Part shown: positions 1 through 64,000 of the stretch, in pieces
Numbering within the stretch: the first letter of the stretch is position 1
Layout: every line of letters starts with the position of its first letter
NCBI RefSeq assembly: GCF_021390495.1
Contig: NZ_JAJEJP010000001.1
Location: 3,038,001 to 3,102,000, forward strand
Reading direction: 5' to 3'
Length of the DNA: 64,000 bases
Source of the DNA: Paraburkholderia sp. ZP32-5
GTDB taxonomy: Bacteria > Pseudomonadota > Gammaproteobacteria > Burkholderiales > Burkholderiaceae
Notes under the pieces: generated by a model
What the model was told of the DNA's origin: nothing
The model's database searches: none
The model's input: the letters and a program-made list of their open reading frames with translations, nothing else
Position numbers and translations under genes: made by a program

Positions 1-293
1 CGACGCACATCGCCACGACGCTTGACGACGATGCTCGCCAGCAGCGGCGAATACGTCTGGAACGTACGCTCGACGCCTTCGCCCGACGAAATCTTACGGA
101 CGATGAACGACGAATTCAGACCACGGTTACGCTTGGCGATCACGACGCCTTCGTAAGCCTGCACACGCTTACGCGTGCCTTCAACCACGTTCACGCTAAC
201 GATGACCGTATCACCCGGATTAAAATCGGGAATGGTCTTTTCGCCGAGAACGCGCGCGATTTCTTCCTGCTCGAGTTTTGCAATCAGATTCAT
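1..293 (-). CDS. rplS: 50S ribosomal protein L19 (partial, 3' end outside window)
   Basis: L19 sits at the interface of the 30S and 50S subunits. Reading the minus strand from the ATG at 293 gives [19 protein letters not shown], followed by the [12 protein letters not shown] and [23 protein letters not shown] segments typical of L19, then the [16 protein letters not shown] stretch. About 97 of an expected 115-130 residues are present; the C-terminus and stop lie beyond base 1. It is the last gene of the rpsP-rimM-trmD-rplS operon, separated from trmD by a 167-nt gap that begins with a strong hairpin. Identity is secure. Confidence 0.97.
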
Positions 294-451
294 CACTGAC
301 TCCTAGATCCATCTTGTCGGCGTTCGTACCTGCCTTACGCTGCTTTCCTGCGAGTTACCCCGCTGCGTTCGGCTACGGCCCCGATAGAGGATGGGTTCAC
401 ATCTGGCGCCGCACACGCATGTACGACGCCGCCTCATGTCCGCTCGAAAGA

Positions 452-472
452 CCGAAGGCCTCAGGCCTTCGG
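452..472 (-). terminator. Perfect 9-bp hairpin whose loop is the trmD stop codon
   Basis: CCGAAGGCC (452-460) and GGCCTTCGG (464-472) pair perfectly, and the three loop bases 461-463 are the trmD stop codon read on the minus strand. The U-tract that follows (GTCTTTCG) is poor, so it is more likely a partial terminator, RNA-processing or 3'-end-stabilising hairpin than a full stop, since rplS downstream must be expressed. Confidence 0.5.
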
Positions 473-1228
473 CTCTTCCTTCGCGAGACTTGCGAGCCAT
501 GCCTCATCGGCACGGCTCAACATCCTGTTCTTTCTGGCCTTCACGATCAGATCGGGCCGTTTGTTCAGCGTGTTACGCAGCGCTTCGCGCCGGCGCCACA
601 CTTCGATTTCCGCATGATGGCCACCGAGCAATACATCGGGCACCCGCACGCCCTCATATTCTTCGGGACGCGTGTAATGCGGACAATCGAGCAACACGTC
701 GACGAAACTGTCCTGCACCGCCGACTGCGAATCGTTCAGCACACCAGGCAGCTGACGTACGACCGCGTCCATCAACGCCATCGCCGGCAGTTCACCACCC
801 GACAGTACGAAGTCGCCAAGACTGACTTCCTCATCAACAACGCGATCCAGCAGACGCTGGTCGATCGCTTCATAGCGCCCGCACAACAGGATCAAGCCGG
901 GCTCGGCCGCGAACTTCATGACGCGCTCGTGATTCAACGTAGCGCCTTGCGGCGACATCATCACGACACGTGACTCGGCAATGCCCTGCTCCGCCTGGGC
1001 CGCTTTCGCGGCGCCGATCGCCGCTTCGAGCGGTTTGGCCAGCATCACCATGCCAGGGCCACCGCCGTACGGGCGATCGTCGATCGTGCGGTAGTTGTCG
1101 GTGGTGAAATCACGTGGATTCCACGTCCGCAACCCATAGCGCTCCTGCTTCGCTGCCCTGCTGGTAATACCCCAGTCGGTCAGCGCGCGGAACATCTCCG
1201 GAAAGAGCGTCACGACATCGAACTGCAT
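461..1228 (-). CDS. trmD: tRNA (guanine-37-N1)-methyltransferase TrmD
   Basis: TrmD transfers a methyl group from S-adenosylmethionine to N1 of G37 in tRNAs, preventing +1 frameshifting. The 255-residue protein starts [13 protein letters not shown] and shows the SPOUT-fold hallmarks: YGGGPGM near residues 54-60, MSPQG at 91-95, [12 protein letters not shown] at 114-125 and [11 protein letters not shown] at 136-146, which forms the trefoil-knot SAM site. Length is normal for the family. It lies 25 nt downstream of rimM and upstream of rplS, the classic order of this operon, and is co-transcribed from the rpsP promoter. Confidence 0.97.
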
Positions 1229-1253
1229 CGCTCTCTCCGTTCAATGAAAGATT

Positions 1254-1979
1254 TTAATAATCAGCTTCCCAGTCGACGACGATCTGCTTTGCCGCCTGGT
1301 CAACCGTTTTGACATAGACCCCAACAAACGGAATCAAACGTTCGCCGGCTACCGGCTTACCGCTTTTGTCCGTTGCAGGATATTCGACCCGCAGCACCGA
1401 CTGCACACTGTTGTCGATCATGCCAGCGACCTTGCCGAGATTAAGTCCAGCGAGGTTCACGACGTCCAGACCGATCAGATCGACCCAGTAGAATTCGTCG
1501 GCCCCGAGAGCCGGGAATTCGCTGCGGCTGATGTACACGCGACAACCACGCCACGCCAACGCTGCATCACGATCAGTAATGCCACCCAGACTGGCAACCA
1601 CGCTGTCGCCGTGCGTTTTGGCATGCAAAGACGGCGCCGATCGACGCTCCTGGCCTTTCAGCAGCCACCAGCGCTTTGCGCTCAGCAGGGCGTCGCCGCC
1701 TTGCCCGGCATCCGCATGGGCAGCCACCTTGACCCAGCCTTTGAGACCGTAAGCATCGACAATTGCGCCGACCTCGATGGCATCAGCCGGCCAGCTTGCC
1801 GCCGTTTCCGCGCGCATTTCTGCAGCTTCGGAAGCGGCGTTCGCTACAGAGGCTTTCGCCTTGTCGTCGGGTCGTTCGACCGGCTTGCGGACGAATGCAC
1901 CAAACGATGCCTGACCAGACGCCTTCCCGCGGGAACCTGCTCTGGCGCGATCAGAACTGCCGGAATCACGCTCAGACAT
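1254..1979 (-). CDS. rimM: Ribosome maturation factor RimM
   Basis: RimM binds ribosomal protein S19 and assists 16S rRNA processing and assembly of the 30S head. Of 241 residues, the family core begins around residue 67 ([19 protein letters not shown]), with the PRC-barrel part near [15 protein letters not shown] and a typical end, VDWEADY. The first ~65 residues are a Ser/Ala/Lys-rich, probably disordered extension absent from the ~180-residue enterobacterial protein. The annotated ATG at 1979 is the only start that keeps the extension; an internal start would be needed to give a standard-length protein. It follows rpsP after 123 nt. Confidence 0.95.
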
Positions 1980-2102
1980 GGGATGACCTCGAAGACAACT
2001 TCGCCGCCAATACTGGCGTCTGCTTCAGTAAAACAGTTTGCGTATCGAACTGCCCGCGCAGGCTGCACGAGTTGCCGGCGATACGCATGCATGCTGCCAT
2101 TT

Positions 2103-2357
2103 TTAAGCAGCCGGCTGCGCCTTTTGCGCTTCCTTCACGAGACGCTCGACGGTCGGCGACAGTTGCGCGCCAACGCCTTGCCAATACGTCAGACGATCCT
2201 GAGCGATACGCAGGGACTCGCCCTTCGTAGCGACCGGGTTGTAGAAACCGACGCGCTCGATGAAACGGCCGTCACGGCGGCTACGCGAGTCAGTGGCGAC
2301 GATGTTGTAGAACGGGCGCTTCTTGGAGCCGCCACGAGCCAAGCGGATGATGACCAT
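2103..2357 (-). CDS. rpsP: 30S ribosomal protein S16
   Basis: S16 is an assembly protein of the 30S body. The 84-residue protein begins [20 protein letters not shown] and contains [14 protein letters not shown], both diagnostic of S16. A longer reading frame upstream to 2435 exists, but the family consensus starts exactly at the ATG at 2357, and the extra 26 residues would overlap the promoter -10 box. It is the first gene of the operon with rimM, trmD and rplS. Confidence 0.97.
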
Positions 2358-2402
2358 ACTAGAATCCTTGAAAACCGGGGTTCGGAACGACTGAAACACG
2401 CG

Positions 2403-2431
2403 ATTATAGCGGGAAACTGACGCCATAACAA
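2403..2431 (-). promoter_or_regulatory. Sigma-70 promoter of the rpsP-rimM-trmD-rplS operon
   Basis: On the minus strand the -35 box TTGTTA (2426-2431) is followed by a 17-nt spacer and a perfect -10 box TATAAT (2403-2408), about 45 nt ahead of the rpsP start codon. This is close to consensus, as expected for a ribosomal protein operon. Confidence 0.8.
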
Positions 2432-2540
2432 ACACTTACCGGGATAAACTGAACGAGGCTGCCGCGCCGGCCGGCGACGACGGGCTCGCGAACCCCGTTC
2501 AAACGCCCTCCCAATACCCGGATCACCCGAAGGAGTGCCT

Positions 2541-3725
2541 GTGGAACGTCTGCCGTCCCTGCAGTTTCTACCCGCTTTTTTTGCCTTTTCGGTGCGTCTC
2601 GCCAGATTTCTCCGCGCCGCGCGAAGCCAGATTTTGCGCGCGATGCCCGCAATCATGCTGGCCGCGCATGCGCTATCGGCAACGGCCGCGTTACCCATCG
2701 GGAAAATCAGACTTCCGCCGGGCTTTCATATCGACGTGCTGTCCGACGAGGTCCCGGGCGCGCGCGCTATGACCCTTTCGCCACAAGGCATCCTTTATGT
2801 AGGCAGTCTCGAAGGGAATGTCTACGCGCTTGAGTTGCGCGACGGGCACGTCGCGAGCCGCCACGTGATCGCTTCCGGCCTGCAAATGCCGGCGGGCGTG
2901 GCGTGGCATGACGGCACGCTGTATGTGTCCGCCGTGTCGAAAATCGTGCGCTTCGATGCGATCGATTCCCATCTGAACGACCCGCCGAAGCCGGTCGTCG
3001 TCACTGATCAGTTGCCTACCGAAACGCACCACGGCTGGAAGTTCATCGCGTTCGGACCGGACGGCAAGCTGTATGTGCCCCAAGGCGCACCGTGCAACGT
3101 CTGCGAGCGGGATCGGGACCGGTTTGCGCTGCTCGGCCGCATGGATCCGGACGGTAGCCACTATGAGGTCATCGCGCACGGCATACGCAATACGGTCGGC
3201 TTCGCGTGGCATCCCGTCACGCACGAACTGTGGTTCACCGACAACGGCCGCGACCTGCTCGGCGACGATATCCCAAGCGACAAACTCAACCGCGCGCCAA
3301 GGGTCGGTATGGATTTCGGCTTCCCCTACTGCCATGGCGGCGACATAGCCGACCCCGAATTCGGCAAGGACCATCCGTGCAGCGGGTTCACCCCGCCTGT
3401 CGCCAAACTCGGCGCGCACGTCGCGGCGCTCGGCATGCGCTTTTACGACGGGCCGATGTTTCCCGCCGACTACCGGAACAACATCTTCATTGCGGAACAC
3501 GGCTCGTGGAACCGCAGCAAGAAGGTCGGCTATCGGGTCGTGCGCGTGATCGTCGATCCGGACGGCAGCCACGCACGCCAGCAAGTGTTCGCCGAAGGCT
3601 GGCTGCAACCCGGCGAGGCGGTCTGGGGACGCCCCGCCGACGTGATGCCGCTACCCGACGGATCGCTGCTGATCAGCGACGATTACGCCGGCGCGATCTA
3701 TCGCGTCACCTATACGGCGCCTTAG
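2541..3725 (+). CDS. Sorbosone/glucose dehydrogenase-like beta-propeller protein (PQQ-dependent sugar dehydrogenase family)
   Basis: The 394-residue protein looks like the soluble quinoprotein sugar dehydrogenase/L-sorbosone dehydrogenase family: an N-terminal hydrophobic export segment (about residues 35-52, ending ALSATAA), then a six-bladed propeller with HHGWKFIAFGPDGKLYV, AHGIRNTVGFAWHP, WFTDNGRDLLGDDIPSD, FPYCHGGD and FIAEHGSWNRSKKVGYRV. The last motif and the HGIRN motif match the PQQ and calcium-binding regions of the family. GTG at 2541 is preferred over GTG at 2535 because AGGAG at 2531-2535 is then spaced 5 nt from the start. It is divergent from rpsP. The real substrate is unknown; PQQ use is inferred from family. 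Confidence 0.82.
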   Translation: MERLPSLQFLPAFFAFSVRLARFLRAARSQILRAMPAIMLAAHALSATAALPIGKIRLPPGFHIDVLSDEVPGARAMTLSPQGILYVGSLEGNVYALELRDGHVASRHVIASGLQMPAGVAWHDGTLYVSAVSKIVRFDAIDSHLNDPPKPVVVTDQLPTETHHGWKFIAFGPDGKLYVPQGAPCNVCERDRDRFALLGRMDPDGSHYEVIAHGIRNTVGFAWHPVTHELWFTDNGRDLLGDDIPSDKLNRAPRVGMDFGFPYCHGGDIADPEFGKDHPCSGFTPPVAKLGAHVAALGMRFYDGPMFPADYRNNIFIAEHGSWNRSKKVGYRVVRVIVDPDGSHARQQVFAEGWLQPGEAVWGRPADVMPLPDGSLLISDDYAGAIYRVTYTAP

Positions 3726-3987
3726 CGCATCGGGATGCCGACAATGCCGGCGCAGCAATTTCAGCGACGAAAACCGGCGATCTCGCGGCCACACAAAGGA
3801 AAATGCGTCGCCGCGAGCCGGCTGTAGTTGACGGCAACGACCGACACGCGGCCAGCCCGCGCGCTTCACCTCCCACACTAACCCGCTGCTATATGCCCAC
3901 GCACGACCGGCGAGCGTAGAATGCGCGTCGGCCCGCGCTACCCCGCGCGCCCATTTTTTGACCGCCTGTCACTCTGCCCACGCGTTT

Positions 3988-4455
3988 ATGTCCATCGCTG
4001 CCTCGACCTCCCCGCGCTTCAGATCCAAGACGATTACCGCCGCGCTGGCGTTTCTCCTCGGCAGTCTCGGCGCCCATCGCTTCTATCTGTACGGCACGCG
4101 GGATATTTACGGCTGGGCGCATCTGATCGGCACGCTAACAGGCATTCCTGGCGTGATGCTGCTGGTAGCCACCGAACGCGCATCGGTACTCGGCTGGGTG
4201 CTCGCTTTCATCGGCGCTGTGTCGCTATTCGCCGCGTTCCTCGCCGCGCTCGTCTACGGACTGCGTCCGGACGAAAAATGGGACGCGCAATTCAACGCGC
4301 ACACGCAACGCAAAAGCCGCTCCGGCTGGGCCGTCATCTTCGTCGTGATCTTTTCGCTGCTATTCGGCGCCTTCCTGCTGATGACCGGCCTCGCGATCGC
4401 TTTTCAGACCTACTTCGAAACGCAGGTTGAAGCGGCGAAAGCGATCTCGCAGTAG
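3988..4455 (+). CDS. TM2 domain-containing inner-membrane protein
   Basis: The 155-residue protein starts at MSIAASTSPRF (ATG 3988). It has an N-terminal TM2-type pair of helices (LAFLLGSLGAHRFYLY then HLIGTLTGIPGVMLLVA), with the GAHRFYLG-like turn that defines the domain, followed by two more hydrophobic helices (LGWVLAFIGAVSLFAAFLAALVYGL and a C-terminal FVVIFSLLFGAFLLMTGLAIAF). About four membrane segments in all. Function of this domain in bacteria is unknown. It stands alone between the dehydrogenase and the convergent radical SAM gene, only 33 nt from the latter's stop. Confidence 0.8.
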   Translation: MSIAASTSPRFRSKTITAALAFLLGSLGAHRFYLYGTRDIYGWAHLIGTLTGIPGVMLLVATERASVLGWVLAFIGAVSLFAAFLAALVYGLRPDEKWDAQFNAHTQRKSRSGWAVIFVVIFSLLFGAFLLMTGLAIAFQTYFETQVEAAKAISQ

Positions 4456-4488
4456 CAAGCCTGCGAGACGCCATCAGTGTGACGCACG

Positions 4489-5664
4489 CTAAAAAAGCCG
4501 CAGTTGCGGATTGTCACGCGACGGCGCCGAAGTCTGCTCCGCATCACGCGATGGCTCGATCCGCCGAAAGTGCGACATATCGAGAATTCCGCGGTCGCGC
4601 TCATTCAAGCCCAAACGACGCACGGCCTTGTGAAAGCGCTGCTTGAGCAGATCCGCCCACAGGCCCTCGCCCTTCATGCGGGTCGAGAACGACGAATCGT
4701 AGTCCTTGCCGCCGCGCATATCGCGCACACGGCTCATCACACGATCAGCCCGATCGGGGAAATGCGCGGTGAGCCAATCTTTGAACAGCGGCGCGACTTC
4801 CCACGGCAGCCGCAACACGATGTAGCTCGCGTTGCTCGCGCCTGCCTCCGCGCATGCTTCGAGCACCCGCTCCAGATCGGGTTCGGTGACGAACGGGATT
4901 ACCGGCGCAATGCTGACGCCGACCGGAATGCCCGCCTCGCTGAGCGTGCGGATCGCACGCAGGCGGCGCGACGGCGTAGCCGCGCGCGGTTCGAGCGTGC
5001 GTGCGATGTCGGCATCGAGCGTGGTGATCGTGATGGCCGCCATGAACTGCCCGCGCGCGGCCATTGGCGCCAGCAGGTCGATATCGCGCTCGATCAGCGA
5101 CGATTTGGTGATGGCCGCGAACGGCTGGTTGCGTTCGCTGAGCACCTCGATCACTCGGCGCGTGAGGCGCAGATCGCGTTCGGCCGGCTGCCATGCATCG
5201 GTGGCGACGCCCAGCGCAATGGGTTCGGGCACGTATGACTTCTTCGACAGTTCCCGCTCCAGCAACTCCGGCGCGTTGATCTTCGCGTAGATGCGGCTTT
5301 CGAAGTCGAGCCCCGGCGATAGCCCCAGGTAGCTGTGCGTGGGCCGCGCGAAGCAATAGATGCAACCATGCTCGCAGCCGCGATACGGATTGAGCGACAC
5401 GCTGAACGGGATATCCGGCGATGCGTTGCGCGTGAGGATCGTTTTCGCGCGCTCCTCGAACACCTGCGTGCGCAAGGCCTTCGGTTCGCCGTCTTCCTCA
5501 TCGGCTTGCCAGCCGTCGTCGACGGCTTCGCGCTGGTCGACTTCGTAGCGGCCTTGCAGATTCGTGACCGCGCCGCGCCCCTTGCGCGGCGCGGGTGGCG
5601 CAATCGTAAATTCCGGAACAGCGGGGGTGTCGGGATCATCCACGGCGAGGGCAAAAAGACGCAA
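4489..5664 (-). CDS. PA0069-family radical SAM protein
   Basis: The 391-residue protein carries the radical-SAM cluster motif CEHGCIYC (Cys97, Cys101, Cys104), which binds the 4Fe-4S cluster that cleaves SAM, preceded by LNPYRG. The following HSYLGLSPGLDFESRI, ALGVATDAWQPAER, ITKSSLIERDIDLL and PVIPFVTEPDLERVLE segments match the PA0069/Rv2578c-type family, distant relatives of spore photoproduct lyase. The reaction is unknown. The N-terminal ~70 residues are charged and probably flexible. It is a single gene, convergent with the TM2 gene. Confidence 0.88.
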   Translation of the reverse strand: MRLFALAVDDPDTPAVPEFTIAPPAPRKGRGAVTNLQGRYEVDQREAVDDGWQADEEDGEPKALRTQVFEERAKTILTRNASPDIPFSVSLNPYRGCEHGCIYCFARPTHSYLGLSPGLDFESRIYAKINAPELLERELSKKSYVPEPIALGVATDAWQPAERDLRLTRRVIEVLSERNQPFAAITKSSLIERDIDLLAPMAARGQFMAAITITTLDADIARTLEPRAATPSRRLRAIRTLSEAGIPVGVSIAPVIPFVTEPDLERVLEACAEAGASNASYIVLRLPWEVAPLFKDWLTAHFPDRADRVMSRVRDMRGGKDYDSSFSTRMKGEGLWADLLKQRFHKAVRRLGLNERDRGILDMSHFRRIEPSRDAEQTSAPSRDNPQLRLF

Positions 5665-5738
5665 AATACCTGTATAAATATACAGTGTTTACGCCGTTTG
5701 TCGAGCCCTGCGTCTACGCCGAGACAATGGACTCCCTG

Positions 5739-6227
5739 TTAATCCCCCACCGGGATCGTCAAGGTCTCCTTGATCTCTTCCATCACCACATAGCTCTTCG
5801 ACTGCACCGCCCCCGGCAGTTGCAGCAGGATGTCGCCGAGCAGCTTGCGGTAGTCCGCCATTTCGCCGATGCGCGCCTTGATCAGATAGTCGAAATCGCC
5901 CGACACCAGATGGCATTCGAGCACCTCCGGAATCTTCTGCACCTCGCGCCGGAACTGGTCGAACATGTTGCCGCTCTTGTGGTCGAGCGTGATCTCGACG
6001 AACACCAGCAGCGCCGCGCCCAGCTCGGCCGGGTTCACGCGTGCGTAATAGCCGGTGATCACGCCATCGCGCTCCATCCGCTTGACTCGCTCGATGCAAG
6101 GCGTCACCGACAGCCCGACCTGCTCCGCGAGGTCTTTCATCGCCATCCGGCCGTCCTGCTGCAGTAGCCGCAGAATCTTGTGATCCAGTTTGTCGAGGGC
6201 CCGCACGGGCTGGCGCTGAGTACGCAT
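5739..6227 (-). CDS. Lrp/AsnC-family transcriptional regulator, probable regulator of dadA
   Basis: The 162-residue protein has an N-terminal winged helix-turn-helix (LDKLDHKILRLLQQDGRMAMK then LAEQVGLSVTPCIERVKRME) and a C-terminal RAM effector domain (GAALLVFVEITLDHK, ECHLVSGDFDYLIKARI). It is divergent from the D-amino-acid dehydrogenase gene dadA and shares a 192-bp AT-rich spacer, the usual arrangement for an amino-acid-responsive Lrp protein that controls D-amino-acid or alanine catabolism. Regulation of dadA is inferred from position. Confidence 0.9.
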   Translation of the reverse strand: MRTQRQPVRALDKLDHKILRLLQQDGRMAMKDLAEQVGLSVTPCIERVKRMERDGVITGYYARVNPAELGAALLVFVEITLDHKSGNMFDQFRREVQKIPEVLECHLVSGDFDYLIKARIGEMADYRKLLGDILLQLPGAVQSKSYVVMEEIKETLTIPVGD

Positions 6228-6419
6228 AGTGATTTTGCTGAAAATTATGAAAATACAATAACAAAACCTACATGACTGTTAATAGTATAGCGGTTAACAC
6301 TGGGTAATCCGCATATCGCAACAGGTCGCAGCTCGTTGAACCCTGGTTGAACCGAGCACGACCCGATCCCGCCGCGAACGGCTTACCCCAACAACCTTTT
6401 CCGAATCTCTGGAGCAGCT
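6228..6419. promoter_or_regulatory. AT-rich divergent promoter region between the Lrp-type regulator and dadA
   Basis: The first ~75 bases (6228-6302) are strikingly AT-rich for this genome, with A/T runs such as GAAAATTATGAAAATACAATAAC and GTTAATAGTATAG. This is the kind of sequence Lrp-family proteins bind. I cannot fix a -35/-10 pair with confidence. dadA has TCTGGAGCAGCT just ahead of its ATG as a ribosome binding site. Confidence 0.5.
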
Positions 6420-7706
6420 ATGCGAGTCGTCGTTCTGGGCAGTGGCGTCGTTGGCGTAACGAGTGCGTATTACCTCGCGCGCGCCGGTCACGAAGTGACC
6501 GTCATCGATCGCGAGGCCGGCCCGGCGCTCGAAACCAGCTTCGCCAACGCGGGCCAGATTTCGCCGGGCTACGCGTCGCCGTGGGCGGCGCCGGGCGTGC
6601 CGCTGAAGGCCGTCAAATGGATGTTCCAGAAGCATGCGCCGCTCGCGATCCGTCTCGACGGTACGACCTTCCAGCTGCAATGGATGTGGCAGATGCTGCA
6701 GAACTGCACGGCGTCGCGCTACGCGGTGAACAAGGGCCGCATGGTGCGGCTCGCCGAGTACAGCCGCGATTGCCTGCAAGCGTTGCGCGCGGAAACCGGC
6801 ATCCAGTATGAAGGCCGCACGGGCGGCACGCTGCAGGTGTTCCGCACGCAGCAACAGTTCGACGGCGCCGCGAAAGACATCGCCGTGCTGCAGGACGCGA
6901 ACGTGCCGTACGAACTGCTGTCCGCGGCCGAGCTCGCGAAAGCCGAACCGGCGCTCGCCGCCGTATCGCACAAGCTGACCGGCGGCCTGCGCCTGCCTGG
7001 CGACGAAACCGGCGACTGCCAGATGTTCACGACGCGGCTCGCCGCGCTCGCCGAAGAACTCGGCGTCAAGTTCCGCTACAACACGTCGATCGACGCGCTC
7101 GCGATGGCGGGCGACCGCATCGCCGGCGTGCAGTGCGGCAGTGAACTGGTGCGCGCGGATTCGTTCGTCGTCGCGCTCGGTTCATACTCGACGCGCTTCC
7201 TCGACGGCATCGTGAAGATTCCGGTCTACCCGCTGAAGGGCTATTCGATCACCGCGCCGATCGTCGACGCTGCGGCCGCACCGGTATCGACCGTGCTCGA
7301 CGAGACTTACAAGATCGCGATCACGCGCTTCGACGACCGGATCCGCGTTGGCGGGATGGCCGAGATCGTCGGTTTCGACAAATCATTGCGTCGCGCGCGC
7401 CGCGAAACGCTGGAACTGTGTGTGAACGACCTGTTCCCTGGCGGCGGCGACACGTCGAAGGCGACGTTCTGGACCGGCCTGCGTCCGATGACGCCGGACG
7501 GCACGCCGATCGTCGGCCGCACGCGGGTGCCGAATCTGTTCCTGAACACCGGCCACGGCACGCTCGGCTGGACGATGTCGTGCGGCTCGGGCCAACTGCT
7601 CGCCGATGTGATGTCGGGCAAGCAGCCCGCCATTCGCGCGGACGATCTGTCGGTGCATCGCTATCTCGGGGAGACGGCCGCCGAGCATCGGCCGGCTTAT
7701 GCCTGA
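6420..7706 (+). CDS. dadA: D-amino acid dehydrogenase (small subunit family)
   Basis: DadA oxidatively deaminates D-amino acids, chiefly D-alanine, to 2-oxo acids at the inner membrane, passing electrons to the respiratory chain. The 428-residue FAD enzyme begins [20 protein letters not shown] with the dinucleotide-binding GxGxxG at residues 7-12, followed by [34 protein letters not shown] and a C-terminal [16 protein letters not shown] motif, all typical of DadA. Length is standard. SD GGAG is spaced about 6 nt from the ATG. It is divergent from an Lrp-type regulator and ends at a bidirectional terminator. Confidence 0.95.
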
Positions 7707-7763
7707 ATGAGGCCGCTAGCGGGCAAATCTCGCACATGCGGTAACAGAGCCATGTAAAAAACA

Positions 7764-7787
7764 AACGGCGCCTCGCGAGGCGCCGTT
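7764..7787. terminator. Bidirectional intrinsic terminator between dadA and the acyl-CoA dehydrogenase gene
   Basis: AACGGCGCCTCG (7764-7775) and CGAGGCGCCGTT (7776-7787) form a perfect 24-bp palindrome. It is followed by TTTTCATTTCT on the plus strand and by TGTTTTTTAC on the minus strand, so it can end both converging transcripts. Confidence 0.85.
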
Positions 7788-7831
7788 TTCATTTCTGGTT
7801 CAAAGACATTCGTCGCAAGCGACGCACCGTG

Positions 7832-9622
7832 TCAGAACTGATCTTCCGACAGCGCCAGCACACCCTCGCCTCCCTTCGCGCTGACGATCGCCACTTCGAG
7901 CGCCGCTGCTTGCGGCAGCACGTGCTCCGCGTAGAACCGCGCGGTCGCGATCTTCGCACCGTAAAACGTAGGGTCTTCGTCGCGCTTCGCCGCGGCGGCG
8001 AGCAACGCGCGCGCCATCTGCCAGCCGCCGAGCACGATGCCCGCGAGCTTCAGATACGGCACGCTGCCGGCGAACACCGCGTTCGGATCGTCCTTCGCAT
8101 TCGCGACGACGAAATCGACCACGGCGGCGAGCGCACGATGTCCGTCCGCGAGCTGCGTCTTCATCGACGCGTACGCCGCGCCCTGCTCCGCACCGAGCGC
8201 GTCAACCGTTGAGGCGATATCGGCGAGCAGTTCCTTCGCGACCTTGCCGCCGTCGCGCAGCGTCTTGCGGCCGATCAGGTCGTTGGCCTGAATTGCGGTC
8301 GTGCCTTCATAGATCGGCAGGATGCGTGCGTCGCGGTAGTACTGCGCGGCACCGGTTTCCTCGATGAATCCCATGCCGCCATGCACCTGCACGCCGAGGC
8401 TCGCGACGTCGACCGACAGCTCGGTGCTCCAGCCTTTCACGATCGGCACCAGGTATTCGTAAATCGCCTGATGCGCGGCGCGCACTGCGTCATCCGGATG
8501 ACGATGCGCGAGGTCGCAATGAGAAGCCGCGACATAGGCGAGCGCGCGCGATGCTTCGGTCAGGCAGCGCATCGTCGACAGCATGCGGCGCACGTCCGGG
8601 TGCTGGATGATCGCGACCGGCTGCTTCGCGGAGCCATCGACGGGACGGCTCTGCACGCGCTCCTTCGCGTACGCGACCGCCTTCTGGTATGCACGGTCCG
8701 ACACGGCGACGCCCTGCATGCCCACCGCGAAACGCGCGGCGTTCATCATGATGAACATGTATTCGAGACCGCGATTTTCTTCGCCGATCAACTGGCCGAT
8801 CGCGCCGCCGTGATCGCCGAACTGCAGCACCGCGGACGGGCTCGCCTTGATGCCGAGCTTGTGCTCGATCGACACGCAATGAACGTCGTTACGCTCGCCC
8901 ACCGAACCTTCTTCGTTGACGAGAAACTTCGGCACGAGAAAGAGCGAAATGCCCTTCACGCCGTCGGGCGCATTGGGCGTGCGCGCGAGCACCAGATGCA
9001 CGATATTTTTCGCCATATCGTGCTCGCCCCACGTGATGAAAATCTTCGTGCCGAACAGTTTGAACGAACCATCGGGCTGCGGCTCGGCGCGCGTGCGCAC
9101 GAGCGCGAGATCGGAACCGGCCTGCGGCTCGGTCAGGTTCATCGTGCCGGTCCATTCGCCTGAAATCAGCTTCGGCACGAAAGTCTGTTTTTGCGCCTCA
9201 CTGCCGGCGGTCAGCAGCGCCTCGATCGCTCCATCGGTCAACAACGGGCACAGCGCAAACGACAGGTTCGACGCGTTCAGCATTTCGACGCACGGCGTCG
9301 CGATCAGCTTCGGCAGACCCTGCCCTTCATAGTCGAGCGGATGCTGCACGCCTTGCCAGCCGCCGTCGGCGAACTGACGAAACGCGTCGCGAAAACCCGG
9401 CGTCGCGGTGACGACGCCATCCTTCCAGCTGCTCGGATTGCGATCACCTTCGACGTTCAGCGGTGCGAGCACTTCGCCGCACAACTTGGCCGACTCTTCG
9501 AGCACGGCCTGCGCTGTATCGAGATTCGCGTCTTCGAAGCCGGGCAGCGTCGCAATCTGTTCGAGTCCGGCCAGTTCTTTCATCACGAACAGCATGTCCT
9601 TGATGGGCGCCGTGTAGCTCAT
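7832..9622 (-). CDS. Acyl-CoA dehydrogenase (large, ~600-residue DmdC/FadE-like type)
   Basis: This FAD enzyme introduces the alpha-beta double bond in an acyl-CoA thioester and hands electrons to ETF. At 596 residues it belongs to the large class with an extra C-terminal domain. It begins MSYTAPIKDMLFVMKELAGL and contains MNLTEPQAGSDLALVRTRA and the FITWGEHDMAKNIVHLVLAR flavin-domain segments, GIKASPSAVLQFG, and the helical C-terminal domain with QVHGGMGFIEETGAAQYYRDARI near the catalytic region. Substrate cannot be read; annotation as 3-methylmercaptopropionyl-CoA dehydrogenase is common for relatives but unproven. It lies directly downstream of etfBA on the same strand, its likely electron acceptor. 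Confidence 0.92.
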   Translation of the reverse strand: MSYTAPIKDMLFVMKELAGLEQIATLPGFEDANLDTAQAVLEESAKLCGEVLAPLNVEGDRNPSSWKDGVVTATPGFRDAFRQFADGGWQGVQHPLDYEGQGLPKLIATPCVEMLNASNLSFALCPLLTDGAIEALLTAGSEAQKQTFVPKLISGEWTGTMNLTEPQAGSDLALVRTRAEPQPDGSFKLFGTKIFITWGEHDMAKNIVHLVLARTPNAPDGVKGISLFLVPKFLVNEEGSVGERNDVHCVSIEHKLGIKASPSAVLQFGDHGGAIGQLIGEENRGLEYMFIMMNAARFAVGMQGVAVSDRAYQKAVAYAKERVQSRPVDGSAKQPVAIIQHPDVRRMLSTMRCLTEASRALAYVAASHCDLAHRHPDDAVRAAHQAIYEYLVPIVKGWSTELSVDVASLGVQVHGGMGFIEETGAAQYYRDARILPIYEGTTAIQANDLIGRKTLRDGGKVAKELLADIASTVDALGAEQGAAYASMKTQLADGHRALAAVVDFVVANAKDDPNAVFAGSVPYLKLAGIVLGGWQMARALLAAAAKRDEDPTFYGAKIATARFYAEHVLPQAAALEVAIVSAKGGEGVLALSEDQF

Positions 9623-9645
9623 GTTGGGTCTCCTCCGTTGAAATG

Positions 9646-9682
9646 AAAAAAGGGCGCTGGACTTGGTCGGTCCTGCGCCCTT
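9646..9682 (-). terminator. Terminator after etfA
   Basis: On the minus strand AAGGGCGC and GCGCCCTT pair around a 17-nt loop and are followed by TTTTTTCATT. It sits between etfA and the acyl-CoA dehydrogenase start, leaving only about 23 nt for any separate promoter, so the dehydrogenase may rely on partial read-through. Confidence 0.75.
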
Positions 9683-9737
9683 CGCTTGCTGTCAGCGGCC
9701 GGCTCCAGATTGCCCGGGTTTGCCGGCGCCGCCGCGC

Positions 9738-10673
9738 TTAGCCGAGTTCGTTCACGAGTTCCGGCACGACGGCAAACAGATCACCGACCAGACCGTAATC
9801 AGCGACGCTGAAAATCGGCGCTTCCGGATCCTTGTTGATCGCGACGATCACCTTCGAGTCCTTCATCCCGGCCAGATGCTGGATCGCACCCGAGATGCCG
9901 ACCGCCACATACAGCTGCGGCGCGACGATCTTGCCGGTCTGACCGACCTGGTAGTCATTCGGCACGAAGCCCGCATCGACTGCGGCGCGCGATGCGCCAA
10001 GCGCCGCGCCGAGCTTGTCGGCCAGCGGCTCGAGCACCTTCGTGTAGTTCTCGCCGTTGCCCAGACCCCGGCCGCCCGACACGATGATCTTCGCGCTCGT
10101 CAGTTCCGGGCGATCGAGCTTCGTCACTTCACGGCTCACGAACTGCGAGATGCCCGTATCGGCGGCGGCTTCGATCTTCTCGACCGCCGCGCTGCCACCT
10201 TCGGCCGCGACGGCATCGAAGCCGGTCGAGCGCACGGTGATCACCTTGATCGGATCCTGCGATTGAACGGTCGCGATCGCATTGCCCGCGTATATCGGAC
10301 GCTCGAACGTATCGGCGGAATCCACTGCGGTGATGTCGCTGATCTGCGCGACGTCGAGCTTCGCCGCGATACGCGGCGCGATGTTCTTGCCGTAGGCGGT
10401 AGCCGGCGCGAGGATGTGCGAGTAGTTCTTCGCGATGTTCAGCACCGTCGCTTCGACGTTTTCCGCGAGGCCTGCGGCCAGTTGCGGCGCGTCGGCCAGC
10501 AGCACCTTGCTGACGCCGGCGATCTTCGCTGCCGCGTCGGCCGCGGCTTGCGCGTTGTGTCCCGCGACCAGCACGTGAATATCACCGCCGACCTTCTGCG
10601 CCGCTGCGATCGTGTTCAGCGTCGCGGCCTTGATCGACTGATTGTCGTGTTCTGCAATTACCAGATTCGTCAT
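9738..10673 (-). CDS. etfA: Electron transfer flavoprotein alpha subunit
   Basis: EtfA with EtfB forms the soluble FAD/AMP heterodimer that collects electrons from acyl-CoA dehydrogenases and passes them to ETF:quinone oxidoreductase. The 311-residue protein has the family N-terminus [20 protein letters not shown] and the FAD-binding C-terminal half: [49 protein letters not shown] and [22 protein letters not shown]. It starts 21 nt after etfB, and the pair is one operon. Length is normal. Confidence 0.97.
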
Positions 10674-10694
10674 TTGCTCTGTCTCCCGTTCTGC

Positions 10695-11444
10695 TTAAAG
10701 CACCTTCGCTTCGGTCTTCAGCTTCTCGACCAGCGTCTTCACGTCCGGCACCTTCACACCGGCGGAGCGCTTGGGCGGCTCGGCGACTTTCAGCGTCTTC
10801 AGACGCGGCGTGACATCGACGCCGAGGTCTTCGGGCTTGAGCGTTTCCAGCGGCTTTTTCTTGGCCTTCATGATGTTCGGCAACGTCACGTAGCGCGGCT
10901 CATTGAGGCGCAGATCGGTCGTGACCACGGCCGGCAATGTCAGCGACAGCGTTTCCGCGCCGCCGTCCACTTCACGCGCGACCGTTGCCTTGCCATCGGC
11001 CACAGTCACCTTCGATGCGAACGTCGCCTGCGGCAGATTCGCGAGCGCGGCGAGCATCTGGCCGGTCTGATTCGAGTCGTCGTCGATTGCCTGCTTGCCG
11101 AGGATCACCAGTTGCGGCTGCTCCTTGTCGACCAGCGCCTTCAGCAACTTGGCGACCGCCAGCGGCTGCAGTTCTTCGCCCGATTCGATCAGGATCGCGC
11201 GATCGGCGCCGATTGCCAGCGCGGTGCGCAGCGTTTCCTGCGCCTGCGTGACACCGGCCGACACCGCGATCACTTCCGTCGCGACGCCCGCTTCCTTCAG
11301 ACGCACGGCCTCTTCAACCGCGATTTCGTCGAACGGATTCATCGACATCTTCACGTTCGCAATGTCGACACCCGTGCCGTCCGATTTCACGCGGACTTTC
11401 ACGTTGTAGTCGACCACTCTTTTGACTGGCACCAGAATTTTCAT
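10695..11444 (-). CDS. etfB: Electron transfer flavoprotein beta subunit
   Basis: The 249-residue protein starts [19 protein letters not shown], the standard EtfB start; ATG at 11444 is preferred to one at 11450 because only the former matches the family. [16 protein letters not shown] appears here as [21 protein letters not shown], followed by [20 protein letters not shown], which forms the AMP-binding region. It is first in the etfBA operon; a TATAAT box at 11485-11490 on the minus strand about 40 nt upstream is a likely -10, though no good -35 is seen. Confidence 0.97.
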
Positions 11445-11567
11445 GCACACGCTCCAAAGTTACGAATACGTCAACCCGACGAACATTATAGCGACTGCCC
11501 TCCCGGCAGCCTGTCGCGGGTGCTTGGGTACAAGGATATCGCTCCCTTGCGGCGTGACGGCAATATC

Positions 11568-11579
11568 GAACGATCGTTC
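11568..11579. promoter_or_regulatory. 12-bp perfect palindrome upstream of etfB
   Basis: GAACGATCGTTC reads the same on both strands. It lies between the metQ terminator and the etfB -10 box. Palindromes of this shape are common TetR-family operators; no regulator gene is adjacent, so assignment is tentative. Confidence 0.35.
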
Positions 11580-11591
11580 TATTTTAGTCTC

Positions 11592-11620
11592 CAAAAAACC
11601 CGGGAGACAACCCCGGGTTT
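11592..11620 (-). terminator. Intrinsic terminator after metQ
   Basis: On the minus strand AAACCCGGG and CCCGGGTTT form a 9-bp stem with a short loop, followed by TTTTTTGG. It lies about 70 nt after the metQ stop and ends the metNIQ transcript. Confidence 0.85.
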
Positions 11621-11686
11621 CAACTGAGACCCTCGTCCGCTTTGCCGCCATGTTGTTTTTGCGAGATCCACGGTGCGCCGCCGGGA

Positions 11687-12484
11687 TTACCAGGCGGTGA
11701 TCACCGAGCCGCCGAACTTGCTGTCGACGAACTGCTTCACTTCCGGCGAATGGTAGGCCGCGACCAGCTTCGCAACCCACGGCTTGTTCCGGTCGGCTTC
11801 TCGGATCGCGATGATGTTCACGTACGGCCCCTTCGGGTCTTCGATCGCGATCGCATCCTGCTTCGGCTTCAGGCCGGCTTCCATCGCGAAATTGGTGTTG
11901 ATCGCGGCGGCGTCGACGTCACCCAGCGAGCGCGGAATCTGCGCGGCGTCGAGTTCGACAATCTTCAGCTTTTTGGGGTTCTCGACGATGTCGAGCGGCG
12001 TCGCCTTCAGTCCCGCGTCGGCGCGCAGCTTCAGTAGCCCCTGCTTCTGCAGCAACAGAAGCGCGCGGCCGCCGTTGGTCGGATCGTTCGGCACCGCGAT
12101 CTTCGCGCCCGGCTGCAATTCGGCGAGCGACTTCACCTTCTTCGAATAGATACCCATCGGGTACGTGACCGTATCCGCGATACGGATCAGCTTGTAGCCG
12201 CGGTCCTTCACCTGCGCTTCGAGATACGGGTCGTGCTGGTAGCTGTTCGCATCCAGATCGCCGCCGGCCAGCGCCGCATTCGGCTGCACGTAATCGGAGA
12301 ATTCGACGATCTTGATATTCAGGCCGTTCTTCGCGGCGACGGTCTTCACGACGTCCATGATCTGCGCGTGCGGACCGCCGGTCACGCCGACCTTGATCGT
12401 GTCTTCCGCGTGCGCCGCGGTGGTGGCGAACAGCGTTGCCGCGCCGAGCGCGGCGGCGAGCTTGAGAATGAAGCGACGTTGCAT
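11687..12484 (-). CDS. metQ: Methionine ABC transporter substrate-binding protein MetQ (NlpA family)
   Basis: MetQ delivers methionine to MetNI. From the ATG at 12484, which has GGAAAGG spaced 6 nt upstream, the protein is 265 residues: a signal peptide ending TTAAHAED, then the NlpA-fold with IKVGVTGGPHAQIMDVVKTVA, FSDYVQPNAALAGGDLDANSYQHDPYLE and AAAINTNFAMEAGLKPKQDAI. Unlike E. coli MetQ, the signal peptide has no lipobox cysteine, so it is predicted to be a soluble periplasmic protein cleaved after AHA. It is the last gene of metN-metI-metQ, 49 nt after metI. Confidence 0.93.
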   Translation of the reverse strand: MQRRFILKLAAALGAATLFATTAAHAEDTIKVGVTGGPHAQIMDVVKTVAAKNGLNIKIVEFSDYVQPNAALAGGDLDANSYQHDPYLEAQVKDRGYKLIRIADTVTYPMGIYSKKVKSLAELQPGAKIAVPNDPTNGGRALLLLQKQGLLKLRADAGLKATPLDIVENPKKLKIVELDAAQIPRSLGDVDAAAINTNFAMEAGLKPKQDAIAIEDPKGPYVNIIAIREADRNKPWVAKLVAAYHSPEVKQFVDSKFGGSVITAW

Positions 12485-12533
12485 GGTGGACCTTTCCAAA
12501 TCGATAAGCGGGCTTTTGTGAGTTAGCCCTTGT

Positions 12534-13187
12534 TTATTTGTGGCTCAGACGACGCACGAGCCAATCTCCAAACGACTGCACGAGTTGCACGAACACGATC
12601 AGGATCAGCACGACCGCCAGCATCACTTCCGGCAGGAAGCGCTGATAGCCGTAGCGGATACCGAGGTCGCCGAGACCGCCGCCGCCGATCGCGCCGGCCA
12701 TCGCCGAATAGCCGACCAGCGACACGAACGTGATCGTGAGTCCCGCGATCACACCCGGCAGCGATTCCGGCAGCAGCACCTTGAAGACGATCTGGCTGGT
12801 AGTCGCGCCCATCGCCTGAGCCGCTTCGATCAGCCCGCGATCGACCTCGCGCAACGCGGTTTCAACGAGGCGCGCGATGAACGGCGCGGCGGCGATCGTC
12901 AGCGGCACGATGGCCGCCGCGGTGCCGATCGACGAACCGACGACGAGCCGCGTGAACGGAATCACCGCGACCAGCAGGATGATGAACGGCGTTGAGCGCA
13001 CCGCATTGACGATCACGCCCATCACGCGATTCACCGCGACGTTCTCGAGCACGCCCTGACGATCGGTCAAATACAGCAGCACGCCGAGTGGCACACCGGC
13101 CACCGCGCCGATCAGTCCGGACACGCCCACCATCACGAGCGTTTCCCAGAACGACTGCACGAACATATCGAACATTTCACTCAACAT
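12534..13187 (-). CDS. metI: Methionine ABC transporter permease MetI
   Basis: MetI is the membrane subunit of the D/L-methionine importer. The 217-residue protein, starting [20 protein letters not shown] at 13187, has about five hydrophobic helices and the ABC permease EAA loop ([19 protein letters not shown]...) that contacts MetN. The start overlaps the end of metN by 11 nt, indicating translational coupling. A longer in-frame start at 13211 would lie deeper inside metN and has a less typical N-terminus. Confidence 0.95.
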
Positions 13188-14211
13188 GCGACAGCTCCTC
13201 CACCACCACACCCTGTTCGCGCAGGAACGTCAGCGCCTGCGCGACCTTCGTCGGCTCACCGCCCGCCAGCACCGCGAGCGAGCCGAACGCCTGTCCCTGG
13301 ATCTCGTCGATCTGGCCATGCAGGATATTGAAGTCGAGTTCGTAACGGCGAATCGTTTCCGACAGGATCGGCTGATCGACACCGGAGCCCGTGAACGCAA
13401 GGCGCAACAGATGACCACTGCCGGTTTTCAGGCGCTGCGCGACGCGCGCTTTCATCGCCGGCGGCAGGTCCTGCGCGATCACGTCGCCGATCAGCGCGCG
13501 CGTCACTTCGTGACGCGGCTGCAGGAACACGTCGATGACCTTGCCTTCTTCGACGACGCGCCCCGCGTCGAGCACCGCGACGCGATCGCAGACCTGCTTG
13601 ATCACGTCCATCTGGTGCGTAATCAGGACGATCGTCAGGTTCAGTTCGCGGTTGATGCGCTTGAGCAGATCGAGAATCGCGCGGGTGGTTTCGGGATCGA
13701 GCGCGGAGGTCGCCTCGTCCGACAGCAGCACCTTCGGCTTGCTTGCGAGTGCGCGCGCGATGCCCACGCGCTGTTTCTGTCCGCCGCTGATCTGCGCCGG
13801 ATAGCGGTCCTTCTGTGCGGACAGCCCGACCAGATCAAGCAGCGGCAGCACGTGCGCCTCGATTTCATCCCGCTTCATGCCGGCGAGTTCGAGCGGCAGC
13901 GCGACGTTCCCGTACACGGTGCGCGAGGACAGCAGATTGAAGTGCTGGAAGATCATGCCGATCTCGCGGCGCGCGTCGCGCAATTGCGCGGCGGGCGGCG
14001 TCGTCAGATCACGGCCATTGACGACGATATTGCCTTCGGACGGCCGGGTCAGCAGATTGATCGTGCGCACGAGGGTGCTCTTGCCCGCGCCGCTGCGGCC
14101 GATGATGCCGAACACCTCGCCCGCGGGAATCGACAGATTGACGTTGTGCAGTGCCTCGACCCAGCCCCGTGGCCCGGCAAATCGCTGGCAGATATTGCGT
14201 ATTTCGATCAT
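13177..14211 (-). CDS. metN: Methionine ABC transporter ATP-binding protein MetN
   Basis: MetN is the ATPase of the methionine importer. The 344-residue protein shows Walker [10 protein letters not shown] (38-46), the Q-loop, signature [15 protein letters not shown], Walker [13 protein letters not shown], the switch His in VLITHQMDV, and a C-terminal NIL domain (about residues 265-340) that binds methionine and gives trans-inhibition in E. coli MetNI. Gene order N-I-Q is standard. No Shine-Dalgarno is visible before the ATG; instead a long hairpin and TCGTTTTT run directly into it. Confidence 0.96.
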
Positions 14212-14212
14212 G

Positions 14213-14270
14213 AAAAACGAAACGGCGGAGGCTGCCGGCGAGCAAGTGCTCCCGACAGGCGGCCGCCGTT
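14213..14270 (-). promoter_or_regulatory. Long terminator-like hairpin plus U-run abutting the metN start codon
   Basis: On the minus strand AACGGCGG and CCGCCGTT (outer stem, 14263-14270 and 14221-14228) enclose inner pairings including CTG/CAG, CGG/CCG and GAGC-ACTT-GCTC. TCGTTTTT follows and the ATG comes one base later (14211). The structure occupies the space a ribosome binding site should fill, so it may be an attenuator or translational switch for metNIQ. It matches no riboswitch class I can name. Confidence 0.5.
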
Positions 14271-14448
14271 GCTTTTATTGGGATTTAAGGCCGCCATTCT
14301 ACCGCAGCGTCGACATACTCTTTAATAATCAATTCCGATCTTTTCATAACCTGAAGGCATTAAAGGATCACACGCGGCGCAAAGGCTCGCGTGCGCGTCG
14401 CCGCTGCGACTATGATCGGGCCACATCCCTTCGAACCATGCGGCCGCC

Positions 14449-15357
14449 ATGCAGACCTCTTCGAGCCATACCGTGCGCGCGAGCGCCGGCAGTCTCAATA
14501 ACGACGCGCCTCGGCATACGTCGGTCACGACCGCCGACGGCGTCGAATTGCCGTTGTATCGCTGGCCGTCGAACGGACCGACGCGCGCGACGATCGCGTT
14601 GCTGCACGGTCTCGCTGAGCATGCGGGCCGCTACGCGGCGCTGGCCGGGCGGCTCAATCCGACGGGCATCGAACTGGTCGCGATCGATCTGCGCGGCCAC
14701 GGCCACGCGCCCGGCAAGCGTGCCTATGTGAAGCGCTTCGACGAGTACCTGCTCGATGCGCAGGCGCTGCTCGACACCGCCGCGCAAAGCTGCGCGCCAC
14801 TTTTTTTGATGGGTCACAGCATGGGCGGCGCGGTGGCCGCGCTGTATGCGATCGAACGCGCCGATACCAGCGGCCGGCGCCTCGCCGGTCTGATCCTGTC
14901 GAGCCCCGCGCTCGCGCCGGGCCGCGACGTGCCGAAATGGATGCTGAACCTGAGCCAGCTGATCAGCCGGCTCTACCCGTCGTTCCCGGCGATGAAGATC
15001 GACGCCGCGCTGCTGTCGCGGCTGGAGCCGATCGTCAAGGCCAATCGCAACGATCCGCTCGTGCATCACGGCGCGATTCCGGCGCGCACCGGCGCCGAGT
15101 TGCTGCTCGCGATGGCACGGATCGAACGCGGTCGCGCGGGGCTGCGAATGCCGCTGCTCGTCTTTCACGGCACCGAGGACAAACTCACCGAGCCGGAAGG
15201 CAGCCGGGAGTTCGGCGCGCATGCGGGCTCGCCGGACAAGACGCTGACCCTGCACGAGGGCAGCTATCACGAGACGATGAACGACCTCGATCGCGATCGG
15301 GTGATCGATGCGTTGGTCGAGTGGATTGAACAGCGGGCTGTGAGGCGCAGTGGATGA
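14449..15357 (+). CDS. Alpha/beta hydrolase, monoacylglycerol-lipase-like
   Basis: The 302-residue protein is a serine hydrolase of the Hydrolase_4 (monoglyceride lipase/lysophospholipase) type. The nucleophile elbow is GHSMGG with Ser124. The catalytic Asp is probably in FHGTEDKLT and the His in GSYHETMND. ALLHGLAEHAGRY near 50-62 supplies the oxyanion HG motif, and IDLRGHGHAPGKR follows. No signal peptide is evident, so it is probably cytoplasmic. It stands alone, divergent from metN. The natural substrate is not deducible. Confidence 0.85.
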   Translation: MQTSSSHTVRASAGSLNNDAPRHTSVTTADGVELPLYRWPSNGPTRATIALLHGLAEHAGRYAALAGRLNPTGIELVAIDLRGHGHAPGKRAYVKRFDEYLLDAQALLDTAAQSCAPLFLMGHSMGGAVAALYAIERADTSGRRLAGLILSSPALAPGRDVPKWMLNLSQLISRLYPSFPAMKIDAALLSRLEPIVKANRNDPLVHHGAIPARTGAELLLAMARIERGRAGLRMPLLVFHGTEDKLTEPEGSREFGAHAGSPDKTLTLHEGSYHETMNDLDRDRVIDALVEWIEQRAVRRSG

Positions 15358-15546
15358 GGTGGGGTGTGGCGCTCAGGCGGTATGCAAGCCGCGCTCGGGT
15401 AGTGGTTTGTGACGTGACGGCTCGGGAATTTGTCTGAAGACCCAGGCACACGCTGCGTGCCATTGCCGGCCACTCGCCTGCCAGGTCTTCGACGACGAAA
15501 GACTCACCGTGAAGCCGCTAACGCGCCGACACCTACCTGCCGGCAC

Positions 15547-16356
15547 CTAGCGCTTCCAGTCCGGCGCGCGTTTGTCGATGAACGCCTGCACGCCCTCGAG
15601 TGCCGAGTCATCCATCATGTTGCAGGCCATCGTCTGACCCGCCAACTGATACGCGGCCTCGATGCCCATTTCGAGCTGACGATAGAAAAGGCCCTTGCCC
15701 GCACTCACCGCCTCGGCCGGTTTCGCGCAGATACTCGCGGCGAGCCGCGCGACTTCCTCGTCGAGCGCACCGGCCGGCGCCACGCGGTTCACGAGACCCT
15801 GCTGCTGCGCCTGCGCGGCATCGATGAAATCGCCGGTCAGCAGCATTTCGAGCGCCGCCTTGCGCGACAGATTGCGCGACAGCGGCACCGACGGTGTCGC
15901 GCAGAAGAGCCCGAGATTCACGCCCGATACCGCGAAGCGCGCGGTATCGGCGGCAACCGCGAGATCGCACATCGCGACGAGCTGGCAACCGGCCGCGGTC
16001 GCGATGCCTTGCACGCGCGCGATCACCGGCTGCGGCATGCGCTGGATCGTCATCATCAGCTTCGTGCAGCGTGCAAAGAGCTGCTGGTAATACGCGAGCG
16101 ACGGCGCTGCGCGCATCTCCTTCAGATCGTGCCCGGCGCAGAACGCCCGCCCCGCGCCGGCGATCACGACCACGCGCGCATCGGTTCGCGCGATGCCGTT
16201 CAACGCTTGCTGCAATTCATCGAGCAATGCCTCGGACAGCGCGTTGAACGCATCCGGCCGGTTCATCGTCACGCGCACGACACCCGGCACGTGATACGCA
16301 TCGTGCTCGATTTCGACCAGCGAGACGTTGCCGGTGCTGGCGGGACTGGCATTCAT
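15547..16356 (-). CDS. Enoyl-CoA hydratase/isomerase family protein
   Basis: The 269-residue crotonase-fold protein starts at ATG 16356, with GAGGAG spaced 6 nt upstream. Conserved parts include VRVTMNRPDAFNALSEALLDEL, VVVIAGAGRAFCAGHDLKEM (CoA oxyanion-hole region) and GIATAAGCQLVAMCDLAVAADTARFAVSGVNLGLFCATP. The residue set around GLFCATPSVPLSR differs from classic hydratases, which have an ExxxGxxP Glu here, so it could be an isomerase or another crotonase. It lies 129 nt downstream of the deacetylase-fold gene on the same strand. Confidence 0.85.
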   Translation of the reverse strand: MNASPASTGNVSLVEIEHDAYHVPGVVRVTMNRPDAFNALSEALLDELQQALNGIARTDARVVVIAGAGRAFCAGHDLKEMRAAPSLAYYQQLFARCTKLMMTIQRMPQPVIARVQGIATAAGCQLVAMCDLAVAADTARFAVSGVNLGLFCATPSVPLSRNLSRKAALEMLLTGDFIDAAQAQQQGLVNRVAPAGALDEEVARLAASICAKPAEAVSAGKGLFYRQLEMGIEAAYQLAGQTMACNMMDDSALEGVQAFIDKRAPDWKR

Positions 16357-16485
16357 CGCTTGCTCCTCGTTGCGCTTCGTTGAAGTTGATCTCAGCATGC
16401 CGGGCTATGTCGCCGCTCTTTTTCACCGCTCGCTTTCGCTGCTCATTGCCACCGATCAACCCGCGGCGCGATCAACATCGCTGCT

Positions 16486-17409
16486 TCAAATCCCCGCTAG
16501 CGCCCGCACATGCGCCACCACGCTGCGCCCAAGCGCCGACAGGTTATAGCCGCCTTCGAGACAACTGACGATGCGCCCGCGCGCATAGCGCTTCGCGACT
16601 TCGCGCATCTGATCGGTGATCCATGCGTAATCGTCCTCGACGAGTCCCATGTTGCCAAGATCATCTTCGCGATGCGCGTCGAAGCCCGCCGAGATGAACA
16701 GCATCTCCGGCTTGAAATCATGCAGGCGCGGCAGCCACAGCATGTCGACCGCCTCGCGTACGGCCATGCCGTTCGAGCGCGCCGGCATCGGCACGTTGCA
16801 CATATTGGGCGCCTGGTTGTCGGCGCCGCTGTACGGATAGAACGGATGCTGAAAGATGCTGCACATCAGCACGCGCGAGTCGCCGCTGAACGCGGCCTCG
16901 GTGCCGTTGCCGTGATGCACGTCGAAGTCGATGATCGCGACGCGCGCGAGGCCATGCACGTCGAGCGCATGACGCGCGGCAATCGCGACGTTGTTGAAAA
17001 AGCAGAAGCCCATCGCGCGCGCCGGCTCCGCGTGATGGCCCGGCGGACGCACGCTGCAGAATGCATTGTCGTAACGCCCTTCGATCACCGCGTCGGTCGC
17101 CGCGACCGCCGCGCCGGCCGCGCGCAATGCGGCCTGCAGCGTATGCGGGTTCATCGTCGTGTCGGGATCGATTTCCGCCGTGCCGGTGGCGGGCGAACAG
17201 CTGCGAATGTAGTCGACGTGGGCCTGCGTATGCACACGCAGCAGCGCGGCTTCGTCGGCGAGCGGCGGCGATTCGCGCTCGATCAGCGCGTCGATGCGGC
17301 TCGCGATCAGCTGATCTTCGATCGCCTGCAGCCGCGCCGGACACTCGGGATGCCACTGCCCCATGTCGTGCAGCAGACAGTCAGCGTGAGAATAGAAGCC
17401 TGTTGCCAT
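16486..17409 (-). CDS. Histone deacetylase family (class II-like) zinc amidohydrolase
   Basis: The 307-residue protein, starting MATGFYSHADCLLHDM, has the arginase/deacetylase fold motifs: RPPGHHAEPARAMGFCFFNNVAIAA (His-His charge relay), IIDFDVHHGNGTEAAF (zinc Asp/His) and FISAGFDAHREDDLG (second zinc Asp). In bacteria such proteins deacetylate polyamines, acetoin-pathway proteins or small amides; the substrate is not predictable. A longer frame upstream lacks family similarity. It precedes the enoyl-CoA hydratase gene on the same strand and is divergent from mltB. Confidence 0.9.
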   Translation of the reverse strand: MATGFYSHADCLLHDMGQWHPECPARLQAIEDQLIASRIDALIERESPPLADEAALLRVHTQAHVDYIRSCSPATGTAEIDPDTTMNPHTLQAALRAAGAAVAATDAVIEGRYDNAFCSVRPPGHHAEPARAMGFCFFNNVAIAARHALDVHGLARVAIIDFDVHHGNGTEAAFSGDSRVLMCSIFQHPFYPYSGADNQAPNMCNVPMPARSNGMAVREAVDMLWLPRLHDFKPEMLFISAGFDAHREDDLGNMGLVEDDYAWITDQMREVAKRYARGRIVSCLEGGYNLSALGRSVVAHVRALAGI

Positions 17410-17656
17410 AGCTGTGTTGTGCGTCTGTTTTACGTCGCGCGCATTCGATGCATCGCGGCGTGTCTCCATCGAGGCGCGCCCTGTGGCGCGTCAATATTTA
17501 TCAAGTTACCACAGCGCGCCGCTGTCGCACATTCGGCACGGTTTCGCAAAAGCCGTCGGGTATACTGCCTCGACCCGTTTGCCGTTTATCAGTGTCGTTA
17601 CTCGCTGTTCGCTCCTGGCTCTTCCCGTCTCTTACGCATCGCGCTTACTGCTCACC

Positions 17657-18928
17657 ATGACCGTCAAGCTTGCTCTGTCCGCACGATCCCCACGTAACCG
17701 GCTGCGCCTCGGCACCCTCACAGCCTCCCTGTCCGTCGCATCGTGCATGTTCATCGCAAGCGCTCCGGTGAGCGCGCAAAGCGCCACGAAGAGGCCGCCG
17801 GTACTGGTCGCGCAGGGCCAGCCTCAGCAGGCCGTGCCGCAAGGGCAGACCTTCGAGGAAGAAATCATTCCGCAGCGCTATGCGAACAACGCCAATGTCG
17901 ATGCGTTCATCAACGACATGGTGGCGCGCTACGACTTCGATGAAGCCGCGCTGCACGCGCTCTTTTCCCGCGTCAGCTACTCGACGACCGCGGTGAAGCT
18001 CGTCACGCCGTCGACGTCGCCGACGGTCAAGAACTGGCGCGCGTATCAGGCACGCTTTCTGGACCCGGTGCGGATCAATGCCGGTGTGCAGTTCTGGCGC
18101 GAGAACCAGGCCACGCTGCAGCGCGCGTATCAGGAATTCGGCGTGCCGCCGGAGGTGATCGTCGGCATTATCGGCGTCGAAACGATTTACGGTCGCTACA
18201 TGGGCAACTTCCGCGTGCTCGATGCATTGACCACGCTCAGCTTCGACTATCCGAACACCGCCAATCGCGCGGATCGCCAGGCGACTTTCCGCAAGAATCT
18301 CGAAGACTATCTGGTGTGGACGCGCGACGCCCAGATCGACCCCACTACGGTGCTCGGTTCGTACACCGGCGCGATCGGCATTCCGCAGTTCCTGCCGAGC
18401 AGCATCACGCAATACGCGGTGAACTACGACGGCGGCAAGGGTATCGATCTGCGCACGAGCGAGGCCGATGCGATCGGCAGTGTCGCGAATTATCTGCGGC
18501 AGAACGGCTGGGAAAGCGGTCGCCCGGTGGTGTGGCGCATCGGCTCGGACATCGGCAGCCTAGGCGTTGCGCAGGCCGCCGCGGACGGTCAGCCGGAGCC
18601 GCGCTGGCCGCTCGCTCAATTGCTGCGCGCGGGACTCGTGCTGAACGAGCCGAATGTAGATGTCGCCGCCGAAGCGAGTACGCCGGTGACGGTGGTCGAT
18701 CTGCCGTCGCCGGGACGTGGCACCGAGTTCGTGTTGGGACTGAAGAACTTCTATGTGCTCACGCGTTACAACCGCAGCTTCTTCTATGCGCTCGCGGTGT
18801 ATCAACTCGGCGAGAAGGTGAAAGCGCAGATGGAAGCGCTCGATGCAGTCAATGCCGCGAAGGCGGTCAACAATGGCGCCACGTCGCCGCAGAGCCCAAC
18901 GGATCAGTCGGACTCCGACTCGCAGTGA
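17657..18928 (+). CDS. mltB: Membrane-bound/secreted lytic murein transglycosylase B
   Basis: MltB cleaves the glycan strand of peptidoglycan to give 1,6-anhydromuramic ends. From ATG 17657 the protein has 423 residues: signal peptide (about 1-46, ending APVSAQS), then IPQRYANNANVDAFINDMVARY, the catalytic Glu in IVGIIGVETIYGRYMGN, GAIGIPQFLPSSITQYAVNYD and DAIGSVANYLRQNGWE. The signal region has a Cys in VASCMFIASAP but not a canonical lipobox, so lipidation is uncertain. The C-terminal ~90 residues end in a polar Ser/Asp tail. It is convergent with cysM, sharing a terminator. Confidence 0.94.
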   Translation: MTVKLALSARSPRNRLRLGTLTASLSVASCMFIASAPVSAQSATKRPPVLVAQGQPQQAVPQGQTFEEEIIPQRYANNANVDAFINDMVARYDFDEAALHALFSRVSYSTTAVKLVTPSTSPTVKNWRAYQARFLDPVRINAGVQFWRENQATLQRAYQEFGVPPEVIVGIIGVETIYGRYMGNFRVLDALTTLSFDYPNTANRADRQATFRKNLEDYLVWTRDAQIDPTTVLGSYTGAIGIPQFLPSSITQYAVNYDGGKGIDLRTSEADAIGSVANYLRQNGWESGRPVVWRIGSDIGSLGVAQAAADGQPEPRWPLAQLLRAGLVLNEPNVDVAAEASTPVTVVDLPSPGRGTEFVLGLKNFYVLTRYNRSFFYALAVYQLGEKVKAQMEALDAVNAAKAVNNGATSPQSPTDQSDSDSQ

Positions 18929-18983
18929 GTTTTGCCGCGCGGCGCCGTGTGCGCTTCGCGTTGAAATCGAAGTAGAAGGATAT

Positions 18984-19012
18984 AAAAAGCGCCGGCTCGA
19001 CCGGCGCTTTTT
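18984..19012. terminator. Bidirectional intrinsic terminator between mltB and cysM
   Basis: AAAAAGCGCCGG and CCGGCGCTTTTT pair perfectly around a 5-nt loop (CTCGA), giving T-runs on both strands and so terminating both converging genes. Confidence 0.9.
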
Positions 19013-19053
19013 ATTGGCGGCGTACGATCGCGACCGTGCGCTCGCTGTTGCTC

Positions 19054-19956
19054 TTACGCAGGAAACACACCGGTGGACAGATAACGATCGCCACGGTCGC
19101 ACACGATGAACACGATCGTCGCGTTCTCGACCTGACGAGCGATACGCAGTGCGACTTCACATGCGCCACCCGACGAGATGCCGGCGAATATCCCTTCAAC
19201 CGACGCCATCCGACGCGCCATCGCCTCGGCCGCGGCCTGACTGACGTTCTCGACGCGATCGACGCGGCTGCGGTCGAAAATCTTCGGCAGATAGGCTTCG
19301 GGCCATTTGCGGATACCCGGGATCCGCGAGCCCTCTTCCGGCTGCGCGCCGATGATCTCGATCTGCTGGTTCTGCGTTTTCAGATACGTCGACACGCCCA
19401 TGATCGTGCCGGTCGTGCCCATCGACGACACGAAATGCGTGATGCGCCCTTCGGTGTCGCGCCAGATTTCCGGGCCCGTGCCTTCGATATGCGCGGCCGG
19501 ATTGTCCGGGTTCGCGAATTGATCGAGGATGATGCCCTTGCCTTCGCGCTGCATCTGTTCGGCCAGATCGCGCGCATATTCCATTCCGCCCTTGACCGGC
19601 GTGAGCACGATCTGCGCACCGTAAGCGGCCATGCTCTGACGGCGCTCGACCGACAGATCCTCCGGCATGATCAGCACCATCTTGTAGCCGCGCACCGCGG
19701 CAGCCATGGCCAATGCGATGCCGGTGTTACCGCTGGTCGATTCGATCAACGTGTCGCCCGGCTTGATACGCCCGCGCGCTTCCGCTTTCTTGATCATCGA
19801 CAACGCCGGGCGGTCCTTCACCGATCCCGCGGGATTGTTGCCCTCGAGCTTCGCGAGGACTACGTTGTTGCGTCCGCGGATCTCGTCATCGACGAGGCGG
19901 ACGAGTTGCACGAGCGGCGTATTGCCAATCGTGTCTTCAATCGTTTTGTATGCCAT
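19054..19956 (-). CDS. cysM: Cysteine synthase B (O-acetylserine sulfhydrylase)
   Basis: CysM makes cysteine from O-acetylserine and sulfide or thiosulfate. The 300-residue PLP enzyme starts MAYKTIEDTIGNTPLVQLVRL and has the PLP-Lys in NPAGSVKDRPALSMI, the ESTSGNTGIALAMAAAVRGYKM substrate loop, GTTGTIMGVS (phosphate-binding) and GISSGGACEVALRIA. The Arg-rich internal residues and length of ~300 fit CysM rather than CysK. It is the last minus-strand gene of this block; about 300 nt separates it from comEA. Confidence 0.95.
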   Translation of the reverse strand: MAYKTIEDTIGNTPLVQLVRLVDDEIRGRNNVVLAKLEGNNPAGSVKDRPALSMIKKAEARGRIKPGDTLIESTSGNTGIALAMAAAVRGYKMVLIMPEDLSVERRQSMAAYGAQIVLTPVKGGMEYARDLAEQMQREGKGIILDQFANPDNPAAHIEGTGPEIWRDTEGRITHFVSSMGTTGTIMGVSTYLKTQNQQIEIIGAQPEEGSRIPGIRKWPEAYLPKIFDRSRVDRVENVSQAAAEAMARRMASVEGIFAGISSGGACEVALRIARQVENATIVFIVCDRGDRYLSTGVFPA

Positions 19957-20259
19957 ATCTCGGGTTCAAAAGCTGTCAATGCGGGATGGGATTTAATCCA
20001 TCGATTCTAAACCACCCTCCCCGATGCTGCCGCGCAGCCCTGCTGCTCGCATGGATGCATCTATCGGGCTCGCAAAAAGCCCGCGGCCGAAGACCGCGGG
20101 AGCCAGTCACGGATGACAGCTGAAGGAGTGTGAGCACACTCCGACCACGAAGGAGAAAACGAAACAGAAAATGAAGCGGAAAAATGGGCGGACCGTACGC
20201 GCCTGCAAGCCCAACTCGGGGAAGCGCGGAGCCATTACGCACGCACGGCCCGCATCGAC
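19957..20259. other. Intergenic region between comEA and cysM
   Basis: About 300 bp with no supported gene. It holds the comEA terminator near 20074-20100. cysM must be expressed either from a promoter in 19960-20070, which I cannot identify confidently, or by read-through. Confidence 0.6.
20074..20100 (-). terminator. Intrinsic terminator downstream of comEA
   Basis: On the minus strand CCCGCGG-TCTTCGG-CCGCGGG is followed by CTTTTTGCG. It lies 160 nt after the comEA stop codon. Confidence 0.7.
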
Positions 20260-20625
20260 TTATTTCTTCACCGCCACCGTGGCGCCGCTTTTCTGCGCGG
20301 CGGCCGGAACGGCCGCGCCGCTGGCCGGTGCCGCCGCCGCAACCTGCGCGCCAGCAGTCGCGCCAGCCGGACCGACAGCGAGACCCTCCGCTTGCAGGCG
20401 CTCGACGGTATGCCCGCCCATGCCCTTGACGCGCTTGCCGAGATCGGCCGCGTCCTTGAACGGACCGTGAGCGGCGCGCTCGTCGAGAATGGCTTTCGCT
20501 TTGGCGGGACCGATACCCCGGATGCCGCGCAGCGCATCTTCGTTAGCGGTGTTGACGTCGACCGCCGCATACGCGTGGCCGAAAGCGGCCAGCATAGCCG
20601 CGGTAACCAGTACTTTTCGAAACAT
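20260..20625 (-). CDS. ComEA-family helix-hairpin-helix DNA-binding protein
   Basis: The 121-residue protein begins MFRKVLVTAAMLAAFGHAYA, an evident signal peptide cleaved near AYA|AVDV. It then has the ComEA double helix-hairpin-helix: VDVNTANEDALRGIRGIGPAKAKAIL and FKDAADLGKRVKGMGGHTVERLQ. ComEA binds incoming DNA in the periplasm during natural transformation. The C-terminal 35 residues are Ala/Pro/Gly-rich and low complexity. No other competence genes are adjacent, so a role in uptake is inferred from the family. Confidence 0.88.
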   Translation of the reverse strand: MFRKVLVTAAMLAAFGHAYAAVDVNTANEDALRGIRGIGPAKAKAILDERAAHGPFKDAADLGKRVKGMGGHTVERLQAEGLAVGPAGATAGAQVAAAAPASGAAVPAAAQKSGATVAVKK

Positions 20626-20703
20626 ATTGGAATCTCCCTGTTGCCACTGGCCGGCGACCATCACCGGCCAGGAGATTCCAGTTTAAAGAGGCTTGCGAAA
20701 TAT

Positions 20704-21696
20704 TTACACCTGGCCGAATAGCCAATGTACGTAGCGATCGACACCTTCCTGCACGCTCAAAAACGGCGCATCGTAGCCGGCCGCGCGCAGCTTCGATTGA
20801 TCGGCCTGCGTAAAGCATTGATATTTGCCGCGCAGCGCGTCGGGGAACGGAATGTATTCGATCAGCCCGCGTTGCACGAGCTCCGCGAGCGACAGCGCCG
20901 GCTCGTTGTTCAGCGAGCGCAGTGTGTTGACCACCGTGCTCGCGATGTCGTTGAACGGTTGCGCGCGGCCGCTGCCCAGGTTGAAGATGCCCGACTTGTC
21001 CGGGTTGTCGAAGAAGAACAGGTTGACCTTCACCACGTCTTCGACCGAAACGAAATCGCGCGTCTGCTCGCCGGCCGCATAGCCGTTGTATTCGCCGAAC
21101 AGCTTGACCTTGCCCTCGGCGCGGAACTGGTTGAAGTTGTGAAACGCGACCGACGCCATGCGCGCCTTGTGCGTTTCGCGCGGACCGTACACGTTGAAAT
21201 AGCGAAAGCCCGCGATCTGGCTCTTCGCGGTAGGCAACACGCGACGGATCACCTGATCGAACAGGAACTTCGAATAGCCGTACACGTTGAGCGGCTGCTC
21301 GACCTCGCGCTCCTCGACGAAGCGGCTCGAGCCGCCATACGTGGCCGCCGACGACGCGTACAGGAACTGGATGTTCTGTGCGAGGCATACGTCGAGCACG
21401 TCGCGGCTATAGCGGTAGTTGTTGTCCATCATGTAGCGGCCGTCGGTTTCCATCGTGTCCGAGCAGGCGCCTTCGTGGAAGATCGCGCGCACCTTGCCGA
21501 AGTCGCCGCGCTTGAAGCGCTCGACGAATTCGGTCTTGTCGAGATAATCGTCGATTTCGCAGTCGACCAGATTCTTGAACTTGTCCGCGCGCGTGAGGTT
21601 GTCGACGGCGATGATGCGTTGTTCGCCGCGTTCGTTGAGCGCCTTCACGAGATTGCTGCCGATAAAACCGGCCGCGCCGGTGACGATGACGGTCAT
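20704..21696 (-). CDS. rfaD: ADP-L-glycero-D-manno-heptose 6-epimerase
   Basis: RfaD (HldD) converts ADP-D-glycero- to ADP-L-glycero-D-manno-heptose, the donor for LPS inner-core heptose. The 330-residue short-chain dehydrogenase-type epimerase has the NADP-binding [14 protein letters not shown] at residues 7-20, [22 protein letters not shown], the catalytic YGYSKFLFD, and [13 protein letters not shown], all diagnostic of HldD. It is 134 nt downstream of the heptose kinase gene rfaE on the same strand. Confidence 0.97.
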
Positions 21697-21830
21697 GATG
21701 ATCCTGCGATAGTGAGCGTTGCATGAGATCGAAGTCAGCGCGTGAAGGAGCTCACTTCGATCGACAGGTGCGGTCGAGGCTTCGCGCGAGCCCGCTGATC
21801 CGTCAGGACGGCGGGGCCCGGCGGGCTGTA

Positions 21831-22838
21831 TCAGGAAAAGAGTTCGTCGTAATCGACAGTGGCGGTGCCGAGCTTGCCGACCACGATGCCGGCAGCGCGA
21901 TTCGCGAGCCCGACTGCATCGACGAGAGAAAGGCCCGCGCCGAGCATCGCGGCGAGCGTCGCGATCACGGTGTCGCCCGCGCCCGATACATCATACACTT
22001 CGCGTGCAACGGCCGATGCGTGCAGCATGCCGGCATCGGAGAACAGCGTCATGCCCTCTTCCGAGCGCGTCAGCAGCAGCGCCTCGAAGTCGAGCTCGGC
22101 ACGCAGCTTCGCGACACGCGCGATCAGATCTTCCTCCGACTTCCACTGCCCGACGACCTCGCGAAGCTCCGCGCGATTCGGCGTGATCAGCGTCGCGCCG
22201 CGATAGCGTTCCCAGTCGTCGCCCTTCGGATCGACCAACACCGGCTTACCCGCCGCATGCGCCCGCGCGATCATCTGCGTGACGTGCGTGAGGCCGCCCT
22301 TCGCGTAATCGGACATCAGAATCACGTCGTGCGACGGCAGCAGGTCGTCGAAACGCGCGAGACCCGCGAGCAGCACTTCGTGCGCCGGCGAGTTTTCGAA
22401 GTCGACGCGCAGCAGTTGCTGCTGGCGCGACAGGACGCGCAGCTTGATCGTCGTCAGCAGCGCTGGGTCGCGTTCGAGATGCGGCGTCACGCCGCTTTCG
22501 TCCAGCAGTTGCACGATCCGCTCGCCGGGTTCGTCATGGCCGACCACACACAGCAGGCCCGCCTGCGCGCCGAGCGCAACCGCGTTGCGCGCGACGTTCG
22601 CCGCACCGCCGAGGCGATCTTCCTGACGCTGCACATGCACGACCGGCACCGGCGCTTCCGGCGAAATGCGGTTCACGTCGCCGAACCAGTAACGGTCGAG
22701 CATCACGTCGCCGACCACCAGCACGCGTGCCGCATTGAGCTGCGCGCGCGGCACCTTCGTGAGTGCGGGCGCCGACGTGGCTGCGGAAGCGGCGGGCATG
22801 GTCTCAGGCATCGGCCGGAAGTTCGGAGGGTTGGGCAT
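21831..22838 (-). CDS. rfaE: D-glycero-beta-D-manno-heptose-7-phosphate kinase
   Basis: This ribokinase-family enzyme phosphorylates heptose 7-phosphate at C1, the step before nucleotide activation in ADP-heptose synthesis. It carries [56 protein letters not shown] and [17 protein letters not shown] (catalytic Asp in the GAGD anion hole). It is only the kinase half; the E. coli HldE adenylyltransferase domain is missing and must be a separate gene (rfaE2/hldC) elsewhere. The start is uncertain among ATGs at 22850, 22838 and 22811; all overlap the end of ugd (22804), implying translational coupling. Confidence 0.94.
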
Positions 22839-24207
22839 AGGGACGTCCAATGGCGTGATAGTCGATGCCGAGTTCGGTCATCGCATCCGGTTCGTACAGA
22901 TTGCGGCCATCGAAAACCAGCGGCGTCTTCAGCACCGATTTCAGATGCGCGAAATCCGGACTCTTGAATTCCTTCCATTCGGTCACGATCACGAGCGCGT
23001 CGGCGCCGCTCAGCGTTTCGTTCTGCGTGCTCTCGAACGTGAGGCGCTCGAGCTGCTCCGGCGCCGCATGCAGATCGAGCGCAAACACGCGGCGCGCTTC
23101 GTCGACCGCGACCGGGTCGTACGCGCGCACCGTCGCACCACGCGCAAGCAGCTCACCGATCACGCGACGGCTCGGCGCCTCGCGCATGTCGTCCGTGTTC
23201 GGCTTGAACGCGAGGCCCCACACCGCGAAGGTGCGGCCGCTCAGATCGTCGCCGAGCTTCGCGGCAATTTTGCGCACGAGCACGTCCTTCTGCTCGTGAT
23301 TCACCTCCTCGACCGCTTCGAGAATGCGCAGATTGTGGCCGCTTTCGCTCGCGGTGCGGATCAGCGCCTGCACGTCCTTCGGGAAGCACGAGCCGCCGTA
23401 GCCGCAACCCGCGTACAGGAAGTGATAGCCGATGCGCGGATCGGAGCCGATGCCGCGGCGCACCGCTTCGATATCGGCGCCGACCTTGTCCGCCAGATTC
23501 GACATCTCGTTCATGAATGAGATGCGCGTGGCGAGCATCGCGTTGGCCGCGTATTTCGTGAATTCGGCCGAGCGCACGTCCATGTACAGCGTGCGTTCGT
23601 GATTACGGTTGAACGGCCCGTACAGACGCTTCATCAGTTCGCGCGCGCGCTGGCCCGGTTCGTCATCGTCAATGCCGATCACGATGCGGTCGGGGCGCAT
23701 GAAGTCGTCGACGGCCGCGCCTTCTTTCAGGAACTCGGGGTTCGACACGACCGAAAAGCGATGCTGCCCACTGCTCGCGAGTCCGCGCTTCGCGAGTTCT
23801 TCGTCGATCACCGCGCGCACTCGCTGCGCGGTGCCGACCGGCACCGTCGATTTATCGACGATCACCTTGAAGCCGCTCATCGTGCGGCCAATATTGCGCG
23901 CCGCCTCGAGCACGTATTGCAGGTCGGCCGAGCCGTCCTCGTCGGGCGGCGTGCCGACCGCGATGAACTGCACGTCACCGTGCGCGACGCTAGCCGCGAC
24001 ATCGGTCGAAAACGTGATGCGGCCGGCCGCCCGCGTACGCGCGATGATTTCTTTCAGACCCGGCTCGTGAATCGGTACGCCACCGCTATTGAGAATGTCG
24101 ATCTTGCGCTGATCGACGTCCAGACAGAACACGTCGTTGCCGATTTCGGCGAGACATGCGCCGGTGACGAGGCCCACATAACCCGTGCCGATAATGGTGA
24201 TTTTCAT
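22804..24207 (-). CDS. ugd: UDP-glucose 6-dehydrogenase
   Basis: Ugd oxidises UDP-glucose twice to UDP-glucuronate, the precursor of 4-amino-4-deoxyarabinose (essential LPS modification in Burkholderia) and of capsular sugars. The 467-residue enzyme shows the NAD motif [17 protein letters not shown] at 7-23, [37 protein letters not shown] and the catalytic Cys in [18 protein letters not shown], then [14 protein letters not shown]. It is translationally coupled to rfaE and 147 nt downstream of lapB. Confidence 0.96.
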
Positions 24208-24354
24208 ACGCTTTCCGGTGGAAGGTTCTAGTGATCGACGTTGCGCGCGCTTAGCGACGGATTCCCTTTCGAATCGCTCGCGCAGGCGCTGCCGGCTTGC
24301 TCGCGAGACCGCGGCGGTACCTTCATCGCCGCAACGGCGCCAGCCGGCGCGGCA

Positions 24355-25530
24355 TCAGTTCGGTGCTGCGATCGGTTCGACGCGACGCGGCGCATAGGTT
24401 TCCCAGCCGCTGCAACCCGGGCACTGCCAGTAGAAAAGCCGTGCCCTGAAGCCGCAATTCTGGCATGTATATCGAGGCAGATTTTTGGTGCGCTGACGAA
24501 TCAGCCCGCGCATCAACTCGAGTTCGCTACGCCGTGGTTCTTCCGCAACGGCTTGCTGCGCCTCGAGCAGACGCGTCATGCCGGCCAGATTCGGCGACTT
24601 CTGCATCTGCGCGCGCGCGAGCGCATGAGCGGCCTCGGCACCGCGCAGCGACGCGACGTGCTGATACGCGACGTCGAGCAAGTCGTTGCTCGGATGGCGA
24701 TCGACCCAGCTGGTCAGCAGATCGGCACCTTCCTGCGCGCGGCCGAGCGCCTCGTACGCCTTCATGATCTTTTCTGCGACAAGCGGCAGATACGCCGGGT
24801 TCTGCTCCTCGACGCGACGCCATTGCGCGATCGCAGCTTCCGGGGCACCGCCGGCCGCGTCGACGTCGCCGAACAGGATCGTCGCGCGCACGTTGGTCGG
24901 GTTCGCCTTCAACGCGAGTCCGAGTTGACGGCGGGCGTCGTCCGGATTTTTCTGCTGCAGCGCTTCCTGTGCGAGTTCGCAGTGGAACTGCGCGATTTCC
25001 TTGTCGAGCGATGGCGCGCCCATCGTTTCGAGATGGCGCGCGGTATCGATCGACTTGACCCAGTCCTTCTCGATTTCGTAAATCGTGAGCAGCGCGCGCT
25101 GCGCGCCCAATGCATAGTCGCCCGCCTGAAGCGACTTGAAGGTTTCCTCCGCGCGATCGAGCAAACCAGCCTTCAGGAAGTCCTGCCCGAGTTCGTAGAG
25201 CGCATGGTCGCGCTCGCTGACCGGCAGATCCGCGCGGCTCAGCAGATTCTGATGCACGCGAATCGCGCGGTCTGTTTCGCCGCGGCGCCGGAACAGATTG
25301 CCGAGCGCGAAATGCAGCTCGACCGTTTCGGGGTCGAGCTTGACGACTTCGATGAACGCGTCGATTGCCTGGTCAGGCTGCTCATTGAGCAGGAAATTCA
25401 GGCCGCGGAAATAGGAACGCGGCAGGTTGGCGCTTTCGGAGAGCAGCGTCTTGAGGTCGTAACGCGCGGCCATCCAGCCGAACGCGAACGCGACGGGTAT
25501 GACGAGCAGCCACCAGAAGTCTAGATCCAT
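24355..25530 (-). CDS. lapB: Lipopolysaccharide assembly protein LapB (YciM)
   Basis: LapB is an inner-membrane TPR protein that, in E. coli, recruits FtsH to degrade LpxC and so limits LPS synthesis. The 391-residue protein has the N-terminal anchor MDLDFWWLLVIPVAFAFGWMAA, then Tyr-Phe-Arg-Gly-Leu-Asn-Phe-Leu-Leu-Asn and a run of about eight TPR units, and a C-terminal rubredoxin-like zinc ribbon with two CxxC pairs (CQNCGF and CPGC) ending in a WETYAPRR tail. It is downstream of lapA (67 nt), the conserved lapAB pair. Confidence 0.95.
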   Translation of the reverse strand: MDLDFWWLLVIPVAFAFGWMAARYDLKTLLSESANLPRSYFRGLNFLLNEQPDQAIDAFIEVVKLDPETVELHFALGNLFRRRGETDRAIRVHQNLLSRADLPVSERDHALYELGQDFLKAGLLDRAEETFKSLQAGDYALGAQRALLTIYEIEKDWVKSIDTARHLETMGAPSLDKEIAQFHCELAQEALQQKNPDDARRQLGLALKANPTNVRATILFGDVDAAGGAPEAAIAQWRRVEEQNPAYLPLVAEKIMKAYEALGRAQEGADLLTSWVDRHPSNDLLDVAYQHVASLRGAEAAHALARAQMQKSPNLAGMTRLLEAQQAVAEEPRRSELELMRGLIRQRTKNLPRYTCQNCGFRARLFYWQCPGCSGWETYAPRRVEPIAAPN

Positions 25531-25597
25531 GCGATTAATGCAATGTGCGGAACAGCGGAAATGAAAAGCCGCGCTCGGGCGCGCGGCACGGGATGGT

Positions 25598-25891
25598 TCA
25601 GATCAGCGGCGGCATCGGCGGCTGTTCGACGACGGCCGGGGTCTCGCGCGCCACGCGCAACTCACGCCTGAGGCGGCCATTCTCCATGCGCAGGCGGACA
25701 ACAGCCGGCATCGCCGACACCAGCCCTGCCAGCAGACCGATCACGAAGAACGCCAGACCGATCAGAATCAACGGCGCCGACCAGGCGTAGCCGGCGAGGA
25801 AATTCAGCGTAGCGGGTTGCGTGTTGGAGAGCGCCAGCACCAGCAGCAGCACAAACACCAAGACACGGATCAGCCAGACGATAAATTTCAT
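25598..25891 (-). CDS. lapA: LapA family (DUF1049) small membrane protein
   Basis: LapA is a small inner-membrane partner of LapB. From ATG 25891, with AAGAGA upstream, the protein is 97 residues: two transmembrane helices (FIVWLIRVLVFVLLLVLALS and APLILIGLAFFVIGLLAGLVSA) joined by NTQPATLNFLAGYAW, then a basic coiled segment (RLRMENGRLRRELRVARE) as in the family. A longer reading frame upstream has no family similarity. It heads the lapA-lapB-ugd-rfaE-rfaD run. Confidence 0.92.
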   Translation of the reverse strand: MKFIVWLIRVLVFVLLLVLALSNTQPATLNFLAGYAWSAPLILIGLAFFVIGLLAGLVSAMPAVVRLRMENGRLRRELRVARETPAVVEQPPMPPLI

Positions 25892-26275
25892 GAATAGATC
25901 TCTTGACGGCAGTTGCGGGGACGCCGGCTTGATGACGCGTCGCGCCACGGTGTTGCCCGCGCCGAAGTGACCCGTATTGTAATTGAAGCCCTCGCGACTG
26001 GGCAGGACGTGGGCGTTGGAGGCCTCCCGGTGGGCACGTGATCGCGAATGCGGCTATCCATACGGCTGCCCACGCGAATGCGCACGCGGACGGTCGTCAG
26101 GTCGGCTAGCCCGGATTATGGAGGCCCGGCTCTCAGCTCATTCCACGCCCCGGCACGCAATCGGCGAAGATTGGACGAAAAAAAAGCGCCCGAAGGCGCT
26201 TTTTCTGGTCTTTTGCCGATTGGCTTTGGCCGCTGACGCTAGCTTTGCCACGCTGCAAGACGCATAGCGGGACAT
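25892..26275. other. Intergenic region between ihfB and lapA
   Basis: About 385 bp without a supported gene. It holds the ihfB terminator (26178-26204) and presumably the lapAB promoter; a TACAAT at 25976-25981 (minus strand) is a possible -10 without a good -35. Confidence 0.5.
26178..26204 (-). terminator. Intrinsic terminator downstream of ihfB
   Basis: AGCGCC-CGAA-GGCGCT with flanking A/T runs (AAAAAAA on one side, TTTTT on the other). Read on the minus strand it ends in a run of seven T residues, closing the rpsA-ihfB transcript. Confidence 0.85.
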
Positions 26276-26599
26276 TTACAGGTCGTCATCCGGCTCTTCG
26301 GCCTTCAACGGCTCGCCCGCGCGGCGATCCACCCGCTCACGCAACTCCTTGCCCGGCTTGAAGTGCGGTACGTACTTCTCGGGTACCAGCACCTTCTCGC
26401 CCGACTTCGGATTGCGTCCGACGCGGGATGGACGGCGGTTCAAGCCGAAGCTGCCGAAGCCGCGAATTTCAATGCGATGACCTTTGGCAAGCGCCTCCGA
26501 CATCGCATCGAGCATCGTCTTCACCGCGAAATCCGCATCTTTGAGAACAAGCTGCGGAAATCGCGTAGCCAGCTGGGCGACCAATTCCGATTTGGTCAT
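26276..26599 (-). CDS. ihfB: Integration host factor beta subunit
   Basis: IhfB pairs with IhfA to bend DNA sharply at specific sites in recombination, transcription and replication. The 107-residue protein begins [17 protein letters not shown] and has the DNA-arm sequence [25 protein letters not shown], with the intercalating Pro in the arm, then [20 protein letters not shown] short acidic tail (PDDDL) extends the usual ~94 residues. It follows rpsA by 21 nt, the same arrangement as in E. coli. Confidence 0.97.
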
Positions 26600-26620
26600 A
26601 CTGCAGCAGACCTCTCAGGC

Positions 26621-28336
26621 TTACTGGTTCTGGCCGTCGAGCTTGGCCTTCAGCAGCGCGCCGAGGTTCGTCGTGCCGGTAGCAGCAGCGCTCGAATCCG
26701 AAGCAGCGAGACCACGGATGGCTTCCTGCTGCTCAGCCGAATCCTTCGCCTTGATCGACAGGTTGATGCCGCGCGACTTGCGATCGATGTTGATGATCAT
26801 CGCGTTGACCTTGTCGCCTTCCTTCAGCACGTTGCGAGCGTCTTCCACGCGGTCTTGAGCGATTTCCGAAGCGCGCAGATAGCCTTCGACTTCACCCGAC
26901 AGCTGGACCACAGCACCCTTCGCGTCGATCGACTTGACGGTACCGTCGACGATCGAACCCTTGTCGTTCATTGCAACGTAGTTGCTGAACGGGTCGCCTT
27001 CGAGCTGCTTGATACCCAGCGAAATACGCTCTTTCTCGACGTCGATGCCAAGAACGATCGCTTCCACTTCGTCGCCCTTCTTGTACTTGCGAACGGCTTC
27101 TTCGCCAGTTTCGCTCCACGACAGGTCCGACAGGTGAACCAGACCGTCGATGCCGCCCGGCAGACCGATGAACACGCCGAAGTCGGTAATCGACTTGATG
27201 GCGCCGCTGATCTTGTCGCCCTTCTTGAAGTTACGGCTGAAGTCGTCCCACGGGTTCGGCTTGCACTGCTTCATGCCGAGGCTGATACGACGGCGGTCTT
27301 CGTCGATTTCGAGAACCATGACTTCGACTTCGTCGCCCAGCTGGACAACCTTCGACGGAGCAACGTTCTTGTTGGTCCAGTCCATTTCCGACACGTGGAC
27401 GAGGCCTTCGATGCCCGATTCCACTTCGACGAATGCGCCGTAGTCGGTGATGTTAGTGACCTTACCGAACAGGCGCGTGCCCGACGGGTAACGGCGCGAG
27501 ATGCCTTCCCACGGATCGTCGCCCAGTTGCTTGATACCGAGCGAAACGCGGTTCTTTTCCTGGTCGAACTTGAGGATCTTCGCGGTGACTTCCTGGCCAA
27601 CCGACAGAACTTCGCTCGGGTGACGCACGCGACGCCATGCAATGTCGGTGATGTGCAGCAGGCCGTCGATACCGCCGAGGTCGACGAACGCGCCGTAGTC
27701 GGTGATGTTCTTGACCACGCCTTCAACGATCGCGCCTTCCTTCAGCGTTTCGAGCAGCTTCGCGCGCTCTTCGCCTTGCGTGGCTTCGATCACTGCGCGG
27801 CGCGACAGCACGACGTTGTTGCGCTTGCGGTCGAGCTTGATGACGCGGAATTCGAGGGTCTTGCCTTCGTACGGGGTCGTGTCCTTGACCGGACGCGTAT
27901 CGACCAGCGAACCCGGCAGGAAGGCGCGGATGCCGTTGACCATCACGGTCATGCCGCCCTTGACCTTGCCCGTGATCGTGCCGGTCACGAGTTCGTTGTT
28001 GTCGAGCGCCTTTTCCAGCGACAGCCACGAAGCCAGACGCTTCGCCTTGTCACGCGACAGGATCGTGTCGCCATAGCCGTTTTCCAGCGCGTCGATCGCG
28101 ACGGAAACGAAGTCGCCCGCCTGCACTTCTACCTCGCCCGCGTCATTCAGGAACTCTTCGAGCGGGATGTAGGCTTCGGACTTGAGACCAGCGTTGACAA
28201 CAACGAAGTTGTGGTCGACACGCACGACTTCGGCGGAAATCACTTCGCCGGCGCGCATGTCCTGCTTGGTCAGCGACTCTTCGAACAGAGCCGCAAAAGA
28301 TTCGGTATTCGGGGTAGAGGTTTGCAGGTCGGACAT
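26621..28336 (-). CDS. rpsA: 30S ribosomal protein S1
   Basis: S1 binds mRNA at the 30S platform and helps initiation on structured leaders. From ATG 28336 ([20 protein letters not shown]) the protein has 571 residues and six S1/OB-fold repeats, seen as recurring [55 protein letters not shown] and [28 protein letters not shown] segments. Full length compared with the ~560-residue family. A longer upstream frame is ignored because S1 proteins start at this point. Confidence 0.97.
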
Positions 28337-28439
28337 AAAAATCAGAATTTGCATGGTGTTCGCAGTGCCTGGCTGACCGTTAGGACAGCAACTTCGGCAT
28401 ACACGCGATGCCACGCGGGGTTAAAGGGTTAAACATAAC

Positions 28440-28460
28440 GCTTCGCGACCATCGCGAAGC
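28440..28460 (-). terminator. Stem-loop between cmk and rpsA
   Basis: GCTTCGCGA and TCGCGAAGC form a perfect 9-bp stem with a 3-nt loop. On the minus strand the following GTTATGTTTAAC is a weak U-tract, so this is a partial terminator or a leader structure ahead of rpsA. Confidence 0.5.
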
Positions 28461-28514
28461 ACCTACCAACAACGGACTAACCGAGGTACCACCGATGCGC
28501 CATCTACAGCGACG

Positions 28515-29201
28515 TCACGCATGTGGGACCAGCGCTTCATACCATTGCACCACCTGTTCGACCACCTGGTCGATCGACAATGCCGAGGTATCAAGCAGCT
28601 TTGCATCCGCCGCGGGCTTGAGTGGCGCCGCTGCGCGCTGACTGTCACGCTCATCGCGCTCACGCAAATCCCGGAGCAAGTCATCTATATTAGCAGAAAA
28701 TCCTTTTTGGATCAATTGCTTATGCCGGCGTGCCGCACGAGCCTCGACGCTCGCGGTCATAAACACCTTCAGCACCGCGTCATGGAAGATCACGGTGCCC
28801 ATGTCACGGCCATCGGCGACGAGCCCCGGCTCCTTGCGGAACGCCCGCTGACGCGCCACCAGTGCGGTTCGCACCGGGGCGTGCACGGCAATCGCCGACG
28901 CGCGGCTGCCCACTTCCTCGGCGCGGATATCGGTCGATACATCAATGCCGTCGAGTTGCGCCAGACCTTCGCGAAACGTGATGTGGAGGTCGTCGATCAG
29001 CCCGACGAGTTCGTCGACGTCGTCCGCCGCAATGCCGTAGCGCAAGCTCGCGAGCGCCGCGAGGCGGTACAGCGCACCGCTGTCTAGCAGGTGAAAGCCG
29101 AGGTTCGCGGCGACCATCGCGGCCACGGTGCCTTTGCCGGAGGCACTCGGGCCGTCGATCGCAATGACGGGCGTCTGGTGAAAGGGACGGGTCGGTTTCA
29201 T
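28515..29201 (-). CDS. cmk: Cytidylate kinase
   Basis: Cmk phosphorylates CMP and dCMP to the diphosphates. The 228-residue protein has the P-loop [17 protein letters not shown] at about 16-32, [13 protein letters not shown], the CMP-binding [24 protein letters not shown] and [25 protein letters not shown], all diagnostic. It is 35 nt after aroA and upstream of rpsA, the same cmk-rpsA-ihfB order as in enterobacteria. Confidence 0.97.
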
Positions 29202-29236
29202 CGAAAAAGTCGCACGTCAGACGATTCGCATGCGAA

Positions 29237-30541
29237 TCAGGGTTGAGCGAGCGCAATGAAGCGCTCGAAATAATCGGGGAACGTCTTGCCGACGCACTTC
29301 GGGTCGTTGATCCGGATCGGTACGCCGCCCAGGCTCACGAGCGAAAAGCACATCGCCATGCGGTGATCGTCGTAGGTGTCGATCGACGCATTCGGGGTCA
29401 GTTTTTCAGGCGGCGTGACGACGAGAAAGTCCTCGCCTTCCTGCACTTTCGCGCCGACCTTGCGCAGTTCGGTCGCCATCGCGGCGATCCGGTCGGTTTC
29501 CTTCACGCGCCAGCTCGCGATGTTGCGCAGCGTGGTCGTGCCGTCCGCGAACAACGCGGCGACGGCGATCGTCATGGCAGCGTCGGGAATCAGGTTGAAG
29601 TCCATGTCGATCGGATCGAGCTTGCCGTGGTCGTTACCTACGCCGCGCACTTCGATCCAGTCCTCGCCCATCTGCAGGTTCGCGCCCATGCGGATCAGCG
29701 CATCGGCAAAGCCGACATCGCCCTGAATGCTCGCGCGGCCGACGCCCTCGACCTTCAGCGGGCCACCACCGAGCGCGCCGGCCGCAAGGAAATACGATGC
29801 CGACGACGCGTCGCCCTCGACCATGATCGTTCCCGGCGACTGATAGCGCTGCCCCGCCGGCACGACGAACTGGTGCCACTCATGACGCTCGACCTTGATG
29901 CCGAAGCGCTCCATCAACTTGATCGTGATCTCGATATAAGGCTTGGAAATCAGCTCGCCTTCGACCTGCACGGTGGTCACACCGCTCGCCGTGCGCAGCA
30001 GCGGCAACGTCATCAGCAGCGAGGTCAGGAACTGGCTCGACACGTCGCCGCGCACGCGGATCGGCGCATCGACTGTGATCTGAGCGGGGCGGATCCGCAG
30101 CGGTGGATAGCCGTCGTTCTGCTCGTAGTCGATCTTCGCGCCGATCTGGCGCAAGCCGTCGACGAGGTCGCCGATCGGCCGTTCGTGCATGCGCGGCACC
30201 CCATGAATCCAGTAGTCGCCACCGTTGACAGCCAGCGCCGCGGTCAGCGGACGCACCGCCGTGCCGGCATTACCGAGAAACAGATCGGCCGTGCGCGCGG
30301 TGAACGCGCCACGCGTGCCGGTTACGACGCACGTGTCGCCGTCGCGCTTCAGACGCACGCCGAGCTTTTCGAGCGCATCGAGCATCACACGGGTGTCGTC
30401 GGAATCGAGCAGGTTCGTGATGGTCGTCTCGCCCTCGGCAAGCGCCGCGAGCAGCAACACGCGGTTCGAAATGCTCTTCGAGCCGGGCAAACGAACCGTG
30501 CCGGATGCACGGGAAAAAGGTCCGAGATCGAGGAATTCCAT
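29237..30541 (-). CDS. aroA: 3-phosphoshikimate 1-carboxyvinyltransferase (EPSP synthase)
   Basis: AroA joins phosphoenolpyruvate to shikimate 3-phosphate in the shikimate pathway. The 434-residue protein shows [20 protein letters not shown] (substrate Lys/Ser/Arg), [22 protein letters not shown], the [18 protein letters not shown] segment and [15 protein letters not shown]. The GNAGTA motif with Ala is that of class I glyphosate-sensitive enzymes. It follows tyrA by 18 nt and precedes cmk by 35 nt in one operon. Confidence 0.97.
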
Positions 30542-30559
30542 GATGAGTCCAGTTTCCGG

Positions 30560-31504
30560 TTATTTCGGCGCGCCGCCGCTGGCACCGTCAGCAGCGCGCT
30601 GCTCCTGCCATTGGCTGCGCGCGGTGCGCGAGCGGACGAACACAGCTTCGAGCGCGGCGCCGTCGGCGGCTTCTATCGCCGCGCGCAGGCGCGCGAGCAC
30701 CGCGGTGTATGCATCGAGTTCGTCGAGCAGCGCGGCGCGGTTGGCGACGCACACATCGCGCCACATTTCCGGGCTCGACGCGGCAATGCGCGTAAAGTCG
30801 CGAAAACCGCCTGCTGCGAACGAGAATTTCAGCTCGGCGTCGGGAGAATTCAGAATCTGTTCGACGAGCGCGAACGACAATACATGCGGAAGATGACTGA
30901 CCGACGCGAACACACGGTCATGCTGCTGTGGCGCCATCTCACGCACAAGCGCGCCGGTGGCGCGCCACATCGCGGCGACGTGCTCAACCGCTTCAGGCCT
31001 GTTTTCCGGCAGCGGACACAGCACCACGTTGCGGTTCACGTAAAGGTCGGGCAACGCCGCATCGACGCCGCTCGACTCACGGCCAGCAATAGGATGGCCC
31101 GGCACGAACTGGCCGATCCGCGCACCGAGCGCCGCGCGCGCCGCGGCGACCACGTCGGACTTGGTGCTCCCCGCATCGGTGACGACCGTGTCCTCATCGA
31201 GATAAGGCGCGATGCGTTCGAGCAGCGATTGCGTCTGAGCGACCGGCGCCGCGAGCAGCACCAGATCAGCGCCCGCAAGCGCGTCGCGCAACGCGGCATC
31301 GTCGTTCAGCGCAGCCGCGCCATCGATTACGCCGAGCGCCAATGCACGCTCGCTCGACGCCGAGCTGCGCCCCACTCCGATTACCGTGCGCGTGCCGCCA
31401 ACCTCGCCGCGTTCGCGCAACGCGCGCGCGAGCGAGCCGCCGATCAGGCCGACCCCAAAAATTACCAGCTTGTCAAAAGAAAACGCGGCCACGTCGGTCA
31501 ACAA
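30560..31504 (-). CDS. tyrA: Prephenate dehydrogenase
   Basis: TyrA oxidatively decarboxylates prephenate to 4-hydroxyphenylpyruvate on the tyrosine branch. The 314-residue protein begins with the NAD(P) motif KLVIFGVGLIGGSLARAL and contains DLVLLAAPVAQTQSLL, VVTDAGSTKSDVVAAA, FVPGHPIAGRESSGVDAA and a helical dimerisation domain with FTRIAASSPEMWRDV. It has no chorismate mutase or AroA fusion, unlike some gammaproteobacterial relatives. It lies between hisC (50 nt) and aroA. Confidence 0.95.
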   Translation of the reverse strand: MLTDVAAFSFDKLVIFGVGLIGGSLARALRERGEVGGTRTVIGVGRSSASSERALALGVIDGAAALNDDAALRDALAGADLVLLAAPVAQTQSLLERIAPYLDEDTVVTDAGSTKSDVVAAARAALGARIGQFVPGHPIAGRESSGVDAALPDLYVNRNVVLCPLPENRPEAVEHVAAMWRATGALVREMAPQQHDRVFASVSHLPHVLSFALVEQILNSPDAELKFSFAAGGFRDFTRIAASSPEMWRDVCVANRAALLDELDAYTAVLARLRAAIEAADGAALEAVFVRSRTARSQWQEQRAADGASGGAPK

Positions 31505-31554
31505 AATAAGCGCGCCGCCGCAGCCGGCTGGACGCGCGGGTCAAGGGTCGAGAT

Positions 31555-32676
31555 TTACGCAGCGGCAGGCTCAGCAAGCGCCTGTTCGAGCGCCGCGAGG
31601 AACGCTTCGTTTTCCTCGGACAGGCCGATCGTGACACGCAGCCACTGCGGCAAACCGTAATTGCCGACCGGGCGCACGATCACGGCGCGCTTCAGCAACG
31701 CAAGATTCACGCGGTTGCCGGCTGCGTTGTCATCGCCCACGCGCACGAGCACGAAGTTGCCTTCGGACGGCACATATTCGAGGCCGAGTTCATCGAACGC
31801 AGCGGTCAGACGGCGATAGCCTTGTGCGTTCAGCGCCGCGCTCTTTTCGAGAAATGCGCTGTCGTTCAGCGCGGCGATCGCCGCGGCCTGCGCAAGCGTA
31901 TTCACGTTGAACGGCTGACGCAGACGGTTCAGCAGATCGGTCAATTCAGGCTGGGCGATCGCAAAACCGATGCGCAGCCCCGCAAGGCCGAACGCCTTCG
32001 AGAACGTGCGCGATACGAGCAGGTTCGGATAGCGGCGCACCCATGCGATCGAGTCATAACGCTTGTCCGCCGACAAATACTCGGTGTAGGCCTCATCGAG
32101 TACGACGGCCACGTGACGCGGCACTTTATCGAGAAACGCCTCGAGCATCGGCCCGTCGATAAACGTGCCGGTCGGATTGTTCGGATTCGCGACGAACACG
32201 AGGCGCGTATCGTCCGCGATCGCGGCCAGCATCGCGTCGAGGTCGTGCCCGTAACGCACGGCCGGCACGGCGATCGCGCGCGCACCGACGCCTTGCGTCG
32301 CGAGCGGATAGACCGCGAACGAATATTGAGAGAACACCACCGACTGCCCCTTCTCGACGAAGGCATGCGCGGCGAGTTCGAGGATGTCGTTGCTGCCGTT
32401 GCCTAGCGTGATCCACTCGGCCGGCACGCCGTAGCGCGCGCTCAACGCGGCTTTCAGCTCGAAACCGTTCGCATCGGGATAGCGGCCGAGATCGGCAAGC
32501 GCCTGCGCCATCGCGCGCTGCGCCGATTCCGGCATGCCGAGCGGGTTCTCGTTCGATGCCAGCTTGACGATGCTCGCCTCGTCGAGGCCGAACTCGCGAG
32601 CCACTTCCGAAATCGGCTTGCCGGCGACATACGGGGCGATGGCTCGCACATAGGAAGGGCCGAAAGACGCTGTCAT
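31555..32676 (-). CDS. hisC: Histidinol-phosphate/aromatic aminotransferase
   Basis: This PLP aminotransferase (373 residues) has the HisC motifs LASNENPLGMPESAQRAM, ITLGNGSNDILEL, VFVANPNNPTGTFI, VVLDEAYTEYL and the PLP-Lys in SRTFSKAFGLAGLRIGFAI. HisC-fold enzymes often also transaminate phenylpyruvate and hydroxyphenylpyruvate. Its position between pheA and tyrA, not in a his operon, suggests it performs the last step of tyrosine and phenylalanine synthesis here; that is inference from context. Confidence 0.93.
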   Translation of the reverse strand: MTASFGPSYVRAIAPYVAGKPISEVAREFGLDEASIVKLASNENPLGMPESAQRAMAQALADLGRYPDANGFELKAALSARYGVPAEWITLGNGSNDILELAAHAFVEKGQSVVFSQYSFAVYPLATQGVGARAIAVPAVRYGHDLDAMLAAIADDTRLVFVANPNNPTGTFIDGPMLEAFLDKVPRHVAVVLDEAYTEYLSADKRYDSIAWVRRYPNLLVSRTFSKAFGLAGLRIGFAIAQPELTDLLNRLRQPFNVNTLAQAAAIAALNDSAFLEKSAALNAQGYRRLTAAFDELGLEYVPSEGNFVLVRVGDDNAAGNRVNLALLKRAVIVRPVGNYGLPQWLRVTIGLSEENEAFLAALEQALAEPAAA

Positions 32677-32771
32677 GAAAATCTCCGAACGACGATCAAG
32701 ATTGGAAATACATGGAATATGCAGCCGGGCAGCGCACTGGACGCCGCCCGAACTTCACCGCTGACACGCTG

Positions 32772-33851
32772 TTAGCGGGCGCGCGGGTACGAGCCGAGTA
32801 TCTTCAGGAACGCGGCCTTTTCGCCAAGACCGGCAAGCGCGGCAGCCACGGCCGCGTCATCGCGATGGCCTTCGACGTCGATATAGAAGTAGTACTCCCA
32901 CGTGCCGACGCGCGCCGGACGCGATTCGAAACGCGTCATCGACACACCGTGACGCGCGAGCGGCTCCAGCAGCTTGACCATCGCGCCCGGCTCGTTCGCC
33001 ACCGACACGATCAGCGAAGTCTGGTCGTAACCGCTCGGGCCAGTCGGCTGCTTGCCGATCATCACGAAGCGCGTGCGGTTGTGCGGATCGTCCTGGATCA
33101 GCGCGTTGGTGACCTGCAGGCCGTAGTGGATCGCCGCGCGATCGCCGGCGATCGCCGCGACGGTCGGATCTTCGGCAGCCATCCGCGCGGCTTCCGCATT
33201 GCTCGACACCGCCTGACGCTGCAGATGCGGCGCGTTCGTCGACAGCCAGCGCTGGCACTGCGCGAGCGCCTGCGCATGCGCGCACACGCGGGTGACGCCG
33301 GCAAGGCCGTTCTGCGTGAGCAGGTTGTGATGAATCGGCAAAGCCAGCTCGCCGCCGATAATCAGCTGCGTTTGCAGCAGCAGATCCAGCGTGCGCGACA
33401 CCGCGCCTTCCGCTGAATTCTCGACCGGCACGACGCCGTAATCGGCGGCGCCTGCCTCGACCGAACGGAACACCTCGTCGATCGACGGGCACGGCAATCC
33501 TTCGATCGACTGACCGAAGTATTCGTGCATCGCCTGTTCGCTATAGGTGCCGATCGGCCCCAGATAGGCTGCCTTGATGGTCTTCTCGAGCGCGCGGCTC
33601 GCGGCCATGATCTCGCGCCAGATCGCGTCGATGTGTTCGCTCGCGAGCGGCCCTTCGCTCATTTCCTGCAAACGCGCGATCACCTGCTGCTCGCGCTCGG
33701 GCCGGAACACCGGCGCGTTGAAATGTTTCTTGACCTCGCCCACTTCGAGCGCGACCGACGCGCGCTGATTGAGGAGCGCGATCAGTTGCGCGTCGAGCGC
33801 GTCGATGCGGTCGCGCAGAGGTTTGAGTCGGGTATTGAGTTCGTCGTCCAT
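32772..33851 (-). CDS. pheA: Bifunctional chorismate mutase/prephenate dehydratase (P-protein)
   Basis: PheA converts chorismate to prephenate and then to phenylpyruvate. The 359-residue protein has an AroQ-type mutase domain at about 1-90 (LRDRIDALDAQLIALLNQRA), a dehydratase domain (YLGPIGTYSEQAMHEYFG, VVPVENSAEGAVSRTLDLL, and NRTRFVMIG with the catalytic TRF) and a C-terminal ACT domain with the ESRP phenylalanine-sensing motif (MTRFESRPARVGTWEYYFY). Feedback inhibition by phenylalanine is expected. It follows serC by 63 nt. Confidence 0.97.
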   Translation of the reverse strand: MDDELNTRLKPLRDRIDALDAQLIALLNQRASVALEVGEVKKHFNAPVFRPEREQQVIARLQEMSEGPLASEHIDAIWREIMAASRALEKTIKAAYLGPIGTYSEQAMHEYFGQSIEGLPCPSIDEVFRSVEAGAADYGVVPVENSAEGAVSRTLDLLLQTQLIIGGELALPIHHNLLTQNGLAGVTRVCAHAQALAQCQRWLSTNAPHLQRQAVSSNAEAARMAAEDPTVAAIAGDRAAIHYGLQVTNALIQDDPHNRTRFVMIGKQPTGPSGYDQTSLIVSVANEPGAMVKLLEPLARHGVSMTRFESRPARVGTWEYYFYIDVEGHRDDAAVAAALAGLGEKAAFLKILGSYPRAR

Positions 33852-33914
33852 GCGTGAAAACGGCCCTGCCGGGTAGCTGCTGGAAAAGATGCGCGCGCCT
33901 GCGAGTCGACCGAC

Positions 33915-34997
33915 TCAGGCGCTGCGCTGCTCGAATTCCTTCATGTATTCGACAAGCGCTTTGACGCCTTCGAGCGGGACGGCGTTGTAAATCGACGCCC
34001 GCATGCCGCCGACGGACTTGTGGCCCTTTAGCTGCACCAATCCCCGCGCTTTCGCGCCGGACAGGAAATCTTCATTGCGCGACTCGTCGGCGAGGAAAAA
34101 CGGCACGTTCATCCGCGAACGCGAGCCACGCTCGACCTTGTTCAGATAGAAGCTGCTCGCGTCGATCGTGTCGTACAGCAATTTCGACTTTTCGAGGTTG
34201 CGCGCTTCCATCGCCGCGAGGCCGCCCTGCTTCTTCAACCACTTGAACACGAGCCCGGCGATATAGATCGCGTAGGTGGGCGGCGTGTTGTACATCGAAT
34301 TGTTCTCAGCGACGGTCTTCCATTCGAAAGCCGACGGACAGATCGGCATCGCGCGCTCCAGCATGTCTTCGCGCACGATCACGACCGTCACGCCGGCCAT
34401 GCCGATATTCTTCTGCGCACCGCCGAACAGCACGCCGTATTTGGCGATATCCATCGGGCGCGACAGGATGTGCGACGACGCGTCCGCGACGAGCGGAATA
34501 TCGCCGAGATCGGGAATTTCGAAGGTTTCGACGCCGTGGATGGTTTCGTTCGTGCACAGATGTACGTAGGCGGGATCGTCCGACAATTGCCATTCCGCGC
34601 GCGCCGGCGCACGCGTGAAGCCTTCCGCGGTCTGGCCGGTCGCGGCCAGATGCACGCTGCCGTATTTCTGCGCTTCCTTGAACGATTTTTGCGACCACGA
34701 ACCGGTGACGACGAAATCCGCGCGCGGCTTTGCGCCAAGCAGATTCATCGGCACGATTGCATTCTCGCCGAGCCCGCCGCCCTGCAGAAACAGAATGCGG
34801 TGGCTCGCGGGCACCTGCAGCAGTTCGCGCAGATCGGTCAGCGCTTCCTCGTGGATCGACATGAACTCCTTGCCGCGATGACTCATTTCCATCACGCTCA
34901 TGCCGCTGCCGCGCCAGTTCAGCATTTCGTCGGCTGCCTGACGCAGCACTTCTTCGGGCATGGCCGCCGGGCCGGCGGAGAAATTAAAGACGCGCAT
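33915..34997 (-). CDS. serC: Phosphoserine aminotransferase
   Basis: SerC makes phosphoserine from 3-phosphohydroxypyruvate and also acts in PLP synthesis. The 360-residue protein begins [20 protein letters not shown] and has [41 protein letters not shown], the PLP-Lys in [19 protein letters not shown] and [17 protein letters not shown]. It is the first gene of the serC-pheA-hisC-tyrA-aroA-cmk run, as in many Betaproteobacteria. Confidence 0.97.
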
Positions 34998-35223
34998 GTG
35001 GGGTCCTGGAAGCGGGCGCGAAAAAGGGGATCGCGCAAAAATCGGTGAAAAGATCCGCGGAACTGCTCGCCGAAAACAAAATGGCCGTCTGCGCGTGTGC
35101 GCAAACGACCATTATGGCATTGTCGCCGTCAACCCGCCACGCCGTATGGCTCAGCAGGTACGCCTTCCGGGACGGGCCAGGAAAGCGGCTGACGCCAAAC
35201 CCGGCGCAGCCTTGCGAATGGAA

Positions 35224-35835
35224 TTACTTCGCGGCAGCCGGCTTGACCGATGCGACTTCCTTGTCGGCCTGAGCACGCGTTGCCTTGATCGATTCCGGCA
35301 TGTACTTCTGCATCAGACCGTTCACGACGTCGCGGCCAACCTGGTCTTGCACCTGGATGAACTTGCGGCCGGTCGGGCTCTTGTAGAACGTCGTCAGATC
35401 CTTGATTTCCGACGTGCTGTAGTACTTCGCGTACGCGTCGTACTGAGCCTGCATTGCGTCCTGACGGAATGCGTCGGTTGCAAACACCTGGCCTGCGCTG
35501 TCAACCAGCTTCGGCACTGCGTTTTGCTGCAACGACGGGACGGCAGCCTGCTTTTGCTTGTCCGACATCGTCTTGTTTTCGCTCAGCGCGTCCGACAGGA
35601 TCGCCGGCACGAGCTGCTTGGCCTGCATCTGCGCGCTGTTGCCGATCGCGCCGACCAGCTTCTGTGCGTCGATGGCGTCGAGCAGGTCCTTGATCGCAGC
35701 CTGCTTGGCCGGGTCAACCGGTGCTGCTGCGGCAGCCGGAGCAGCCGGCGCCTGGTTTTGCAGCGCTTGAGCCATAGCGAAGGTCGGCACGAGGGCAGCC
35801 AGCAACATCAGTTGTTTGAATCGTTTTTGCATCAT
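35224..35835 (-). CDS. DUF2059 domain-containing exported protein
   Basis: The 203-residue protein has a signal peptide (MMQKRFKQLMLLAALVPTFAMAQ), an Ala/Pro linker, and a DUF2059-type helical domain (about 45-185) with KDLLDAIDAQKLVGAIG and the typical AQYDAYAKYYSTSEIKDLTTFYKSPTGRKFIQ pattern. It is periplasmic and of unknown function. It lies between gyrA and serC on the same strand, which is a conserved spot in Burkholderia relatives. Confidence 0.85.
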   Translation of the reverse strand: MMQKRFKQLMLLAALVPTFAMAQALQNQAPAAPAAAAAPVDPAKQAAIKDLLDAIDAQKLVGAIGNSAQMQAKQLVPAILSDALSENKTMSDKQKQAAVPSLQQNAVPKLVDSAGQVFATDAFRQDAMQAQYDAYAKYYSTSEIKDLTTFYKSPTGRKFIQVQDQVGRDVVNGLMQKYMPESIKATRAQADKEVASVKPAAAK

Positions 35836-35957
35836 TACTCCCTAAGAGAAATTAACTTGAACCGCGCGCCGCGCTGGAAGGCGTATCGGCCCGATACGCG
35901 AGGCTTCGCAGCGTAGCTTCAACTTATTAACTGAGACTGAAACACCGCCGACACGAA

Positions 35958-38588
<2,631 letters not shown>

Positions 38589-38609
38589 TATCCGTATCTT
38601 TTACATGCC

Positions 38610-38633
38610 AAGGCGACGGATGACCGTCGCCTT
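38610..38633 (-). promoter_or_regulatory. Perfect 10-bp hairpin in the gyrA leader
   Basis: AAGGCGACGG and CCGTCGCCTT (10 bp, 4-nt loop) lie about 21-45 nt upstream of the gyrA ATG. No U-tract follows, so it is more likely an mRNA structure affecting stability or translation than a terminator. Confidence 0.45.
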
Positions 38634-38940
38634 CGTGTAAGCATTGCAGACGCAACGCATCACGCGATTCTAACATGGGCGGCATTTGCCCCCGACGACG
38701 GTACGTATACATATTAGAGGGGCGCGCGCGAGCCCCGTCTCGGCACCCCATTTTTTCCGACGACCGGGCTCGATTCGTGCATACCGCGATTCGCCGCTCA
38801 GCCAGAGCTGGCGGACCTGCCAGGCGAATTCGGTTGTTGCGCAAGCACCACAATTGGAGGGGGATTTGATGGGGGACAGATTTTTTTTTCGTCGGAAGGG
38901 AACGATATGGCAAAATGCCAACGCACAAAGAGTCAGACAC

Positions 38941-38995
38941 TGCTCGAAGTCTATACAAACGGTTTTTGTTCCGCACCAATGTTATACTTCGAGCA
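38941..38995 (+). promoter_or_regulatory. ompA-like promoter bracketed by a 10-bp inverted repeat
   Basis: A -10 box TATACT (38983-38988) lies about 75 nt before the start codon. TGCTCGAAGT (38941-38950) and ACTTCGAGCA (38986-38995) are exact inverse complements; the second overlaps the -10 box, so a bound dimeric or looping protein would block it. The -35 is weak. Confidence 0.45.
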
Positions 38996-39064
38996 ATGTA
39001 TGACTTGTCTTCGTCAACAGGCTCGCAGTAAACCTGCGGTAATCTCAATTTCGAGAGGAGAAAT

Positions 39065-39712
39065 ATGAATAAACTTTCAAAGCTCGCGTTCATTGCAGCT
39101 ACCGCAGTTATGGCTGCATCCGCCATGGCACAGTCGGTGCCGGCGTCGCGACAAGCTACGAACGACAACTGGGTGAATGGTACCGGCGAATACGTGTGGA
39201 TGAACGGCACGAACGAGCTGTGCTGGCGCGATGCATTCTGGACGCCGGCCACCGCCAACGCAAAGTGCGACGGCGCGCTGGTTGCTCAGGCTCCGACCCC
39301 GCCGGCTCCGGTTGCTCCGGCACCGGCTATCACCAGCCAAAAGATTACGTATCAAGCTGACGCGCTGTTCGACTTCGACAAGGCAATCCTGAAGCCGGCT
39401 GGTAAGGAACGCCTGGGCGAACTGGCAGCGAAGATTCAAGGCATCAACCTCGAAGTCGTCGTTGCAACGGGCCACACCGACCGCATCGGTACGGACGCGT
39501 ACAACGACCGTCTGTCGCTGCGCCGCGCTCAAGCTGTTAAGGCGTTCCTGGTCAGCAAGGGCGTCGAAGCCAACCGTATCTACACGGAAGGCAAGGGCAA
39601 ACGCAACCCGGTTACCACCGGTTGCAACCAGAAGAACCACAAGCAACTCATCGCCTGCCTCGCACCGGACCGCCGCGTGGAAGTCGAAGTTGTCGGTACG
39701 CCGAAGCAGTAA
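39065..39712 (+). CDS. OmpA-family outer-membrane/peptidoglycan-binding protein
   Basis: The 215-residue protein has a signal peptide (MNKLSKLAFIAATAVMAASAMAQ), a short N-terminal region with WVNGTGEYVWMNGTNELCWRD and an Ala/Pro hinge (about 82-98), then an OmpA C-terminal domain: DALFDFDKAILKPAGKERL, VVATGHTDRIGTDAYNDRLSLRRAQAVKAFL, with the Asp and Arg that grip diaminopimelate. It lacks an eight-stranded barrel, so it is a small periplasmic or tethered linker. SD GAGAGGAG sits before the ATG. Abundant OmpA-like proteins of this type are conserved beside gyrA in Burkholderia. A strong terminator follows. Confidence 0.9.
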   Translation: MNKLSKLAFIAATAVMAASAMAQSVPASRQATNDNWVNGTGEYVWMNGTNELCWRDAFWTPATANAKCDGALVAQAPTPPAPVAPAPAITSQKITYQADALFDFDKAILKPAGKERLGELAAKIQGINLEVVVATGHTDRIGTDAYNDRLSLRRAQAVKAFLVSKGVEANRIYTEGKGKRNPVTTGCNQKNHKQLIACLAPDRRVEVEVVGTPKQ

Positions 39713-39734
39713 GCTGCAAATTACCGCAGTATCG

Positions 39735-39762
39735 AAAGCCCCGCTCTGGCGGGGCTTTTTTT
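39735..39762 (+). terminator. Intrinsic terminator after the OmpA-family gene
   Basis: AAAGCCCCGC and GCGGGGCTTT pair around TCTG and are followed by TTTTTTATG. Confidence 0.9.
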
Positions 39763-39956
39763 ATGCTCGGACGCCGCGCGCGGTGCGTAATACCTGACGC
39801 GAGCCGCTCACCTGGTCGGCAATGCCCTCGGGCGGTGAACTTTCGCAGCTACCGCCAATCCGAGCGCGGCACTTTTGCCGCCCCGTCTCTCGCCCTATAT
39901 ACTCAGGGTTTATCCTCGAGCGTCCGCTCACCGCCCTCATCGAGGCAGCATTCGCC

Positions 39957-40655
39957 ATGACCAACGCCGATCCCCACGAACTACAGAAATTCAGCGACCT
40001 CGCGCATCGGTGGTGGGACCCGAACGCCGAATTCAAGCCGCTGCACGAACTCAACCCGATCCGCCTGAACTGGATCGATACTCACGCGCATCTCGCGGGC
40101 AAAAAGGTGCTGGATATCGGCTGCGGCGGCGGCATTCTGTCGGAATCGATGGCGAGTCTCGGTGCCCACGTGAAGGGCATCGACCTGTCGACGCAAGCGC
40201 TCGGCGTCGCGGATCTTCACAGCCTGGAAAGCGGTGTAACCGTCGATTACGAGGAAATTGCCGCCGAGGCGCTCGCGGCCCGCGAACCGGGCACTTACGA
40301 CGTGGTGACCTGCATGGAAATGCTCGAGCACGTGCCCGAGCCGGCCGCGATCGTCGAAGCCTGCAAGACCCTCGTGAAGCCGGGCGGCTGGGTGTTCTTC
40401 TCTACGCTGAACCGCAATATGAAGTCGTATCTGTTCGCGGTGATCGGCGCCGAATATATCGCGCGCATGCTGCCGAAGGGCACGCACGACTACGCGCGCT
40501 TCATCCGCCCGTCGGAACTCGCGGGCTTCGTGCGCGCCGCCAGCCTGCGCACAGCCGACATCAAGGGCATCGTCTACAACCCGCTTAGCAAGCACTTCAT
40601 GCTGTCGTCCGACACGAGCGTCAATTACATGCTCGCCTGCCGCCGCGACGTCTGA
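39957..40655 (+). CDS. ubiG: Ubiquinone biosynthesis O-methyltransferase
   Basis: UbiG performs both O-methylations of ubiquinone synthesis. From ATG 39957 the 232-residue protein reads [20 protein letters not shown], with [22 protein letters not shown] motif [31 protein letters not shown] and [21 protein letters not shown], all diagnostic of UbiG. Upstream frames lack similarity. It lies 40 nt before gph, a frequent ubiG-gph operon. Confidence 0.97.
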
Positions 40656-40695
40656 GCGTCGCCCCACTGTCTCGACACACCGCACCACACGAACA

Positions 40696-41409
40696 ATGAG
40701 CGACCCGACTCCCCTGCCCCAACGTGAAGACAACGAGGACACGCTCGGCCTGTGCCAGGCGGTGCTTTTCGACCTCGACGGGACGCTAGCCGACACCGCG
40801 CCCGATCTCGCGGCTGCCGTCAACAAAATGCGCCACGATCGTGGGCTCGAGATGGTCGCGCTGGAGAAGCTGCGCCCACTGGCCTCGGCGGGCGCGCGCG
40901 GACTGATCGGCTGCGCGTTCGGCATCGGCCCGGACCATCACGAATACGCATCGATGCGCGACGAGTTTCTCGCCAACTACGAAGCGGATCTGTGCATCGA
41001 GACCACGCTGTTCCCCGGCATCGCCGAGGTGCTCGACGAACTCGATGCGCGCGGCGTGCGCTGGGGCATCGTCACGAACAAGGTCACGCGGCTCACCGAA
41101 CCGCTCGTCGCGCAACTGGGGTTCGAGGAGCGCGCCGGCTGCGTGGTGAGCGGCGACACGACCCCGCACTCGAAGCCGCATCCCGCGCCCTTGCTGCACG
41201 CGGCACGTGAGTTGGACGTTGCGCCGGAACGTGTGGTCTATGTCGGCGACGATCTGCGAGACGTGCAGGCCGGTTTTGCCGCCGGCATGAAAACCGTCGC
41301 CGCGGCATACGGCTATTGCGGCAACGATATTCCGCCGACGCATTGGCACGCGCAGCACGTCGTTCAATCGCCAGCCGAGCTGCAGAAGCTGTTGCGCGAC
41401 ATTGCCTGA
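40696..41409 (+). CDS. gph: Phosphoglycolate phosphatase
   Basis: Gph removes phosphate from 2-phosphoglycolate formed in DNA repair or oxygenase reactions. The 237-residue HAD hydrolase shows VLFDLDGTLADTAPDLAAAVN (nucleophile Asp), a cap region with GARGLIGCAFG, GIVTNKVTRLTEPL (motif II/Lys) and VVYVGDDLRDVQAGFAAGMKTVAAAYGY (acidic motif). The first 20 residues are a short extension. It follows ubiG and precedes the tmRNA gene. Confidence 0.92.
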   Translation: MSDPTPLPQREDNEDTLGLCQAVLFDLDGTLADTAPDLAAAVNKMRHDRGLEMVALEKLRPLASAGARGLIGCAFGIGPDHHEYASMRDEFLANYEADLCIETTLFPGIAEVLDELDARGVRWGIVTNKVTRLTEPLVAQLGFEERAGCVVSGDTTPHSKPHPAPLLHAARELDVAPERVVYVGDDLRDVQAGFAAGMKTVAAAYGYCGNDIPPTHWHAQHVVQSPAELQKLLRDIA

Positions 41410-41488
41410 CGCACGCGCCTCGCACGGTTGTTTGTGAAGTCGCGGGCCTCGGCGATCGCAGGCAACACGGGACGCGACCGTCGATCTA

Positions 41489-41517
41489 TTGTAAAATTTC
41501 ACTTTGGCTCATATCTT
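41489..41517 (+). promoter_or_regulatory. Candidate promoter of ssrA
   Basis: TTGTAA (41489-41494), a 17-nt spacer and TATCTT (41512-41517) lie just upstream of the mature 5' end at 41534, leaving a short pre-tmRNA leader. Confidence 0.5.
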
Positions 41518-41533
41518 GTGAGCAACGAACCGC

Positions 41534-41903
41534 GGGGGCGACCTGGTTTCGACAGGGGTTGCGAAGCGGCTAGGGCATGTCGAGGACCCGTCACCTCGTT
41601 AATCAATGGGAAAAACGTAACTGCAAACGACGATACGTTCGCACTGGCAGCCTAAGGGCCGCCGTCCTCTGCCTAGTTCACTGACGGGCTAGTGTCGCAA
41701 GACCGGTAGCAATACCGACAGAGGTCATATACGTCAGTTAAGCCTTGGCGGCGTCACGACGTCCGGGTCGAAAATCTAGTGAATCGCCGTAGCGAAGCGT
41801 GTTCGTCCGCGTCGCTGCGGTTAAATCAAAAGACAGAACTAAACATGTAGAACTGGTCGTAGAGGACTTCTGGACGCGGGTTCGATTCCCGCCGCCTCCA
41901 CCA
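41534..41903 (+). ncRNA. ssrA: Transfer-messenger RNA (tmRNA)
   Basis: tmRNA rescues stalled ribosomes by trans-translation with SmpB. The 5' end GGGGGCGACCTGGTTTCGAC pairs as acceptor stem with the 3' CGCCTCC-A-CCA, and GGTTCGATTCCC forms the T-arm. The tag reading frame at 41623-41652 encodes ANDDTFALAA followed by TAA; this tag is known from Burkholderia. The total of about 370 nt and a single piece are normal. Two hairpins follow, the second a terminator. Confidence 0.97.
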
Positions 41904-41935
41904 ACACACAATCCTGGCTCAACCCAGGATTTCCC

Positions 41936-41970
41936 GAAAACCCCGCCAACCATCGGTTGACGGGGTTTTT
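41936..41970 (+). terminator. Intrinsic terminator of ssrA
   Basis: CCCCGCCAACC (41941-41951) and GGTTGACGGGG (41955-41965) pair with one mismatch and are followed by TTTTTCTTT. A preceding small hairpin (AATCCTGG/CCAGGATT, 41910-41931) lies just after the mature 3' end. Confidence 0.85.
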
Positions 41971-42182
41971 CTTTGCTGCGGCCGCGGCCGCATCCGGTCG
42001 GTCGATCGCCAAAGTCCAACCGCGGACAGAAGCCACCTCATTACCACCGCGCGGAATATCCTCGCTCCGCGCTCCGTTCACTCGATAGCGCGCACGACAT
42101 CGGGCCGCGAGTGAGCCCACGCTGCCTATACTCGAAACGCGCCTTCCATTGTCGAACGCGTCGTCAATACAGGAGCCTCATC

Positions 42183-42551
42183 ATGCGCAAATCGATTCTC
42201 TTGCTCGCCCCGCTCGCGCTAGCCGCGCTGCAACACAACGCGTTCGCCGATCCACCCAAAGTGGACAACGGCCGCTTCGTCAACGCGGACGGCATGACCC
42301 TGTACACCTTCGACAGAGACACCAAGCCCGGCGTGAGTGCGTGCACCGGCGGCTGCATGAGCAACTGGCCGGCGGCCACGGCGACATCGATGGACAAGCC
42401 CTCAGGCGACTGGACGTTGATCCCCGCCGCCGACGGCCGACAGCAATGGGCGTACAAGGGCCATCCGCTGTATCGCTACGCGGCCGACAAGCAGGCGGGA
42501 GATGCAAAGGGAGACGGCTTCAAGGACATGTGGCACGTCGCGAAGCCTTAA
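42183..42551 (+). CDS. Small secreted COG4315-type repeat protein
   Basis: The 122-residue protein has a signal peptide (MRKSILLLAPLALAALQHNAFA), then NGRFVNADGMTLYTFDRDTKPGVSACTGGCMSNWPA and PADGRQQWAYKGHPLYRYAADKQAGDAKGDGF. Two copies of the G-x-T/P-LY-x-F/Y-x-x-D pattern mark it as the predicted secreted lipoprotein-repeat family (Y-x4-D). The two Cys (CTGGC) could form a disulfide. AGGAG lies 7 nt before the ATG. Function unknown; the family is periplasmic, sometimes linked to electron transfer or metals, but no evidence is seen here. Confidence 0.8.
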   Translation: MRKSILLLAPLALAALQHNAFADPPKVDNGRFVNADGMTLYTFDRDTKPGVSACTGGCMSNWPAATATSMDKPSGDWTLIPAADGRQQWAYKGHPLYRYAADKQAGDAKGDGFKDMWHVAKP

Positions 42552-42629
42552 GAAAACGCCCGATCGGCGAACCGCCCCTTCAATTCAATAAGCCGCGACT
42601 GCGACTGTGGGGCAGCAGCCGCAAAGCAC

Positions 42630-42653
42630 AACGCCGGCGCGAAGGCCGGCGTT
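42630..42653. terminator. Stem-loop between the two small secreted-protein genes
   Basis: AACGCCGGC and GCCGGCGTT pair perfectly around a 6-nt loop. Neither side has a real U-tract, so termination efficiency is doubtful; it may be a shared weak terminator for the two convergent genes. Confidence 0.5.
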
Positions 42654-42654
42654 G

Positions 42655-42710
42655 CATCAAACATCAAACATCAAACACCAACGATCAACCGTCGAACATC
42701 AACCGTCCGA
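42655..42710. repeat. Degenerate heptamer tandem array
   Basis: Eight consecutive 7-bp units with consensus CATCAAA/C: three perfect CATCAAA copies at 42655-42675, then CACCAAC, GATCAAC, CGTCGAA, CATCAAC and CGTCCGA. It directly follows a stem-loop and precedes the stop of the minus-strand gene. Confidence 0.7.
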
Positions 42711-42724
42711 CAACGGGAGAAACC

Positions 42725-42991
42725 TCACTCGTCCTTCGGGCATTGCAGATTACAGCCGTTCGGATCGCCCATATCGCCGCGCTTGCGCGCCGTCGAGCGT
42801 TTGCCGTGCTGATACTTGTCCGACGGCGCGGACGCCGCGAACGGCATCTGCGGATGCTCGTTGATACGGAATTCGTCCGTCAGGATGCCGCCCGGTACGC
42901 CGGGCGAATTCTGCGCGAACGCAACGGAGACGGTACCGCAGAGCACACCTGCCGCGGCAACCGCGGCACATGCGTGAAGAAGAGCTTTCAT
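42725..42991 (-). CDS. Small exported hypothetical protein
   Basis: The 88-residue protein has a clear signal peptide (MKALLHACAAVAAAGVLCGTVSVAFAQ) and a short mature part of about 60 residues rich in Pro, Asp and Lys, ending with a CNLQC Cys pair. A recognisable family is not evident. The Cys in the hydrophobic region is not in a proper lipobox. It converges with the COG4315 gene. Coding status is supported by the export signal and GC-rich third positions. Confidence 0.6.
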   Translation of the reverse strand: MKALLHACAAVAAAGVLCGTVSVAFAQNSPGVPGGILTDEFRINEHPQMPFAASAPSDKYQHGKRSTARKRGDMGDPNGCNLQCPKDE

Positions 42992-43165
42992 AGGAGTTCG
43001 GCGCGACGTCGCGCGTGGTTAAAGCGGAAGCGAAGCCAAGAGAGTAGCCGAAACGGCCGAGCTTCGCAGCGCTACCGGCCGCCCGCGTCACTGCTTTTAT
43101 GATTACGACCTCTTACGCCAACATTCCTGCGACAGCTTTCGCACGTCGCCCGCCCGCGCCAGCTT

Positions 43166-44245
43166 TCACGCGAGCGCATCCCCAAGCCCATCGGCGACGT
43201 CCACCAGCTTGCCGCAATCGCTCGGATCGTAGCCGTCGAGATGCTCGACGCTTTGATGAAACGCGCTGCCGCGCAGCAGCTCGATCACCGTCGCGAGCGG
43301 CGCGCGGCTGAGGTGTGCGCGGTCGCACGCGAAGTAATAGTCCTCGTCGACGATTGGAATGAAGTCGAGCCCGAAGTGATGCGCGGCCGGCTCCACGCCG
43401 AAACCGACATCCGCCATGCCGCTCGCGACGAATGCCGCGATCGCCGAATGCGTGAGTTCCGCCGACGCATAGCCATTGACGCGATCCGGGTCCACCCCGA
43501 GTTTGCGCAGCGCGAGATCGAGCAGCATCCGCGTGCCCGAGCCCGGCTGGCGATTGACGAAACGAATATCGTCGCGCGCGAGATCGCCCAGCCCGCCGAT
43601 CCGCTTCGGATTGCCCTTGCCGATGAAGAGCCCCTGCTTGCGCCGCGTCAGATGCACGAGCACATGACGTTGCGGATCGAGCCAGCGCCGGTAGGTATCC
43701 GCGCAGGTCGCACGAAATTCGCCGAGCGGCAGGTGAAAGCCCGCCAGATCGCATTCGCCGCGCGCCAACGCGCTCACCGCATCCGCGCTGTCGCGGTACT
43801 TGATATCGACCGGCAGATTGTTGGCGACCAGCGCCGTCACCAGCGCGGCCACCGCATAGCCATGCGATGCGTGGATGCGCACGTCATCGACGGGCGGCGC
43901 GAGCCAGCGGTTCAGGTCACTCGCGACCTCGCTCGCGAGCGCCTGCAGGTTGCCGTCGAGCCGCTCGCCGCAGAGCTTCTGCGCGCGCAGCATCGCGTGA
44001 CCCAGTTCCGACAGCACCGAGCCGCGTCCGCGCTCTTTCGCGATCAACGGACCGCCCAGGCGCTCCTCGATACCGCGCAGCAAACCCCACGCGTGCCGGT
44101 AGGACAAACCCTTAAGCGCCGCCGCCTGCGCAATGCTGCCCGATTCGTCGACGAGCGCGAGCAGCGGCATGACGTCCGACAGGCTGGCCTCGCGGCCGTC
44201 CGCACCCTTCACCACCAGTTCAACCTGACACTCGATCCTGATCAT
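43166..44245 (-). CDS. fdsR: ModE-type HTH/PBP-domain regulator of the formate dehydrogenase operon (FdsR-like)
   Basis: The 359-residue protein combines an N-terminal ModE/LysR-like winged HTH (LLALVDESGSIAQAAALKGLSYRHAWGLL, about 29-57) with a C-terminal periplasmic-binding-protein-like domain (residues ~120-330: VRIHASHGYAVAALVTALV, GECDLAGFHLPLGE, FVNRQPGSGTRMLLDLALRKLG). Such proteins sense small oxyanions or other ligands. It is divergent from fdsG with a 134-bp spacer containing a 14-bp palindrome. The symbol follows the Cupriavidus necator fds arrangement; ligand and effect (activation by formate or molybdate) are inferred. Confidence 0.8.
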   Translation of the reverse strand: MIRIECQVELVVKGADGREASLSDVMPLLALVDESGSIAQAAALKGLSYRHAWGLLRGIEERLGGPLIAKERGRGSVLSELGHAMLRAQKLCGERLDGNLQALASEVASDLNRWLAPPVDDVRIHASHGYAVAALVTALVANNLPVDIKYRDSADAVSALARGECDLAGFHLPLGEFRATCADTYRRWLDPQRHVLVHLTRRKQGLFIGKGNPKRIGGLGDLARDDIRFVNRQPGSGTRMLLDLALRKLGVDPDRVNGYASAELTHSAIAAFVASGMADVGFGVEPAAHHFGLDFIPIVDEDYYFACDRAHLSRAPLATVIELLRGSAFHQSVEHLDGYDPSDCGKLVDVADGLGDALA

Positions 44246-44323
44246 ATATGTCTAACTCTTTCCTATTGCACACACCGATCAGCCCGCCTATTGTTCGGCA
44301 ATACCATATCGAATAAGCGAAGC

Positions 44324-44337
44324 ATACGTGCACGTAT
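44324..44337 (+). promoter_or_regulatory. 14-bp perfect palindrome upstream of fdsG, candidate operator
   Basis: ATACGTGCACGTAT is fully self-complementary. It overlaps a TATTAT (44335-44340) that could serve as a -10, and lies 43 nt before the fdsG start. A smaller dyad TATTG/CAATA sits at 44289-44303. Binding by the divergent FdsR-like regulator is the simplest reading. Confidence 0.5.
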
Positions 44338-44379
44338 TATGAATAACAAGTGCATATATCGCTTTGGAGGAGCCCCCAA

Positions 44380-44865
44380 TTGGACGAATCTCTCGCCATG
44401 GCGCCGGATCAGCTCGTGCAACGTCACGCGCAGCCGGGCCGCTCGCTGCTAGCAATCCTGCACGCGATCCAGGACGAACTCGGCTTCGTGCCGCCACGCG
44501 CGGTCGAACCGCTAGCCCGCGCACTGAGCCTGTCGCGTGCCGAAGTGCACGGCGTGATCACCTACTACCACCATTTCCGCACGCAGCCGCCCGCGCCCGT
44601 CACCGTGCAGCTGTGCCGTGCGGAAGCGTGCCGCAGCATGGGCACCGAAGCGCTCGCGCAGCATATCGAGGCGCACACCGGTTGTCGCTTCGATGCCGCG
44701 CATGAAGCCGGCGCGACGGTCGAACTCGAGTCGGTCTATTGCCTCGGCCAATGCGCGCTGTCGCCGGCGATGATGATCAACGGCACGCTGCACGCGCGCG
44801 TGTCGCCACGGAAATTCGACGCGCTGTTCGCGGCCGCCAGCAAGTGCGTGGAGGTGACGGCATGA
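44380..44865 (+). CDS. fdsG: NAD-dependent formate dehydrogenase gamma subunit
   Basis: FdsG is the NuoE-like 2Fe-2S subunit of the soluble formate:NAD oxidoreductase. The 161-residue protein has RSLLAILHAIQDELGFVP, SRAEVHGVITYYHHFR, and four Cys in CRAEACRSMG and YCLGQCALSPAMMING that bind the [2Fe-2S] cluster. A TTG start at 44380 is chosen because GGAGGAG (44366-44372) is spaced 7 nt before it; an ATG at 44398 is the alternative. Its stop overlaps the fdsB start (ATGA). Confidence 0.93.
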   Translation: MDESLAMAPDQLVQRHAQPGRSLLAILHAIQDELGFVPPRAVEPLARALSLSRAEVHGVITYYHHFRTQPPAPVTVQLCRAEACRSMGTEALAQHIEAHTGCRFDAAHEAGATVELESVYCLGQCALSPAMMINGTLHARVSPRKFDALFAAASKCVEVTA

Positions 44866-46430
44866 CGCGCATCTATGTCCCCCGCGATTCATCGGCACTG
44901 GCGCTCGGCGCCGATGCACTCGCGCAGGCGATCGAGGCCGAGGCCGCGCGCCGCGGCATCGAGATCGAACTGGTCCGCAACGGTACGCGCGGCCTGTTAT
45001 GGCTCGAACCGCTCGTCGAAGTCGCGACGCCGGAAGGCCGCATCGGCTATGCGAACGTCGAAGCCGGCGATGTCGCCGCGCTGTTCGATGCCGGCTTCAT
45101 CAGCGGCGGCGAGCATGCGAGCCGCGTCGGCGTGGTCGATGACATCCCGTATCTGAAGAAGCAGCAGCGTCTGACCTTCGCGCGCATCGGTATCACCGAT
45201 CCCCTTTCGATCGACGACTACGTCGCGCACGGCGGCCTCGAAGGCCTGCGCCGCGCGCTGCAAACCGACGGCGACGCCGCCTGCGAAGCGCTGATCGAAT
45301 CGGGGCTGCGCGGCCGCGGCGGCGCGGCGTTCCCGGCCGGCATCAAATGGCGCACAGTACGCGGCGCAAAGGCGGCGCAAAAGTACATCGTCTGCAACGC
45401 CGACGAAGGCGACTCGGGCACGTTCTCCGACCGGCTCGTGATGGAAAGCGATCCGTACATGCTGATCGAAGGCATGCTGATCGCGGGCGTCACGACCGGC
45501 GCAACGGTCGGCTATATCTACGTGCGCAGCGAGTATCCGCATTCGATCGCGACGCTCGAAACCGCAATCGCCCGCGCGCGCGCCGCCGGCTGGCTTGGCG
45601 ACAGCGTGCTCGGTTCGAGCGCGCACCGCTTCGAGCTGTTCGTCGCGAAAGGCGCCGGCTCGTATGTGTGTGGCGAGGAAACCGCGCTGCTCGAATCGCT
45701 CGAAGGCAAGCGCGGCATCGTCCGCGCGAAGCCGCCAGTGCCGGCGCTCGCCGGCCTGCACGGCCAGCCGACCGTGATCAACAACGTGATCACGCTCGCC
45801 ACCGTGCCGATCATCTTCGCGCGCGGCGCGGCGTTCTACAAAGACTTCGGCATGGGCCGCTCGCGCGGCACGCTGCCGTTCCAGCTCGCCGGCAACGTCA
45901 AACGCGGCGGCCTGGTGGAACTCGCGTTCGGCGTAACGCTGCGCGAGTTGCTCGACGAATACGGTGGCGGCACCGCGAGCGGCCGGCCGGCGCGCGCGGT
46001 GCAGGTAGGTGGCCCGCTCGGCACCTATCTGCCGGCAAGCCAGTGGGATATTCCGATGGACTACGAGGCCTATGCGGCCGTCGGCGCGGTGATCGGCCAC
46101 GGCGGCCTGGTCGTGCACGACGACACGTCGAATCTCGCCGAACTCGCGCAATACGCGATGCACTTCTGCGCGCTCGAATCGTGCGGCAAATGCACGCCGT
46201 GCCGGATCGGCTCGACGCGCGGTGTCGAGGTGATCGCGCGGATCCGCAACGGCGATACGTCGACGCGCCAGGTGCAATTGCTGCGCGATCTGTGCGACAC
46301 GATGGTGTCCGGTTCGCTGTGCGCGATGGGCGGCATGACGCCGTACCCGGTGATGTCCGCTCTCGATCACTTCCCCGAAGACTTCGGTCTTGCTGCCGAC
46401 CACCACGCGACCAAAGCGGCCGCAGCCTGA
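44862..46430 (+). CDS. fdsB: NAD-dependent formate dehydrogenase beta subunit
   Basis: FdsB is the NuoF-like subunit that carries FMN, a 4Fe-4S cluster and the NAD site. From ATG 44862 the protein has 522 residues: an N-terminal thioredoxin-like part, then GLRGRGGAAFPAGIKW (FMN/NADH), VCNADEGDSGTFSDRLVMESDP, GAGSYVCGEETALLESLEG and the cluster ligands ESCGKCTPCRIGSTRG. The start overlaps the fdsG stop, suggesting coupling. fdsA follows after 14 nt. Confidence 0.95.
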   Translation: MTRIYVPRDSSALALGADALAQAIEAEAARRGIEIELVRNGTRGLLWLEPLVEVATPEGRIGYANVEAGDVAALFDAGFISGGEHASRVGVVDDIPYLKKQQRLTFARIGITDPLSIDDYVAHGGLEGLRRALQTDGDAACEALIESGLRGRGGAAFPAGIKWRTVRGAKAAQKYIVCNADEGDSGTFSDRLVMESDPYMLIEGMLIAGVTTGATVGYIYVRSEYPHSIATLETAIARARAAGWLGDSVLGSSAHRFELFVAKGAGSYVCGEETALLESLEGKRGIVRAKPPVPALAGLHGQPTVINNVITLATVPIIFARGAAFYKDFGMGRSRGTLPFQLAGNVKRGGLVELAFGVTLRELLDEYGGGTASGRPARAVQVGGPLGTYLPASQWDIPMDYEAYAAVGAVIGHGGLVVHDDTSNLAELAQYAMHFCALESCGKCTPCRIGSTRGVEVIARIRNGDTSTRQVQLLRDLCDTMVSGSLCAMGGMTPYPVMSALDHFPEDFGLAADHHATKAAAA

Positions 46431-46444
46431 CTCAGGAGCCCACT

Positions 46445-49399
46445 ATGTCCGACACGATCAACTCCCTCTCCGGCGGCTGCGGCTCAGGTAATTGCGCATG
46501 CAAGTCGCAGGCGCAAGCGCGCGCGGCGAACGCGTTCTTCGACAACACCGACTACGGCACCCCCGCGCGCCACTCGGATGTCGACGTCACGCTCGAAATC
46601 GACGGCCAGGCGGTGACGGTGCCCGCCGGCACGTCGGTGATGCGCGCGGCGATCGAAGCCGGCGTCAACGTGCCGAAACTGTGCGCGACCGATTCGCTCG
46701 AACCGTTCGGCTCGTGCCGTCTGTGCCTCGTCGAGATCGAAGGCAAGCGCGGCTATCCGGCCTCGTGCACGACGCCTGTCGAAGCCGGCATGAAGGTGCG
46801 CACGCAAACCGACCGTCTGCAGTCGCTGCGCCGCAACGTGATGGAGCTGTACATCTCCGATCACCCGCTCGACTGCCTGACCTGTCCCGCCAACGGCGAC
46901 TGCGAACTGCAGGACATGGCCGGCGTAACGGGCCTGCGCGAAGTGCGCTACGGCTTCGACGGCGCCAATCACCTGAAGGACCAGAAGGACGAATCGAATC
47001 CGTACTTCACGTACGACCCGTCGAAGTGCATCGTCTGCAATCGCTGCGTGCGCGCGTGCGAGGAAACCCAGGGCACGTTCGCGCTGACGATCGCCGCGCG
47101 CGGCTTCGAATCGCGCGTCGCGGCCAGCGAAAGCCAGCCGTTCATGGACTCCGAGTGCGTCTCGTGCGGCGCCTGCGTCGCCGCGTGCCCGACCGCGACG
47201 TTGCAGGAAAAGAGCGTTGTGATGCTCGGCCAGCCCGAGCATTCGGTCGTCACGACCTGCGCGTATTGCGGCGTCGGCTGCTCGTTCAAGGCCGAGATGA
47301 AGGGCAACCAGGTCGTGCGGATGGTGCCGCATAAAAACGGCCAGGCGAACGAAGGCCACGCCTGCGTGAAGGGCCGCTTCGCGTGGGGCTACGCCACGCA
47401 CAAGGACCGCATCACGAAGCCGATGATCCGCGCAAAGATCACCGACCCGTGGCGTGAAGTCAGCTGGGACGAAGCGATCAGCTACGCGGCGTCCGAATTC
47501 CGCCGCATCCAGGACAAGCACGGCCGCGATTCGATCGGCGGCATCACGTCGTCGCGCTGCACCAACGAGGAAACCTATCTGGTGCAGAAGCTCGTGCGCG
47601 CCGCGTTCGGCAACAACAACGTCGACACCTGCGCGCGCGTTTGCCATTCGCCGACCGGCTATGGGCTGAAGACGACGATCGGCGAATCGGCGGGTACGCA
47701 AACCTTCGCGTCGGTCGACAAAGCCGACGTGATCATGGTGATCGGCGCGAATCCGACCGACGGTCACCCGGTGTTCGGCTCGCGTCTGAAGCGGCGCGTG
47801 CGCGAAGGCGCGAAGCTGATCGTCGTCGATCCGCGGCGTATCGATATCGTCGATACGCCGCATGTGAAGGCCTCGCACCATCTGCAGTTGCGCCCCGGCA
47901 CCAATGTCGCGATCATCAACGCGCTTGCGCATGTGATCGTTACCGAAGGCCTCATCGCCGATGCGTTTATCGCCGAGCGCTGCGAAACCCGCGCGTTCCA
48001 GCAATGGCGCGATTTCGTCACGCTGCCGGAGAACGCGCCGGAAGCCACCGAAGCAGTGACCGGCGTGCCCGCGCAGCAGGTGCGCGAAGCCGCCCGCCTG
48101 TATGCGACCGGCGGCAATGCGGCGATCTACTACGGTCTCGGCGTGACCGAACACGCGCAGGGCTCGACGATGGTGATCGGCATCGCGAACCTCGCGATGG
48201 CAACCGGCAACATCGGCCGCGAAGGTGTCGGCGTGAATCCGCTGCGCGGCCAGAACAACGTGCAGGGCTCGTGCGACATGGGTTCGTTCCCGCACGAGCT
48301 GCCGGGCTATCGCCATATCGGCGACCCGGTGGTGCGCGCGCAGTTCGAAGAAGCATGGAACGTGACGCTGCAACCCGAACCGGGCCTGCGCATTCCGAAC
48401 ATGTTCGACGCCGCGACGCACGGCAGCTTCAAGGGCCTCTACTGCCAGGGCGAGGACATCGTGCAGTCGGACCCGAACACGCATCATGTGGCGGCGGCGT
48501 TGTCGTCGATGGAATGCATCGTCGTGCAGGACATCTTCCTGAATGAGACCGCGAAGTACGCGCACGTGCTGCTACCGGGTTCGTCATTCCTCGAAAAGGA
48601 CGGCACCTTCACGAACGCCGAGCGCCGCATCTCGCGCGTGCGCAAAGTGATGCCGCCGCTTGCCGGCTACGCGGACTGGGAAGTCACGCTGCTGCTGTCG
48701 CGCGCGCTCGGTTATGAAATGGACTACGCGCATCCGTCCGAGATCATGGACGAGATCGCGCAACTCACGCCGACCTTCCACGGCGTGTCGTATCGCAAGC
48801 TCGACGAAATGGGCAGCATCCAGTGGCCGTGCAACGAGCAGGCCCCCGACGGCACGCCGACGATGCACGTCGACGCCTTCGTGCGCGGCAAGGGCAAGTT
48901 CGTGATCACGAAGTTCATCGCGTCGCCGGAAAAGGTCACGCGCAAGTTCCCGTTGCTGCTGACGACCGGGCGCATCCTGTCGCAGTACAACGTCGGCGCG
49001 CAGACACGCCGCACCGAGAACTCTCGCTGGCACGACGAAGACCGGCTCGAACTGCATCCGCACGACGCCGAGGAACGTGGCATCAGGACCGGCGACTGGG
49101 TCGGCATCGAATCGCGCGCGGGGCAGACCGTGCTGCGCGCGAAGGTGACCTCGCGGATGCAGCCGGGCGTCGTCTATACGACGTTCCACTTCCCCGAATC
49201 GGGCGCGAACGTGATCACGACCGACAGCTCAGACTGGGCCACCAACTGTCCGGAATACAAGGTGACCGCGGTGCAGGTGATGCCGGTCGAGCAGCCGTCG
49301 CAATGGCAGAAGGACTATTCGCGCTTCAATACCACGCAGCTCGAACTGCTGAAGCAGCGCGAGCAGGCTGGCGAAACCGCGGTGACCACGGGTAAGTGA
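46445..49399 (+). CDS. fdsA: NAD-dependent formate dehydrogenase alpha (molybdenum catalytic) subunit
   Basis: FdsA oxidises formate to CO2 at a bis-molybdopterin guanine dinucleotide centre. The 984-residue protein starts MSDTINSLSGGCGSGNC. A NuoG-like N-terminus binds 2Fe-2S (Cys80, 91, 94, 108) and His-Cys3 4Fe-4S (HPLDCLTCPANGDC near 140); two ferredoxin-type clusters follow (CIVCNRCVRAC and CVSCGACVAAC near 195-248), then the CAYCGVGC 4Fe-4S of the catalytic domain. The active site is a Cys, not selenocysteine: RVCHSPT with Cys400 and His401. Length fits the Cupriavidus enzyme. Confidence 0.97.
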   Translation: MSDTINSLSGGCGSGNCACKSQAQARAANAFFDNTDYGTPARHSDVDVTLEIDGQAVTVPAGTSVMRAAIEAGVNVPKLCATDSLEPFGSCRLCLVEIEGKRGYPASCTTPVEAGMKVRTQTDRLQSLRRNVMELYISDHPLDCLTCPANGDCELQDMAGVTGLREVRYGFDGANHLKDQKDESNPYFTYDPSKCIVCNRCVRACEETQGTFALTIAARGFESRVAASESQPFMDSECVSCGACVAACPTATLQEKSVVMLGQPEHSVVTTCAYCGVGCSFKAEMKGNQVVRMVPHKNGQANEGHACVKGRFAWGYATHKDRITKPMIRAKITDPWREVSWDEAISYAASEFRRIQDKHGRDSIGGITSSRCTNEETYLVQKLVRAAFGNNNVDTCARVCHSPTGYGLKTTIGESAGTQTFASVDKADVIMVIGANPTDGHPVFGSRLKRRVREGAKLIVVDPRRIDIVDTPHVKASHHLQLRPGTNVAIINALAHVIVTEGLIADAFIAERCETRAFQQWRDFVTLPENAPEATEAVTGVPAQQVREAARLYATGGNAAIYYGLGVTEHAQGSTMVIGIANLAMATGNIGREGVGVNPLRGQNNVQGSCDMGSFPHELPGYRHIGDPVVRAQFEEAWNVTLQPEPGLRIPNMFDAATHGSFKGLYCQGEDIVQSDPNTHHVAAALSSMECIVVQDIFLNETAKYAHVLLPGSSFLEKDGTFTNAERRISRVRKVMPPLAGYADWEVTLLLSRALGYEMDYAHPSEIMDEIAQLTPTFHGVSYRKLDEMGSIQWPCNEQAPDGTPTMHVDAFVRGKGKFVITKFIASPEKVTRKFPLLLTTGRILSQYNVGAQTRRTENSRWHDEDRLELHPHDAEERGIRTGDWVGIESRAGQTVLRAKVTSRMQPGVVYTTFHFPESGANVITTDSSDWATNCPEYKVTAVQVMPVEQPSQWQKDYSRFNTTQLELLKQREQAGETAVTTGK

Positions 49400-49407
49400 G
49401 CAAAGCG

Positions 49408-49662
49408 ATGGATATACGGAATCTGATCGACATGGCGAACCGGATCGGCGATTTCTTCGAGTCGATGCCCGACCACGAAGAAGCACTGACCGGCGTCTCC
49501 GAGCACATCCGCCGCTCATGGGAGCCGCGCATGCGCCGCGCGCTGCTCGCGACACTCGACGAAGCGCCGGATGCGCATGGTCTCGCGCTGACGGCGTTCA
49601 CGCGCGAGGCGATCGTCAGGCATCGCGCGGAATTGACGCCGGCCGAGGCCGCGGCGACTTAG
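49408..49662 (+). CDS. fdsD: Formate dehydrogenase delta subunit
   Basis: FdsD is a small subunit of the soluble formate dehydrogenase, needed for full activity or stability. The 84-residue protein (MDIRNLIDMANRIGDFFESM) is helical, with the DEAxxG-free FFESMPDHEEALTGVSEHIRRSWEPRMR pattern seen in the family. A GTG at 49396 overlapping the fdsA stop is an alternative start. It follows fdsA directly; in Cupriavidus fdsC lies between them but is absent here. Confidence 0.88.
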   Translation: MDIRNLIDMANRIGDFFESMPDHEEALTGVSEHIRRSWEPRMRRALLATLDEAPDAHGLALTAFTREAIVRHRAELTPAEAAAT

Positions 49663-49718
49663 GGTGCGGCGCGGGCTGCGCTTTAGCCCCGCTCGCGCTA
49701 CTTAACGACCGCGGCCCG

Positions 49719-51437
49719 TCACTGCACCACCCGCTCCGGGATCTCTCCGCCTACCGCGAACCACGTCTCGCAGTGCCGCACGAGGCCGTGCAGGTCCGAG
49801 CCGGTGCGCCCGCGCGCGCTGATATAGCCGTCCGGGCGCACCAGATAGAACGACGGCCGCGTGCGTCCATACGATTCGGACAGCGCCGGGCCGCCGTCGC
49901 CGGTCGTATCGGTGACGCGCCAGATTCGCACCACGTTCGGCAGCAGCCGCTCGACTTCGGCGGCAAGCTTTTCTACTTCGGGGTCCGGCGGCGGCGCATG
50001 CTTCGCAGCGGGATCGAGCGGCGTGTCGTCGACAGGCAACGGCGGCACCAGCAGGAATAGCGAAAAGAACGCCGGATCGTGCAGATCGAAAATACAGCCG
50101 ACGCCGGGCGCACGCCCGAGCGGGCCGTCGACCACATGCACGAGCGCATCGGGCGCGCGCTCACCGGCACGCGGGCCGCCGTCGAGCACGCGTTCGAGCG
50201 TCAACGGACTGCGCCGATACTGGATCGACAGCTCGCTGATCGTCGCGCGCGCGGCATCGCGCAGCGGACCGAGCGCGGCCAGTACCGGCATCACGCGTTC
50301 GCGCAGCAGCTTCAGCGGACCATGATCGGCCTCGGCCATCTGCGTGATGAAGCCGGTCTGCCGCAGCACCTCGCGCTCGATCGGATGCCGTTCCTGGTGA
50401 TAGGTGTCGAGCAGCCGGTCCGGCGCGTTGCCGCGAATCACGCGCGCGATCTTCCAGCCGAGATTGAACGCTTCCTGAATGCCGGTGTTCATCCCCTGCG
50501 CGCCGGCCGGGCTATGTACGTGCGCGGCGTCACCGGCGAGGAAGATGCGACCCACCCGCAGCCGGTCCACCATCCGGCTGTTCACATGGAAATACGACGA
50601 CCACGCGAGATCGGACACGTCGACGCGCTCGCGCACGCGCCGTGCGATCAGCGCCTTGCATTGATCGAGCGACGGCGACGGTGTTGGATTTAGAGGCGGC
50701 TCGTCGGCCACCGCCGGCGCAGCCGCCGCCCCGACAGATTCGAGCGCGTGATCGGCGATCAGACGATGACGGCCGCGGCCCATCGGAAACAGCGCAACGA
50801 GACCTTCGCCGGACGCGAAGATATGGAACTCATCGTCGGGCCAGTCGGTTTCCGCATGCAGGTCGGCCAGCAGAAAGGTCTGCGCGAACGTCTTGCCCTC
50901 GAAGTTCAGCCCGAGCCGATGACGGATCGCGCTGTGCGCGCCGTCGGCGGCGATCAGGTACGACGGGCGCATCGTTTCGGTGTGGCCGTCCGCGCGGCGC
51001 AGCGTCGTCACGATACTCGCGGCACCCTGCGCGCACATCGTCAGCTCGACACCGCGCTCGACCTTCACGCCGAGCGTCGCCAGATGTTCGGTGAGCAGCC
51101 GTTCGGTCACCGATTGATCGAGAAACAGCAGATACGGATAGCGCGTGTGCAGCGGATCGAAATCGAGTTGCGCGAGCCGCATCCCGTTCGAAAACAGATT
51201 GGCGACGCGCGCGCGATGGCCGAGTTCGAGAAACGGCTCGATCAACCGATGCTGTTCGAGCAGTTCGAGCGTGCGCGCCTGAATGCCGACCGCGCGCGAA
51301 TAGGGGTTCGGCTGCGGCGCCTTGTCGATCAGACGCACGGGGATATGGGCGCGCGCAAGACTCATCGCCGCGGCAAGCCCGGTGGGACCGGCCCCGACGA
51401 TCAGCACTGGCGACGCATCGTAGGCGGCAGCGTCCAT
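49719..51437 (-). CDS. FAD-dependent aromatic-ring monooxygenase (PheA/TfdB/MhpA-like)
   Basis: The 572-residue protein is a group A flavin hydroxylase. It has the FAD motif VLIVGAGPTGLAAAMSLARA near 11-30, YLIAADGAHSAIRHRLG (the DG motif) and RIFLAGDAAHVHSPAGAQGMNTGIQEAFNLGWKIA (GD motif), then a C-terminal thioredoxin-like domain with YLVRPDGYISARGR. Start at 51437 has CCGGAG spaced 7 nt upstream. The substrate is an unidentified aromatic or phenolic compound. It is convergent with fdsD. Confidence 0.9.
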   Translation of the reverse strand: MDAAAYDASPVLIVGAGPTGLAAAMSLARAHIPVRLIDKAPQPNPYSRAVGIQARTLELLEQHRLIEPFLELGHRARVANLFSNGMRLAQLDFDPLHTRYPYLLFLDQSVTERLLTEHLATLGVKVERGVELTMCAQGAASIVTTLRRADGHTETMRPSYLIAADGAHSAIRHRLGLNFEGKTFAQTFLLADLHAETDWPDDEFHIFASGEGLVALFPMGRGRHRLIADHALESVGAAAAPAVADEPPLNPTPSPSLDQCKALIARRVRERVDVSDLAWSSYFHVNSRMVDRLRVGRIFLAGDAAHVHSPAGAQGMNTGIQEAFNLGWKIARVIRGNAPDRLLDTYHQERHPIEREVLRQTGFITQMAEADHGPLKLLRERVMPVLAALGPLRDAARATISELSIQYRRSPLTLERVLDGGPRAGERAPDALVHVVDGPLGRAPGVGCIFDLHDPAFFSLFLLVPPLPVDDTPLDPAAKHAPPPDPEVEKLAAEVERLLPNVVRIWRVTDTTGDGGPALSESYGRTRPSFYLVRPDGYISARGRTGSDLHGLVRHCETWFAVGGEIPERVVQ

Positions 51438-51735
51438 GCGGCACTCCGGATGCAACGATGCGCTCTAGTGTACGCCGCCGTTTATTGGGGAAGCGGTGCG
51501 CCGCATCAATCAGGACGGCCGTTTGCGCCGCTGTGCGAGCAGTGCACGGGCGATGCGTGCATCGCGCATAAATGGCAAAGCACACGAGCGCGCGTGGATA
51601 GCTGCGACGCCGCATGCCACCATGCCGCGCGTCCGCGCACCGACCCGACGCAACCCCACGCCGCCCGCAAATGCAGGCCCCTCCACCAAGTATGGGAAAA
51701 TGCGGCCTCAGTTTGATCCGAATCCCACCCCCGTC

Positions 51736-53589
51736 ATGCAACCAGCTTTTGACCGCGCGTTCGCCGCGCATCGTGACGGCCGCCTCGACGATGCCGAACG
51801 CGGCTACCGCGCGACGCTCGAACACAATCCCGGCCACGTCGACGCGCTGCATCTGCTCGGCGTGCTGCGCCATCAGCAGGGCCAGCACGCGGAAGCCGTC
51901 GACCTCGTACGGCGCGCCGTCGACCTGCGCCCCGAAGACGCCGCGTTGCAACTGAATCTCGGCAACGCGCTGAAAGCGCTCGGCCAGATCGACGCGGCGA
52001 TCGACCAGTTCCGCAACGCGCTGACGCTCGCGCCGAGCTTCCCGATGGCGCACTACAACCTCGGCAACGCGTACGCGTCGCTGGGCCGTCACGAGGACGC
52101 CGCCGATGCGTTCGCGCGCTCGGTGCGCCTGCAACCGGACGATGCGTCGTCGCACAACAATCTCGGTAACGCACTGCACGCGCTCGGGCGTCACACCGAC
52201 GCGATCGCGTCGTTCCGGCGCGCGCTCGAGCTGCGCCCCGGTCACGCGGGCACGCTGAACAACATGGGCATGTCGCTGAACGCGCTCGAACGACCGAACG
52301 ACGCGCGGCCCTGTTTCGAGGCCGCGCTCGCCGCCGAACCGCGCTTCGTCGCCGCGCATTTCAATCTGGCCAATACGCTCGATGCGACCGGCCATCATGC
52401 ACAAGCCGTCGCATCGTTCGAGAAGGTGCTGGGGCTGCAGCCGAACCTGCCGCCGGCAATCTACGGGATGGGCAACGCGCTCGCGGCGCTCGGCCGGGCC
52501 GCACAGGCGCTGCCGTATCTGGAGCGCGCGGTCGGTCTCGATCCGCAATTCGCGCTCGCATGGCTCGCGCTCGGCACCGCGCACCAAGCGCTCGGCGCAC
52601 ATGCCGCCGCGGTACGCGCGCTCGATCAGGCGCTGCGCCTGCGCCCCGATCTCGCGGCCGCGCATATGAACCGTTCGCTCGCGTGGCTCGCGATGCGCGA
52701 TTTCGAGCGCGGCCTGCCCGAATACGAATGGCGGCTGCAAACGCTCGCGCAACCGGTAATCCAGAAGCTGCCGCGCTGGCACGGCGAGCCGATCGACCAG
52801 CACACGCTGCTGATCCACGCTGAACAGGGCTTCGGCGACACGCTGCAGTTCGTGCGCTTCGTGCCGCTCGCCGCCGAGCGCGCCGCGCGCGTCGTGCTCG
52901 AAGTGCAGCCTGCGTTGCTGCCGCTGCTCGATCCGGTCGCGAAAAGCTGGCGCGTGACGCTGATCGCGCAGGGCCAGCCTCACCCCACCGCCGCCGCCGA
53001 CCTGCAGATTCCGCTGCTGAGCCTGCCGCTCGCGCTCGGCACGCGCTACGACACGATTCCGACGCGCACCCCGTATCTGAACGTGCCGCCAACCTATGGC
53101 CGCAAATGGCGCGGCTCGCTCGGCGGTCAGGCGAAACGCAAGCTCGGGCTCGCGTGGTCGGGGCGCATCCAGCGCAACGAAACGCGCACGATGCCGCTGG
53201 CCGCGCTCGATCCGCTGTTCGCGCTCGACGGCATCGACTGGATCGTGCTGCAACCCGATCTGAGCGACGCCGAGCGCGCGGCGCTCGACGCGCATCCGCG
53301 CGCCGCGTCGATCCATCGCTTCGACCGGCGCATCGGCGACTTCGCGGATACCGCGGCGATCGTCGACCGGCTCGATGCGGTCGTGTCGATCGATACGTCG
53401 ATCGCTCACCTCGCGGGCGCGCTGCGCAAGCCGCTATGGCTGATGCTGCCGTTCGCCGCCGACTGGCGCTGGTTCGACGGCGACGCGCGCAGTCCGTGGT
53501 ACCCGGGCGCGACGCTCGTGCGTCAGCCGCGGCCGGGCGCGTGGGATGAAGTCGTCGAGATCGTCGCGAAGGAAGTGCGGAACGGGTAA
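51736..53589 (+). CDS. TPR-repeat protein with glycosyltransferase-like C-terminal domain
   Basis: The 617-residue protein consists of about ten TPR units in residues 1-350, each of ~34 residues with the recurrent HYNLGNAYASLGRHEDA, HNNLGNALHALGRHTDA and LNNMGMSLNALERP pattern. A domain of about 250 residues follows with LLIHAEQGFGDTLQFVRFVP, KLGLAWSGRIQRNETRTMPL and IVDRLDAVVSIDTSIAHLAGALRKPLWLMLP, resembling GT9/GT41-type glycosyltransferase folds. Such proteins are widespread in Burkholderia; a role in glycan or protein glycosylation is suggested but unproven. It is divergent from the monooxygenase. Confidence 0.82.
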   Translation: MQPAFDRAFAAHRDGRLDDAERGYRATLEHNPGHVDALHLLGVLRHQQGQHAEAVDLVRRAVDLRPEDAALQLNLGNALKALGQIDAAIDQFRNALTLAPSFPMAHYNLGNAYASLGRHEDAADAFARSVRLQPDDASSHNNLGNALHALGRHTDAIASFRRALELRPGHAGTLNNMGMSLNALERPNDARPCFEAALAAEPRFVAAHFNLANTLDATGHHAQAVASFEKVLGLQPNLPPAIYGMGNALAALGRAAQALPYLERAVGLDPQFALAWLALGTAHQALGAHAAAVRALDQALRLRPDLAAAHMNRSLAWLAMRDFERGLPEYEWRLQTLAQPVIQKLPRWHGEPIDQHTLLIHAEQGFGDTLQFVRFVPLAAERAARVVLEVQPALLPLLDPVAKSWRVTLIAQGQPHPTAAADLQIPLLSLPLALGTRYDTIPTRTPYLNVPPTYGRKWRGSLGGQAKRKLGLAWSGRIQRNETRTMPLAALDPLFALDGIDWIVLQPDLSDAERAALDAHPRAASIHRFDRRIGDFADTAAIVDRLDAVVSIDTSIAHLAGALRKPLWLMLPFAADWRWFDGDARSPWYPGATLVRQPRPGAWDEVVEIVAKEVRNG

Positions 53590-53650
53590 CGGCTAGACCG
53601 CAGGCAAGTCGCTCGCAATACCGACTGCGCGCATCAGCCCACCATCAAAC

Positions 53651-53690
53651 AAAAACCCCCGCGTTCCAACGAACGCGGGGGTTTCTTTTC
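53651..53690. terminator. Bidirectional terminator between the TPR gene and the MFS gene
   Basis: AACCCCCGCGTTC and GAACGCGGGGGTT pair around a 4-nt loop, with T-runs on both strands (TTTCTTTTC on plus; TTTTTGTTTG on minus). Confidence 0.9.
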
Positions 53691-53728
53691 AGCGAAACGA
53701 ATGTGGCGGCCCAACCGTGGCCTGAACG

Positions 53729-55030
53729 TCACGCGGCCCGATACTGATTGCGCGACTCCGGCGTGCGATACAGGAACAGCGTCGCGAGCAGACCGCAGAT
53801 CGCCGCCACGCCGAGGATCAGGCCCGGCGCCGCCTTGTTGTCGGTCACGTGGATCAGCGCCGTCGCGATCGCCGGCGTGAAGCCGCCGATCGTCGTCGCC
53901 AGACTGTATGCGAGCGAGAAGCCGGCGGTACGCACTTCGACCGGCATCACTTCGGTCAGCGCCACCACCATCGCGCCGTTATAGCAGCCGTAAATGAACG
54001 ACAGCCACAACTGCACCGCGAGCAGACGCACGAACGACGGCTCGGCGACCAGCCATTGCAGAGCCGGATACGCGGTGAGGATCGTCAGCACCGTGAACGC
54101 GAGCAGCACCGGACGGCGGCCGATGCGATCCGACAACGCGCCCGACAGCGGCAGCCAGATCAGATTCGAGATACCGACGCAGACGGTGACGATCAGCGTG
54201 TCGATCGACGACAGCTTCAGCACTTCCTTGCCGAAGGTCGGCGTGTACGCGGTGATCGTGTAGAACGACACGGTCGTCATGATCACCATGCCCATGCCGC
54301 CGAGCACGACCGGGTAGTTCGCGGCCATCGACTTCATGATTTCGCCCATGCTCGGGCGATGCTTGCGCGCCTGGAACTCCTCGGTTTCCTTCAGCGAGCG
54401 GCGGATGATGAACAGGAACGGCACGATCAGACAGCCGATCAGGAACGGCACGCGCCAGCCCCACGCGGTCATCTGGTCGGCGGGCAGCAGCTTGTTCAGC
54501 AGCACGCCGATCAACGCGGCGAACACCACCGCGACCTGCTGGCTGCCCGACTGCCACGAGCAGTAGAAGCCCTTGTTGCCCTTGGTGGCGATCTCCGACA
54601 GATACACCGACACGCCGCCCAGTTCGACCCCGGCCGAGAAGCCTTGCAGCAGCCGCCCGCCAAGCACGAGTATCGGCGCGATGATGCCGATGGTCGCGTA
54701 GCCTGGAATCGCCGCGACCGTCAGCGTGCCGAGCGCCATCAGCGCAAGCGTGAGGATCAGGCCTTTGCGGCGGCCGTGGTGGTCGATGTATGCGCCGAGC
54801 ACGATCGCGCCGACCGGGCGCATCAGGAAGCCGGCGCCGAACACCGACAGCGACAGCATCAGCGACGCAAACGCGTTGCCGCTCGGAAAGTAGGTTTTGG
54901 CGATCGCCGAAGCGTAGTAGCCGTAGACCATGAAGTCATACATCTCAAGAAAGTTGCCGCTGACGACGCGGAACACGGTCTTGGCTTTGGATTCTTCCGT
55001 CACGGAAGTTGCGTGGGTCGCAGTAGACAT
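53729..55030 (-). CDS. MFS metabolite:H+ symporter (citrate/tricarballylate or alpha-ketoglutarate type)
   Basis: The 433-residue protein has about 12 transmembrane helices and MHS-family signatures: [28 protein letters not shown] at the start, [20 protein letters not shown] (loop 2-3 motif), [36 protein letters not shown] and [13 protein letters not shown]. Best described as a tricarboxylate or dicarboxylate proton symporter. ATG at 55030 is preferred to a longer upstream frame, which lacks family resemblance. No linked metabolic genes help identify the substrate. Confidence 0.9.
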
Positions 55031-55353
55031 GACACTCTCGGTCGGATAAGCCCGTCGCCGCGCTGCAAAGATGTGGACAGCGACGACCAGGTGGTTGAAA
55101 CGATCCATCGCGTTTCGCGAGCGGATACCGCGGACGGACCAAAAAACGTGTGGCGAAGGCGCGGCATGCCGATACTCACAGCGTTCACGCGCGATCAGGG
55201 TAAACATTGTGATTCGCGCGGCGCCCCCGCCACGTAATGCTACTGCCGATGTTGCCCTAAAACACATACAGTTGGCTTACGCGCGCGCTCGCGCGGGCCG
55301 CTGACGGCGCGGTAAACTTTACGTGCAATGTCATTCAGTTGATTTTTATTCCG
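55031..55353. other. Intergenic region between the MFS and GNAT genes
   Basis: About 320 bp with no supported gene. It must carry two divergent promoters. TAAACT at about 55312-55317 could be a -10 for the GNAT gene, without a recognisable -35. Confidence 0.5.
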
Positions 55354-55878
55354 ATGCGAACCACCCCTGCTCTTTCGCTGCGCCCCGCGACCGTCGACGA
55401 CGCCCCGCTGATTGCGTCGATTCATAGCGCCAGCTGGCAAGCCACCTATCGCGGATTGTTGCCCGATGCGTTTCTCGATAGCGAAGTCGCGCGCGAACGC
55501 GCCGCTTACTGGGCCGCCCGCCTCGGCGCGCCGGGCGGCGAACGGCGCATCGTGCTGATCGCCGAACTCGGCGACGAGCCGACCGGTTTCATGTGCGTCG
55601 AGCATCAGCCGCAATCCGTGTGGGGCGTGCTGCTCGACAACCTGCATGCGCTGCCCGGCTACCAGGGCATCGGCGTCGGCCGGACGCTGATGCGCGCCGC
55701 CGAAGACTGGGCCCGCGCGCAAGGCGAAGCGCAGTTGTATCTGTACGTGCTGGAAGGCAACACGCCCGCCATCGGCTTTTATGAGCGGCACGGCTGGAAG
55801 TTCGTCGGCGCGGAGCCCGATCATATGGGCGGCGTCGATATCACCGCGTTGCGCTATGTGTATCGGCTGGAGCCGTGA
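55354..55878 (+). CDS. GNAT-family N-acetyltransferase
   Basis: The 174-residue protein starts MRTTPALSLRPATVDDAPLI, with the GNAT acetyl-CoA motif A as GYQGIGVGRTLMRAAEDWA and motif B LYLYVLEGNTPAIGFYERHGWKFVG. The acceptor substrate is not known. An alternative TTG start five codons upstream is possible; there is no convincing ribosome binding site for either. Confidence 0.88.
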   Translation: MRTTPALSLRPATVDDAPLIASIHSASWQATYRGLLPDAFLDSEVARERAAYWAARLGAPGGERRIVLIAELGDEPTGFMCVEHQPQSVWGVLLDNLHALPGYQGIGVGRTLMRAAEDWARAQGEAQLYLYVLEGNTPAIGFYERHGWKFVGAEPDHMGGVDITALRYVYRLEP

Positions 55879-56109
55879 TCGTGTGAGGTGCGCCGCTGTT
55901 ATTTTCAGAGCAGTCTGATCGTCTGAACGGATTACCTCGGGGCAACATTTTCCGTCGCCGATAGCCTCAGCGGATAACGGTCTGTCGTTCTTTCATCGTC
56001 CTCGCGCGGTGTCTGACGGTGGATCAGGTCCCCGCTGACGCACCGTCGGATCCCCACGGATTCCGTGACTGCCACCGGCCGCCCTGTCATCGGGCACCAC
56101 AAGAAAGCG

Positions 56110-57312
56110 ATGTCCAGCACTCCGCTTACCCTGATCGAAGGCGCTTACGCGCTGCCCCTCTCTCGTCCGCTCGACGATCTTCCCGTGCCGTTGCTTCATG
56201 AGTGGACACCTTTTACCCCCGACGATAGTGAGCTAGACGAACACCGATCTCTTTATGCGGCGCTGCTGCATACGATCTGTCTGAGCAATCGGGAACTGTT
56301 GTCGCGTCGGCGTTGGAAGGTGTTTGACAGCGGCGGCTTTGACCGGCTGGCTACGGCTGCACCTTCCGCCGCTACCGGATCTGGCACAGCGCGTCGTGCA
56401 ATGCATGACGACATAGCGCGGGATACACCACTGCACAAGCCTCCTCCGGCGCCGATGCGGATAGCGCTGAAGCCGCGTCGGCCCGGAACAGCCAAACGAC
56501 GCCGCGCTTCACGCCATTGGCATGGAATCGCGGGCAGGCTCTGCATCGTCGGTGCAGTTGCGCTACTTGCGTGGCTTGCGATCGATCGACATCACGTGTT
56601 GCGTCAGTTGGCCAGTGGATTGCCAGGGCCGGTGATCGTCGCCACAGGGAATCACGACGGACAGCGCTGGCCGCATGCACCCCATGTCGAAGTGCCGGGG
56701 CTGCCAGCATTTGTGGTCGATGAGTCTCACGCGAAGGCAGTGGATGTGGCGCCGGCGCATGCCGATGTCGCGTCCGCTTCGGCTTCGGCTTCGGCTTCGG
56801 CTTCGGCTTCGGCTTCGGCTTCGGCTTCGGCTTCGGCTTCGGCTTCGGCTTCGGTTCATAACGCAGTGTCCCGGCGCGCGCCGAGTGGCGCCACACCCGT
56901 GCACCAGCCGCAACGCATGCAGGTCGCGACAATGGATCACCAACCGCGCTCTGATGGCCAACCCGCTCGACCGTCACAGCACATGCAGGTCACAGCAATG
57001 CACAGCCAAACGCTCTCGGGCGGCCAACCCGCTCGGCCGTCACAGCCCGCCCACATACCGCATGTCAGCGCGACGCGTACAGCGCAGCACACATCGCGTG
57101 CCTTCCCCGCGCAGTCACCCGCACAAACCGACGAATCATTCGCGCAAGAATGGCCCGACGACAGCAGCGAATACACCGCGATCACGACATCCGCTACCAT
57201 GCATACGCTCGCGGGCACGTCGAACAATCGGCCGGTAAGCAATGGCACCGGGTGGATGAATCAAATGACCCAGCGTCGCGTCACCGAAATTCCGGAGCAA
57301 TTCGCACGGTGA
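56110..57312 (+). CDS. Orphan single-pass membrane protein with Ala-Ser repeat tract
   Basis: I do not recognise this 400-residue protein. Residues 1-85 are globular-looking (MSSTPLTLIEGAYALPLSRP, LYAALLHTICLSNRELLSRRRW). A basic stretch (117-138, rich in Arg/Lys) precedes one transmembrane helix (GIAGRLCIVGAVALLAWLAI, 139-158), so the C-terminal 240 residues should face the periplasm. These hold a 13-fold Ala-Ser tract (223-248), a tandem 22-23 residue His/Gln/Pro-rich repeat, and a Ser/Thr-rich tail. Codon use is less GC-biased than neighbours, and an IS follows directly. Start ATG 56110 has only a weak SD; an alternative in-frame start is at 56065. Confidence 0.6.
   Translation: MSSTPLTLIEGAYALPLSRPLDDLPVPLLHEWTPFTPDDSELDEHRSLYAALLHTICLSNRELLSRRRWKVFDSGGFDRLATAAPSAATGSGTARRAMHDDIARDTPLHKPPPAPMRIALKPRRPGTAKRRRASRHWHGIAGRLCIVGAVALLAWLAIDRHHVLRQLASGLPGPVIVATGNHDGQRWPHAPHVEVPGLPAFVVDESHAKAVDVAPAHADVASASASASASASASASASASASASASASVHNAVSRRAPSGATPVHQPQRMQVATMDHQPRSDGQPARPSQHMQVTAMHSQTLSGGQPARPSQPAHIPHVSATRTAQHTSRAFPAQSPAQTDESFAQEWPDDSSEYTAITTSATMHTLAGTSNNRPVSNGTGWMNQMTQRRVTEIPEQFAR
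56776..56853. repeat. Hexanucleotide microsatellite (GCTTCG)13
   Basis: Thirteen perfect tandem copies of GCTTCG (78 bp) within the orphan membrane protein, coding for (Ala-Ser)13. Because the unit is 6 bp, slippage changes tract length without shifting frame. Confidence 0.95.
56911..57045. repeat. Tandem duplication of a 66-69 bp unit
   Basis: Two imperfect copies (56911-56979 and 56980-57045) inside the orphan gene, each encoding ...MQV-A/T-A/x-M...GQPARPSQ. The shared tail GGCCAACCCGCTC-GRCCGTCACAG is nearly identical. Confidence 0.7.
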
Positions 57313-57344
57313 CTTCGCACTGAACCGCTCTAAACGACACGCAC

Positions 57345-57377
57345 AAAAAAGCCCGGCTACTCTGCATAGCCGGGCTT
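57345..57377. terminator. Terminator hairpin of the orphan gene, with its U-tract split by the IS
   Basis: AAGCCCGGCTA (57349-57359) and TAGCCGGGCTT (57367-57377) form an 11-bp stem. On the plus strand only TTAATGAG follows before the IS; a T-rich TTTTCTTTTT is found just past the far end of the IS at 58736. An A-run on the left gives a U-run for minus-strand transcripts. Confidence 0.75.
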
Positions 57378-57383
57378 AATGAG

Positions 57384-57395
57384 ATGGTCACCCCC
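57384..57395 (+). repeat. Left subterminal inverted repeat of the IS
   Basis: ATGGTCACCCCC, exact inverse complement of the repeat at 58721-58732. Confidence 0.9.
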
Positions 57396-57447
57396 ACCCT
57401 GCACGCGGGTTACGCTGCAGGGTGTTTTCTTTTCTGGAGAGGCCATC

Positions 57448-58473
57448 ATGCAGACCGTGACGCTGGTTGGAGTCGATCTGGGCAAGCATTCGTTTCATCT
57501 TCACGGTCAGGACCGGCACGGCAAAGCCGTGTTCCGCCGGAAGGTGAGTCGTAAGCAGCTGATTGAATTCTTCGCCACCTTTCACTGCTGCACGGTGGTC
57601 ATGGAAGCCTGCGCAGGCGCTCATCACATGGCCCGGAAACTTGCTGGCTTCGGGCATCAGGTCAAACTCATCTCGCCGCAGTTTGTGCGGCCCTTCGTCA
57701 AGAGTAACAAGAACGATTTCGTAGACGCGGAAGCAATCTGCGAAGCAGCGTCACGTCCGGCCATGCGCTTCGTGACGCCCAAGACAGAATCGCAGCAAAC
57801 GCTCTCGACCTTGCACCGACTTCGCGAATCTATGGTTCGGGATCGCGTTAAGACATGCAACCAGATGCACGGCTTCCTGCTCGAATTTGGCATCAGTCTG
57901 CCGATTGGAAAGGCTGTCATCAAGCGCCTGCCGGCAGTTCTCTCCGAGCATTCGCTCCCACCGCGACTGGTGGCGATCCTCGATCGTTTGCATTCCCACT
58001 TCAAGTATCTCAGCGAACAGATCGACCAAATCGAGACAGAGCTGACCCGGCAACTGGCCGATGATGACCTTGGCCAGCGCCTGCTAGGCATCCCGGGTGT
58101 CGGTCCGATCACGGCGAGCGTACTCGCCTCCGAAATGGGCGATGGCAAACAGTACGGCTGCAGTCGGGACTTCGCGGCGTCCATCGGTCTCGTGCCGCGC
58201 CAGTACAGTACGGGCGGCAAGGCAAACCTGCTGGGCATCAGCAAACGCGGAGACAAAAATATACGTCGCCTGCTTGTGCAGTGCGCCAGAGCCTACATGC
58301 AGCGGCTGGACCGGCAGACAGGCCGGTTGGCCGCATGGGTTCGGTCGATGCTCACACGCCGACACTCAAACGTGGTGGCCTGCGCTCTTGCCAACAAGCT
58401 GGCGCGAACCGCCTGGGCGCTGGCAACGCGCAACAGCACGTTCGATGCGGGAGCGGGTGCCTTACAAGTCTGA
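57448..58473 (+). CDS. IS110-family (IS1111 group) DEDD transposase/recombinase
   Basis: The 341-residue recombinase has an N-terminal RuvC-like DEDD domain with Asp10 (VGVDLGKHS), Glu53 (VVMEACAGAHH), Asp90 and Asp93 (SNKNDFVDAEA), and a C-terminal Transposase_20 domain with IPGVGPITASVLASEMGDG and FAASIGLVPRQYSTGGKANLLGISKRGDKN. A conserved Ser there (probably Ser254 of RQYSTGG) is the likely DNA-joining nucleophile. The frame is complete with no frameshift, so it may be active. SD GGAGAGG is before the ATG. Family members act with an RNA encoded in a non-coding end of the element. Confidence 0.93.
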   Translation: MQTVTLVGVDLGKHSFHLHGQDRHGKAVFRRKVSRKQLIEFFATFHCCTVVMEACAGAHHMARKLAGFGHQVKLISPQFVRPFVKSNKNDFVDAEAICEAASRPAMRFVTPKTESQQTLSTLHRLRESMVRDRVKTCNQMHGFLLEFGISLPIGKAVIKRLPAVLSEHSLPPRLVAILDRLHSHFKYLSEQIDQIETELTRQLADDDLGQRLLGIPGVGPITASVLASEMGDGKQYGCSRDFAASIGLVPRQYSTGGKANLLGISKRGDKNIRRLLVQCARAYMQRLDRQTGRLAAWVRSMLTRRHSNVVACALANKLARTAWALATRNSTFDAGAGALQV

Positions 58474-58720
58474 GCCCCCGACTCTCATCCACGCTTTGTG
58501 AAGTTCCGACTTCCTGGTTTTGCGACCGCTGAAATTTGATGACGTGAACGGCACACCGGCCTGGCGAACACCCTGTCAAAGAAATTGGCCTTCGAAGCCG
58601 CGGGCTTTTTTAGGATCGTCAGGCGCGATTCTCATCGTGGCGCGGGGAGCGATCCCCACAACGACGCCGGATAGATTTAGGCAAGCCAACCACAACATCG
58701 AAGATCAGTGTTGCAAAAAC
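58474..58720 (+). ncRNA. Candidate bridge/seekRNA region of the IS
   Basis: The 247-nt right non-coding region follows the transposase stop, the place where IS1111-group elements encode their guide RNA. It contains GGGCTTTTTT (58602-58611), which copies the reconstructed pre-insertion target junction, inside a small AAGCC-GCG-GGCTT hairpin. RNA boundaries and structure are not determined. Confidence 0.5.
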
Positions 58721-58732
58721 GGGGGTGACCAT
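58721..58732 (-). repeat. Right subterminal inverted repeat of the IS
   Basis: GGGGGTGACCAT, exact inverse complement of the repeat at 57384-57395. Confidence 0.9.
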
Positions 58733-58808
58733 AGATTTTCTTTTTCCGTCGAGCCTTTGATTTCCGCCAAAGGCAAAGACAAACGCCAACGCGGCGCAGC
58801 ACCTGCCC

Positions 58809-60338
58809 CTAAAACCGCGTCTCCCGCGCGACCCGCAGGAACGTATCGAGCAGCGGCGTGCAATCGAGCAGTTCCGCCCCGCCCGCGCGATGAAACTCCG
58901 GATGCCACTGCACGCCCATCACGAACGGCGCGCGCCGGTAACGCACGGCCTCGATGATGCCGTCCGACGCCGACACCGCCTCGATATTCAGATCGCGGCC
59001 GAGCGTCTTCACCGCCTGATGGTGGATCGAGTTGACGATCGCGTCGCGCCGCCCGGGGAACATGTTGAGCAGCGTCGAGCCGTCCGGGAAATGAACGCCG
59101 TGCCGGTGCTGATCGTAGTTTTCGTTGACGTGCACGTTCGCGGTCGGCACATCGGTCGCGATGTCCTGATACAGCGTGCCGCCAAACGCGACGTTGATCA
59201 GCTGACAGCCGCGGCACACACCGAGCACCGGCTTGCCCGACTCGACGAACTCGTGCAGCAGTTCGAGCTCGTACATGTCGCGCACGCGGTCGCCGGGCCA
59301 TTCGTGGCTCAACGCCGCTTCCGCGTAGGTCTGCGGCGACACGTCGGCGCCGCCTTGCAGCAACAGGCCGTCGAGATTTTTCGCGTAATCGCGCAGGCGG
59401 ATATTGCTCGGATGCAGCATGCCCTGATGGCCGACGGTCGGAATCATGAACACCAGCACATCGCGCGACATCACCCAATGTGCGATCGACTCCTCCAGAT
59501 ACTGCAGCGTCTTGCCGCGCAGCCCCTTCGCACCCGGCTCTGGATGGAAGATCCGCGCCGACACGCCGATGCGCAGCGTGCGCTGGGTGATCCGCTGCCC
59601 CGCGCGATCGAACAGTTGCCGCGCGCGCGCCGCGATGATGCGGCCGAACACGCTCCACGCCGAATCGCTCTGATGCAGATAGCGCGGCGGCGACGGCGGC
59701 AACGCGTTGGGCGGCGGCGGATTGGTTGCGCTGAAATCGGGCGCCGCGCCGAAGCCCGGCGGCGGCGCGCCAGCCGGCCGCGCGGTGGCGGGCGCGGAGT
59801 CCTCGGTGGCAATGTCGGCTTCGGTGACGACGTCGTCGGCGAGCGTGGCGGCCGGGCGTGCACCGCTCGCGGTCGCATTCGCCGCGCCGGTATGCAGCTC
59901 GCCGCTCGCGGACATCGAACCCGCCGGCTTCAACGGCTCGGCTTTCGTGGCCGTGGCGCTCGCGGCACCTGCCGCATGCGAGCCACCGCGCCGTGCTTCG
60001 CGTTCGTGGACCGCGGCTTCCTGCCGCGCGGTGGACTCCGCGGCGGCGCTGCGCGCCTCGGCCGCATCGCGCAGGCGAGCCTCACGCGGATCTTCCGGCG
60101 TGACGGCCGACGCGCTGATCGGATCATCGGTCGACGACCTGACAGCCGCTTCTTCGGTGGCCGGATTCGTATCCTGGGCAGCGGACTGGGTCGTATCTCC
60201 ACGCAACGGAGGCAGCGACGCGGCCGGTTCGGCCCGTGCCGTGCCGCCTGGCGGCGTGCCGCTCGAAGCGCTCGAAGCAGGTGAGGCTGGCGACGGAGTG
60301 CCGGTCGTGTCGGCGTTGTCAGGTTTGTTTTCGCTCAT
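58809..60338 (-). CDS. Gamma-glutamyl-gamma-aminobutyrate hydrolase family protein (PuuD-like) with long N-terminal extension
   Basis: The C-terminal ~270 residues are a class I glutamine amidotransferase: TLRIGVSARIFHPEPGAKG, nucleophile Cys375 in VLGVCRGCQLINVAFGG, and the catalytic His479/Glu481 in QWHPEFH. PuuD-type enzymes split gamma-glutamyl-GABA in putrescine breakdown. Residues 1-235 are Ala/Pro/Thr/Ser-rich low-complexity sequence with no domain. Start ATG 60338 (MSENKPDNADTTGTPSPASP) is chosen over an upstream frame to 60425. It is not clustered with other puu genes, so the real substrate is open. Confidence 0.85.
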   Translation of the reverse strand: MSENKPDNADTTGTPSPASPASSASSGTPPGGTARAEPAASLPPLRGDTTQSAAQDTNPATEEAAVRSSTDDPISASAVTPEDPREARLRDAAEARSAAAESTARQEAAVHEREARRGGSHAAGAASATATKAEPLKPAGSMSASGELHTGAANATASGARPAATLADDVVTEADIATEDSAPATARPAGAPPPGFGAAPDFSATNPPPPNALPPSPPRYLHQSDSAWSVFGRIIAARARQLFDRAGQRITQRTLRIGVSARIFHPEPGAKGLRGKTLQYLEESIAHWVMSRDVLVFMIPTVGHQGMLHPSNIRLRDYAKNLDGLLLQGGADVSPQTYAEAALSHEWPGDRVRDMYELELLHEFVESGKPVLGVCRGCQLINVAFGGTLYQDIATDVPTANVHVNENYDQHRHGVHFPDGSTLLNMFPGRRDAIVNSIHHQAVKTLGRDLNIEAVSASDGIIEAVRYRRAPFVMGVQWHPEFHRAGGAELLDCTPLLDTFLRVARETRF

Positions 60339-60488
60339 GACTGTCGGACGGGCGCCTTTCACGCGAACGAATGAATATGCCCTGATTATCCGCCAGCACA
60401 GCAGGCCCGGCAAACCCGCACACAATTACTCACATTGTTTCGAAGCTCGACACAAAGCCTCTATTTCGAAGCGTTTATTTCGAAGCGC

Positions 60489-62246
60489 TTACGGGTCCGG
60501 CCGCTCGTTGAACGTCTCCCGCAGCGCGATCTGCATCGACGCGTGAATCTTCACGCACCAGCGCCACACCAGCGCAAGCAGCAGCGCCGCGCAGACCAGC
60601 ACCGCGACGAGCAGACCGGTCGGCGGCAGGATGCTGCCGGATAGCGCGGCGACCAGCAAAAACACGCCGATCATCGACACGATCGGCACGACGTCGGCGA
60701 TCGCATAGCGCAGCGCGCTCGTGAAACGCCCCGCCATCGTCGGCTGCACGCTGACTTCGGCGAGCAGCAGCGCCAGCGATTTGGTCTTCCGATACACCGC
60801 CACCAGAAACGGCAGCGACACGACGAGTGCGACGCTCCATTGCACGACGCGCTGCAACGACGCGTCGGTGAGCCAGTTCGCGAGCAGCCTCCCGGTTTGC
60901 GGCGCGGTATACGACACCGCCAGAAAAATCGCCGCGACGAGCGCGAGATTCACCGCGATCTGCAGCACGATGCGCCGCGTCAGGCTCAATAGCGTCGGCT
61001 CGCCGCGCGCGGTGCCGAGACTGCGCAGCCATTGTCCGTACAGGCCGAACGCGTTCGACAGCGTGGCGGGCATCGCCCGTGCGAGGCGCTGCGTCAGCGG
61101 ATCGGCGACGCGGATCAGATACGGCGTGCTCAGCGTGGTCAGCGCCGATACCGCGACCGCGATCGGATACAGAAAGCCGCTCGTCACCTTCAGCGTGAGC
61201 CCGAGCGACGCGATGATGAACGAGAACTCGCCGATCTGCGACACGGTCATGCCGACCCGCATCGACGTGCGCGCGTCGCGCCCGGCGAGAAACGTACCGA
61301 GCCCGCACGACACGATCTTGCCGACGATCACCGCGAACGTGATCACCGCGATCGGCCATGCGTAGTCGAGCATCACAGCCGGGTTCAGCATCAGCCCGAT
61401 CGTCACGAAGAAGATGGCGGAAAAGGCGTCGCGCAGCGGCGCGATCAGATGCTCGATACGATGCAGATGACGCGACTCGGCCATGATCGCGCCGATCAGA
61501 AAAGCGCCGAGTGCGATGCTGTAGTCGAGCTTGACGACCAGCAGACAGAAGCCGAAGCAGAAGCCGAGCACCGACACCAGCAGCATCTCGTCGCTGCGCG
61601 TGCGCGCGACGTAGTTCAGCGCACGCGGCACGATCAGCACGCCGGCCAGCAGCGACACCAGCATGAACAGCAGCAGCTTGCCGAGCGTGATCGCGGCCAG
61701 CCCGGCGCTCAACTGACCGGTCTGCGCGATGCCGGTCAGCAGCACCAGCATCGCGATGCCGAGAATGTCCTCGACGATCAGAATGCCGAATACGAGCTGC
61801 GCGAAGCTCTCACGTTTGAGCCCCAGATCGGACAGCGCCTTGACGATAATCGTCGTCGACGAAATCGCGAGAATCGCGCCGAGGAACAGCGAATCCATCG
61901 AATTCCAGCCAAACGCGCTGCCGATCTCATAGCCGATCCACAGCATCAGCACGATCTCGGACAGCGCGGCGACGATCGCCGTCACGCCGACCTTGAACAG
62001 CTTGCGCAGGCTGAATTCGAGTCCTAGCGAAAACATCAGGAACACGACGCCGAGTTCGCCGAGCGTCTGGATCGTCTGTTCGTCGTGGATCAGCTGGAAC
62101 GGCGGCGTGTACGGCCCGATGATCACCCCGGCCGCGATATAGCCCAGCACCACCGGCTGCTTCAGCCGATGGAACAGCACGGTGACGAGGCCCGCGAACG
62201 CCATCACGACGGCCAGATCCTGAATGAAGCCGATGCCATGGTGCAT
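60489..62246 (-). CDS. CPA2-family cation:proton antiporter (KefB/YbaL-like)
   Basis: The 585-residue protein starts MHHGIGFIQDLAVVMAFAG (ATG 62246, with AAGGA spaced 7 nt) and has about 12 membrane helices of the Na+/H+ exchanger fold: VVLGYIAAGVIIGPYTPPF, LGVVFLMFSLGLEFSLRKLF, GAILAISSTTIIVKALSDLG, FGILIVEDILGIAMLVLL and GAFLIGAIMAESRHLHRIEHLIAPLRDAFSAIFFVTIG. The last ~150 residues hold further hydrophobic helices rather than a TrkA/RCK nucleotide-binding domain. The ion (K+ or Na+) is not known. Operon partner: none. Confidence 0.88.
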   Translation of the reverse strand: MHHGIGFIQDLAVVMAFAGLVTVLFHRLKQPVVLGYIAAGVIIGPYTPPFQLIHDEQTIQTLGELGVVFLMFSLGLEFSLRKLFKVGVTAIVAALSEIVLMLWIGYEIGSAFGWNSMDSLFLGAILAISSTTIIVKALSDLGLKRESFAQLVFGILIVEDILGIAMLVLLTGIAQTGQLSAGLAAITLGKLLLFMLVSLLAGVLIVPRALNYVARTRSDEMLLVSVLGFCFGFCLLVVKLDYSIALGAFLIGAIMAESRHLHRIEHLIAPLRDAFSAIFFVTIGLMLNPAVMLDYAWPIAVITFAVIVGKIVSCGLGTFLAGRDARTSMRVGMTVSQIGEFSFIIASLGLTLKVTSGFLYPIAVAVSALTTLSTPYLIRVADPLTQRLARAMPATLSNAFGLYGQWLRSLGTARGEPTLLSLTRRIVLQIAVNLALVAAIFLAVSYTAPQTGRLLANWLTDASLQRVVQWSVALVVSLPFLVAVYRKTKSLALLLAEVSVQPTMAGRFTSALRYAIADVVPIVSMIGVFLLVAALSGSILPPTGLLVAVLVCAALLLALVWRWCVKIHASMQIALRETFNERPDP

Positions 62247-62447
62247 GAGCATTTCCTTACAGAAACGTAATCTCAGAAAGGCCAGTGTAACAAAGGCATT
62301 GCTCGCGGAAGACCCGCGATTCCAGAAAATCCGGGGGGCCCAGTGCGAGCAACGCGCACCGCTCACGCCTCCTTCCCATTTTTGACACGCTGGACGCCTG
62401 TGAAATATCACAATAATATTTGCGCAATATTTTCATGGAGCCACTCT

Positions 62448-63134
62448 ATGCCGCAGTTGCCGTTCAACCTCGAAGACAATGCGGGCCGCCGCCGCATCGA
62501 GCAGATCGAAGTCAATCGTCTGACGATCGCGGGCTGGGCGGGCCGCGACCAGGCCGCGATCGAGCATCACATCGCCGAACTCGCCGAACTGGGCGTGAAG
62601 CGCCCGTCGACCACGCCGTGCTTCTACCGTCTCGGCGCCCAATTGCTGACGCAGGCCGAACAGATCGACGTGGTCGGCGCGAGATCGAGCGGCGAAGCCG
62701 AGTGCGTGCTGCTGCAAACCGGGGCGGGCTTGCTCGTCACGATCGGCTCCGACCATACCGACCGCGAAGTCGAGGCCTATGGCGTGACGGTGTCGAAACA
62801 GGTGTGTCCGAAGCCGCTCGCGCGCGACGCCTGGCTCTTCGACGATGTCGCTGGCCATTGGGATCAACTGGAACTGCGCGCCTATGCAATCTCACACGGC
62901 GAGCGGCGCGTCTATCAGCAAGGCAGCGTCGCGGCGCTGCTGCCCGCCGCCGAACTGCTCGCGCGCGCGCCGCTCGCGCAGCACGCGGCGATGTTCTGCG
63001 GCACGCTCGCGGTACAGGGCGGCATCGTCGGCATGGCCGATGGCGACGCGCTCGAACTGGAGCTGCACGACCCCGTGCTGAAGCGCACGCTGCGCCACGC
63101 GTACTGCGTGCGCGCGTTGCCGATCGTCGAATAA
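62448..63134 (+). CDS. DUF2848 domain-containing protein
   Basis: The 228-residue cytoplasmic protein starts MPQLPFNLEDNAGRRRIEQI (ATG 62448 with GGAG 9 nt upstream). Recognisable family segments are VNRLTIAGWAGRDQAAIEHHIAEL, RPSTTPCFYRLGAQLLTQ, LLVTIGSDHTDREVEAYGVTVSKQVCPKPLA and MFCGTLAVQGGI, resembling a fumarylacetoacetate-hydrolase-like DUF2848. Function unknown. It is followed after 44 nt by an MFS transporter gene, suggesting that it metabolises the imported compound. Confidence 0.8.
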   Translation: MPQLPFNLEDNAGRRRIEQIEVNRLTIAGWAGRDQAAIEHHIAELAELGVKRPSTTPCFYRLGAQLLTQAEQIDVVGARSSGEAECVLLQTGAGLLVTIGSDHTDREVEAYGVTVSKQVCPKPLARDAWLFDDVAGHWDQLELRAYAISHGERRVYQQGSVAALLPAAELLARAPLAQHAAMFCGTLAVQGGIVGMADGDALELELHDPVLKRTLRHAYCVRALPIVE

Positions 63135-63178
63135 GTCGCACAACCGCGTCGCTCTCTTTCCGACGCCACGAGGCCCCC

Positions 63179-64000
63179 ATGAGTACCCCTACGCTCTCCG
63201 TCAACGCCGCGCCGTCGAGCGACGCGTGGCTCGAAGCCGCCGCGCTGCGCAAGATCACGTGGCGAATCATGCCGTTCCTGTTTCTCGTCTACGTGCTGTC
63301 GTATCTGGATCGCGTGAACATCGGCTACGCGAAGCTGCAGTTCACCGGCGACCTCGGTCTGTCGAATGCAGCCTATGGGCTCGGCGCGGGGATCTTCTTC
63401 TTCGGCTACTTCGTGTTCGAGGTGCCGAGCAATCTGCTGCTGAAGAAATTCGGCGCACGCGCGACGATCGCCCGTATCACGATGCTGTGGGGCCTGCTGT
63501 CCTGTCTGATGATGTTCGTGCGCAGCGAAACGATGTTCTACGTGCTGCGCTTCTTCCTCGGCGTGGCCGAGGCCGGGCTGGTGCCGGGCGTCGTGCTGTA
63601 TCTGACCTTCTGGTTTCCGGCCGACCGCCGCGCGCGCATGGTCGCGGTGTTCATGGCGGCGATCCCGGTCGCGGGCATCGTCGGCGCGCCGCTGTCGGGC
63701 TTCCTGATGTCGGCGCTGCACGAGACTCACGGCCTGCGCGGCTGGCAGTGGATGTTCCTGATCGAGGGTATTCCGTCGATCCTCGCGGGCTTCTGGGCGC
63801 TCGCGGTGCTGCGCAACACGCCGGCCGAAGCCGCATGGCTCTCCGCCGACGAAAAGCGCGTGATCCTGAGCCGCCTCGAACGGGACAACAGCGCGGCCGC
63901 GACGGCGGGCGCTGAGCACCGGCTCATGGCCGCGCTGCGCTCGGGCCGCTTCTGGATACTGACGCTGATCTACTTCTGCCTCGTCACCGGCAACGCGGGC
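63179..64000 (+). CDS. MFS transporter, anion:cation symporter-like (partial, 3' end outside window)
   Basis: The 274 visible residues start MSTPTLSVNAAPSSDAW and show the ACS-family pattern: ITWRIMPFLFLVYVLSYLDRVNIGYAKLQF, GLGAGIFFFGYFVFEVPSNLLLKKFGAR (family motif), FFLGVAEAGLVPGVVLYLTFWFP and GWQWMFLIEGIPSILAGFWAL. Members carry organic acids such as hexuronates, glucarate, phthalate or tartrate. It is co-oriented with the DUF2848 gene and cut by the window end. Confidence 0.88.
   Translation, partial: MSTPTLSVNAAPSSDAWLEAAALRKITWRIMPFLFLVYVLSYLDRVNIGYAKLQFTGDLGLSNAAYGLGAGIFFFGYFVFEVPSNLLLKKFGARATIARITMLWGLLSCLMMFVRSETMFYVLRFFLGVAEAGLVPGVVLYLTFWFPADRRARMVAVFMAAIPVAGIVGAPLSGFLMSALHETHGLRGWQWMFLIEGIPSILAGFWALAVLRNTPAEAAWLSADEKRVILSRLERDNSAAATAGAEHRLMAALRSGRFWILTLIYFCLVTGNAG

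Follow-up and report, generated by a model that had tools for sequence, protein, structure and literature searches.

Positions 57377-58735 of the window, the 64,000-nucleotide stretch of Paraburkholderia sp. ZP32-5 DNA analysed here, are occupied by an insertion sequence of the IS1111 group of the IS110 family (1,359 bp, plus strand), whose transposase would be directed by an RNA from the element's own right non-coding end with guides that spell the junction between the stem and the T-tract of intrinsic terminators. To this reading we give a probability of about 94%. In the mechanism that we propose the guide string would correspond to the junction of the 3' stem arm and the T-tract of such terminators, the element would land between terminator hairpin and U-tract in the same direction as the transcript being terminated, and a second loop of the RNA, containing TCTCAT and ATAGAT, probably pairs with the joined ends of the element. 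That the right end encodes an RNA of the seekRNA or bridge type is supported at the level of sequence. The evidence computed here consists of the agreement between guides and targets, the covariation over relatives, the fold of the RNA and the terminator-like character of the sites. An RNA-guided IS110-family element had been proposed in the original prediction and is borne out by a right-end RNA fold that covaries and by target guides that covary with the flanks of the relatives.

The transposase (57448-58473, plus strand, 341 aa) scores above cut-off for PF01548 (DEDD_Tnp_IS110, 70.4 bits) and PF02371 (Transposase_20, 79.6 bits), and the solved structures matched by its sequence are two, those of the ISCro4 and IS621 transposases. 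The element has sub-terminal inverted repeats in the 11-13 bp range of the IS1111 group, ATGGTCACCCCC (57384-57395) and GGGGGTGACCAT (58721-58732), which are complementary at 12/12 positions, and, again as in this group, a long non-coding region 3' of the transposase gene (58474-58720, 247 nt). Members of the group are reported to carry extensions of 7 bp on the left and 3 bp on the right beyond the inverted repeats (Siddiquee et al. 2024, PMC11187229), which places the element ends at 57377 and 58735, with TAATGAG (57377-57383) and AGA (58733-58735) as the two extensions, and gives GGGCT/TTTTCTTT as the rejoined target, the slash marking the point of insertion. These extensions are consistent with the register of the guides and with the relatives. 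A second, identical copy of the element lies on another replicon of the same genome, and the agreement between both copies spans 57372-58743, that is, the element together with GGGCT before and TTTTCTTT after it. No sigma-70-like promoter was found in the linear DNA of 56900-59000. In the joined circle, TTGCAA (58711-58716) would be followed after 17 nt by GATAAT (58734-58735 joined to 57377-57380), and the two may form a junction promoter of the kind described for ISEc11 (PMC11187229).

The left half of the target is a terminator-like hairpin with a 5' A-tract (57345-57376, no strand assigned; our locus L002, score 27) that ends with GGGCT at the insertion point, and the 3' T-tract of this interrupted terminator now begins at 58736, displaced into the right flank TTTTCTTT (58736-58743). 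Two plus-strand segments of the right end correspond to this site. The target guide GGGCTTTTTT (58602-58611) is the same as the top strand, with GGGCT of the left flank followed by a T-run, and the target guide CAAAGAAA (58577-58584) is the complement of the right-flank top strand, pairing with TTTCTTT at 7/8 positions at the window copy and at 8/8 at the other copy. The right guide begins one base into the flank and skips its first T, a register slip of one. The former guide, and likewise TCTCAT at 58630-58635 with its complement ATGAGA at 57379-57384, had been located correctly in the original prediction; the match to left flank and core comes to 9 nt (GGGCTTTTT, 58602-58610), with the tenth base differing. 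What the prediction lacked were the second, complementary target guide at 58577-58584 and a second donor-like match, ATAGAT (58671-58676). The guides are ordered here as CAAAGAAA, a small hairpin and then GGGCTTTTT, and in IS1111 seekRNAs, too, the complement of the target top strand precedes the match of the bottom strand (PMC11187229). With the mononucleotides of the 247-nt region shuffled 20,000 times, GGGCTTTTT arose 11 times, AAAGAAA 169 times and both together 0 times, and it is the comparison with relatives that places the target match far above chance. A search of 58 and 141 genus genomes, with the right flank of each copy as the query, and a reading of the loci of the best relatives showed no empty site at either locus. 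The reason is that in the relatives examined conservation at both sites extends to the genes but not to the DNA between them, so that how many Ts the original target had is a deduction.

In an alignment of 34 of the 106 insertions described below, picked by hand for diversity, the right-end RNA folds into a closing helix, a target loop with both guides placed around a hairpin, and a second domain. Transferred to the window, the predicted long seekRNA or bridge-type RNA would extend over 58516-58687 (about 172 nt, closing helix 58516-58523/58681-58687). It would include the target-loop domain at 58557-58627 (stem 58557-58567/58616-58627, inner stem 58572-58574/58612-58614), the hairpin between the two target guides at 58586-58600 (helix 4 of the alignment fold) and, between the candidate donor segments, the helix TGGCGC/GACGCCG with its enclosed loop at 58638-58669 (helix 6), all on the plus strand. 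Under this fold 97.0% of the alignment cells are paired, a value that falls to 27-38% when the alignment is slid by 1-3 columns. Ten pairs have changed on both sides (as many in 1/500 shuffles), mostly in the target domain, with 0 in the closing helix and 1 in the second domain, and the covariation score is 0.183 versus 0.095 in shuffles, none of 500 of which scored as high. Folding of 58474-58720 with a search for covariance had been suggested as the check on the original prediction, and the structure is found to be both conserved and covarying among relatives. Single-sequence folding returns a long fold as well (z -2.52, 2/200 shuffles as good), and our conclusions rest on the alignment instead. 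With long forms of 145-170 nt and short forms of 70-100 nt reported for seekRNAs (PMC11187229), the predicted 58516-58687 RNA is near the long-form and its target domain near the short-form size. No Rfam family matches 58474-58735 up to an E-value of 1.

The relatives were taken from a search of the genus (match in 94/144 genomes), from extra regions and from 80 named loci, the best 80 of 221, nine of which had no recognisable right end. The 129 parsed element ends correspond to 106 distinct insertions after removal of 22 duplicates and of L049, a false end match. Three loci whose guide region could not be aligned (L148, L050 and L052) were dropped before the guide test, for which the set comprised 83 insertions with both flanks and 60 distinct guide pairs. 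Over these pairs the left guide agrees with its own flank at 4.6/5 positions and with swapped flanks at 2.0, and the right guide with its own flank at 7.08/8 and with swapped flanks at 4.47. Neither value was reached in 5000 permutations, and the excess of own over swapped amounts to about 19 standard deviations on each side. The match to the own flank is full for 41/60 left and 30/60 right guides. Guide and flank disagree on the left in L010 and L026 (only 2/5 each) and on the right in L026 (2/8) and in L147 (4/8), the latter because of a shorter T-run in its flank; a foreign flank beats the own flank for 7/46 distinct left and 15/60 distinct right guides. A later set, for which 398 family genomes were searched (97 with a match) and 29 loci examined, yielded 11 new insertions and 18 repeats; in this set the left flanks are fully matched (5/5, null 2.83, 49/3000 permutations as high) and the right flanks (n=11) score 7.09 versus 4.94 when permuted (0/3000). 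Examined as target guides of a seekRNA or bridge RNA, the guides are thus found to covary with the flanks of the relatives. The worry that target sites of other copies might prove unrelated to the internal sequence is dispelled, since nearly all copies' sites agree with their own guides.

A natural re-aiming is seen in L161 from Caballeronia glathei, which has the right guide of the window element together with the left guide GGCCT and is located at GGCCT/TTTTCTTT; left guide and flank have changed alike relative to the window (GGCCT for GGGCT). In L228 the guide is CAACGAAA and the flank TTTCGTTTG. Four insertions (L013, L021, L035 and L022) have the guide pair CATCG and AACAAGAA in common, with one base different in L022, and are located at GCATC(G/T/A)/TTCTTGTTGC, 3/4 of them within the similar sequence GGTTGCTGCAC...CAGA; their site is a different dedicated target class. 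A further recurrent target, not terminator-like, is found near CCAC/TTTGGCA for L014, L016, L017, L018, L028 and L246, whose guide class is TCCACT and GTGCCAAA. One insertion is common to L004 and L164 (Paraburkholderia ferrariae).

Each of the two copies in this genome lies between the hairpin and the T-tract of a terminator-like site, and the closest insertions, L001, L002, L004 and L161, are preceded by four different GC-rich hairpins without interruption (no more than one G-U pair in each) and followed by TTTTCTTT. By a criterion of our own, a hairpin score with a fixed cut-off of 16 and at least 4 T in 7, 21/83 sites are terminators as compared to 1.72 with shuffled left flanks (maximum 5 in 50 trials); the borderline sites L160 and L166 count as non-terminators, and L169 counts as a terminator, unlike L166 and L168, which are near copies of it. 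Since the remaining 62/83 sites fail this criterion, terminators are one target class among several. Of the terminator sites 16/21 are found no more than 130 bp after a co-oriented open reading frame, versus 11/60 of the others (Fisher p 3e-6, with a limit chosen after seeing the distances), L102 and L139 being left out of this count for too little left DNA. Avoidance of open frames was not found: rejoined sites fall inside a frame of at least 120 aa in 8/21 terminator and 24/60 other cases, a crude count to which we give little weight because such frames are often spurious in GC-rich DNA.

The genome itself contains 34 places within one mismatch of GGGCTTTTTCTTT and none that is exact, which means that the two sites whose match is exact after rejoining each hold a copy of the element. 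A hairpin abuts 22/30 of the near-matches that were fetched, 4 of the 34 places having been left out; one two-way terminator was counted twice (L187 and L188), so that 22/30 equals 21/29 distinct places. Among the controls the figures were 0/11 for reversed-pattern sites, 180/3000 for random window positions and 27/199 for T-runs of the window. As the near-matches are mostly terminator-like, a guide of this sequence is in practice a terminator address. What the RNA reads is the T-tract together with only about 5 nt of the 3' stem arm, and not the hairpin as such. The suggestion of the original prediction that the system seeks terminators is supported in the sense that the guide spells the terminator junction. 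On a quick tree of 73 transposases (SH-aLRT only; 18 terminator, 52 other and 3 unlabelled), from which 13/86 were left off as pieces shorter than 300 aa, among them L004, L040 and L138, the terminator label changes 10 times, with at least 5 changes forced by well-supported branches, and is clustered (shuffled mean 16.3 changes, 1/500 as low). With this number of changes a single origin of terminator targeting is not supported.

Could the similarity between right end and flanks be a matter of chance or composition, T-tracts and GC-rich pentamers being common, with an RNA that guides nothing? T-rich guides do match T-rich flanks even when these are swapped, hence the high null of 4.47/8, and TCTCAT alone turns up in 869/20,000 shuffles, so that the original prediction was right to caution that the 6-nt donor match alone could be chance. 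However, own flanks beat swapped ones by the margin given above on both sides in a set in which most targets are not terminator-like, and the agreement was repeated in the later set. The permutation tests in both sets refute a chance origin of the match for the target guides, if not for the donor match, and we consider this explanation to be extremely improbable. Recognition of the folded terminator hairpin by the transposase, in the manner of group IIC introns with a stem-loop, would leave to the guide only an adjustment of position. This is somewhat easier to entertain but still quite improbable: the 62 insertions that fail the hairpin and T-tract criterion are those of relatives with the same guide layout, and the guide-like sequence itself already selects terminator-like sites in this genome, even though L001, L002, L004 and L161 all follow uninterrupted hairpins with differing stems and loops while the guide reads only part of the stem, and even though a stem-loop target has been described for the Coxiella IS1111 (PMC2104537). 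We thus favour a transposase that would be directed to the stem/T-tract junction by the right-end RNA.

A less settled question is whether this RNA also pairs with the element. TCTCAT (58630-58635) is complementary to ATGAGA at the left end, which is supplied by the 7-bp extension and the next base, and ATAGAT (58671-58676) corresponds to the right tip ATAGA plus the first left-end base T, both on the plus strand. It is plausible from the sequence that TCTCAT pairs with ATGAGA as a donor guide, with ATAGAT as candidate second donor guide. Over 86 rows the pairing of TCTCAT with the left end is perfect in 50, includes one G-U in 21 and has one or two mismatches in 15, and with the G-U pairs counted all six positions pair in 71/86 left ends. 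Covariation was sought among these rows and none was convincing; in L042 both sides have changed to match, but a pair has been lost as well. The donor guide of the original prediction is hence retained for its position and its conservation, and not on grounds of covariation. The rival view, that the seekRNA pairs with the target only and that TCTCAT and ATAGAT are structural or protein-binding and unpaired with the element ends, is a serious one, to which we give roughly half the credence of its opposite. It accords with the near invariance of the two segments, as expected of a protein-binding site, with left-end variants (ATGGGA and ATGACA) that have no compensating changes in the donor segments, and with the report that a short seekRNA suffices for ISEc11 (PMC11187229). 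Against it stand the extent of the pairing, the L042 change for what it is worth, and the position and order of the segments, which stand on either side of the second hairpin in the way that the target guides do around the first and so mirror the target loop. Moreover, many orthologues of IS1111 have been proposed to possess donor-binding nucleotides in a multiloop (Durrant et al. 2024, PMC11208160), and the donor pairing suggested here is in line with that proposal.

After insertion, TAATGAG follows the hairpin in place of the T-tract, and the T-tract lies at the other end of the element without a hairpin. A scan of 56900-59000 detects terminator-like sites on the minus strand only, four in number as against a shuffled mean of 2.6, and the old hairpin is one of them. 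With the hairpin parted from its T-tract, the remaining terminators on the minus strand only and no promoter at hand, transcription of the upstream gene is likely to read through into the transposase, and this could feed expression in the inserted state. On its left the window copy has a plus-strand frame that ends at 57312, and on its right a minus-strand frame whose end is at 58809. The left-hand frame (56065-57312, plus strand, 415 aa) includes a low-complexity repeat, a long run of the dipeptide AS (ASASAS...). The interrupted terminator (57345-57377) keeps its A-tract and is still terminator-like for leftward, minus-strand transcription; judging from this arrangement, transcription of the right-hand gene could run through the element in antisense and end only there. 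One may go further and speculate that terminators have repeatedly been adopted as an address by IS1111-type guide RNAs, chosen as expression platforms beyond being harmless sites, an idea that we find doubtful. If it were true, insertion between hairpin and U-tract would keep the 3' hairpin of the upstream transcript and disable termination, and the host transcript would read into the transposase gene and the guide RNA.

The machinery as such is already known from IS1111 seekRNAs and bridge RNAs. The seekRNA elements ISEc11, ISKpn4, ISPst6 and ISPa11 (PMC11187229) have in common with the present element the DEDD transposase, the sub-terminal inverted repeats with 7+3 bp extensions, the downstream non-coding region, the complement of the top strand placed before the match of the bottom strand, and natural re-aiming. 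The targets described for them are a short linear site, attC sites and REP sequences, whereas the present element is aimed at the junction of terminator hairpin and T-tract. IS621 and other IS110 elements with bridge RNA (PMC11208160) are alike in the recombinase family and in a two-loop RNA that pairs with both target strands and probably with the donor; they differ in that the RNA here is in the right end, the guides are in IS1111 order, the inverted repeats are longer and the donor pairing is a candidate only. By analogy with these published relatives we infer that transcription would run from the circle junction, that the transposase would bind the RNA, that the RNA would pair with the donor, and that its pairing would cause the choice of site. 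The Coxiella IS1111 (PMC2104537, PMC5896051) likewise belongs to the IS1111 group and inserts at chromosomal stem-loops, its target being a repeated stem-loop with more than 50 copies that was later described as a MITE. Unlike that target, the different terminators here have little in common beyond the bases read by the guide. Group IIC introns are retroelements, whose protein and RNA are unrelated to those of the IS1111 type. Their likeness is a convergent choice of site only, by another mechanism, since they insert behind attC sites and the stem-loops of terminators and make use of a short base pairing (PMC7923331).

Terminators as a repeatedly adopted target class, or as a target of IS110 or IS1111 elements at all, were not found in the open-licence literature searched, which includes the available portions of PMC11187229, PMC11208160, PMC9208149, PMC2104537, PMC5896051, PMC10969869 and PMC12045711. 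The element offers a clear case of an RNA-guided system whose guide is legible and whose target can be accounted for base by base, nature itself having supplied a single-base re-aiming from GGGCT to GGCCT. With it, intrinsic terminators join the targets of programmable elements, as a class to or from which the tree shows several switches. A testable idea is raised as well, namely that guides spelling the stem/T-tract junction give landing sites just downstream of genes, which has a bearing on the low-cost spread of such elements and on which natural guides to select for genome engineering.

Elsewhere in the same genome a decayed left end (L003 1501-1557; contig 1, 972312-972368) matches that of the present element at 81% over 57 bp with no further element match, and is likely the relic of an older related element. 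The window also contains a tmRNA gene at 41534-41903 (RF00023, 222 bits).
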